From contig JASHOB010000261.1 in assembly GCA_030041335.1 (NCBI GenBank), positions 1 to 33,568 on the forward strand: a stretch of DNA of 33,568 nt, read 5' to 3'. Numbering within the stretch: the stretch's first letter is position 1; each line of letters starts with the position of its first letter. Under the pieces are notes generated by a model that saw nothing but the letters and a program-made list of their open reading frames with translations, had not been told where the DNA came from and made no database searches. The translations under genes were made by a program, and so were the position numbers. This document shows positions 1-33,568 of this stretch, in pieces. This DNA comes from Alphaproteobacteria bacterium (lineage in GTDB: Bacteria > Pseudomonadota > Alphaproteobacteria > ATCC43930 > CGMCC-115725).

Positions 1-82
1 CCCTGGGCCACGATCCGCCACCTCGGGCCAAAGCCGCAACCCCGATTCCTGACGGCCCCGATAAGGAAAATCGGCCGCGGAC

Positions 83-550
83 CTAACCCACCGTGTAGTA
101 GGTGAACATAGTATGGTCGGGATCGCTGTGACGCACACCGCGGCCGACGACGATCGTGCGCGTCAGCCAATCATGCTTGCCCTTGGCGACGTCGAAAGTC
201 GGCGTGATAAAAAAATAATGAGGGATATCAGGGCCGCCGGGACCGGGCAGGACTTTCCCGCTTGCGTCATGACGATAGAGATAGCCGCGGTTCTGGATAT
301 AGATGGGCGTGCCGTCATCGGCTTCGAGCATGTAATGCGCATTGAGCTCCAGGACACCGTCGGGCCGCGTCCAGGCCCAATCGGCGCCGCTGTAACCAAG
401 CACCTTGCCCTTGAGCCGAGGGCCGTCGATCCAGCCGCCGATTGGCGGCACATAGCCGCGGCCGCCGCGCGGCGTCTCGCCAAAGATCACGCGCTCGCGG
501 AAATCGACCCGGATCTGAAACGCGAACTCGGTCCTGAGGTCGGGGATCAT
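83..550 (-). CDS. DUF3237 family protein
   Basis: A small protein of about 155 residues whose length and composition match the DUF3237 family, a beta-barrel-like group with no established reaction. Recognisable family features are the Gly/Pro-rich N-terminal part with GETPRGGRGYVPPIGG, a central run of beta strands (VLELNAHYMLEADDGTPIYIQNRGY) broken here only for description, and a C-terminal segment with VGRGVR followed by FTYYTVG. The reading frame stays open far upstream, but an AAGGAG lies 9 nt before the ATG at 550, which decides the start. An ATG at 556 would leave only 3 nt of spacing. It is divergent from a metal-dependent amidohydrolase 90 nt away, so the two may share a control region and a pathway. 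The family assignment is from memory of its sequence pattern, and the function is unknown. Confidence 0.85.
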   Translation of the reverse strand: MIPDLRTEFAFQIRVDFRERVIFGETPRGGRGYVPPIGGWIDGPRLKGKVLGYSGADWAWTRPDGVLELNAHYMLEADDGTPIYIQNRGYLYRHDASGKVLPGPGGPDIPHYFFITPTFDVAKGKHDWLTRTIVVGRGVRHSDPDHTMFTYYTVG

Positions 551-640
551 GTGCATCCTCTCCTTGGCTCGTGGACAGAGGCGATCTTGCAAGAGGCCTG
601 GGCGCCGTGCAATCTCGACGGAGCCGAAAGGAACCGCGCA
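551..640. promoter_or_regulatory. divergent promoter region with a 10-bp palindrome
   Basis: This 90-nt gap separates the divergent DUF3237 and amidohydrolase genes, so it must carry both ribosome-binding sites and probably both promoters. A perfect palindrome, TCTTGCAAGA, lies at 585-594, near the centre. It is a possible regulator site. No convincing -35/-10 pair is visible on either strand. Confidence 0.4.
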
Positions 641-1513
641 ATGATCGATCTCAACGCCGTCGTCGCCATCGACGTTCACACCCACGCCGACGGACCGCCC
701 GGCAGCCCCTCCTATGAGGACGGCGCCGAGGGCCGCGCCTATATGGCGAAATACTTCAAGACCAGTTACGAGCCCAAGCCGATCGGCGAGATCGCGCAAT
801 ACTATCGCGACCGCAAGATCGCCGCGGTGATCTTCACGGTCGACAGCGAAGCGGCAACCGGAAAGCGGCGCTATCCCAATGAAGAGGTGGCACGGCTGGC
901 CACGGAAAACGACGACATCCTGATTCCGTTCGCCAGCATCGACCCGCACAAGGGCATGCTGGGCGTGCGCGAGGCACGCAGTCTGATCAAGGATTACGGC
1001 ATCAAGGGATTCAAATTCCATCCCTCGAGCCAGGCGTTCTATCCCAACGACCGCATGGCCTATAAGCTTTACGAGGTGATCGCCGAACATCGGTTGATCG
1101 CCCTATTCCATACCGGCCAGACCGGGGTCGGCTCCGGCATGCGCGGCGGCGGCGGCATCAAGCTCGAATATTCGAACCCGATATATCTCGATGAGGTCGC
1201 GGTCGAATTCCCGGACATGTCGATCATCATGGCGCATCCGTCCTTTCCGTGGCAGGAACAGGCGCTCTCGGTGTGCCAACACAAGCCGAACGTCTATATC
1301 GACCTTTCCGGCTGGTCGCCGAAGTATTTCTCGCAATCCCTGATCCGCTATGCCAACACGCTGATCAAGAACAAGGTGCTGTTCGGTTCCGATTTTCCTG
1401 TCATCACCCCGGACCGCTGGCTCAAGGATTTCGAGACGATCGATATCCGACCCGAGGTGAAGCCGCTGATCCTCAAGGATAATGCCGCGAGGCTGCTTGG
1501 CCTGGCGAAGTAG
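641..1513 (+). CDS. metal-dependent amidohydrolase (amidohydrolase-2 / ACMSD-like family)
   Basis: A 290-residue TIM-barrel hydrolase or decarboxylase of the amidohydrolase-2 family. Visible metal and catalytic positions are H13 and H15 in DVHTHAD near the N-terminus, H157 in FHTGQTG, H199 in MAHPSFPW and D251 in the strand-8 motif FGSDFP. These are the positions expected for a one- or two-metal active site like those of ACMSD and gamma-resorcylate decarboxylase. The frame is open far upstream, but that extension is antisense to the DUF3237 gene. The ATG at 641 has AAAGGAA 9 nt upstream and gives the usual family length. Members of this family often open rings or decarboxylate aromatic acids, which would suit the other catabolic genes in the window. 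The substrate cannot be inferred. Confidence 0.9.
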   Translation: MIDLNAVVAIDVHTHADGPPGSPSYEDGAEGRAYMAKYFKTSYEPKPIGEIAQYYRDRKIAAVIFTVDSEAATGKRRYPNEEVARLATENDDILIPFASIDPHKGMLGVREARSLIKDYGIKGFKFHPSSQAFYPNDRMAYKLYEVIAEHRLIALFHTGQTGVGSGMRGGGGIKLEYSNPIYLDEVAVEFPDMSIIMAHPSFPWQEQALSVCQHKPNVYIDLSGWSPKYFSQSLIRYANTLIKNKVLFGSDFPVITPDRWLKDFETIDIRPEVKPLILKDNAARLLGLAK

Positions 1514-1529
1514 CGGGGGTCCCGGCGTT

Positions 1530-1564
1530 GTCGCCCGCGCGCGGGGCGCGCGCCGCTAGGCGAC
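1530..1564. terminator. GC-rich compound hairpin between convergent genes
   Basis: An outer stem GTCGCC (1530-1535) pairs with GGCGAC (1559-1564). A perfect inner stem CGCGCGC (1536-1542) pairs with GCGCGCG (1546-1552) around a 3-nt loop. It lies between the stop codons of the amidohydrolase and moaE, which converge, so it could end transcription from both sides. There is no T-tract on either strand, so this is not a classical intrinsic terminator. Confidence 0.4.
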
Positions 1565-1579
1565 CTCCGTCCTCGGCGC

Positions 1580-2032
1580 TCAATCCTTTCGCCAGCGCGA
1601 GGCGGCCAAGTCGTCGGTGGCGGCGGCGGCGACCCAGCGCGGCCCGTCCGGTGTTTCCTCCTGCTTCCAGAACGGCGCCTTGGTTTTGAGATAGTCCATC
1701 AGGAACTCGCAACTCTCGAAGGCAGCGGCGCGATGCGCCGATGCGGTCGCCACCAGCACGATGCGGTCGCCCGGTTCTAGCCGCCCGTAGCGATGGACGA
1801 TGAGGCTCGCGAGCAACGGCCAGCGCTGTTGCGCCTCCAGTTCGATGCGCTGCAATTCACGCTCGGTCATGCCCGGATAGTGTTCGAGGGTCATGGCGTG
1901 GATGGGGGTGCCATCCGCGACGTCACGCATCAATCCGACGAAGGAGGCGACGCCGCCGATCCCGGTCTTGCCGCGAGTGAGCGCGCTGAGCTCGATGCCG
2001 ATATCGAAATCCTCGCGCTGGACGCGGATCAC
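1580..2032 (-). CDS. moaE: molybdopterin synthase catalytic subunit MoaE
   Basis: MoaE is the large subunit of molybdopterin synthase. With thiocarboxylated MoaD it inserts two sulfurs into cyclic pyranopterin monophosphate to form molybdopterin. The protein is about 150 residues, the usual length, with the N-terminal IRVQREDFDIG strand, the LEHYPGMTE segment, the IVHRYGRLEPGD motif, the SAHRAAAF segment and the conserved KTKAPFWKQE segment that carries the active-site lysines. I chose the GTG at 2032 because GGGAGG sits 8 nt upstream and the resulting N-terminus matches the family. In-frame ATGs at 2053 and 2095 are possible but lack a clear ribosome-binding site. It follows moaD on the same strand. 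Confidence 0.93.
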   Translation of the reverse strand: MIRVQREDFDIGIELSALTRGKTGIGGVASFVGLMRDVADGTPIHAMTLEHYPGMTERELQRIELEAQQRWPLLASLIVHRYGRLEPGDRIVLVATASAHRAAAFESCEFLMDYLKTKAPFWKQEETPDGPRWVAAAATDDLAASRWRKD

Positions 2033-2183
2033 GACCGCATCCTCCCGACCCATGGAAGCGACGGCATCGGCCCCGGGTAAAGGCCGTCCCGCCATGCCGC
2101 ATCGGCGAACGGCGATATCCGCCGTTCCGCCGCAACGCTGTGCCGGGATCGGGGGAAGCGCCTAGGGGAAAGCCTCACGGCCG

Positions 2184-2435
2184 TCATCCTCCCGTCACCG
2201 GCGGGAAGATCGCGACCTCGTCGCCGGGTTTGAGCGGATGGTGCCAACCGACATAAGTCTGGTTGACCGCGACGCGCAGCGCTCTGGGCTCCCGCAGCGC
2301 CTCGGCGAACCGGGTGTTCCTACGCTTCAGCCACTCTATCAGCGCCGAGACGTCGCCAACGCCCGGCGGCGGATCGAGTTGCTCCTCGGCGATGCCGATC
2401 TTGGCGCGAAGGTGGGCGAAATAGAGCAGTTTCAT
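2184..2435 (-). CDS. moaD: molybdopterin synthase sulfur carrier subunit MoaD
   Basis: A ubiquitin-like sulfur carrier of 83 residues. The C-terminal Gly-Gly (PPVTGG) is present and exposed at the very end, as required for adenylation and thiocarboxylation before sulfur transfer inside the MoaE complex. Other family marks are the N-terminal MKLLYFAHLRAKIG strand-helix and the GDEVAIFPPV segment before the tail. It starts at ATG 2435 and precedes moaE by about 150 nt when the GTG start of moaE is used. It lies downstream of mobB on the same strand, so the three genes are probably transcribed together with pgsA and uvrC upstream. Confidence 0.95.
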   Translation of the reverse strand: MKLLYFAHLRAKIGIAEEQLDPPPGVGDVSALIEWLKRRNTRFAEALREPRALRVAVNQTYVGWHHPLKPGDEVAIFPPVTGG

Positions 2436-2511
2436 GACCTAAGAGCTAGGCTCACCGGCGCGATCGCGCAAGGGACCGGACAAGGCCTTGAGCTGCGGTT
2501 GCGCGCAGCAG

Positions 2512-3021
2512 CTATTTGAGGCGGCAATGCCGAACGATGAAGCTCGCGATTCCCTGCACATCGTTAAGATCGAAGCACGGCAAGGTCGCGTCGTCGACGG
2601 GCATGTCCGAAGCGATGGCGACGATGTCGGGATCGTCCGGAGCCAGCACAGGCGCGCCCAAGGCGATGCGGCGTACCTCGAGCTTGGGAAAGGGCTCGCG
2701 CTTGAAACCCTCGACGATGACCAGATCGACCGCGCTCATCCGCGCCAAAAGGGCATGGAAGTCGGGTTCGGTCTCGCTGCGTACCTCGTGTATCAGCGCC
2801 CACCGCTTGGGCGACGATACCATGACCTCGACGGCACCGGCCTGGCGATGACGCCAGGAATCCTTGCCAGGCTGGTCGAGCTCGAAACTGTCATGAGCGT
2901 GTTTCAGCGTTGACACGCGCAAGCCCCGCGCCGCCAGCACCGGCAGCAGTTTCTCGACCAGGGTGGTCTTGCCGCTGCCGCTCCAACCGGAGAGACCGAA
3001 CACCGCGCCGCGATGGGGCAT
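2512..3021 (-). CDS. mobB: molybdopterin-guanine dinucleotide biosynthesis adaptor MobB
   Basis: A 169-residue P-loop GTPase of the MobB family, thought to assist MobA in attaching GMP to molybdopterin. The Walker A motif GWSGSGKTT occupies residues 12-20, followed by TLKHAHDSFELDQPGKDSWRH in two adjoining conserved blocks and the LVIVEGFKREPFPKLEV segment typical of the family. The start is ATG 3021, with no strong ribosome-binding site visible. It sits between pgsA (162 nt upstream) and moaD (76 nt downstream), all on the minus strand. No mobA is present in this window, so the partner would have to be encoded elsewhere. Confidence 0.93.
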   Translation of the reverse strand: MPHRGAVFGLSGWSGSGKTTLVEKLLPVLAARGLRVSTLKHAHDSFELDQPGKDSWRHRQAGAVEVMVSSPKRWALIHEVRSETEPDFHALLARMSAVDLVIVEGFKREPFPKLEVRRIALGAPVLAPDDPDIVAIASDMPVDDATLPCFDLNDVQGIASFIVRHCRLK

Positions 3022-3183
3022 GGGTCGCGCGCCAGTGCCCTAATCGCTCGCGGCCCGTTCAGGCACAGAGCCACCGGAAGGCGATGGCTGCGAGCGCGGC
3101 CTTGGCCCCTTCAACCTGCCGATGCCCGCGACCGCCAAAGCGGATTCAATCTGCGCTGCGGTCGGGCCTGCGGCACCCATCGA

Positions 3184-3774
3184 TCAGGGTGCGCCTTCGG
3201 GCTTCATGGCCTTAGGGTCCTCGTCGCCGATATGCGACATGCCGGCGCGGAGATAATCATAGCCGGTGAACAGGGTCAGTCCCGCCGCAATCCACAACAG
3301 AATCTCGCCGATCGCGCGCACGGGAATGTGGTCCGGGCCGGCATCGCCGACCAGCAGCACACCGATCGCGACCATTTGAATCGCGGTCTTCCATTTGGCG
3401 AGGCCCGACACCGGGACCCGGACCTGGAGCATCGCCAGATGCTCGCGCAAGCCAGAGACCAGAATTTCCCGCGCCAGAATCACCAATGCCGGGAAGATCG
3501 TCAGCGCCGAGATTCGCTCGAGTGCCACAAGCATGAACAGAACGGTGGCAACCAGAAGTTTATCCGCGATGGGGTCGAGCACGCGGCCCCAGGCCGACTG
3601 CTGGTGCCAGCGACGCGCCAGCTGGCCGTCGAGCCAATCGGTCAAGCCCGCTGCCGCAAACAGGATGCAACCCGCCCACGGGCCCCAGGGTGATGGCAGA
3701 TAGAAAGTCAAGATCACGAGCGGAATCGCCACGATCCGCGACAGCGTCAGCAGATTGGGCAGGTTCATCGGCAT
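3184..3774 (-). CDS. pgsA: CDP-diacylglycerol-glycerol-3-phosphate 3-phosphatidyltransferase
   Basis: An inner-membrane enzyme that makes phosphatidylglycerol phosphate from CDP-diacylglycerol and glycerol 3-phosphate, the committed step to phosphatidylglycerol and cardiolipin. The CDP-alcohol phosphotransferase signature is complete: DG(x)2AR(x)8G(x)3D(x)3D is met by TDWLDGQLARRW followed by GRVLDPIADK. The N-terminal MNLPNLLTLSR opening and several hydrophobic segments fit PgsA, and 196 residues is a normal length. It begins 9 nt after the uvrC stop codon, the usual uvrC-pgsA pairing of Alphaproteobacteria, and is very likely cotranscribed with uvrC. Confidence 0.96.
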   Translation of the reverse strand: MPMNLPNLLTLSRIVAIPLVILTFYLPSPWGPWAGCILFAAAGLTDWLDGQLARRWHQQSAWGRVLDPIADKLLVATVLFMLVALERISALTIFPALVILAREILVSGLREHLAMLQVRVPVSGLAKWKTAIQMVAIGVLLVGDAGPDHIPVRAIGEILLWIAAGLTLFTGYDYLRAGMSHIGDEDPKAMKPEGAP

Positions 3775-3783
3775 TGGTCGATT

Positions 3784-5679
3784 CTAGCCGCCGGAATGGA
3801 AATGGTCATAAATCTTTTTCGCGACCTGCTTGCTGATGCCTTCGACCCGCTCGAGATCGACGAGACCAGCGCGCGCGACGCTGCGGGCGGAACCGAAATG
3901 AAGCAGCAAGGCCTTTTTGCGGCGTGCCCCGATGCCGGCAATCTCGTCGAGCGGTGAGACGCTGATCGCCTTGCTCCGCCGCACCCGGTGCGAGCCGATG
4001 GCGAAACGGTGAGCCTCGTCGCGAAGACGCTGGAGGAAATAGAGCACCGGGTCGCGCGGCTCGAGGCCCATCGGTTCGTGGCCGGCGCGGAAGAAACGTT
4101 CGCGCCCGGCGTCGCGATCGGGCCCCTTGGCGATCCCGATCACGGCAAGGTCGCCAATGCCGAGATCCGCCAGAACCGAGTTGGCCGCGGCCACCTGCCC
4201 GGCGCCGCCGTCGATCAACAAAAGGTCGGGCCAGGTGCCGCTTTCGCGCGCCGGATCCTCTCGCAAAGCGCGCGAAAAGCGGCGCGTCAGTACCTCCCGC
4301 ATCATCGCGTAATCGTCCCCGGCATTGGTCAGGTCGCGAATGTTGAATTTGCGATAGGCGTTCTTCACAAAACCTTCCGGGCCTGCCACGATCATAGCGC
4401 CCACGGCATTGCTGCCGTGAATATGGGAATTGTCGTAGACCTCGATGCGCTTCGGCGCCGCTTCCAGGCCGAAGGTTTGTGCGACGCCCTCGAGGAGCTT
4501 CAGCTGCGCCGAGCTTTCGGCCAGCCGCCGGCCCAGCGCTTCGCGGGCATTGACGAGTGCGTGATTGACGAGTTGCAGCTTGTCGCCCCGCTGCGGCACC
4601 TGCAGTTCGACGCGGGTGCCGGCGCGCGCCGCCAGCGCCTCGGCCAGGAGCTCCTGATCGGCCGGTGCCTCGTTCAGCAACACGAGGCGCGGCGGGATCT
4701 TGTCGGCGTAGAATTGACCGAGAAACGCGCCAAGAATTTCCGCAATGCCAAGGTCACGGGCATGGCCCGGGTAATAGGGGCGGTTGCCCCAATTCTGGCC
4801 GCCGCGAAAGAAAAACACCTGGATGCAGGTCTGGCCGCCAGCCTGATAGGCGGCGATTACATCGGCATCGCCCAGTTCGCGGATGTTGATCTCCTGATGG
4901 CCCTGGATCTGCGTCAGCGCACGGATGCGGTCGCGCACCGCGGCCGCGGCCTCATATTTCTGTGCGTCGGAGAGCGCCTGCATTTCCGCGGCAAACCGCT
5001 GCTGCACATCGGCGCTGCGGCCGGCGAGGAAATTGCGGGCGGCGTCGACCAGCTCGCCATAGCCTGCCTTGTCGATGCGGCCGACGCACGGGGCGCTGCA
5101 CCGCTTGATTTGATAGAGCAGGCATGGCCGCGTGCGGCTCGCGAAAATACTGTCGCTGCACGAGCGCAAAAGGAAGGCGCGCTGCAGCGCAATCAGCGTG
5201 CGGTTGACCGATCCTGCCGAGGCGAACGGGCCAAAATAATCTCCGGCGCCGTCGTGGCTGCCGCGATGCTTGGTCAACAAGGGAAAATCGCTGTCGCCGG
5301 TAAGGTGAATGTAAGGAAACGACTTGTCGTCGCGGAGAACAATGTTGTAGCGCGGCTCGAGATGCTTGATCAGATTGCTTTCGAGCAAAAGCGCATCGAC
5401 CTCGGTATGGGTCAGAATCACTTCGAGCTTGCGGGTCTCGCTCACCATGCGCTGCAGCCGGTGCGACAGGGCCGCGAAATGCGCGTAATTGGCGACGCGG
5501 GCCTTCAGGTTGCGCGCCTTGCCGACATAAAGCGCGTCACCCTTGGCATTGAGCATCCGGTAGACCCCAGGCGACGGCGGCAGGGTCGGCAGAGCCGCCC
5601 GGATCACATCGACGCCGTGCGCTCCAGGACCGAGGACGGTATCGAGATTCTCGGTATCTGGCGCCGTTTGATCGATCAA
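3784..5679 (-). CDS. uvrC: excinuclease ABC subunit C
   Basis: UvrC makes both incisions in nucleotide excision repair after UvrA and UvrB find the lesion. The 631 residues contain, in order, the GIY-YIG nuclease domain (SPGVYRML at about 36-43, [12 protein letters not shown] at about 51-62), the four-cysteine cluster region ([25 protein letters not shown]), a UVR motif, the UvrC RNase H-like domain ([26 protein letters not shown]) and a C-terminal helix-hairpin-helix region ([19 protein letters not shown]). The frame opens with a TTG at 5679 preceded by GAGGCGG about 4 nt upstream. No better start exists before the nuclease domain. The gene heads the leftward uvrC-pgsA-mobB-moaD-moaE run. 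Confidence 0.97.
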
Positions 5680-5978
5680 TTTGCCGCCTCTTCAGATATC
5701 CACGAAACCTGTGGACAAAGCTGTTGGCAAAGCTCTGCGACAAGCCGCCACGCTTGCAATTCCCTTACATTTCCATGACTTGCACAAAATATGAGCATCA
5801 ATCTAACCGCTTGAAATGGTTTGTTTTTTAAAATGTCAATGACCAATGTCTCGACAATATTGCGAATTTTTCATGAAGCCGATCCCGATCTTTTCGACCC
5901 GATGCTTTGTGAACAAGTCTGACGAAGAGAGATGTCATCGAAGCGTCATGTCACCAAAGTGCCGTATTTATCTGTCGG
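5680..5978. promoter_or_regulatory. AT-rich intergenic region upstream of uvrC
   Basis: This 299-nt gap between folB and uvrC is conspicuously AT-rich for this window. On the minus strand a perfect TTGACA lies at 5839-5834, a possible uvrC -35 element, but no good -10 follows at 17 nt. Three sequences resemble the DnaA box TTATCCACA with one or two mismatches: TGTGGACAA at 5710-5718, ATATCCACG at 5696-5704 and TGTGAACAA at 5908-5916. No gene or RNA is evident in it. Confidence 0.45.
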
Positions 5979-6365
5979 TTAGCGACGATGATTAAACCGC
6001 TCTATCTCGACGCCGACAATCGTGCTGTCCGCATAGATATCGAGCTTCTCGACCCGGACTCGCACGGATCGCACGCGATGATCGACGAGGCATAATTCCG
6101 CGACCCGCTCGGCCAGCGTTTCGACGAGGTTGATCCGGCGGCGTGCGGCCATGGCCTGAATCTGGTCGATGATGTCGCTGTAGGACACCGTCGCCGACAA
6201 TTTATCTTCAATGGCATGGTCGCCTTCCGTCAGCGCCAGAGTCGCGTTGATCCGCACCCGTTGCGTCTTGCCATGCTCGTGCGGGAAAACGCCGATTTCG
6301 CAATGCACGATGAGATCACGGATGAGAATGCGGCGGCTGCCGTTGTTGGCACGAGCGGCGCTCAT
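5979..6365 (-). CDS. folB: dihydroneopterin aldolase
   Basis: A 128-residue FolB/FolX-type aldolase that would cleave 7,8-dihydroneopterin to 6-hydroxymethyl-dihydropterin and glycolaldehyde in folate synthesis. Family marks are IRDLIVHCEIGVFPHEHGKTQRV near the N-terminus (read as two adjacent blocks), the SYSDIIDQI segment, the conserved LVETLAERVAE helix bearing the substrate-binding Glu, and VRVEKLDIYAD, which has the conserved VRVxK block. Its ATG at 6365 overlaps the TGA of the upstream glycosyltransferase gene by 4 nt, so translation is probably coupled. The usual partners folP and folK are not next to it. FolX-type epimerase activity cannot be excluded from sequence alone. Confidence 0.9.
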   Translation of the reverse strand: MSAARANNGSRRILIRDLIVHCEIGVFPHEHGKTQRVRINATLALTEGDHAIEDKLSATVSYSDIIDQIQAMAARRRINLVETLAERVAELCLVDHRVRSVRVRVEKLDIYADSTIVGVEIERFNHRR

Positions 6366-7612
6366 GAACTGCCCCGCAGAATTTCTTCATAAACCGCGAT
6401 GGTCCGTTGCGTCATTGCGTCGCGGCTGAAGCGGCCGGCTACCGACGCAACCGCGTGTCGGGCGAGCGACGCCCGCGCCCCGGGTCCCAACGCCAGGGCT
6501 TCGCCCAATGCCTGCGCCAAGGCCTTGGCATCGCCGGGCGGCACCAGCCATCCGGTCACGCCCGGCGACACAATTTCATTGCCGCCGCCATGATCGGTGG
6601 CGATGACCGGACGCCCCATGGCAAGCGCTTCGGCGATGACGCGGCCGAATCCTTCCGGCCGCGTCGATGCCGAGACGACGACATCGGCCAGCATATAAGC
6701 GGCCGGCATGTCGTCGCAGTGATCGACAAATTCGCACCGCCCATCGAGCGCGCGTGCCGAAATGCGCCGCTCGAGTGCCCGCCGATAGCGCTCGCGGCCG
6801 GAGCCAAGGAAGACACAAAAGAGATCGCGGCCGAGCAAAGACAATGCGTCGATCAAAACTTCGTGGCCTTTCCAGCGCGTCAGCCGGCCGGGCAGCATGA
6901 TCACCGGCACGCCGTCCGGGAGCCGCCAGGCGCGCGCCAGCTGCACGATCCGCAACGGCGCGATGCGATCGGGCTGAAAATTGTCGAGATCGACACCGCG
7001 CTCGATGATGCGTATGCGGTCCTCGCCCACCCCATAGGTGGCCGCGGCATGGGCGGCGACAAAGCGCGAGATCGCGATCACCCGGTCGCCGCGTGCCATG
7101 ACCGAATTATAGCGCCGCTTGGCCCAGCTCTCGGCGCCATAGGCGTTGTGAAACGTCGTCACGAAGGGACGGCCGGTGCGATGGGCCGCCAGCATCGCGC
7201 TCCAGGCCGGCGCGCGACTGCGGGCATGGACGATGTCGATGTCTCGGCCTTCGATCAAGCCCGCGAGCCGCCGCGCATTGAGCAGCAGCATCGCCGGGTT
7301 TTTGGTCGCGAGCGGCAATTGAACATGCTCGGCGCCGGCGCGCTGGATCTCGGCACTCATGCGGCCCCCGGCCGAGGCCACCACCGCGCGCCACCCGGCT
7401 TTGACCAGCGCGGACGCAACCTCGACGGTGCCGCGTTCGACGCCACCCTGATCGAGCCGCGGCAGTACCTGCAACACGGCCGGCGGGCGGCGTGGTTCCG
7501 GTGTCGTCGACGCGATGCTAGGCTGCGCGTCCTTCCCAGTTTGACGCTCGCCGGATGATGCCGATGGAACCGCCACGAGGCCTGCCAATGCCCGAAAAAC
7601 CCGGGCCCCCAT
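6362..7612 (-). CDS. GT4 family glycosyltransferase
   Basis: A GT-B fold glycosyltransferase that would transfer a nucleotide-activated sugar to an envelope glycan. The N-terminal domain shows LPRLDQGGVERGTVEVA (Gly-rich loop) and VHARSRAPAW. The C-terminal domain has LPGRLTRWKGHEVLIDAL and the nucleotide-sugar motif RPEGFGRVIAEALAMGRPV followed by IATDHGGGNEIV, including the EX7E glutamates of retaining GT4 enzymes. The start is uncertain. The ATG at 7612 has no clear ribosome-binding site and overlaps the divergent hydrolase gene by 25 nt, while the conserved domain begins only near 7486, where a GTG at 7477 could serve. The intervening 45 or so residues are Pro/Ala/Ser-rich. It ends in a 4-nt overlap with folB. 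Confidence 0.88.
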   Translation of the reverse strand: MGARVFRALAGLVAVPSASSGERQTGKDAQPSIASTTPEPRRPPAVLQVLPRLDQGGVERGTVEVASALVKAGWRAVVASAGGRMSAEIQRAGAEHVQLPLATKNPAMLLLNARRLAGLIEGRDIDIVHARSRAPAWSAMLAAHRTGRPFVTTFHNAYGAESWAKRRYNSVMARGDRVIAISRFVAAHAAATYGVGEDRIRIIERGVDLDNFQPDRIAPLRIVQLARAWRLPDGVPVIMLPGRLTRWKGHEVLIDALSLLGRDLFCVFLGSGRERYRRALERRISARALDGRCEFVDHCDDMPAAYMLADVVVSASTRPEGFGRVIAEALAMGRPVIATDHGGGNEIVSPGVTGWLVPPGDAKALAQALGEALALGPGARASLARHAVASVAGRFSRDAMTQRTIAVYEEILRGSS

Positions 7613-8364
7613 CAATCTTAACACGCGACGACGGCGCGACAATCGCCTACCGCCGCCGCGCCGGCAAGGCGCCCGGCCTGGTCTTTCTGGGCGGCTTCAT
7701 GTCGGACATGAACGGTACCAAGGCGAGCTATCTCGATTCCTATGCGGCGGCGCGCGGTCGTGCCTACCTTCGCTTCGACGCTTTCGGACACGGCGCTTCG
7801 TCCGGTGACTTGAATGTCGCAACCGTCGGACGCTGGCGCGCCGACGCAAGCGCCATGATGGACGCGCTGACAAAGGGGCCGCAGGTCGTCGTGGGATCGA
7901 GCCTCGGCGGTTGGATCATGCTGCTCGCGGCATTGGATAGGCCAGCCCGGATTGCGGCGCTGGTCGGAATCGCCGCCGCCCCTGACGCGACCGAGACACT
8001 GATGTGGCGACGCTTTTCACCCGAGACGCGGGCGAAGATTATGCGCGACGGCTTCGTCGACCTGCCTTCGCCCTATAGCGTGGCGCCCTATCGCTTTACC
8101 CGCAAGCTGATCGAGGAAGGACGCCGGCATCTGGTGATGGAGAAGCCGCTGCCGATCGCATGTCCGGTCCGCCTGCTCCACGGGATGGAGGATCACGACG
8201 TGCCGTGGCAGACCAGCCTCGACCTCACGCGGCATGTCTCGGGCAGCGATGTCGCCGTGACTCTGGTGAAAAGCGGCGATCATCGTCTGTCGCGCCCCAG
8301 CGATCTCGACCGGTTGGCCGGTGTCCTGGATGCGCTGACCGGAGCCCCGGCACTTCGAGGCTAG
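7588..8364 (+). CDS. alpha/beta hydrolase (ABHD10/thioesterase-like)
   Basis: A 258-residue cytoplasmic serine hydrolase. The nucleophile elbow GSSLGG places the catalytic Ser at about residue 105. The acid is probably the Asp in LLHGMEDHDVPW and the base is the His in KSGDHRLS near the C-terminus. The lid-less core and the FGHGASSGD segment resemble the ABHD10 / palmitoyl-protein-thioesterase group, which often occurs in Alphaproteobacteria. I chose the ATG at 7588 because GAGG lies 8 nt upstream. The in-frame ATG at 7555 would deepen the overlap with the divergent glycosyltransferase. It converges with the CoA-ligase-like gene. The substrate is unknown. Confidence 0.88.
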   Translation: MPEKPGPPSILTRDDGATIAYRRRAGKAPGLVFLGGFMSDMNGTKASYLDSYAAARGRAYLRFDAFGHGASSGDLNVATVGRWRADASAMMDALTKGPQVVVGSSLGGWIMLLAALDRPARIAALVGIAAAPDATETLMWRRFSPETRAKIMRDGFVDLPSPYSVAPYRFTRKLIEEGRRHLVMEKPLPIACPVRLLHGMEDHDVPWQTSLDLTRHVSGSDVAVTLVKSGDHRLSRPSDLDRLAGVLDALTGAPALRG

Positions 8365-8549
8365 TACCTGCTTGTCGTCCGGGACGGTCTCTCGCCATGC
8401 CTGCCATGGACCGAGCCAAGCTCGGCTCAGGGTTGCGCTCGGACCAAGCGGTGGTGGCAGCGACGGTCCCGCGCCGATCTTCACAAGAAGAATCTGATTG
8501 CGTCTCTCGTCACTGCCGGCGTTTGCCGGGCGCCGTTCCTCGGCACCAA

Positions 8550-10304
8550 TCATTCATCGAGCGCCACCGCCGTTTCGATTGGCTCCTCTATGCCATCGCC
8601 GGCGATGGCGGCACCGAGTTGCGCAATCGCGCGGCTGGCGGCACCGACATCGCGGCCGGCAAAGAGATCGGCACCGGGCATTCGCCGCAGCGCTGCAGCA
8701 ACATCCTCCGCGACAAGATCGGGCGGCAGAACGATGGTCTCGGGCAGGGCTTCGGCCCAAGTACCGCCAAAGCCGACCTCGAGAAGCGGGCCCCATTCCG
8801 GGTCGTGCACCGCCTTCACCCGCAATTGCAAGGCCTGGGGTGCGGCTTTTCGCGGCCTCGCCGGCGCCGCGGCGAGGGGCGGCAAGGTCGGCCGCGCCAG
8901 GGCGCGCGCATAATGGGTAAGGTAGGCCATGGCGCGGAGCGCCCGGTCGGGGGAGGCGAAATAGGGAACGCCACGCGCGCGGCATTGGGCGATCAACTCC
9001 GGCGGTACCGGATTATCGAAACTGAGATTGGTCATGACGACGGGCTTGGCCGCACCCGATACCGCGTTGAGGATGCGTTGTCCTTTCGCCAGGCCGAACC
9101 CGGTCGGTCCCATCAGCGGCGCCAGTATCAGGCTGCCGATGCGCGGATCAGCGAGCAGCAATGGCAGCGACTTGTCGTACATTTCCGGGTCCTTGATCGC
9201 TTGCGCGGTCATGTCGAGCGGATTGGACGGCGGGGCGTAGACCGGCATCACCGGCATGAGCGCCCGGTAAATATCGGGCGACAGGGTCGGCAGATCGATG
9301 CCGATCTGGGCCGCGTAGTCGAGCGCCAGACCCTTGTAGGCGCCGGAATCGGCCATCACTGCCGGCCCCATGGTGGGCGGCGACGGGAAATAAAGGAACA
9401 GCTCGGCGGTATCGAGCAACTCCTCGATCTTGTCCACCAACACGATGGAAGCGCGCTCCGTCAATGCGCGCATTGCGCGGTAATTGCTGGTGATGGCGTA
9501 GGTGTGGGTGATGGCGGATTCACGCGCGACCGCGCTCGATCCCGCATGCAGCATCACGATCGGCTTTTTGCGGCGGCGCGCGCGCGCCGCGAGCTCGAGA
9601 AATCGCGCTGGGTCGCGCAACTGCTCGGCATAAATCGCCACCACGCCGACCGCGTGATCGTCGAGCACATAGTCGAGATAATCCTCGCAGGTGAGACCCG
9701 CTTCGTTGCCCGAGGAGACGCTGTAGGATACCGGCAGGCCGCGCTGCTGGATCGAACCGCGGAACACGCCGGCCAGTGCCCCGCTTTGGGCGATAATGGC
9801 GAGACTCGGTCGTTCGCCCGTCACCTGGCGCGGCTCCGATGCCCCGAAGGTCAGCGCCTGGCCGCCCTCGAGCGAATTGGTGACGCCGAGACAGTTGGGC
9901 CCGATGATGCCCATTCCAGCCGCGCGCGCGACACTGGCAATCCGCTCCTGCGCCGCAATTCCGTCGCCGCCGACCTCGGCAAACCCGGCGGCGAAGATCA
10001 TCACATTGCCCATGCGCTTCCTCGCGCAGCTCTCGACCGCCGCCACTACCGCCCGTTCCGGAATGCATAGCACCACGACGTCGATGCCGTCGGGCAGTTC
10101 TTCGATGGTGGGCACGCAGGGTCGGCCGAATACTTCGGTGCGATTGCGGCTCACGAGATGGAGCGCGCCGGAGAAGCCTGCCCTCTCCAGATTGCCGATG
10201 ATGTTGCCGCCCGGTTGGCCCGGCTCGGGCGAGACGCCCACGATTGCGACCGATCGCGGCCTCATCAAACGGGCAACGGCTTCGCGCATGGCGGGAGCGG
10301 ACAC
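8550..10304 (-). CDS. NDP-forming acyl-CoA synthetase-like protein lacking the ATP-grasp N-lobe
   Basis: The protein is homologous to single-chain NDP-forming acyl-CoA synthetases (acetate-CoA ligase family), which convert acyl-CoA, ADP and phosphate to acid, ATP and CoA or the reverse. Residues 1-135 form the CoA-binding Rossmann domain (PRSVAIVGVS, GIIGPNCLG). Residues 165-300 are succinyl-CoA-ligase-alpha-like, with a THT motif placing His at about 267 where the phosphohistidine is expected. Residues 310-465 are the third flavodoxin-like domain. A Pro/Ala-rich linker (about 471-490) then leads straight into the VHDPEWGPLLEVGFGG segment that normally lies late in the ATP-grasp domain. The ATP-grasp N-lobe is missing, and the protein has 584 residues where about 700 is usual. 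GTG at 10304 is chosen because AAGGGAG lies 7 nt upstream. Confidence 0.85.
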   Translation of the reverse strand: MSAPAMREAVARLMRPRSVAIVGVSPEPGQPGGNIIGNLERAGFSGALHLVSRNRTEVFGRPCVPTIEELPDGIDVVVLCIPERAVVAAVESCARKRMGNVMIFAAGFAEVGGDGIAAQERIASVARAAGMGIIGPNCLGVTNSLEGGQALTFGASEPRQVTGERPSLAIIAQSGALAGVFRGSIQQRGLPVSYSVSSGNEAGLTCEDYLDYVLDDHAVGVVAIYAEQLRDPARFLELAARARRRKKPIVMLHAGSSAVARESAITHTYAITSNYRAMRALTERASIVLVDKIEELLDTAELFLYFPSPPTMGPAVMADSGAYKGLALDYAAQIGIDLPTLSPDIYRALMPVMPVYAPPSNPLDMTAQAIKDPEMYDKSLPLLLADPRIGSLILAPLMGPTGFGLAKGQRILNAVSGAAKPVVMTNLSFDNPVPPELIAQCRARGVPYFASPDRALRAMAYLTHYARALARPTLPPLAAAPARPRKAAPQALQLRVKAVHDPEWGPLLEVGFGGTWAEALPETIVLPPDLVAEDVAAALRRMPGADLFAGRDVGAASRAIAQLGAAIAGDGIEEPIETAVALDE

Positions 10305-10439
10305 AACTTTTCTCCCTTGCGTTTTTCTGTTGCTTAGTTCATGGCAAACGATATGACATTTCGTAGCATCGCCATGTGGCACGGGTAAATAGCTCGGTTG
10401 AAATTGCGCACGCCGCCGTCAGCAATCCAGGGAAACTCG
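10305..10439. promoter_or_regulatory. divergent control region with CATGGC/GCCATG dyad
   Basis: The 135 nt between the CoA-ligase-like gene and the MetE-like operon must hold both promoters. CATGGC at 10340-10345 and GCCATG at 10371-10376 form a 6-bp inverted repeat with a 25-nt gap, and an inner ACGA / TCGT pair is nested within it. An AGGGA lies 6 nt before the ATG at 10440. A shared regulator site is plausible but not shown. Confidence 0.35.
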
Positions 10440-11570
10440 ATGGTATCAGCACCGCTTGTTCGCACCGTGCCGCCGTTTCGTGCCGACCAGGTTGGCAGTT
10501 TGCTCAAGCCCAGGGCCTTGATCGAGGCCTATAAGGCGCGCGAGAAAAAGGAAATTGCCGAGGAGAAGTTCCAGGGAATTGAGCAGGCCGCGGTCCGCGA
10601 GGTGGTGAAGCTGCAAGAGGAACTTGGCTTCAAATCGGTCACCGACGGCGAATATTCCCGCTCCGGCTGGCAGCGCGATTTCCTCGTCAGCTTTGCCAAC
10701 GTCAAGATCGTGCCGACCGCCGTGAAGATGCGCTTTCACACCGAGGACGGCGCCACCGACATGATTCCGCCGGGCCTCCACGTCGCCGGCAAGCTGTCGC
10801 GCCCGCGCCCGATCTTCATCGATGCGTTCAAGTTCCTGCGATCGGTCACCAAGGTGGTGCCGAAAATCACGATCCCGTCGCCGTCGCTGATGCATTTCCG
10901 CGGCGGCCGCAAATCGGTCGACGAGCGAGCCTATCCCGACATTGAAGAGTTCTATGGCGACCTCGCTCGCGTCTACGCTGAAGAGATCGCGGACCTTGGC
11001 CGCAACGGTTGCACTTACCTGCAGATTGACGAAACCAATTTCGCCTATTTGTGCGACCCGAGTTTGCGCGAGCAGGTGCGCGCCATCGGTGAGGATCCCG
11101 ACCAGCTACCGCACACCTATGCCCGTCTCATCAACAATTCGATCGCCGGCAAGCCCGCCAATATGACGGTCTGCATGCATCTCTGCCGCGGCAACGCCAA
11201 CAGCGCCTGGGTCGCGCAAGGCGGCTACGAGCCGGTAGCGGAGACGCTGTTCAACGAGATCGGAATTACCGGTTATTTCCTCGAATACGATTCGGCGCGC
11301 GCCGGCGGATTCGAGCCGTTGCGCTTCGTGCCCAAGGGCAAGATCGTCGTGCTCGGCCTCGTGACCACGAAGAAGGGCAAGCTCGAGACCAAGGACGAGC
11401 TCAAGCGCCGGATCGATGAGGCGGCGAAATTCGTGCCGCTGGAACAGCTCGCGCTCAGTCCGCAATGCGGATTTTCCTCGACGCTCGAAGGCAATAAGAT
11501 CACCGTTGAGGAAGAGATCGCGAAGCTCGAGCTGATCGTCGACACCGCCCGCGACGTCTGGGGCGATTGA
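10440..11570 (+). CDS. MetE C-terminal-like (cobalamin-independent methionine synthase family) zinc methyltransferase
   Basis: A 376-residue TIM-barrel protein equivalent to the catalytic C-terminal half of cobalamin-independent methionine synthase and without its N-terminal domain. The zinc ligand set can be traced: H247 and C249 in CMHLCRGN, E282 in FLEYDS and C343 in LSPQCGFSS. The N-terminal RADQVGSLLKP and the TDGEYSR segment are typical of the family, which also includes alkyl-thiol transferases such as epoxyalkane:coenzyme M transferase. It is unlikely to be the housekeeping methionine synthase, because it opens an operon with a ring-cleavage dioxygenase and RidA. ATG 10440 has AGGGA 6 nt upstream, and an in-frame TTG at 10398 is less likely. 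The thiol acceptor and the alkyl group transferred are unknown. Confidence 0.88.
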   Translation: MVSAPLVRTVPPFRADQVGSLLKPRALIEAYKAREKKEIAEEKFQGIEQAAVREVVKLQEELGFKSVTDGEYSRSGWQRDFLVSFANVKIVPTAVKMRFHTEDGATDMIPPGLHVAGKLSRPRPIFIDAFKFLRSVTKVVPKITIPSPSLMHFRGGRKSVDERAYPDIEEFYGDLARVYAEEIADLGRNGCTYLQIDETNFAYLCDPSLREQVRAIGEDPDQLPHTYARLINNSIAGKPANMTVCMHLCRGNANSAWVAQGGYEPVAETLFNEIGITGYFLEYDSARAGGFEPLRFVPKGKIVVLGLVTTKKGKLETKDELKRRIDEAAKFVPLEQLALSPQCGFSSTLEGNKITVEEEIAKLELIVDTARDVWGD

Positions 11571-11591
11571 GGAACGGGCAGGAGAACCGGC

Positions 11592-12587
11592 ATGGCGAAA
11601 TTCGCGGCAGCGTTCGGCTCATCCCACAGCGTGATGCTGGTATGCGAAGAGCAAGATTGGATCGGCAAGTTCCCGCCCTCCGATCGGCGCATGGTGCATC
11701 ACGATTTCGACGGTGAGCTGATCTCCTATGACGATCTCGTCGCCAAGTTTGCCGATCACGCCGCGCCCCTGGTCCGGCCTGACGCGATCTCGAAGCGCTG
11801 GCACAAGACCCAGGCCGCGATGGACCATATGCGCGACGAGCTGCAGGGTGCGGAGCTTGACGCTTTGATCATCGTCGGCGATGACCAGCACGAGCTGTTC
11901 CCGCCGTACCACAATCCGGCCATCGCGATCTATTACGGTGAAACCATCCGCAACACCAAGGCGCGTACGGACTTGCCGGCCGACGACTGGTATCACCGCG
12001 CCCAGCAGCGCCGCAAAGAGGATGACCGGGATGTCGACTACCCGGTCCATGCCCCTCTGGCGAAGCATCTCATCGAGGGCTTGACCGAAAGAAACTTCGA
12101 CATCACCGCGATCAACGCAATGGCGCCCGGCCAGTCCGAAGGCCATGCCTACTCGTTCATCCATCGCCGCTACTTGCGGGGTCATCGGCTGCCCATCGTG
12201 CCGATTTTCGTCAACACCTATTACCAACCGAACCCGCCCACGCCTGAGCGCTGCATCGCGCTCGGCAAGGAAATCGGCAAGCTGATCGACAGCTTTCCCC
12301 AGAACATCCGCGTCGGCTTCCTCGGCTCGGGCGGTCTCTCGCATTTCGTCGTCGACGAGAAGCTCGACCAAGGTGTCATCGATGCCTTGAAGCGCGGCGA
12401 TCTCGACTGGCTTGCCCGGTTGACGCCGAAGCGGCTGCAGGCCGGCACGTCCGAGATTCGCAACTGGCTCGTGGTTGCCGGCGCCGTTGCGGGGACCGAC
12501 ATGAAAATCACCTGGTCCGACTACATTCCAGGCTATCGCACCCCCGCCTTGACCGGAACCGGTCTCGGTTTCGTCCGTTGGTCGTGA
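11592..12587 (+). CDS. class III extradiol ring-cleavage dioxygenase (LigB-like catalytic subunit)
   Basis: A 331-residue protein of the LigB superfamily, Fe(II) enzymes that open catecholic rings beside the hydroxyls. The catalytic residues can be matched to protocatechuate 4,5-dioxygenase LigB: H12 in FGSSHSV, H100 in VGDDQHELF and E288 in GTSEIRNWL as iron ligands, and H251 in GSGGLSHFV as the catalytic base. No LigA-type small subunit is fused or adjacent. It starts at ATG 11592, 21 nt after the MetE-like stop and preceded by GGCAGGAGAA, so the two are cotranscribed. The substrate is likely a catechol- or gallate-like compound, but this is inference from the family. Confidence 0.9.
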   Translation: MAKFAAAFGSSHSVMLVCEEQDWIGKFPPSDRRMVHHDFDGELISYDDLVAKFADHAAPLVRPDAISKRWHKTQAAMDHMRDELQGAELDALIIVGDDQHELFPPYHNPAIAIYYGETIRNTKARTDLPADDWYHRAQQRRKEDDRDVDYPVHAPLAKHLIEGLTERNFDITAINAMAPGQSEGHAYSFIHRRYLRGHRLPIVPIFVNTYYQPNPPTPERCIALGKEIGKLIDSFPQNIRVGFLGSGGLSHFVVDEKLDQGVIDALKRGDLDWLARLTPKRLQAGTSEIRNWLVVAGAVAGTDMKITWSDYIPGYRTPALTGTGLGFVRWS

Positions 12588-12609
12588 ATAGAGACAAGGG
12601 AGGCACGAT

Positions 12610-12990
12610 ATGCGTCAGCAAAGTATTCACCTGCCGGGCGTGAGCCACAATGCGCCCATCCCTCTGGGAGCGCGGGTCGGCAATATCCTCGCCACGGGCG
12701 GTGTCAGCGGCATCGATCCTTCGACCGGCAAGGTCGCCGAGGGCGCCGACGCCCAGGCAAAGTTCGCCTTCCAGAACATGGGCAATATACTGAAGCAGGG
12801 CGGCATGGATTGGGGCGATGTCGTCAAGCTCACCGTCTTTCTCGTCGACGACGCGCATCGCGGTGCCATCAACAAATACTGGCTGGAAGTGTATCCGGAC
12901 GAGCATCACCGTCCGGCGCGACACTCGCTGGTGCAAAATTTGCGTGGCGGCGTGCTCCTGCAGCTCGAGGCGCTGGCAGTCGCCAAATAG
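12610..12990 (+). CDS. RidA family (YjgF/YER057c/UK114) protein
   Basis: A 126-residue RidA-like trimeric deaminase, whose best-known members hydrolyse reactive enamines and imines to keto acids. The conserved ATGGVSGIDP, the MDWGDVVKLTVFLVD segment and the C-terminal PARHS and LQLEALAVAK blocks are present. The Arg of the PAR motif and the late Glu match the residues that bind the substrate carboxylate and activate water in RidA. It begins 22 nt after the dioxygenase stop codon, with GGGAGGC upstream, and is the last gene of the three-gene operon before a strong terminator. Many catabolic operons carry a dedicated RidA paralogue. Its substrate here is unknown. Confidence 0.93.
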   Translation: MRQQSIHLPGVSHNAPIPLGARVGNILATGGVSGIDPSTGKVAEGADAQAKFAFQNMGNILKQGGMDWGDVVKLTVFLVDDAHRGAINKYWLEVYPDEHHRPARHSLVQNLRGGVLLQLEALAVAK

Positions 12991-13028
12991 ACATCGAATT
13001 AAGCGGCGCGGAGAAAGCCGCGACTTGG

Positions 13029-13053
13029 GGGCGCCTTCGGGCGCCCTTTTTTT
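13029..13053 (+). terminator. intrinsic terminator with UUCG loop
   Basis: A perfect 7-bp stem, GGGCGCC (13029-13035) with GGCGCCC (13040-13046), closes a TTCG tetraloop and is followed directly by seven T residues (13047-13053). It is placed 38 nt after the RidA stop codon and ends the MetE-like/LigB/RidA operon. It also separates that operon from the membrane glycosyltransferase. Confidence 0.93.
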
Positions 13054-13084
13054 CCACCGCTATTGCGTTAGGCTCGAAGCCGTT

Positions 13085-14596
13085 ATGGCCCGCCGCAACC
13101 TCCGCCAAATCAGATCGGAAACCGACGAAGAGCGGATGTTCCGCTGGGCATTATGGTCGGTATTTCTAATCACGGTCGCGCGCCTGGTATGGCTGGCGCT
13201 GGACCGGACCGATCTCTACCCCGACGAGGCGCAGTACTGGGTCTGGGCGCAGCATCTCGACTGGGGCTATTACTCCAAACCACCGATGGTCGCCTGGCTG
13301 ATCGCCGCTTCGACGCGGCTCTTTGGCGATACCGGACCGGCGGTGCGAATTTTTTCGCCGCTCCTGCATTTTGCCACGGCGATGACGATCTACAGCTGCG
13401 CCAAGCAGCTTTACGATTTGCGCACGGCCTACTGGTCCGCGCTGACCTATGCGGCGCTGCCCGGCGTCACCGTGTCGGCGACGATCATGTCGACCGACGC
13501 GCCGATGTTGTTGTGCTGGGCAGTTGCACTGCTAGCGTTCCTGCGCGCCCGCGCCAGCCTTGACCGTCGGTGGTGGCTGGTGGTGGGGATCGCCATCGGA
13601 CTGGGCCTGCTGTCGAAATACGCCATGGCCTATTGGCTCTTATGCGCGGTCATTTTCCTCGGGCTGTGGCGGGAAGAGCGACGACATCTGCCCATGCTGC
13701 TGGGCGCGACCGCGCTTGGTCTCGTCATCTACGCCCCTAATTTTCTTTGGAATTTCGCCAATGAGTTTCTCAGCTATCGGCATACCGAGGCCAATGCCTC
13801 GCTGGGCGGGCCACTGATCCATCCGAGGCATCTTGTCGAATTTCTCGGCGCGCAGTTCGGGGTGTTCGGGCCGCTTCTCTTTGGCGCTCTCGTCGCCATG
13901 ATGGTACTCGCCGGCCGGACGCTGTCCGACCGCCGCGCCCAGTTGCTGGCGTGTTTCACCTTGCCGCCGCTCGCCCTCATGCTGGTCTTGAGCCTCGTGT
14001 CGCGGGCGCAAGCGAATTGGGCGGCGCCGTCCTATATCGCCGCGACCATTCTCGTCGTGGCCTGGTTGCTGGCCGAGGGCCGGCGAATCATCATCACCGT
14101 GTCGCTCGCGCTGCATCTCGTCGCGGCATTGCTGGTTGCGGTGGGGTTGCGCAATATCGCTGCGGTCGCCGGCGTCAATCTTCCCGTGCAATACGATCCT
14201 CTGCACCGGCTGCAGGGCTGGCGCACACTCGGCCGCGCGATCTCGGCCGAACTGGCGCGGCATCCTGGAGCGATTTTGATGGCTGACAACCGCGAGTTGC
14301 TCGCGGCGCTGATGTTCTACGTCGAGCCGCATCCGTTTGATGCGCTCGAATGGGACCCAAACGGCATTCACGATCAGTTTGAGCTGAGCCAGCGGGCCGC
14401 CCTCGACGTCGGCGCCGATTTCCTTTTGGTCAGCCAAAATCCGCACGATCTCGGCCCCATTCTGGCACGCTTCAAGGAGGTGGGGCCGCCGGAAACCATC
14501 ACCATCTTCATCGGCCGACCGGGGGCCGTCGCGTCGCCGGCAGAGCAACGCCGTTATGCGGTCTATTATCTCAAAGGCTTCAAGGGCTTTCCCTGA
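13085..14596 (+). CDS. ArnT/PMT-type (GT39-like) membrane glycosyltransferase
   Basis: A 503-residue polytopic inner-membrane protein of the dolichyl/undecaprenyl-phosphate sugar transferase group (GT39/GT83, ArnT-like). The first periplasmic loop carries the catalytic acidic pair in LYPDEAQYWVWAQ (D47, E48), followed by WGYYSKPPMVAW, the usual substrate-loop pattern. About ten hydrophobic segments follow, then a soluble C-terminal part from about residue 390. It would move a sugar from a polyprenyl-phosphate carrier to lipid A, glycan or protein. The acceptor is unknown. ATG 13085 is the first start after the upstream terminator. Its last 17 nt overlap the end of the convergent PAP2 gene. 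Confidence 0.9.
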   Translation: MARRNLRQIRSETDEERMFRWALWSVFLITVARLVWLALDRTDLYPDEAQYWVWAQHLDWGYYSKPPMVAWLIAASTRLFGDTGPAVRIFSPLLHFATAMTIYSCAKQLYDLRTAYWSALTYAALPGVTVSATIMSTDAPMLLCWAVALLAFLRARASLDRRWWLVVGIAIGLGLLSKYAMAYWLLCAVIFLGLWREERRHLPMLLGATALGLVIYAPNFLWNFANEFLSYRHTEANASLGGPLIHPRHLVEFLGAQFGVFGPLLFGALVAMMVLAGRTLSDRRAQLLACFTLPPLALMLVLSLVSRAQANWAAPSYIAATILVVAWLLAEGRRIIITVSLALHLVAALLVAVGLRNIAAVAGVNLPVQYDPLHRLQGWRTLGRAISAELARHPGAILMADNRELLAALMFYVEPHPFDALEWDPNGIHDQFELSQRAALDVGADFLLVSQNPHDLGPILARFKEVGPPETITIFIGRPGAVASPAEQRRYAVYYLKGFKGFP

Positions 14597-15872
14597 GCGT
14601 CAGCTTCCTGTGCTCGAACCAGGCGCGTGCTCCCCACCAGGTCAGGAGCGCAAGATAAAATCCGCCGACCAAGTCACTTAGATAGTGAGCGCCGAGAATG
14701 ACGCGGCTGGCGCAAATCAGCAGCGCCGCCGTCCACCAAACCGGCCAAAGGCGCGGCCAAATCGTCGTCAATGACAAGGCCAGTGCCGTTGCGGTCGCGA
14801 CATGTCCCGAGGGGAACGACCAGTGGTCGGAACCCCAGCGAAACCACGCAAACCCGAATTCGCCATGGCTGAAGAACAGTTTTGGCCGCGCACGCGCCAC
14901 GATCACCTTGATGACGTCGACACCGAGACCCGATACGGCGACATTGACGAAGATAAAGGCGGCACGCCAGGCATTGACGCGCCAGCGTCCGCCGACGAGA
15001 TAGAAAAGGGCAAAGGCTGCGGCGCTGACGATCAAATAGCCTTGGGACAAGCCGAATTGAGTGACGACGCCGGCGAGCGCCAAAGTCCCAGGACGAAGAC
15101 CGCGCGCGAGGACGGCAACCGGCCGGTCATAGAAGAAATAGGCGAGCGTGCCGGCAAGAAGGCAGACCACGCCCAGCGCCAAAAGCCGGGGCGTTTGCTC
15201 GAAAGCTGCGATACCGCGGCGCCTTGCGATCAGCTGGTATGAGAGCCAGCTGCTGCCGATCACGATCAGTCCCGAAAAGACCACATCGGACAAGAAATGG
15301 GCACCCTGCGCCATCCGCATCAAACCGATGAGCGTGCCGGCGACAATGGCGGCGCCGAAAACTCTGCGTCTTGGCCGCACCGCGGGGATCAGCAGCGCGA
15401 AGGAGACGAAATAGAAGCCGATCGCGGGATGACCGGCGGGAAACGAGCAGTTGCGTTCGCATTGATCGCTCGGCTCCAGCGCCGGGGTGAATTGCTTGCT
15501 GCCGCCGAACTCGGCGATTTGGCTCGGCCGCGCGCGGCCCCAGTGATCCTTGAGCGCGCTATTGACGATAACGCCCGGACCGACGGCGAGCGAAACCATC
15601 AAAAAGATCACGCCGACCCGGTCGAGGCCGCCGAGCGGGCGCTGTCGCCACAGTATGATCAGCAGCGCCAGCGGCAACGAAATCGCGAGCGCGTCGGTGA
15701 CCCAATAGACCGAGCGAAAGACGAAGCGCGAAACCATCTCGTCGGTAAGGATGAAACCGCCGCTGTAGAACCAGCCTTCGACCCACACATCGACCCGGGG
15801 AACGGCGCTGAACAACGCAACAGCGAACAGCGACAACGCGCCATAGATGACAACGCCGCGATGTGCCGCCAC
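14580..15872 (-). CDS. tandem PAP2 (two-domain) membrane phosphatase
   Basis: A 430-residue membrane protein containing two complete PAP2 (phosphatidic acid phosphatase type 2) motifs in series. First copy: K108(x)6RP in KDHWGRARP, FPAGH with H148, and R186(x)5H192(x)3D196. Second copy: K322(x)6RP in KVIVARARP, FPSGH at about 353-357, and SR390(x)5H396(x)3D400. All three catalytic blocks look intact in both, except that the first has Ala in place of Ser in PSGH. Such enzymes remove phosphate from lipid phosphates such as undecaprenyl diphosphate, lipid A or phosphatidylglycerol phosphate. The start is GTG 15872, which shares its G with the TAG of the upstream ELM1-family gene, so the two are translationally coupled. 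Confidence 0.9.
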   Translation of the reverse strand: MAAHRGVVIYGALSLFAVALFSAVPRVDVWVEGWFYSGGFILTDEMVSRFVFRSVYWVTDALAISLPLALLIILWRQRPLGGLDRVGVIFLMVSLAVGPGVIVNSALKDHWGRARPSQIAEFGGSKQFTPALEPSDQCERNCSFPAGHPAIGFYFVSFALLIPAVRPRRRVFGAAIVAGTLIGLMRMAQGAHFLSDVVFSGLIVIGSSWLSYQLIARRRGIAAFEQTPRLLALGVVCLLAGTLAYFFYDRPVAVLARGLRPGTLALAGVVTQFGLSQGYLIVSAAAFALFYLVGGRWRVNAWRAAFIFVNVAVSGLGVDVIKVIVARARPKLFFSHGEFGFAWFRWGSDHWSFPSGHVATATALALSLTTIWPRLWPVWWTAALLICASRVILGAHYLSDLVGGFYLALLTWWGARAWFEHRKLTLRESP

Positions 15873-16843
15873 TATTTCGCCTTTGCCGCCCTGAGCGCGA
15901 AGCGGCGTCTGATCTCAGCGGCGGCGCGCGCCGTGTCGTCGGGCGGATCATAGCGCCACTGTTCGATCGTGCCGCTGAACGGCCGGGTGATGCCGGCGGC
16001 ACGCATCGCCTGGTGGAAGCGATCGAACTTGGCGGAGCCGCCGGCGAGATCGATGACGTGCACCGGCTTCCCGGTCGCCGCGGCTTCGCTGACCATGGAA
16101 ACGGAATCCGCGGTGACGACCACGGCATCGGCGCAGGCCAGCAAGCCGAGATACGGGTTCTCGCCGGTGCCGTCCCAGAGATAGACTTTTGCACCCTCGA
16201 GCCGGCGCTGCAATAGCGCGACGATTTCGGGGTCGGTGCGCCGCGATGGGGTGATGGCGAGCCCGTGTCCCTGATCGACAACCGCTTCGAGTTGCGCGGC
16301 AAACGATTGGGCGCGCTCGCTGGTGATCCGGTAAGCGCGGTTGCTGCCGCCGAGTAAAACCGCGATCAAAGGCCGCGGCAGATCGGCCAAGAGATGGGCG
16401 AACCGAGCCGCGGCTACCGCCAACTTTTCGGGCGTCACGCCATGCACGGCACCACGCGTGTGCATCACATTGGCGCCGTCGGCGCGATCATGCGCCGGCG
16501 CCACCATCAAATCGATCATCTGCCTGGCGAAATGCGGGTCCTGGACCTGGGCCCAAAACGTATCGCCTCCGCTTGCCCGCTTTACCGCACGTGCGAGCGC
16601 TACCGAGTTGCGGCCGCAGCCGATCACGATATCGGGCCAGGGCGGCTCGAGCCGATCGCCTTTCCCGCTCAGCGCGGCAAAAGGGCGCAGCCACAGCTGG
16701 GGCGGAAGATGTCGCCACGGCGCCCGCACCGCGAGGCGCTTTTCCACCACCGGCAAATTCAGCGCTTCGGCCAGGCCCAGCGCCTGGCTCGCCATACCCG
16801 GCTTGCCGTCGTGAAGCGCCCAAACTGTCGGCGGTTTCGGCAT
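15872..16843 (-). CDS. mitochondrial fission ELM1-family (DUF1022) protein
   Basis: A 323-residue protein of the ELM1 / DUF1022 family, known from plant mitochondrial fission factor ELM1 and widespread in Alphaproteobacteria, where its role is undefined. It resembles GT-B glycosyltransferases. Diagnostic blocks are the N-terminal WALHDGKPGMASQALGLAEAL, DIVIGCGRNSVALARAV, VQDPHFARQMIDLMVAPAHD, VLLGGSNRAYR and the C-terminal VVVTADSVSMVSEAAATGKPV, each read as a short adjoining block. The start is ATG 16843, and an upstream in-frame TTG at 16888 is less likely. It is coupled to the tandem PAP2 gene by a 1-nt overlap, so an envelope-lipid or glycan role is a reasonable inference. Confidence 0.88.
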   Translation of the reverse strand: MPKPPTVWALHDGKPGMASQALGLAEALNLPVVEKRLAVRAPWRHLPPQLWLRPFAALSGKGDRLEPPWPDIVIGCGRNSVALARAVKRASGGDTFWAQVQDPHFARQMIDLMVAPAHDRADGANVMHTRGAVHGVTPEKLAVAAARFAHLLADLPRPLIAVLLGGSNRAYRITSERAQSFAAQLEAVVDQGHGLAITPSRRTDPEIVALLQRRLEGAKVYLWDGTGENPYLGLLACADAVVVTADSVSMVSEAAATGKPVHVIDLAGGSAKFDRFHQAMRAAGITRPFSGTIEQWRYDPPDDTARAAAEIRRRFALRAAKAK

Positions 16844-16912
16844 GTGTGATCGTTCTCGAGTCTGATCGCGCGGCAATCCCTTGGGCAAGATGTGTCGCCC
16901 GGCCTATGCTTT

Positions 16913-16925
16913 GCAATATAATTGC
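16913..16925. promoter_or_regulatory. lrp promoter -10 overlapped by a GCAAT/ATTGC dyad
   Basis: GCAAT (16913-16917), ATA, then ATTGC (16921-16925) form a perfect inverted repeat. It overlaps a consensus -10 hexamer TATAAT at 16917-16922, about 48 nt before the lrp start codon. No good -35 is seen at 17 nt, which would suit a regulated promoter. The position fits negative autoregulation by the Lrp-type protein encoded downstream, as is common in this family. Confidence 0.5.
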
Positions 16926-16969
16926 GGTAATTCCGTCGGGGGAAGCCGAACCTCAGCACGAGAACAACC

Positions 16970-17467
16970 ATGCGCCGCGTAAAGCTCGACCGCATCGACC
17001 GTCAGATTCTGCGCGACCTCCAGGAGGATGGCCGCACCACGAATGTCGAATTGGCCAAGCGCGCCGGCATCTCGGCGCCGCCTTGCTTGCGGCGGGTGCG
17101 CGCGCTTGAGGCCGCCAAGGTGATCAGGGGCTATCACGCCGATATCGACGCAGAGGAATTGGGCTTCGGTGTCACCGTGTTCGCGCTGGTGGGATTGCAA
17201 AGCCAAGCAGAGCCGGATCTGCGTGCCTTCGAGCAGCTTACCGTCGGTTGGGCCGAAGTCCGTGAAACCTATATGCTGGCGGGCGAGACCGATTTCCTTT
17301 TGAAGATCGTCGCCACCGACTGGGATTCCTATCAGCGCTTCCTGACGACGCGACTGACGGCGGCCCCGAATGTTGCTCATGTCCGCTCGGCCCTGGCGAT
17401 TCGAGCGGCCAAGCAATTGCCGGGCGTGCCGATCACCGTCGAGGCACCGCAGGAAGCGCCGGCCTAG
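16970..17467 (+). CDS. Lrp/AsnC family transcriptional regulator
   Basis: A 165-residue feast/famine regulator. Residues 5-60 form the AsnC-type winged helix-turn-helix (LDRIDRQILRDLQEDGR, then NVELAKRAGISAPPCLRRVRAL), and residues 70-150 the RAM/ligand-binding domain with FALVGLQ, YMLAGETDFLLKIVATD and a C-terminal VRSALAIR. This is the cytosolic DNA-binding type that responds to amino acids. ATG 16970 follows a leader containing a perfect TATAAT and a dyad. An lrp gene directly before trxB and an LsrB-type lysR gene is a conserved order in Rhizobiales, but here an unrelated 631-codon gene lies between lrp and trxB. Confidence 0.92.
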   Translation: MRRVKLDRIDRQILRDLQEDGRTTNVELAKRAGISAPPCLRRVRALEAAKVIRGYHADIDAEELGFGVTVFALVGLQSQAEPDLRAFEQLTVGWAEVRETYMLAGETDFLLKIVATDWDSYQRFLTTRLTAAPNVAHVRSALAIRAAKQLPGVPITVEAPQEAPA

Positions 17468-17489
17468 CAATCGGTCCCCCCGATTGCTA
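17465..17489 (+). terminator. perfect 10-bp stem-loop overlapping the lrp stop codon
   Basis: TAGCAATCGG (17465-17474) and CCGATTGCTA (17480-17489) are perfect complements around a TCCCC loop. The stem includes the lrp TAG and ends 12 nt before the next start codon. No T-tract follows, so it may be an attenuator, an mRNA-stabilising hairpin or a protein-binding dyad. Its GCAAT / ATTGC half-sites repeat those in the lrp promoter dyad. Confidence 0.5.
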
Positions 17490-17501
17490 ATTGATGGGGT
17501 T

Positions 17502-19397
17502 ATGGCGCTCAGTATTGAGACCTTCAGCAATCTTCGCGGCGGCAACGCTTTTTTCAAGGCGGTGACGCATCCGCTGGCGGCGAACGCGATGTCGGCGCTG
17601 ATCGAGCGCGTGCGGGGGCGTGCGGTCGCGCTGGTCGACCCCGATGGGGTGGCGGACGCGCTGGGCGAGATTTACGATTTTGCCGGTCTCGACCTCGTCG
17701 GCACCTATGTGCAGGATGTGACGATGATCGGCCACGGCGTCCTTGGCGGTGCCGCTTTGCCGGTAACCGAGCTGCGCGCGGCCAAGGCACAAAGCGTGTT
17801 CATCGCGGCCTTCGACTGCGCGCGGATTGTCGAGAAGCTTGGGCCGCTGCTGCCGCCAGGGGCGGAGATTTTGAGCCTCGACCTCATCCGCTTGCCCGAT
17901 GAACTGTTGTCCAACCCCGCGCGTTATCTCGACACCATCAATTTCGCCACCAACTTTGCCTTGTTCCGCGACGAGGCCGGGTTCCACACCAGGCTTTCCA
18001 CCAGCGATTATTGGAGCGGCTACGGCGGACGCGGCGTGTCGCTGTGGCTCGCGCTTTTCGATCGTGACGGCAGGAACCTGGCGCAGTGGCGTGAAGCCGT
18101 GGCGCCCGACGGCGCTATCATCCTCGACAGCCGCGTCATCCGCGCGCGTTTTGGTCTGCCAGAGTTTACCGGTCAGTTGTTCCTGCACGCCGTCGGCATT
18201 GCCGGCCACGACATCGTCAAGTATGCGCTCGATACCGGCGACGAAGGCACGAGCCTCTCCGCGACGCACGATGCCAATTCCTGGCCGGCCGAATATTACG
18301 CGGGATTGCCGGCGCCGGACAGTGATGAGCGTGTCACCTTGTGGCTTCAGAACAGCCTGCCCTGCCCGATCCCGGCCCGGGCCGTCGGGATCAACCGGAT
18401 GGGCGGTGACGAGACGCGCTGGCTCGACCAGGCGGTACCGCCCTTCGCTACTTTGGCGGTGGATCTCGGCGCGATGTGGCCGGAGGCCCGTTGGCCCGAT
18501 CAGTTTGAGGTCGGCGCCGGCAAGTATTTCGTCCGGCCGCGCTACGAGATCGAAAGGCGGTCCAAACGCCGCATTGCGCATGTCAATGTCGAGCGTACCG
18601 ATCTGGAGCCCGACCCCAAGCTCGCCGAACTCGGCAATCTCATGGGCAAGGGCCATCTGTTGCCGGCGCCGATTTTGCCGTGCGACCGCTGGCGCACCGT
18701 CATTCAGCCGACCCCGATGGCACGGTCGCAACGCGAATTGCCGCTGGCGCTCTTGGTCTATGACGCCTCGGGCGTGGAAGTGACCCGGAAACCGCTCGGC
18801 CGGCTGCGCCGCGACCGGTCGGTTGCGATCGACCTCGACCAGGCGCTTGCTGGCACGGCCCTGCCAGGAGGCCAGGGCCACCTCGAATTGATTTACGATT
18901 TCGCTGCCGGTGGCAGCGGCGACGGCTGGCTCCACGCCCTATTCCGCTACGAGCATCGCGCGAGCGGCCACCAGGCCGACACCAGCTTCGGCGCGCACAT
19001 GTTCAACACCGCGCTCACCTACCGCGACGAGCCGCAATCCTATGCCGGCCGCGCCCCAGGCCTGTCGACCCGGCTCTATTTGCGGCTCGGCGATGCCCCC
19101 TACGACACCATCTGCCACCTGATCTATCCGGCGTCGACGCCATGGCTGCGACAAAGCACGACCGACCTGGTGCTGCACGACCGAGTCGGCCGGGAAGTCG
19201 CGCGCAAACGCCTCACAATTCCCTGCTCCGGCTCGCTGTTCTGGCACTACGGCGAGGTGTTCAACGGGCCCGAGCGCGCCCGGGCGGGCGACGGCGGCTT
19301 TGTCCTGATTCGTGACGTGACATGCCGGCTTTTCGGCTATCATGGCCTGCTTGGCCCGGACGGGGAATTCAGCCTCGACCACATGTTCGGCTTCTAA
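17502..19397 (+). CDS. unrecognised 631-residue protein with degenerate beta-type repeats
   Basis: I do not recognise this family. The protein is 631 residues, without a signal peptide or membrane segment, and rich in Trp, Tyr, Arg and Asp. The first 130 residues look Rossmann-like (alternating strands and helices: RAVALVDPDGVADAL, LDLVGTYVQDVTMIG, SVFIAAFDCARIVEKL). The rest is beta-rich and contains three short similar units, LFDRDGRNLAQW (D187, G190), VYDASGVEVTRK (D421, G424) and LHDRVGREVARK (D560, G563), each on the same hydrophobic-D-x-x-G pattern, which suggests repeated beta-sandwich domains. ATG 17502 follows GGGG, and a hairpin lies just upstream. It sits between lrp and trxB, 9 nt before trxB, so it is probably cotranscribed with trxB. 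No function is proposed. Confidence 0.85.
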   Translation: MALSIETFSNLRGGNAFFKAVTHPLAANAMSALIERVRGRAVALVDPDGVADALGEIYDFAGLDLVGTYVQDVTMIGHGVLGGAALPVTELRAAKAQSVFIAAFDCARIVEKLGPLLPPGAEILSLDLIRLPDELLSNPARYLDTINFATNFALFRDEAGFHTRLSTSDYWSGYGGRGVSLWLALFDRDGRNLAQWREAVAPDGAIILDSRVIRARFGLPEFTGQLFLHAVGIAGHDIVKYALDTGDEGTSLSATHDANSWPAEYYAGLPAPDSDERVTLWLQNSLPCPIPARAVGINRMGGDETRWLDQAVPPFATLAVDLGAMWPEARWPDQFEVGAGKYFVRPRYEIERRSKRRIAHVNVERTDLEPDPKLAELGNLMGKGHLLPAPILPCDRWRTVIQPTPMARSQRELPLALLVYDASGVEVTRKPLGRLRRDRSVAIDLDQALAGTALPGGQGHLELIYDFAAGGSGDGWLHALFRYEHRASGHQADTSFGAHMFNTALTYRDEPQSYAGRAPGLSTRLYLRLGDAPYDTICHLIYPASTPWLRQSTTDLVLHDRVGREVARKRLTIPCSGSLFWHYGEVFNGPERARAGDGGFVLIRDVTCRLFGYHGLLGPDGEFSLDHMFGF

Positions 19398-19406
19398 CGG
19401 CGCACC

Positions 19407-20387
19407 ATGTCGACCCAATCGCACACCCACCGTACCCGCCTTCTGGTCATCGGCTCCGGCCCTGCCGGCTATACCGCCGCGATCTATGCCGCGCGTGCCA
19501 ATCTGGCGCCCCTCGTGGTTACCGGCCTGACCCCCGGCGGCCAACTTACCATCACCACCGAGGTCGAAAACTACCCCGGTTTCGGCCGCGCCATCATGGG
19601 CCCCGACCTCATGGAGGCGATGCGCGAACAGTCGCTCCACGTCGGCGCTCGACTGATCAATGACACGATTGTGGCGCTCGACCTCAAACGCCGTCCCTTC
19701 GTCGCCCGCGGCGACAGCGGCGATTTCTACGAGGGGGACGCGGTCGCGATCTGCACGGGCGCGGAGGCACGCTGGCTCGGTGTGCCGGGCGAGGCGGTTT
19801 ATCGCGGCTTCGGCGTTTCGGCCTGCGCCACCTGCGACGGATTTTTCTTTCGCGGCAAGGAAGTCGTCGTGGTCGGCGGCGGCAACACCGCCGCCGAAGA
19901 AGCGCTCTATCTGACGCATCATGCCAGCCGCGTGACCGTGGTGCATCGCCGCGATCAGTTGCGTGCCGACAAGACGATGCAGGCGCGGCTTTTCGCCAAT
20001 CCCAAAATCCGTCCGGTCTGGAACAGCGTCGTCGAGGAAGTCTTGGGTGAGGCGACGCCGCCAAAAGTTACCGGCGTCCGCATCCGCAACGTGGTGACCG
20101 GCGCCCAGAGCGATGTTGCGTGCGACGGCCTCTTTGTCGCGATCGGGCACGACCCGTCGACCGCCTTGGTCGCGGGCCAGCTCGAATTGGATCGTGATGG
20201 CTATATCGTGACCGCGCCCGATTCGACGGCGACCTCAATTCCGGGGGTCTTCGCCGCCGGCGACGTCAAAGACAAAATATTCCGTCAGGCAGTGACCGCC
20301 GCCGGCATGGGCTGCATGGCGGCACTGGAGGCCGAACGTTTCCTCGCCGAGGAAGATGCGGCCGCGACCCTCAAGGCGGCGGAATAG
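19407..20387 (+). CDS. trxB: thioredoxin-disulfide reductase
   Basis: An FAD flavoenzyme of 326 residues that passes electrons from NADPH to thioredoxin. The FAD-binding GSGPAG is at 16-21, the redox-active pair CATC at 140-143, the NADPH-binding GGGNTAAEE at about 157-165, and the C-terminal FAD motif is FAAGDVKDKIFRQAVTAAGMG (read as adjoining blocks). The N-terminal extension before the Rossmann strand is short and normal. It lies 9 nt after the unrecognised gene and 11 nt before the LysR gene, in the conserved lrp-trxB-lysR neighbourhood. It fits cytoplasmic thiol-redox defence. Confidence 0.97.
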   Translation: MSTQSHTHRTRLLVIGSGPAGYTAAIYAARANLAPLVVTGLTPGGQLTITTEVENYPGFGRAIMGPDLMEAMREQSLHVGARLINDTIVALDLKRRPFVARGDSGDFYEGDAVAICTGAEARWLGVPGEAVYRGFGVSACATCDGFFFRGKEVVVVGGGNTAAEEALYLTHHASRVTVVHRRDQLRADKTMQARLFANPKIRPVWNSVVEEVLGEATPPKVTGVRIRNVVTGAQSDVACDGLFVAIGHDPSTALVAGQLELDRDGYIVTAPDSTATSIPGVFAAGDVKDKIFRQAVTAAGMGCMAALEAERFLAEEDAAATLKAAE

Positions 20388-20398
20388 TCGCCGTGGCG

Positions 20399-21289
20399 AT
20401 GGATTGGGATAAGCTGCGCGTGTTTCACGCCGTCGCGGAGGCGGGGAGTTTCACCCATGCCGGGGAAGCGCTCAACCTCAGCCAGTCTGCCGTCAGCCGC
20501 CAGATCAGCGCCCTCGAAGAGAGCCTGTCGGTGCCGCTGTTTCATCGCCACGCTCGGGGCCTCATTCTGACCGAACAAGGCGACCTGCTCTATCACACGG
20601 CGCGCGAAGTATTCGGCAAGCTGGCGATGACGGAGTCGATGCTGACCGAGAGCAAGGATCGGCCGCGCGGTCCGCTCAAGGTTACCACGACCGTGTCGTT
20701 CGGCTCGGCCTGGTTGACGCCGCGTATCCGCGAGTTTCTCGATCTTTATCCCGAAATCCAGCTCACCGTGCTGGTCGATGACAGCGAACTCGACCTGTCG
20801 ATGCGGGAGGCCGATGTCGCCATCCGCATGTCGCCGCCGCGGCAGCCGGACCTGGTGCAGCGTCACCTGATGTCGGTGCGCTATCACATCTATGCGTCAC
20901 CCGATTACCTGAAGCGGCACGGCAATCCCAAAAAAGTCGACGATCTCAACCGCCATCGCATCATTGTCTACGGCGAAGACGGGCGGCCGCCGGTTCGGAA
21001 CATCAATTGGCTGATGGAGGCGGGATTGAAGTCGGGCCAGGAGCGCCGGCCGATCCTTTCCATCAACAATGCCCACGCAATTTTGCGCGCGGTGCAGAGC
21101 GGCGTCGGTATCGGCGCCGTGCCGGATTTCATGGCGGCCGACGCCGAGGGGCTGACCCGGATCTTGCCGGAATTGCAGGGCCCTGAAGGCGAAGCCTATT
21201 TCGTCTATCCGGAGGAACTGCGCTCTTCGAAACGCATCGCCGTGTTCCGCGAATTCCTGGTCCGCAAGGTGGCCGAAATGCGGAACTGA
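20399..21289 (+). CDS. LysR family regulator, LsrB/VtlR-like
   Basis: A 296-residue LysR-type regulator. The winged helix-turn-helix spans about residues 1-60, with MDWDKLRVFHAVAEAGS, FTHAGEALNLSQSAVSRQI and LFHRHARGLILTEQG, a sequence strongly reminiscent of LsrB of Rhizobium and VtlR of Brucella. The periplasmic-binding-protein-like effector domain follows (about 90-290). Those homologues also lie directly after trxB and control oxidative-stress, envelope or small-RNA genes. I prefer ATG 20399, because the N-terminus then matches the family. GTG 20393 is two codons earlier. Assignment to LsrB/VtlR rests on sequence resemblance and synteny, and the target genes are unknown. Confidence 0.9.
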   Translation: MDWDKLRVFHAVAEAGSFTHAGEALNLSQSAVSRQISALEESLSVPLFHRHARGLILTEQGDLLYHTAREVFGKLAMTESMLTESKDRPRGPLKVTTTVSFGSAWLTPRIREFLDLYPEIQLTVLVDDSELDLSMREADVAIRMSPPRQPDLVQRHLMSVRYHIYASPDYLKRHGNPKKVDDLNRHRIIVYGEDGRPPVRNINWLMEAGLKSGQERRPILSINNAHAILRAVQSGVGIGAVPDFMAADAEGLTRILPELQGPEGEAYFVYPEELRSSKRIAVFREFLVRKVAEMRN

Positions 21290-21293
21290 CCGA

Positions 21294-21677
21294 CTAGTGC
21301 ACGATGCGCCAGGTGCCATCCGGCTGCGGGCATGCGAGCCCGCGCGCCAGGCGCGGCTGCCCGTCGACGATGACGGTTGATTCGAATTCGCGGCACTCGC
21401 CAAGCTGCGATTCGGCGGCGCCGCTGCGTGGCGGGGGCGGCGGCACCGAATAGACCGGCGGCGGATAAGCATAGGCGGGTGGCGCATAGGCGTCGTAAGG
21501 CCCCCACCACGGACCGTAGCCGAAACCCAAACCGACAATGCTGCCGCGGCTCACCCGATAGAGCAAATCGCCCGGGCTCGACGCCGTCGGCGCGTCCGTC
21601 GGCAGCGCAGCCGCGACGGCGATTCCCCACGACATAATCAACAGAACCGCCCCCAAGGCTGGGAAGCGAAAAGGCAA
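21294..21677 (-). CDS. secreted surface protein (RT0821/Lpp0805-like)
   Basis: A 127-residue exported protein. A signal peptide of about 24 residues (PALGAVLLIMSWGIAVAAA) is followed by a Tyr/Pro/Gly-rich central part and a C-terminal domain with two cysteines (GECREFESTVIVDG and ACPQPDGTWRIV). That C-terminal pattern is typical of the RT0821/Lpp0805 family of surface proteins, whose function is not known. The start is TTG 21677 with GGAGG 6 nt upstream, and the nearby ATG at 21682 is in another frame. It lies 56 nt downstream of the glycine-zipper lipoprotein gene, a pairing that suggests a shared envelope role. It converges with the LysR gene, with only 4 nt between stops. Confidence 0.82.
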   Translation of the reverse strand: MPFRFPALGAVLLIMSWGIAVAAALPTDAPTASSPGDLLYRVSRGSIVGLGFGYGPWWGPYDAYAPPAYAYPPPVYSVPPPPPRSGAAESQLGECREFESTVIVDGQPRLARGLACPQPDGTWRIVH

Positions 21678-21733
21678 CGCATTCCTCCGGGCACCCTGGC
21701 ACGCCCCCTGCTAACACAAGAGAGGCGCCGCGC

Positions 21734-21976
21734 CTACTCCCAAACCGGCTTGCCAAGATCGACTTGCGCCGGCGTCGTGGCGGCTCCTGCTGCCCCGCCA
21801 GCCGCCGCACCCGCGGCGGCGCCGATCGCCGGAACGCCGAAGAAAGCGCCGATTGCGGCGCCGCCGGCTGCGCCGAGACCGGCGCCGGTGAGCGCCCGGT
21901 CGCCAGGATTGCTGCCGCAAGCCGCGACCAACAAGCTCAGCGCCAGAACCGTAACCAAACCAATTCGCGAAACCAT
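21734..21976 (-). CDS. small glycine-zipper lipoprotein
   Basis: An 80-residue lipoprotein precursor. The signal peptide ends in the lipobox LVAAC, so Cys20 would be lipidated. The remaining part is almost entirely a Gly/Ala-zipper (GAGLGAAGGAAIGAFFG, then AIGAAAGAAAGGAAGAA), as in outer-membrane SmpA/SlyB-like small lipoproteins, and ends in QVDLGKPVWE. It would sit in the outer or inner membrane with the zipper inserted or pairing with itself. GGAGAG lies 7 nt before the ATG. It is followed by the RT0821-like surface protein gene on the same strand. Its exact function is unknown. Confidence 0.85.
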   Translation of the reverse strand: MVSRIGLVTVLALSLLVAACGSNPGDRALTGAGLGAAGGAAIGAFFGVPAIGAAAGAAAGGAAGAATTPAQVDLGKPVWE

Positions 21977-22108
21977 GCAGTCTCTCCGCTATGGCTGGAT
22001 TCATTTTCAGCATACAGCAGAAAGGTCTGCTATACCAGTAACTTATCGGGCGTTATCGCCGGATGTCCTCGCTATTATCATATAACTTATTGAAATAACT
22101 AATAAAAT
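21977..22108. promoter_or_regulatory. AT-rich region with hairpins before the lipoprotein gene
   Basis: The 132 nt between msrP and the lipoprotein gene, both on the minus strand, are AT-rich. They contain the perfect inverted repeat AGCAGA / TCTGCT (22016-22021, 22026-22031) around a 4-nt loop, a second small GGCG-type stem-loop, and two copies of ATAAGTTA on the minus strand. No T-rich terminator follows msrP. I read it as the lipoprotein promoter and leader. Confidence 0.4.
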
Positions 22109-23089
22109 CTAGGCGAAGAGCCGCTCCCCCTGCAAATGGTCATAAAGATGCGCGACGTGGTCGCCATAGCCGTTCCACATCAGCGTCGGTACTCGCTCGT
22201 CGGTACCGATGACCCGCTCGGTGGCCTGGCTCCAGCGCGGATGCGGCACCGCCGGATTGACGTTGGCCCAGAAGCCATACTCGCTTTCTTGCAGATCCTC
22301 CCAGAAGGTGCGGGGCTGTTTGTCGGTGAAGGTGAACTTGACGATCGACTTGACCGATTTGAAGCCATATTTCCATGGCACGGCGAGCCGCAGCGGCGCG
22401 CCGTCCTGTTTCGGCACCGGTTTGCCGTACATGCCGGTGACGAGGAAGGCGAGTTCGTTGGTCGCTTCGGCCATGGTCAGACCTTCGACATAGGGCCACG
22501 GATAGAGCGGCTCGCTCTGCCCGGGTGCCACGTCGGGGTTCATGAAAGTCACCATTTTGAGGTAAGTCGCCCCCGACAGCGGCTTGGCGAGGGCGACAAA
22601 TTCCTTGAGGGCGAAGCCGCTCCATGGCACCGCCATGGACCAGGCCTCGACACAGCGGTGCCGATAAAGCCGCTCTTCGCGATAGGCCGCCATCTTCGCC
22701 AAAAGATCATCGATGCCGATCCGGAACGGTTTTTCCACCATGCCGTCGACCGCGATCGTCCAGGGTCGGATCGGCAGCGCTTGGGCTAGCTCCACCAGCT
22801 CCTTGTCGGTGCTGAACTCATAGAAATTATTGTAGTCGGTGGAATATTTGGCGTCGGTGATCGGCCGGTCGAGCTTGTACTGGTTGTTGCGCTTGAAGGG
22901 GTAGAGCTTGGCCGAGGGATCGGGCGCGGGTGCATCGGCGGCAAAGGCGGTGGCGAACGGCGCCTCGGCTGCTAGCGCCATAGCACCCAATCCCATGGCC
23001 CTGAGCACGGCGCGCCGATTTGCATAGACGCTTTCCGGTGTCGCCTGGCTTTCGGGAATCTCCCAGCCGCGTTTCGATTTGACCCTCAT
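22109..23089 (-). CDS. msrP: protein-methionine-sulfoxide reductase catalytic subunit MsrP
   Basis: A periplasmic molybdenum enzyme of 326 residues (YedY family) that reduces methionine sulfoxide in oxidised envelope proteins. A Tat signal is visible: NRRAVLRAMG at about 24-33, followed by a hydrophobic stretch and AFAADAPAPD. The molybdopterin Cys lies in RHRCVEAWSM (C146), and other family blocks are NNFYEFSTDKE, GFALKEFVALAKPL and the C-terminal MWNGYGDHVAHLY. It binds Mo-molybdopterin without the guanine nucleotide, which the moaD/moaE genes in this window help to make. ATG 23089 has GGAG 7 nt upstream. The heme-membrane partner msrQ, usually next to msrP, is absent here. Confidence 0.95.
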   Translation of the reverse strand: MRVKSKRGWEIPESQATPESVYANRRAVLRAMGLGAMALAAEAPFATAFAADAPAPDPSAKLYPFKRNNQYKLDRPITDAKYSTDYNNFYEFSTDKELVELAQALPIRPWTIAVDGMVEKPFRIGIDDLLAKMAAYREERLYRHRCVEAWSMAVPWSGFALKEFVALAKPLSGATYLKMVTFMNPDVAPGQSEPLYPWPYVEGLTMAEATNELAFLVTGMYGKPVPKQDGAPLRLAVPWKYGFKSVKSIVKFTFTDKQPRTFWEDLQESEYGFWANVNPAVPHPRWSQATERVIGTDERVPTLMWNGYGDHVAHLYDHLQGERLFA

Positions 23090-23363
23090 GATTTGCTCCT
23101 CAGGACCCTCATGGCCACGAGATAGGCGCAATTCCGCGCACCTGCCAATCAAAGTCTCGCGACCGGCCCGCGAGCGCGATTGAATCGGCGGCACCTTGGC
23201 TTGCGGCCGCGTTGCGAGTGCGTGCCCAAGCATCGTCACTGACACTCCGCCGGCCGACGGCAGCGGCAGCGAACCCGATCGGGCCCGGCACACATCTGGC
23301 GCTCCTCAGTTTCGCAACCGCTTTTTGCGGCGGCGGGACCAACGACGGTACCGCCCGCGACGG
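23090..23363. other. intergenic region upstream of msrP
   Basis: The 274 nt between the GMC oxidoreductase stop and msrP carry the msrP ribosome-binding site and presumably its promoter. The base composition is as GC-rich as the coding DNA. I see no clear -35/-10 pair, no convincing open frame with a ribosome-binding site, and no RNA-like structure. Confidence 0.4.
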
Positions 23364-24980
23364 TCAAGCTCGGGCGTCGGCTTTGATCAGGTCGGCGCCT
23401 TTTTCGCCAATCATGATCGTTGGGGCGTTGGTGTTGGCGGCTGAGATGGTCGGCATGATCGAGGCGTCGACGATGCGCAGCGCCGCGGTGCCGTGAACGC
23501 GCAGGCGATCGTCCACCACCGCCATTGGATCGTTGCCCATCTTGCAGCTGCCGGCCCAGTGATGCTGCGACTGCGCGGTGCGTCGCACGTGGTCGAGGAT
23601 GTCGTCCTCGCTGACGCAAGCGGCGCCGGGTAGCCGCTCGCGCACGATGCGCGACCTCATCGGCTCGGTCGCGAAGATCCGGCGCATCAAGGCGAAGCCT
23701 TTGACTGCCGCGATCCGGTCCGGCACCGCTTCGAGATAGTTCGGTACGATTTTCGCGGGCATGTGCGGGTCGGGTGACCGCAACCCAATCCGGCCGCGCG
23801 ACTGCGGACGGATCGGGCTGCACGAACCGGAGACGGACGGGGTGCGCCCGATCACCAGGGTTCCCGACGGGCTGAACTCCCAGCTCACCGGGCGGAAGAA
23901 GATCTGCATGTCGGGTCGGTCGGCACCGGGCATGATCTTGACCCAGGCGCAGACTTGCGACGAGCCGAGGGTGAGAACACCGCCGCGCGTCAGCAGGTAA
24001 TGGGCGCCGTGACATATCAGGCGCCAGCCGTGCAGTTGGCCGTTGATTGAACTGTCGGGCGTCGAATCCGCGGTATAGTGGACATAGAGATGGTCCTGCA
24101 GATTGCGGCCCACGCCGGGCAGATCGTGCACCACGGCGAGACCCTGCTCCTGCAGCGCCGCCCCTGGCCCGACGCCGGACAGCATCAGCAGCTTCGGTGA
24201 ATCGATCGCGCCGGCGCAAAGAATCACCTCGCGGGACGCGGTCTCGGTCCGGGTCTTGTCGCCGCGATGGTACTCGACGCCGGTCGCGCGCTTGCCCGCG
24301 AACGTGACGCGGTGCACCAGCGCCTGCGTGACGATCGAAAGATTGGGCCGCCGCGCGGCCTCTCCGAGGAACGCCGCAGCGGTGCTGTGACGTTTGCCGT
24401 CGCGGATCGTGAATTGCAGGAAGCCGATGCCCTCTTGTTGGGCGCCATTGTAGTCGGGATTGCGCGGCAGGCCGAGGCGCACGCCGGCCTCGATGAAATC
24501 ACGCGACGCTCTGTGACGCACCAGCGGATCGGTGACGTGAAGCGGGCCGCCGGTGGCATGATAAGCGCCGTCAGCCGCGCCGCCGTCCGCGATGCGATGC
24601 TGCGATTTCTTGAAGTAGGGCAAAACATCGTCCCAGCCCCAGCCGCGATTTCCCATCTGGCGCCAGCCGTCGTAATCGCCGGGATGGCCGCGGACATAGG
24701 CCATGCCGTTGATCAGGCTCGAGCCGCCGACCCCGCGGCCGCGCGGCACGTAGATCGTGCGATTGCCGAGAAACGGCTCCGGCTCGCTGTGATAGCCCCA
24801 GTTGAATTTGTTGTTGGGAGCGATCAGCTTGCCGACGCCCGACGGCATGCTGACCCACAGGCTCTCGGGCTTGCCGCCTGCCTCGAGCAACAGCACCCGC
24901 ACCGACCGGTCCTCGCTGAGACGGCTCGCCACGACGCAGCCCGCCGACCCCGCGCCGATCACGATGTAGTCGAAGCTCAT
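23364..24980 (-). CDS. GMC family FAD-dependent oxidoreductase (choline/alcohol dehydrogenase-like)
   Basis: A 538-residue flavoprotein that would oxidise an alcohol to an aldehyde or ketone. The N-terminal FAD motif is DYIVIGAGSAGCVVA (Gly 9, 11, 14), followed by LLEAGG, the GMC signature PRGRGVGGSSLINGM, and the second signature GAIDSPKLLMLSGVGP. The active-site pair is near the C-terminus: H474 in HHWAGSCKMG and N518 in NTNAPTIMIGE. The usual V/G before the TCKMG-type motif is changed to AGS. It starts at ATG 24980 without a strong ribosome-binding site. It lies 172 nt downstream of the luciferase-like monooxygenase gene on the same strand, which may be in the same transcript. The substrate is unknown, and choline is only one possibility. 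Confidence 0.9.
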   Translation of the reverse strand: MSFDYIVIGAGSAGCVVASRLSEDRSVRVLLLEAGGKPESLWVSMPSGVGKLIAPNNKFNWGYHSEPEPFLGNRTIYVPRGRGVGGSSLINGMAYVRGHPGDYDGWRQMGNRGWGWDDVLPYFKKSQHRIADGGAADGAYHATGGPLHVTDPLVRHRASRDFIEAGVRLGLPRNPDYNGAQQEGIGFLQFTIRDGKRHSTAAAFLGEAARRPNLSIVTQALVHRVTFAGKRATGVEYHRGDKTRTETASREVILCAGAIDSPKLLMLSGVGPGAALQEQGLAVVHDLPGVGRNLQDHLYVHYTADSTPDSSINGQLHGWRLICHGAHYLLTRGGVLTLGSSQVCAWVKIMPGADRPDMQIFFRPVSWEFSPSGTLVIGRTPSVSGSCSPIRPQSRGRIGLRSPDPHMPAKIVPNYLEAVPDRIAAVKGFALMRRIFATEPMRSRIVRERLPGAACVSEDDILDHVRRTAQSQHHWAGSCKMGNDPMAVVDDRLRVHGTAALRIVDASIMPTISAANTNAPTIMIGEKGADLIKADARA

Positions 24981-25152
24981 GGCACCGCCGCCGATGCGTC
25001 GCGCGCTCCCTTGACCGTTCCCCTGGCTTTGCCCGGGCCCCGTATTTGGGATGACGTCAAACCTTTCCTCTGCCGCGGCACGCGGCCCCGATCGGATCGG
25101 GCGAAACCGCAGAAGGACGCATGGTCCGGCTTCATCAGCACGCGCGCCAAGG

Positions 25153-26271
25153 TCATTGCCCCGGCCGGAACGGCCCGCGCAAGCCGGCCTGCTCCATGAG
25201 CGGCAACACATCGCGCGCCCACTCGCGCATTTCCTGGTGATAATTGACCCAGGACAGAACGACGCCGTCGAGTCCGGTGCGCGACAATTCAAGGAGCTGG
25301 TCTACCACCTGCTCCGGCGTGCCGATGACCGGCAGGCCGCCCCAGCCGGCGACGAAGCGATACTTCACCCGCTGGAGCTGTTCCGGGGTCAAATATGCCG
25401 ACGCCTTGATGCCGAGCTCGCGGGTGAGGTTCTCCACCGCCTCCCAATCGCCCTTTTCATAGATGTAGTAGTTGGCGTAGTCCCGCGCTTCCTTTTCGGT
25501 CGGACGGCACACCACCCAGACGCCGGTCCAGACCTGGAGCTCGCGGTTAAAATCCTCGCGCGCGACGCGGCGCAAATTGTCGACCTGCGCCTTGTTGGCA
25601 TCGAACGCGCCCTCGAAGAACACGGTGAAGGCGATGTCGGCATATTTCGCCGCGAAGCGGGCGCCGACCGGCGAGGCGCCGGCATTCATGATCGGCGGGT
25701 ATGGCTTCTGAATCGGCTTCGGCTCGCCGAAACCCTTCGGCACTTTGTAGAACTTGCCCTCGAAATTGAATTCGCCCTCGGTCCATAGCCGGCGAATGAT
25801 CTCGAGCCATTCGCTCGCCATTTCGTAGCGCCGTTCGTGATCGGCGACCGCGGCGCCGAACATTTCAAGGTCCGGCGTCGACCAACCGCACACGACATTG
25901 AGCGCAAACCGGCCGTTCGAGGCATGGTCGGCGGTGACGCACTGCTTCGCCGCTGCCACCGGGTGCATCGTTGGCACGTGTGTGGTCGAGAAGACGGTGG
26001 CACTTTTCGAGATCACACCCATTGCCGCCGCCCAACTCAGCGATTCGTAAGTGGCGCCGTTGAAATTGGTGACGCCGCCAAAACCCTTCCAGCGCGCAAC
26101 CGGGACCACGGCCTCGAGGCCGATGCGGTCCGCGGTCTCGACGATATCGCGGCTGTTCGCCCAGTTGAGCTCGAGGTGGCCTTCCGCCGTGGTGGCGGCG
26201 CAGCCGTGGCTGACATTCGGCCCGAACACGCCGAGCTTCATCTTGTTGTCGTTGAAAAGCGCGTTGGCCAT
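25153..26271 (-). CDS. luciferase-like (LLM class) flavin-dependent monooxygenase
   Basis: A 372-residue TIM-barrel monooxygenase using reduced FMN from a separate reductase. Family marks are MKLGVFGPNVSHGCAAT (opening strand), DIVETADRIGLEAVVPVARW, the FSTTHVPTMHPVAAAKQ segment, NVVCGWSTPDLEMFG, the NAGASPVGARFAAKYADIAF block and the late VIGTPEQVVDQLLELSRTGLD, each read as short neighbouring blocks. It resembles RutA, SsuD and dimethylsulfone monooxygenases, so a C-N or C-S bond cleavage role is possible. ATG 26271 is preceded by AGGGGG 6 nt upstream. It lies upstream of the GMC oxidoreductase gene. No flavin reductase is seen beside it. Confidence 0.9.
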   Translation of the reverse strand: MANALFNDNKMKLGVFGPNVSHGCAATTAEGHLELNWANSRDIVETADRIGLEAVVPVARWKGFGGVTNFNGATYESLSWAAAMGVISKSATVFSTTHVPTMHPVAAAKQCVTADHASNGRFALNVVCGWSTPDLEMFGAAVADHERRYEMASEWLEIIRRLWTEGEFNFEGKFYKVPKGFGEPKPIQKPYPPIMNAGASPVGARFAAKYADIAFTVFFEGAFDANKAQVDNLRRVAREDFNRELQVWTGVWVVCRPTEKEARDYANYYIYEKGDWEAVENLTRELGIKASAYLTPEQLQRVKYRFVAGWGGLPVIGTPEQVVDQLLELSRTGLDGVVLSWVNYHQEMREWARDVLPLMEQAGLRGPFRPGQ

Positions 26272-26378
26272 TGACACCCCCTGTGCGCACAATTAACCAC
26301 CCTGAGAACCAGACGCCAAGTGCGCTGCGGCCGCCGCGGTTGCCTCGGCGCCGCGTCCCGGTGGCCGACGGCCGAGAC

Positions 26379-27833
26379 TTATTGCCGCGCCAGCACCGCG
26401 GCATTCGGCATCAGGTATTGCTTCAACGCCGCCAATGGAATCGCCACATCGAAGGCGCCTTGCGAATAATTGGCGATGCTATAGACCGGAAAATGCACGA
26501 TCGCCGCATCCTCGCTGAACAGCCAGTCGCGGGGATCGGAAACCACTTGTGCAACATCGTCCTGGCGCGGCGGCGCCTCGCTGCCGAACTGCCGCGTCAG
26601 ATCCTTCATGGCAGCGTTCGTTGCGAATTGCAGGCCGTCCTTGTCGAGGGCGAACAGGTCGGCGAAACCGATTGGCTTGCGTTTAACCACGTCCCAATTG
26701 ATCGAGAACTCGTTGACCTGCTCGTGTGAGCCGCCGGTGTAATCCTCGGTGCGCACCTGTAGGCTGACAACGCGGGTGTCGAAGCGCACGACGGCATAGG
26801 TGCGTCTTGCCGATAGCGCCAGATTGACGGGAAAATTTGCCGGCACGAACAAGCCGCGTTCGTCGATGCGTTGCGCGTCCGCCGCGAGTGTCGCCCCGAC
26901 AGCGGCGTTGAAGGCATCGGCCGCGGCGCCGCCAACCATCCAGGGATAGCAGTCGACGTTGGTAAAAAGCGGTTTCGCGCGCAAGACGAAACGCATGCGC
27001 GGCTCGAGCACGAGCGATCCGGCTCGGGCCACGGTGGCGTCGTCGATGAGGTCGGCGTGCTCGGGATAGAGATCGGCCAGGCAATCCCGGATCTGCGCGA
27101 CATCGTCCGCGTGCGCGGGCAGATCGCCGCCGGCATTGCAACGCTGCACGATCGAGGAGAACCATGAGTCTTGCGCTGCACGCACCGTGGCGAAGCTTGC
27201 CCTCGTCTCCCCCGCTTCGAGACGTCGATAGCGCTCCATCATTTTTCGATCGAGCGCCGACAGTTTAAGATCGAGACAGATGATTTTTCGCGCCGCGTTG
27301 CCGGCGGTGACGCAGTCGAACCCGGGCGCGGTGTCGCCCGCCTTGAAGTCGCGCGGATCGCCCTTTGGCTTGCGCAAGCGATAGATCACGTCGCCGACCG
27401 CGATCAGCAGATCACCACCATGCGTCAGGTAGTAATCGATCTGGGTTGGGCCGCATGCGACACGCTCGGTCTCGGCGCCGCCCATGAAGCCAAGTTGCGA
27501 GCCTTGGCCAATGTAATTGTCGCGATCGAGATGCCGGTCGAATACCTCACTCAGCGCGGTTTGCCCGCCGCGATACCGCGCCGGAGCGCATCCGAGCGGG
27601 GCGGGTCCCCTCAGGGCATCGTCGGCGAACTCAATCGTCCAGCCGATCAGCGGTGCCTCCCCGGCGCGCAGCGGACGCGCCGGGACCCACGGCGCCGTCT
27701 CCGCCTCGATCACGCGCCAGAAGCCGAAGAAGTCGGCATCGGGTGAACCGTTGCTTTCGTCCGCGTGCGCCCCGGCCGTGACGACGAGAAGCGAGGCGAG
27801 GCAAGCGGTCATCATCACGATGAACCGCCGCAT
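26379..27833 (-). CDS. secreted protein with LprI-like and RsiV-like (DUF3298) domains
   Basis: A 484-residue exported protein. The signal peptide MRRFIVMMTACLASLLVV is followed by AHADE, with cleavage probably after AHA (about residue 24). Residues 165-265 match the LprI-type lysozyme-inhibitor domain (DUF1311), with cysteines at about 173, 186, 232 and 251, the helix LSALDRKMMERYRRL and the QDSWF motif. The C-terminal 110 residues, about 375-484, match DUF3298/RsiV: FSINWDVVKRKPIGFADLF and FPVYSIANYSQGAFDVAIP. Both domain types are linked to lysozyme in other bacteria, LprI by inhibition and RsiV by sensing. There is no lipobox or membrane anchor. The start could be ATG 27842, and the ribosome-binding site is weak. 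Confidence 0.82.
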   Translation of the reverse strand: MRRFIVMMTACLASLLVVTAGAHADESNGSPDADFFGFWRVIEAETAPWVPARPLRAGEAPLIGWTIEFADDALRGPAPLGCAPARYRGGQTALSEVFDRHLDRDNYIGQGSQLGFMGGAETERVACGPTQIDYYLTHGGDLLIAVGDVIYRLRKPKGDPRDFKAGDTAPGFDCVTAGNAARKIICLDLKLSALDRKMMERYRRLEAGETRASFATVRAAQDSWFSSIVQRCNAGGDLPAHADDVAQIRDCLADLYPEHADLIDDATVARAGSLVLEPRMRFVLRAKPLFTNVDCYPWMVGGAAADAFNAAVGATLAADAQRIDERGLFVPANFPVNLALSARRTYAVVRFDTRVVSLQVRTEDYTGGSHEQVNEFSINWDVVKRKPIGFADLFALDKDGLQFATNAAMKDLTRQFGSEAPPRQDDVAQVVSDPRDWLFSEDAAIVHFPVYSIANYSQGAFDVAIPLAALKQYLMPNAAVLARQ

Positions 27834-27957
27834 CGGGGTCATCGGCCGAGATGATGCGCTGATCGGCAGCCCGGAGCGCGTGTTCCGGGTACGGCGCGCG
27901 GGAATTTGTGCTTGTTGCCTGGTGCGAACAACCGGGAACCCGACGCAGGTCGAAACC

Positions 27958-29985
27958 CTACTGCGCCGCATGAGCGGCGGTGTGGTCCTGGATGACCTTC
28001 TCGGCCAGTCGGCCGGTTAATTCCTGGAGATGGTCGAATTTGTCGGCGTAAGTGCCGACACCGAGCGTCAGCGAGCGCAGTTCGATAATGAGGTCGTGCA
28101 ACTCCGCGCGCGGCAAATGGGCGCTGACCACGTCCCAACCCTCCCAGCCCGACTTGGCGTCAAACCCCAAAATCTGGCCACGCCGGCCGGAGATCAGCCG
28201 CTGCACCCGCGCGGTGAAGGCGTTCGGAACCGAGATCTCGACGAGATGAATCGGCTCGAGCAGCACCGGGTCGCATTTCGGCATCGCTTCCTGCATCGCC
28301 ATGCGGCCGGCGGTTTTGAACGCCATGTCCGAGGAGTCGACGGTATGGAATTGCCCAGTGACGAGCTTGACCGCGACATCGACCACCGGAAAGCCGAGCG
28401 GTCCGGCCTTCAAATATTCCTCAACCCCTTCCTCGACCGAGGGGATAAAGTTGCGTGGGATCGCGCCGCCGACCACGGCATCGACGAAGCTGTGACCGGA
28501 GCCGCGCGGCAACGGTCGAACCTCGATCTCGACATCCGCGAATTGGCCGTGGCCGCCGCTCTGGCGCTTGAACCGCGCATGCTGTGCGGCGCCACGCTTG
28601 ATGGTCTCCCGATAGGGCACTTGTGGCCTCTTGCCCGAAGCGGCGATGTTGTATTTTTGGCGCAGCCGGTCGAGTGCGATCTGCAAGTGGATCTCACCCT
28701 GGCCGCAGAGCACCATCTCTTGAAGGTCGGCATTGTGTACGAGCGCCAGCGTCGGGTCTTCCTCGATGAGGCGTGCGATCGCCGGCGTCAGTTTGACGTC
28801 GTCGGCGCGCTTTTCGGCGGCGATTGCCAATCCGAAGACGGGTCTTGGGATTTCGGGCCAGGGCAATTTCGGCGGCTTGCCGGAAGCGAGCACCGTTCCC
28901 GTGGTGATGCCTTCCATGCGCGCCAACGCCACAACTTCGCCGACGCCGGCGCTCGACAGTTTCTCGGTGTTGCCGCCGGTCAGGCGTACCACGCCGCCGA
29001 TGCGCACCCCGTTCAGCGTGTCGCCATCCTTGACCTGGCCGCTCCATACCCGGACCAGCGAGAGCTTGCCGGTATGGGGCGCATGATAGGTCTTTATGAC
29101 CTGCGCCACGGTATCGGCGCTTGGCTCGATGCCGAGCCGTGCCGCCGTCTCGACGGCGCCAGGCGCCTCGTGGCGCAATGCTTTCCACAGGCGACGTACG
29201 CCGAAATCGGCGGCCGCGGCGCCGAGAAACACCGGCACGATCCGGTCGCCGCGCAAATTGTGGGTCAAGTGCTGGTAGATATCTTTGGTCGAAGGCTGCA
29301 CATCCTCGAGAAGCTGCTCTAAAAGTTTGTCGTCAAAATCGGCGAGTTTCTCGACCAGGCCGCTGCGACCGGCCTGCTCGTCGGGCAGCACGCCTTCGGG
29401 AATCTTCACGAGGTCGGAAGCGTGGCCGGGCCTGTATCGATAGGCCCGCTCGCTCGCCAGGTCGACATAGCCTTCAATCGCACCTTCTTTGCCGGGAATG
29501 GGGATCTGGCGCAGCACCAGGGGACGCGCCGAAACCGACTGCAGCGCCGCCAAGACCTCGCTCACCCGCGCGCTCGCAGTGTCAAGCCGGTTGATGAAGA
29601 GCATGTGCGGAATGTTGCGGTCGTCGAGGAATTTCAGAAGCGGACTGAGCGTCATGGCCTTGTCGACCTGCGGCTCGCAGACCACTACCGCGACGTCCGC
29701 GGCGAGCAGCGCGCACTGCGCCTCAAAACTCAACTCGACCGAGCCGGGGCAATCGAGCAAGGTCCAGGGATCGTCGAGGAATTTGGCCGCGGCGACGTTG
29801 ATTTCGGTCGACATCGAGCGAGCGCGCGCTTCGGGCGATGAATCGCCGACCGTGTTGCCTTCCTTGATGCTGCCGCGCCGGTTGATCGTGCCGCTGGCAT
29901 AAAGCAATGCTTCAAGCAATGTCGTCTTGCCGGAAAGATAGGGCCCGACCAAAGCCGCCACTCTGGGGCCGTTTAGTGTACTCAT
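27958..29985 (-). CDS. elongation factor G-like translational GTPase paralogue
   Basis: A 675-residue EF-G-like protein with the full order of domains (G, II, III, IV, V). The Walker A is GPYLSGKTT (14-22). The switch II motif reads DCPGS (78-82) where EF-G has DTPGH, so the catalytic His is replaced by Ser, and G4 is NRLD (132-135) rather than NKxD. The switch I block is RARSMSTEI instead of ERGITI. Domain IV keeps SGGHGQFADVEIEV and GGAIPRNFIPSVEEGVEE, and domain V keeps EPIHLVEISVP and ISGRRGQILG. ATG 29985 has GGAGG 5 nt upstream. It is probably a paralogue used in recycling, stress or another ribosome step, not the housekeeping EF-G, which normally lies in the rpsL-rpsG-fusA-tuf cluster. 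Confidence 0.9.
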   Translation of the reverse strand: MSTLNGPRVAALVGPYLSGKTTLLEALLYASGTINRRGSIKEGNTVGDSSPEARARSMSTEINVAAAKFLDDPWTLLDCPGSVELSFEAQCALLAADVAVVVCEPQVDKAMTLSPLLKFLDDRNIPHMLFINRLDTASARVSEVLAALQSVSARPLVLRQIPIPGKEGAIEGYVDLASERAYRYRPGHASDLVKIPEGVLPDEQAGRSGLVEKLADFDDKLLEQLLEDVQPSTKDIYQHLTHNLRGDRIVPVFLGAAAADFGVRRLWKALRHEAPGAVETAARLGIEPSADTVAQVIKTYHAPHTGKLSLVRVWSGQVKDGDTLNGVRIGGVVRLTGGNTEKLSSAGVGEVVALARMEGITTGTVLASGKPPKLPWPEIPRPVFGLAIAAEKRADDVKLTPAIARLIEEDPTLALVHNADLQEMVLCGQGEIHLQIALDRLRQKYNIAASGKRPQVPYRETIKRGAAQHARFKRQSGGHGQFADVEIEVRPLPRGSGHSFVDAVVGGAIPRNFIPSVEEGVEEYLKAGPLGFPVVDVAVKLVTGQFHTVDSSDMAFKTAGRMAMQEAMPKCDPVLLEPIHLVEISVPNAFTARVQRLISGRRGQILGFDAKSGWEGWDVVSAHLPRAELHDLIIELRSLTLGVGTYADKFDHLQELTGRLAEKVIQDHTAAHAAQ

Positions 29986-30283
29986 GCGCGCCTCCATCGC
30001 CGTGCCGCCATGGGGCGGCGATCCCGATTTTGTCGTGATGGTTGCGCGCCGGCGGGCGGCTGGCAAATGGAATCTGTGTCGGGTGGTGCCGGGCTCTGAT
30101 GACGTGCGACGATAAGGCCGTTGCCAGCGCCGAGCGAATCAGCGGCCGGCACTCGTACACTCTCCGATATTTGCAGCCTTGCGGCCCTCCGCGGACGGGG
30201 CCTGGGTCGGGGACGCCCGCTCGCCTCGCCACCACCTCGCTATTGGCGCGCGGAGGGGCCCCGGATAATCAGCCTGATGCTTT
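29986..30283. other. intergenic region between EF-G-like gene and secreted hydrolase
   Basis: The 298 nt carry the ribosome-binding site and presumably the promoter of the EF-G-like gene and the end of the hydrolase transcript. The DNA is GC-rich throughout. I see no convincing promoter consensus, terminator hairpin, small open frame with a ribosome-binding site, or RNA structure. Confidence 0.4.
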
Positions 30284-31261
30284 TCACCGCGCCGGCAATT
30301 GCTTTTCGAAGAAGGCAACAATCGCGGCATCGAAGTCGCGATGGAACGCAGCGCGGTCGAAGCCTGGCTCGCTGTTGCAGATCACGGGCACATAATGAGC
30401 AAGCTGGTCGCTGCATGGCGCCAGAAAGTCGTAATGGTCGGCGTGCGCCACGACATGATAGTCGGGCTTTATCGAGAGCGCGTCGTACACTGCTTGTGCG
30501 TAATAGGGGTGCACCAGGATATGGTCGTCGGCGGCGCGCCACAGCTGAATCGGCACCGCGACAGTGGCGAGCCCCTCTCGGGTAAACGTCGTCCCCAGCG
30601 CCGGCGCGGCAATGACCGCGGCCTTGATCCTCGTGTCGTGCAGCCAAACCGAGGCCGGCGGCGGGTTCGTGAAGGCGATGTGACGGGCCTCGAGCTGGGC
30701 GCACGCCCAATCGTCTTTTTCATGGGCGGCGCAGAAGACCCGTTCGCGACCCATTTCGGGCACCGCGCCGATCAATACCAGCGCCGTAAACCCGCCGGCG
30801 GAAAAGCCGAATACGCCGATCCGCGCCGGATCGATCTGCCCGTGCGCCGGCCAGGCACCGAGCATGTAATCGAGCATGCGGATGACATGTCGCGGGCGGT
30901 CGGCGACGTGACTGAAGCGGCTGTCATCACGATAATTGTTGCCGGTATGCGTGACCGACGCGACCACAAAGCCCGCCTGCGCCAAAGCTAACGCCGTATC
31001 GTAATGACCTTCAAACGAACCGCCGCTGCCGTGCGACATAAGAATGAGGGGCAGCGCCTGTCCACTCACGGGCGCGTTTGCCGCGACGGTCTGTGTAAAC
31101 AGCGCCAGCGGTTGCGGCGATGTCGGCGCCTGGCTCGGATACCAGATGCCGACCTCGAGTGGTTGATCGCCGGGATCGGGCACCGTCACCGTCGCAAAGC
31201 CGACCGCGCCGGCCGGCGTGGCTAACAGCATCGATAAGACCGTTGCGATGATGACGCGCAT
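30284..31261 (-). CDS. secreted alpha/beta hydrolase (predicted dienelactone hydrolase family)
   Basis: A 325-residue exported serine hydrolase. The signal peptide is MRVIIATVLSMLLATPAGA. The mature protein has HGSGGSFEGHYDTALALA (oxyanion-side loop), the nucleophile elbow FGFSAGGFTA with Ser at about 154, an acid in LWRAADDHILV and the catalytic His in HADHYDFLAPC. The C-terminal half holds several cysteines that could form disulfides in the periplasm. It resembles the COG4188 predicted dienelactone hydrolase group. GGAGG lies 6 nt before ATG 31261. It begins 10 nt after the winged-helix regulator gene, so the two are cotranscribed and the regulator may control it. Confidence 0.88.
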   Translation of the reverse strand: MRVIIATVLSMLLATPAGAVGFATVTVPDPGDQPLEVGIWYPSQAPTSPQPLALFTQTVAANAPVSGQALPLILMSHGSGGSFEGHYDTALALAQAGFVVASVTHTGNNYRDDSRFSHVADRPRHVIRMLDYMLGAWPAHGQIDPARIGVFGFSAGGFTALVLIGAVPEMGRERVFCAAHEKDDWACAQLEARHIAFTNPPPASVWLHDTRIKAAVIAAPALGTTFTREGLATVAVPIQLWRAADDHILVHPYYAQAVYDALSIKPDYHVVAHADHYDFLAPCSDQLAHYVPVICNSEPGFDRAAFHRDFDAAIVAFFEKQLPAR

Positions 31262-31271
31262 GGGAGCCTCC

Positions 31272-31562
31272 TCAGCCTTGATCCAGAATTTCGCGTAAAT
31301 AGGTGACATGCTCGGCGAAGGCGCGACGCCCGGCGCGCGTCGCCTTGATCCGCGTCTGCGGCCGCTTGCCAACGAACAGCTTTTCGATAGCGACGTAGCC
31401 CGCCTTTTCGAGTGTCTCCAAATGGGCACCGAGATTGCCGTCAGTCGCCGCCACCAGTCCCTTGAGGCGCGTGAATTCCATTTGCGCGTCCGGCGCCAGC
31501 ACGTTGAGTGCCGCCATGATCTTGAGCCGCATCGACTGATGGATGATCTCGTTTTCGGGCAT
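31272..31562 (-). CDS. small winged-helix transcriptional regulator
   Basis: A 96-residue DNA-binding protein that is little more than a winged helix: MPENEIIHQSMRLKIMAALN, then MEFTRLKGLVAATDGNLGAHLETLE and the wing KLFVGKRPQTRIKATRAGRRA. It is closest to the short MarR/ArsR-like transcriptional regulator with a winged-helix domain (HTH_34 type), often found beside a small membrane protein in Proteobacteria. The start is ATG 31562 after a short TAGG. The stop codon is 10 nt before the hydrolase start. The upstream neighbour on the same strand is a small membrane protein, 204 nt away. The effector is unknown. Confidence 0.85.
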   Translation of the reverse strand: MPENEIIHQSMRLKIMAALNVLAPDAQMEFTRLKGLVAATDGNLGAHLETLEKAGYVAIEKLFVGKRPQTRIKATRAGRRAFAEHVTYLREILDQG

Positions 31563-31766
31563 GTGCCTAGGAGCCCGACGGCCGCGGTCTGCCCCTCCCC
31601 CCTTGAGCGGAGGCGGGGACAAGGGCGAGAGCTTTGCGTTTTTGTCGGGTGCCGAGCACGCTCCTGCGCCGGCGCCAAACGTCGCGCGGACGCGCGCTCC
31701 TTGCGCCCCCTCCCGCATCGAGGGATGGGGTTCGCCTGCGAACCGTTCCGGTAGCGATCAGCACGG
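31563..31766. other. intergenic stretch resembling a dispersed GC-rich repeat
   Basis: The 204 nt between the membrane protein and the winged-helix gene include a run with C-rich and G-rich clusters (around 31590-31620 and 31705-31735) of the kind seen in short intergenic repeats of rhizobia and related bacteria. Its reading frames give the low-complexity Pro/Lys/Gly translation typical of such repeats. Only one copy is visible in this window, so this is a weak call. The promoter of the regulator gene must also lie here. Confidence 0.25.
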
Positions 31767-32327
31767 CTAGGCAGACCAGCGCAGCCATAGACCGCCGGCG
31801 ATCAAGCCGCCGCCGAACACCAAGGCGAGCCATAGCGTGAACCAGGCGCCGGTCAGATAGTAGCCGATCAGAATCAGCGCGATCACAACGATTCCGAGGT
31901 AAAGGAAAAATCGTCCAACCCAGAATCCGGCCAGCACGTAGGAAAACATGACCAGCGTCGGCCAAAAGACTTGCTGCTGACGCGCGGTGAGCGGCGATAA
32001 CTCGATTATGACGATGGCGCCGAAGGCCAGCACGGACAGGTAGCTGCCGATCCAGCGCCAGCCCACGCCGCCGCCGCGGCGCATCGCCGGAAACTTCCAG
32101 GCCAAGATCGCGACCGTGGCGATGAATCCGCCGATATCGATGATCGGCCAGGCCCACGCCAAGCTCGACGGCACGAACCAGTTGAGGAGGTGCCCGCCGA
32201 CCGTCAACACGCCCCAAAAAAGAAAGACATCGGCGACGCGGCCATAATAGAGCGTTTCGCGGGTGCGCCGTTCGATCGCGGCGATGTCGTCGAGCGAGGC
32301 GGCTGCCTCTTTCGGATCGAGCGTCAT
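31767..32327 (-). CDS. small integral membrane protein, function unknown
   Basis: A 186-residue inner-membrane protein. A charged N-terminal region of about 30 residues (DPKEAAASLDDIAAIERRTRET) precedes about six hydrophobic segments: near 34-50, 60-77, 95-110, 123-137, 140-157 and 160-180. I do not recognise the family. It begins at ATG 32327 and lies upstream of the winged-helix regulator gene on the same strand, a pairing seen repeatedly in Proteobacteria, so the regulator may control it or it may be part of a sensory unit. No catalytic motif is visible. Confidence 0.8.
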   Translation of the reverse strand: MTLDPKEAAASLDDIAAIERRTRETLYYGRVADVFLFWGVLTVGGHLLNWFVPSSLAWAWPIIDIGGFIATVAILAWKFPAMRRGGGVGWRWIGSYLSVLAFGAIVIIELSPLTARQQQVFWPTLVMFSYVLAGFWVGRFFLYLGIVVIALILIGYYLTGAWFTLWLALVFGGGLIAGGLWLRWSA

Positions 32328-32465
32328 GACGTCACCCCTGCGTCAGCAGCGCGACACCAGCAGCGGCAATAGGACATCGGCCAAGGCGTTGTCGACTATG
32401 GGCACGACGAGCCGGCCGAACCGGCCTCAGCCGACGAGAGGCGGGGCGGACGCGACCGCGTTGGC

Positions 32466-33488
32466 TCACGAACGCACCCTGACGACCCGCCGCCACGGCA
32501 AGGTCGCGCGCTCGCTCCGCCAGCGGCCTGCCGCCGCCAGCGCCACGATGCGCCGCGCCAGCATCGTCGATGCGTCTGCGGCCACGCTGCGCTCGAAGCC
32601 GTCGCCCTCTCGGTCATAGTTTAATTGCGCGCTTTCCATGAGCGCGCGATCCTGCGCCAGGATTTTCGGTTCCTCGTCGCTCCAGCGCGCCCTGATCCCG
32701 TCGCGCGGCTCGGCCATCGGCACGAGCGAGACCAGCCATTCCTGGCGGCAGGTATTCGGCCCGGTCGGCACGAAGTGCAGCACGATCGTCATCCCGCGCT
32801 CGCCGGGAAATTCGATCATGACGCGATCCGGCAGCGCGAACGTCGCCTTGAACCAGCATTGCGACGGAACCGGATCGTCCTCGCCCGCGGTGGCGGGACC
32901 GAACAGGATCATGCCGGTATCGGTGAGCCGCGTTTCGTACGCCTGCTCGGTGAAGCCGACAAGCTGCGTCTTGAAGAATTGCCCGTGCGCCCACGGATGG
33001 GCGAAGGCCGGATGGCACCAATCGAGATTGTTTTCGATCCCGAGCATCGCGGCACACGCCATCGCAATCGTGCCCTGCTGCCAAACAAAGCGCTCGAATC
33101 CCGGCACGCGCGCCGGGGCGCTGGGCTCGGGTTCGCCTTCGCCCATCCACACCCAGACATAGGAATCTTGTTCGATGCAAGGAAAGGCCGGCACGCTTGC
33201 GTCCGGCGGCGGCGCACTGGCGGCGGGCAGCGAAGGTATGTGGACACAGTGACCGGCGCCGTCATACCGCCACCCGTGATAGCCACACGCAAGGCTGCCG
33301 CTTTGGACCGCACCGAGGGACAGCTTCGCGCCGCGATGGCAGCAGCGATCGATCAGCGCACCCGGAGCGCCGTTGGCGGCGCGGAACAGTACAAGATCGT
33401 TATCGAGCACGCGGCAGGCGAGCGGCCCTGACGCGAGCCGCGAGGCCGGCGCGGCGATGTACCAGAACGGCCGTGGCATTTGAGACAT
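32466..33488 (-). CDS. Rieske non-heme iron oxygenase, alpha subunit
   Basis: A 340-residue Rieske oxygenase (phenylpropionate/vanillate O-demethylase-like). The Rieske cluster is C49-x-H51 in RCCHRGAKL and C68-x2-H71 in CGYHGW. The mononuclear iron motif D156(x)2H159(x)4H164 is present in NNLDWCHPAFAH. Such enzymes hydroxylate or demethylate aromatic or amine substrates with electrons from a separate reductase, none of which is seen nearby. ATG 33488 is chosen because the family-typical MPRPFWY follows at once. The upstream in-frame TTG at 33548 is itself part of the -35 element. The promoter region carries a 35-bp dyad. The gene ends 138 nt before the membrane protein gene. Confidence 0.92.
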   Translation of the reverse strand: MSQMPRPFWYIAAPASRLASGPLACRVLDNDLVLFRAANGAPGALIDRCCHRGAKLSLGAVQSGSLACGYHGWRYDGAGHCVHIPSLPAASAPPPDASVPAFPCIEQDSYVWVWMGEGEPEPSAPARVPGFERFVWQQGTIAMACAAMLGIENNLDWCHPAFAHPWAHGQFFKTQLVGFTEQAYETRLTDTGMILFGPATAGEDDPVPSQCWFKATFALPDRVMIEFPGERGMTIVLHFVPTGPNTCRQEWLVSLVPMAEPRDGIRARWSDEEPKILAQDRALMESAQLNYDREGDGFERSVAADASTMLARRIVALAAAGRWRSERATLPWRRVVRVRS

Positions 33489-33512
33489 GGCGGGCTCATC
33501 CCTCGCCGAAGA

Positions 33513-33548
33513 TGACAGAATACTCTGCCCTATAGAGCAATCTGTCAA
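33513..33548 (-). promoter_or_regulatory. Rieske gene promoter with 35-bp dyad operator
   Basis: On the minus strand, TTGACA (33548-33543) is a perfect -35, with GAGTAT (33525-33520) a weak -10 at 17-nt spacing. The same stretch is an imperfect palindrome: arm TGACAGAATACTCT (33513-33526) pairs with arm AGAGCAATCTGTCA (33534-33547), with 12 of 14 positions complementary and 7 nt between. It lies 25 nt before the start codon. A regulator bound here would cover the promoter. Confidence 0.6.
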
Positions 33549-33568
33549 CCGGATTAAGGCAAGGGCCT

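What the first reader, a model, noticed from the sequence alone, without database searches (positions are those of the whole stretch)
10440..12990. Uncharacterised operon: MetE-like Zn methyltransferase, LigB-type dioxygenase and RidA
The three genes are 20-22 nt apart and end at a strong terminator. All catalytic residues are traceable: zinc ligands H247, C249, E282 and C343 in the first, and H12, H100, H251 and E288 in the second. A thiol methyltransferase next to a ring-cleavage enzyme suggests removal of an alkyl group from a methoxy- or amino-aromatic followed by ring opening, with RidA removing a reactive enamine. The combination does not match a pathway I know, and the divergent CoA-ligase-like gene could act on the product.
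Basis: partly seen in the sequence, partly recalled or inferred. Interest (0 to 1): 0.65.

Follow-up and report, generated by a model that had tools for sequence, protein, structure and literature searches.

The report
Methyl-transfer and ring-cleavage gene trio
Three adjacent bacterial genes pair a small methionine-synthase-like enzyme with a ring-opening-type enzyme, and relatives of the methyl enzyme recur beside aromatic-degradation genes, hinting that it receives methyl groups stripped from plant aromatics.

Summary
The trio is real: a core-MetE-like protein (10440-11570), a LigB-type extradiol dioxygenase-like protein (11592-12587) and a RidA-family protein (12610-12990), 21 and 22 nt apart, followed by a terminator-like hairpin. 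The MetE-like protein keeps the four zinc ligands and the homocysteine-binding residues (S20, E71, D197) and lacks the folate-binding half, so homocysteine is the predicted acceptor. One claimed residue is wrong: LigB iron ligand H61 aligns with Q99, not H100. Among 61 genomes the trio occurs in the window's genome and one congener, but the pairings recur. MetE-like genes lie within 6 kb of a ring-cleavage gene at 13 of 108 places against 0 of 40 controls. Arrangements include ligA-ligB-transporter-MetE, MetE-ligM, Rieske-MetE and, in one actinobacterium, ligB/amidohydrolase/MetE. Best reading: methoxy-derived methyl goes to homocysteine, making methionine, while the ring is opened. Whether the donor is methyl-THF, the aromatic ether or a ring-opened methyl ester is open; relatives beside metF, metK or ahcY keep plain methionine synthesis alive as a rival. 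Nine paper searches, partly capped listings, showed me no report of this link. New variant of a known kind.

The parts
10440..11570 (+). core-MetE-like, predicted zinc-dependent homocysteine methyltransferase, 376 aa
   Evidence: NF005085 (PRK06520) 425.9 bits, cut-off 313; 1ypx 310.7 bits; Foldseek top hit 1ypx, then MetE; zinc ligands H247 C249 E282 C343 and Hcy site S20 E71 D197
11592..12587 (+). class III (LigB-type) extradiol dioxygenase-like protein, 331 aa, with Gln at the LigB H61 position
   Evidence: PF02900 55.4 bits; 1b4u by profile 83 bits; Foldseek DesB/LigAB; H12, H185, H251, E288 invariant in 22 rows
12610..12990 (+). RidA-family protein, 126 aa
   Evidence: PF01042 60.2 bits, below the TIGR00004 cut-off (54.9 of 106.25); R104 aligns with the PAR motif of Rid proteins
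13027..13048 (+). intrinsic-terminator-like hairpin followed by a T run
10383..10439 (.). 57-nt divergent intergenic region; no sigma-70-like site found in 10300-13150 and no Rfam match in the window at gathering scores
8550..10382 (-). divergent ADP-forming acyl-CoA-synthetase-like gene with only a partial ATP-grasp match; next to the trio in the congener too; role in the unit not shown

Best explanation
The trio is a small catabolic unit for a methoxylated (lignin-type) aromatic acid. The core-MetE-like enzyme binds homocysteine as a zinc thiolate and takes up the methyl group that comes from the methoxy substituent, giving methionine; the LigB-type enzyme opens the ring with O2; the RidA-family protein acts on an enol/enamine-type product of ring opening. 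Shown here: gene order, families, intact zinc and homocysteine sites, predicted folds, and recurrent neighbourhood of the MetE-like family and of this LigB branch with aromatic catabolism. Inferred: the substrate, that the genes act in one pathway, and that the methyl comes from the aromatic. Not resolved: whether it arrives as 5-methyl-THF from a LigM-type demethylase elsewhere in the genome, directly from the ether, or from a methyl ester made by ring opening.
For: The zinc and homocysteine-site residues are kept (site positions from passages of Price 2021, PMC7857596). MetE-like genes within 6 kb of ring-cleavage genes: 13 of 108 against 0 of 40 control places (Fisher p 0.013; 12 of 107, p 0.018, without the window); any aromatic marker 23 of 108 against 1 of 40 (p 0.003); 6 of the 13 lie outside the window's family. 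Arrangements: ligA-ligB-Liv transporter-MetE (L154, similar L151 near a VanA_C oxygenase); HpaE-LigA-LigB-type...MetE (L155, L157, partly L164); Rieske and MetE 2 nt apart (L192, L202); MetE followed by ligM in the window's own genome (L094, NF047885 720.7 bits, cut-off 580) and in the congener (L199, ligM cut by the contig end); LigB-type, LigY/J-type amidohydrolase and MetE in an actinobacterial MAG (L042). In the tree the window protein lies in a supported clade of four (97/87) with L105 and L110 (beside LigB, Rieske and other genes read as aromatic-catabolic) and L112 (beside an MFS gene of the same cluster as those of L105/L110). The 330-aa LigB branch is enriched for RidA 9/32, LigY/J-type amidohydrolase 10/32, Rieske 8/32 and RraA 8/32, each 0/40 in controls. 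The genome has a MetH-type PF02965 domain and 14 MetE-like matches, more than methionine synthesis should need.
Against: 85 of 108 MetE-like places had none of my aromatic markers within 6 kb (many contigs are short). Three relatives inside the same 16-row clade sit with ahcY, two of them also with metK and one of these with metF, and a fourth further off sits with metF, which fits ordinary methionine synthesis. The label 'ring' is not significantly clustered on the tree (82 of 500 shuffles as low). MetE is near only 3 of 32 loci of the LigB branch (p 0.08), two of them the window and its congener. The trio is known from two genomes of one genus. The dioxygenase-like protein lacks the canonical second iron His. 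No transcript, growth or biochemical data.
Confidence: 0.45

Rival explanations
1. The MetE-like protein is an ordinary auxiliary methionine synthase that takes methyl from 5-methyl-THF made by MetF; its position next to the dioxygenase-like gene is incidental or only co-regulated.
For: Relatives at about 65% beside metK and ahcY (L106, L109) and metF (L106), one at 64% beside an ahcY end (L116), and a 51% relative beside metF (L143); homocysteine site intact.
Against: No folate-binding N-terminal domain; a MetH-type PF02965 domain is present in the genome; 14 MetE-like matches in one genome; no riboswitch family found in the window or in seven related loci at gathering scores; repeated placement in ring-cleavage gene clusters.
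Confidence: 0.3
2. A MesD/MesX-like arrangement: the O2-using LigB-type protein produces or releases the methyl donor used by the core synthase for methionine supply, not catabolism.
For: MesD is a core synthase that needs a partner protein, MesX, and oxygen (passages of PMC7857596); here a core synthase sits with an O2-dependent-type enzyme.
Against: The window protein is not MesD by score (62.3 bits on PRK09121, which I take as the MesD model from recall; cut-off 392); the partner family differs; the LigB branch mostly occurs without MetE nearby (3 of 32 loci with it).
Confidence: 0.08
3. A nitrogen-containing ring is degraded: the dioxygenase-like protein opens an aminophenol- or hydroxypyridine-type ring and RidA deaminates the product; the MetE-like protein removes an N- or O-methyl.
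For: RidA is a frequent neighbour of this LigB branch (9 of 32); Foldseek also finds 2-aminophenol 1,6-dioxygenases.
Against: The best structural and sequence matches are gallate and protocatechuate enzymes; neighbours are LigY/J-type and RraA-type proteins, related to enzymes of carboxylated, oxygenated rings.
Confidence: 0.12
4. Chance neighbours without a common function.
For: Exact trio in one genus only.
Against: About 20-nt spacing and common terminator-like hairpin, conservation in a congener at 82-85% while the genes beyond the CoA-ligase-like gene and RidA differ, and independent MetE-LigB pairings.
Confidence: 0.05

Closest known systems
NF005085/PRK06520 family, annotated 'cobalamin-independent methionine synthase II family' on plasmids; PDB 1ypx (Listeria, putative)
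   Same: 425.9 bits, over the cut-off; same fold and length; zinc and homocysteine sites
   Different: The family's function is a name only, as far as I saw; this member sits with a ring-cleavage-type gene and no met genes
Core methionine synthases MesA-MesD (Price 2021, PMC7857596; passages read)
   Same: Catalytic half of MetE only; zinc ligands and homocysteine-binding Ser, Glu, Asp as described for MetE and MesD (MesB and MesC vary)
   Different: Not MesD by score; MesD's partner is MesX, here a LigB-type protein; donor unknown
LigM/DesA aryl O-demethylases with methyl-THF
   Same: Methyl removal from methoxy-aromatics; ligM is next to a MetE paralog in this genome
   Different: Unrelated protein family; no ligM in the window unit
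LigAB and DesB gallate dioxygenase; SYK-6 LigY pathway (OH-DDVA)
   Same: Same fold; relatives' clusters carry LigY-type hydrolases (one tested: 5vn5, 300.6 bits)
   Different: 331 aa, Gln at the H61 position, no LigA gene in the trio, about 20% identity; LigZ itself was not available to compare
Pseudomonas NGC7 MgaAB-MgaC syringate route (PMC12314914; passages read)
   Same: Ring opening of a methoxylated ring gives CHMOD, in which the methoxy group has become a methyl ester
   Different: There CHMOD is hydrolysed with release of methanol; here a methyl-acceptor-type enzyme is present

Membership tests
Core methionine synthase (kind) | Zinc ligands His, Cys, Glu, Cys | tested here: met
   H247 C249 E282 C343, invariant in 107 of 107
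Core methionine synthase (kind) | Homocysteine-binding Ser, Glu, Asp | tested here: met
   S20, E71, D197; S in 98, E in 103, D in 107 of 107 rows
Core methionine synthase (kind) | No folate-binding N-terminal domain | tested here: met
   376 aa; only Meth_synt_2 found
Core methionine synthase (kind) | Makes methionine in vivo or in vitro | not testable with these tools
   Needs enzyme assay or complementation
MesD | Over PRK09121 (taken as the MesD model from recall) and MesX as partner | tested here: not met
   62.3 bits, cut-off 392; the neighbours in the unit are LigB-type and RidA
NF005085 subfamily | Score over curated cut-off | tested here: met
   425.9 over 313
Class III extradiol dioxygenase | LigB fold and family score | tested here: met
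   55.4 over 26.3 bits; Foldseek DesB, LigAB; all ten NCBIfam LigB-type models listed stay below their cut-offs
Class III extradiol dioxygenase | Two-His-one-carboxylate iron site (LigB H12, H61, E242; roles and E242 recalled) | tested here: not met
   H12 and E288 kept; the H61 position is Gln 99
Class III extradiol dioxygenase | Ring cleavage with iron and O2 | not testable with these tools
   Needs assay
Rid family deaminase | Score over Rid model and catalytic Arg | tested here: inconclusive
   Pfam over cut-off, TIGR00004 below cut-off; R104 in the PAR motif
LigM-type O-demethylase in the unit | LigM-type protein present in the trio | tested here: not met
   Not among the families of the three proteins; two matches elsewhere in the genome

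The most novel reading that the evidence does not exclude
The MetE-like enzyme is a cofactor-free aryl O-demethylase, or acts on the methyl ester that ring opening of a methoxylated ring creates, passing the methyl straight to homocysteine. Genomes with MetE beside pca- or lig-type genes (G010, G011, G019, G024, G028) had no LigM match at E 1e-60, so a LigM methyl-THF route is not seen there, though Rieske oxygenase genes lie near MetE in some. That would be a new class of aromatic demethylation coupled to methionine formation.
Probability: 0.18. Interest if true: 0.8.

Novelty: new variant of a known kind. Interest (0 to 1): 0.5.

Why it matters
The function of core-MetE homologs in aerobic bacteria is unsettled: a 2025 paper (PMC12478193, passages read) calls it questionable, and a Phaeobacter mutant of one such gene kept its lag-phase response (PMC12366255, passages read). 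A link to aromatic catabolism could explain why one genome holds 14 matches, would correct a common 'methionine synthase' label, and could show how bacteria save rather than burn the methyl groups of lignin aromatics.

Tried and rejected
The trio was looked for in 17 loci from genome contigs and found in one (L031). A riboswitch link was looked for and not found. LigZ orthology of the dioxygenase-like protein could not be tested: no LigZ sequence was at hand; in five further LigB-branch loci I saw, by eye only, no LigY-type gene within about 1.5 kb. MesD membership was rejected by score. Shortage of other methionine synthases was set aside because a PF02965 (MetH activation domain) match is present (150.2 bits, with one stop inside the matched stretch, near the start of a contig); the MetE N-terminal domain PF08267 matches only below its cut-off (26.2 of 27 bits). 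Paper searches showed me no paper tying MetE-like proteins to ring cleavage, but searches listed only 20 of 41, 78 and 87 papers, and I read listings with abstract starts plus found passages of seven papers, so this is not proof of absence.

Limits of the counts. One search used 113 loci: the window, L093-L124 (some of them fetched for LigB genes) and L143-L222, chosen from the rows, most but not all. It gave 108 distinct MetE anchors in 55 genomes; anchors with identical last 120 residues were dropped, and proteins under 150 bits were not counted. The 40 control regions were picked by me, at roughly every fourth listed row, from PALP-family matches (a capped list) in 30 genomes; the anchor was the gene nearest the middle of the region, which is not the PALP gene where a contig end shortened it. 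Relatives are not independent. Markers came from my own gene caller and phmmer with example proteins; examples of LigB, LigA, intradiol, LigM, Rieske, MetF, MetK and AhcY were checked against Pfam or NCBIfam, while CMD, PcaB, PcaD, the LigI label and the 'aromatic' MFS label rest on my reading (the LigI-like example scores 240.7 of 500 on 4-sulfomuconolactone hydrolase). In one search the 32 dioxygenase loci include four Bradyrhizobium places and the window with its congener, reach into other phyla than the controls, and were chosen by similarity to the window protein. In one search the 107 rows are those of at least 330 aa plus L042.
Full report
What is there. Three + strand genes at 10440-11570, 11592-12587 and 12610-12990 lie 21 and 22 nt apart and are followed by a hairpin with a T run at 13027-13048. 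A gene for an ADP-forming acyl-CoA-synthetase-like protein diverges from the first after 57 nt. No Rfam family reaches its gathering score in the window.

First gene. It scores 425.9 bits on NF005085 (cut-off 313), matches PDB 1ypx at 310.7 bits, and its model (mean pLDDT 94.1) has 1ypx and then MetE structures as nearest folds. It is only the catalytic half of MetE. The four zinc ligands are invariant in 107 of 107 aligned relatives, and S20, E71 and D197, which align with the homocysteine-binding residues listed by Price 2021 (passages), are kept in 98, 103 and 107 of 107 rows (8 of the rows without S20 have a gap there). I conclude, by inference from family knowledge, that homocysteine is the acceptor and methionine the product. 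The donor is unknown.

Second gene. It belongs to a 330-aa branch of the LigB superfamily (profile match to 1b4u 83 bits; model pLDDT 91.7, nearest folds DesB and LigAB). H12, H185, H251 and E288 are invariant in 22 aligned relatives. Gln is usual in this branch (23 of 29; His in 5, Glu in 1), so either Gln serves at the metal or the chemistry differs. This is a caution about calling it a standard dioxygenase.

Third gene. A RidA-family protein (60.2 bits Pfam; 54.9 bits, below cut-off, on TIGR00004) with the Arg of the PAR motif. RidA genes lie within 6 kb of 9 of 32 loci of this LigB branch and 0 of 40 controls (p 0.0003); LigY/J-type amidohydrolases in 10 of 32, Rieske oxygenases in 8, RraA-type in 8, each 0 of 40; MetE in 3 of 32 (p 0.08). 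One such amidohydrolase, of Ramlibacter L032, matches SYK-6 LigY best (5vn5, 300.6 bits; 4-oxalomesaconate hydratase 216.2). I read the branch as part of meta-cleavage pathways for carboxylated aromatics.

How conserved is the trio. Among 61 genomes it is found in the window's genome and G001, same genus. In G019 the LigB-type gene (55%) and RidA (57.6%) are together without MetE.

MetE-like relatives. The window's genome has 14 matches (two are pieces of one place, one is partial) plus a MetH-type PF02965 domain. Neighbour counts are: ring-cleavage genes near 13 of 108 MetE-like anchors against 0 of 40 control anchors (p 0.013), any aromatic marker 23 of 108 against 1 of 40 (p 0.003). Single markers do not reach significance one by one except Liv-type transporters (11 of 108 against 0 of 40, p 0.027). 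Without the window 12 of 107 (p 0.018) and 22 of 107 (p 0.004); outside the window's family 6 and 8 of 53. Twelve of 55 genomes have a ring-linked copy. One of the 13, L156, is a loose intradiol neighbour, not one gene cluster. Clear arrangements are: LigA and LigB (PF07746, PF02900), a Liv-type transporter and MetE in one direction in L154, with a similar order in L151 near a VanA_C oxygenase; an HpaE-type dehydrogenase (793.7 bits, cut-off 638.35), LigA, LigB and MetE in L155, with L157 and L164 alike by their gene order; intradiol dioxygenase genes (in L111 over the cut-off for protocatechuate 3,4-dioxygenase alpha, 209.2 against 126.25 bits) divergent to MetE in L111, L113 and L115; PRK13366-type LigB (490.9 bits) with genes that I read as LigA- and LigI-like beside MetE in L105, and alike in L110; Rieske and MetE 2 nt apart in L192 and L202; MetE then ligM in L094 and in the congener's L199, the latter cut by the contig end; and LigB, LigY/J-type amidohydrolase and a divergent MetE (185.2 bits, below cut-off) in the actinobacterial L042.

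Against this, three relatives inside the same supported 16-row clade lie with ahcY (two of them also with metK, one of these with metF), and L143 with metF. They fit a plain methionine cycle. The tree puts the window protein in a clade of four (97/87) with L105, L110 and L112; the first two lie in aromatic clusters and L112 beside an MFS gene of the same cluster as theirs. The ring label overall is not significantly clustered (82 of 500 shuffles as low).

LigM. Of 289 class genomes 7 have a LigM match at E 1e-60 (5 have one over the cut-off); of 61 relatives 4, all in the window's genus (3 over the cut-off). Of the 7 class genomes, 4 also have a MetE-like match (G000, G223, G282, G316), against 38 of 289 overall. 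The window's genome has two LigM matches. G010, G011, G016, G019, G024 and G028, which hold MetE relatives of 64-68% identity, mostly in aromatic or transporter settings but in G010, G016 and G019 also beside met-cycle genes, have none, so LigM is not seen as a methyl source there.

Reading. The most likely function is uptake of a methoxy-derived methyl group by homocysteine, linked to ring opening of the same substrate. Published work shows that ring opening of 3-O-methylgallate gives CHMOD, with the methoxy group now in a methyl ester, later hydrolysed with methanol release (PMC12314914, passages). A zinc-homocysteine enzyme beside such a dioxygenase could take that methyl instead; this is my inference and untested. 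Bmt shows that homocysteine can take methyl directly from small donors (PMC12366255, passages), but it is another family. The plain-synthase reading stays a serious rival.

Noticed in passing
window 11592-12587 and 28 relatives: Gln replaces the second iron-binding His (LigB H61 position) in most of this 330-aa LigB branch (23 of 29 with the window); 5 of 29 keep His.
   Followed up: partly
window's genome G000, 14 matches: Large expansion of MetE-like genes, several beside Rieske oxygenases, Liv-type transporters or a second, more distant MetE-type gene.
   Followed up: partly
L210 1-1710 (congener G001): A LigY/J-type amidohydrolase (cut by the contig end) lies just upstream of another MetE-like copy; not counted among the ring-linked places.
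   Followed up: no
L137 8001-9104 (Klebsiella pneumoniae plasmid NZ_CP084844.1): A 43% MetE-like relative lies just upstream of urtABCDE and near IS elements; 31 Klebsiella plasmid records have a hit.
   Followed up: no
window 8550-10382: Acyl-CoA-synthetase-like gene with only a partial ATP-grasp match (residues 514-578); may be a shortened or non-standard member.
   Followed up: no
L133, L134, L135 and L032: Recurrent cluster of LigB-type gene, LigY/J-type amidohydrolase and RraA-type genes, with RidA in three of the four, in Rhodococcus, Bradyrhizobium, Polymorphobacter and Ramlibacter; looks like a meta-cleavage pathway that I could not name.
   Followed up: partly
L106, L109, L143: A 467-478 aa protein of similar start sits beside MetE-like, metK or metF genes; possibly a regulator (my reading).
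   Followed up: no
window 32466-33479: A Rieske-type oxygenase gene at the window's end, read from its sequence, not searched.
   Followed up: no
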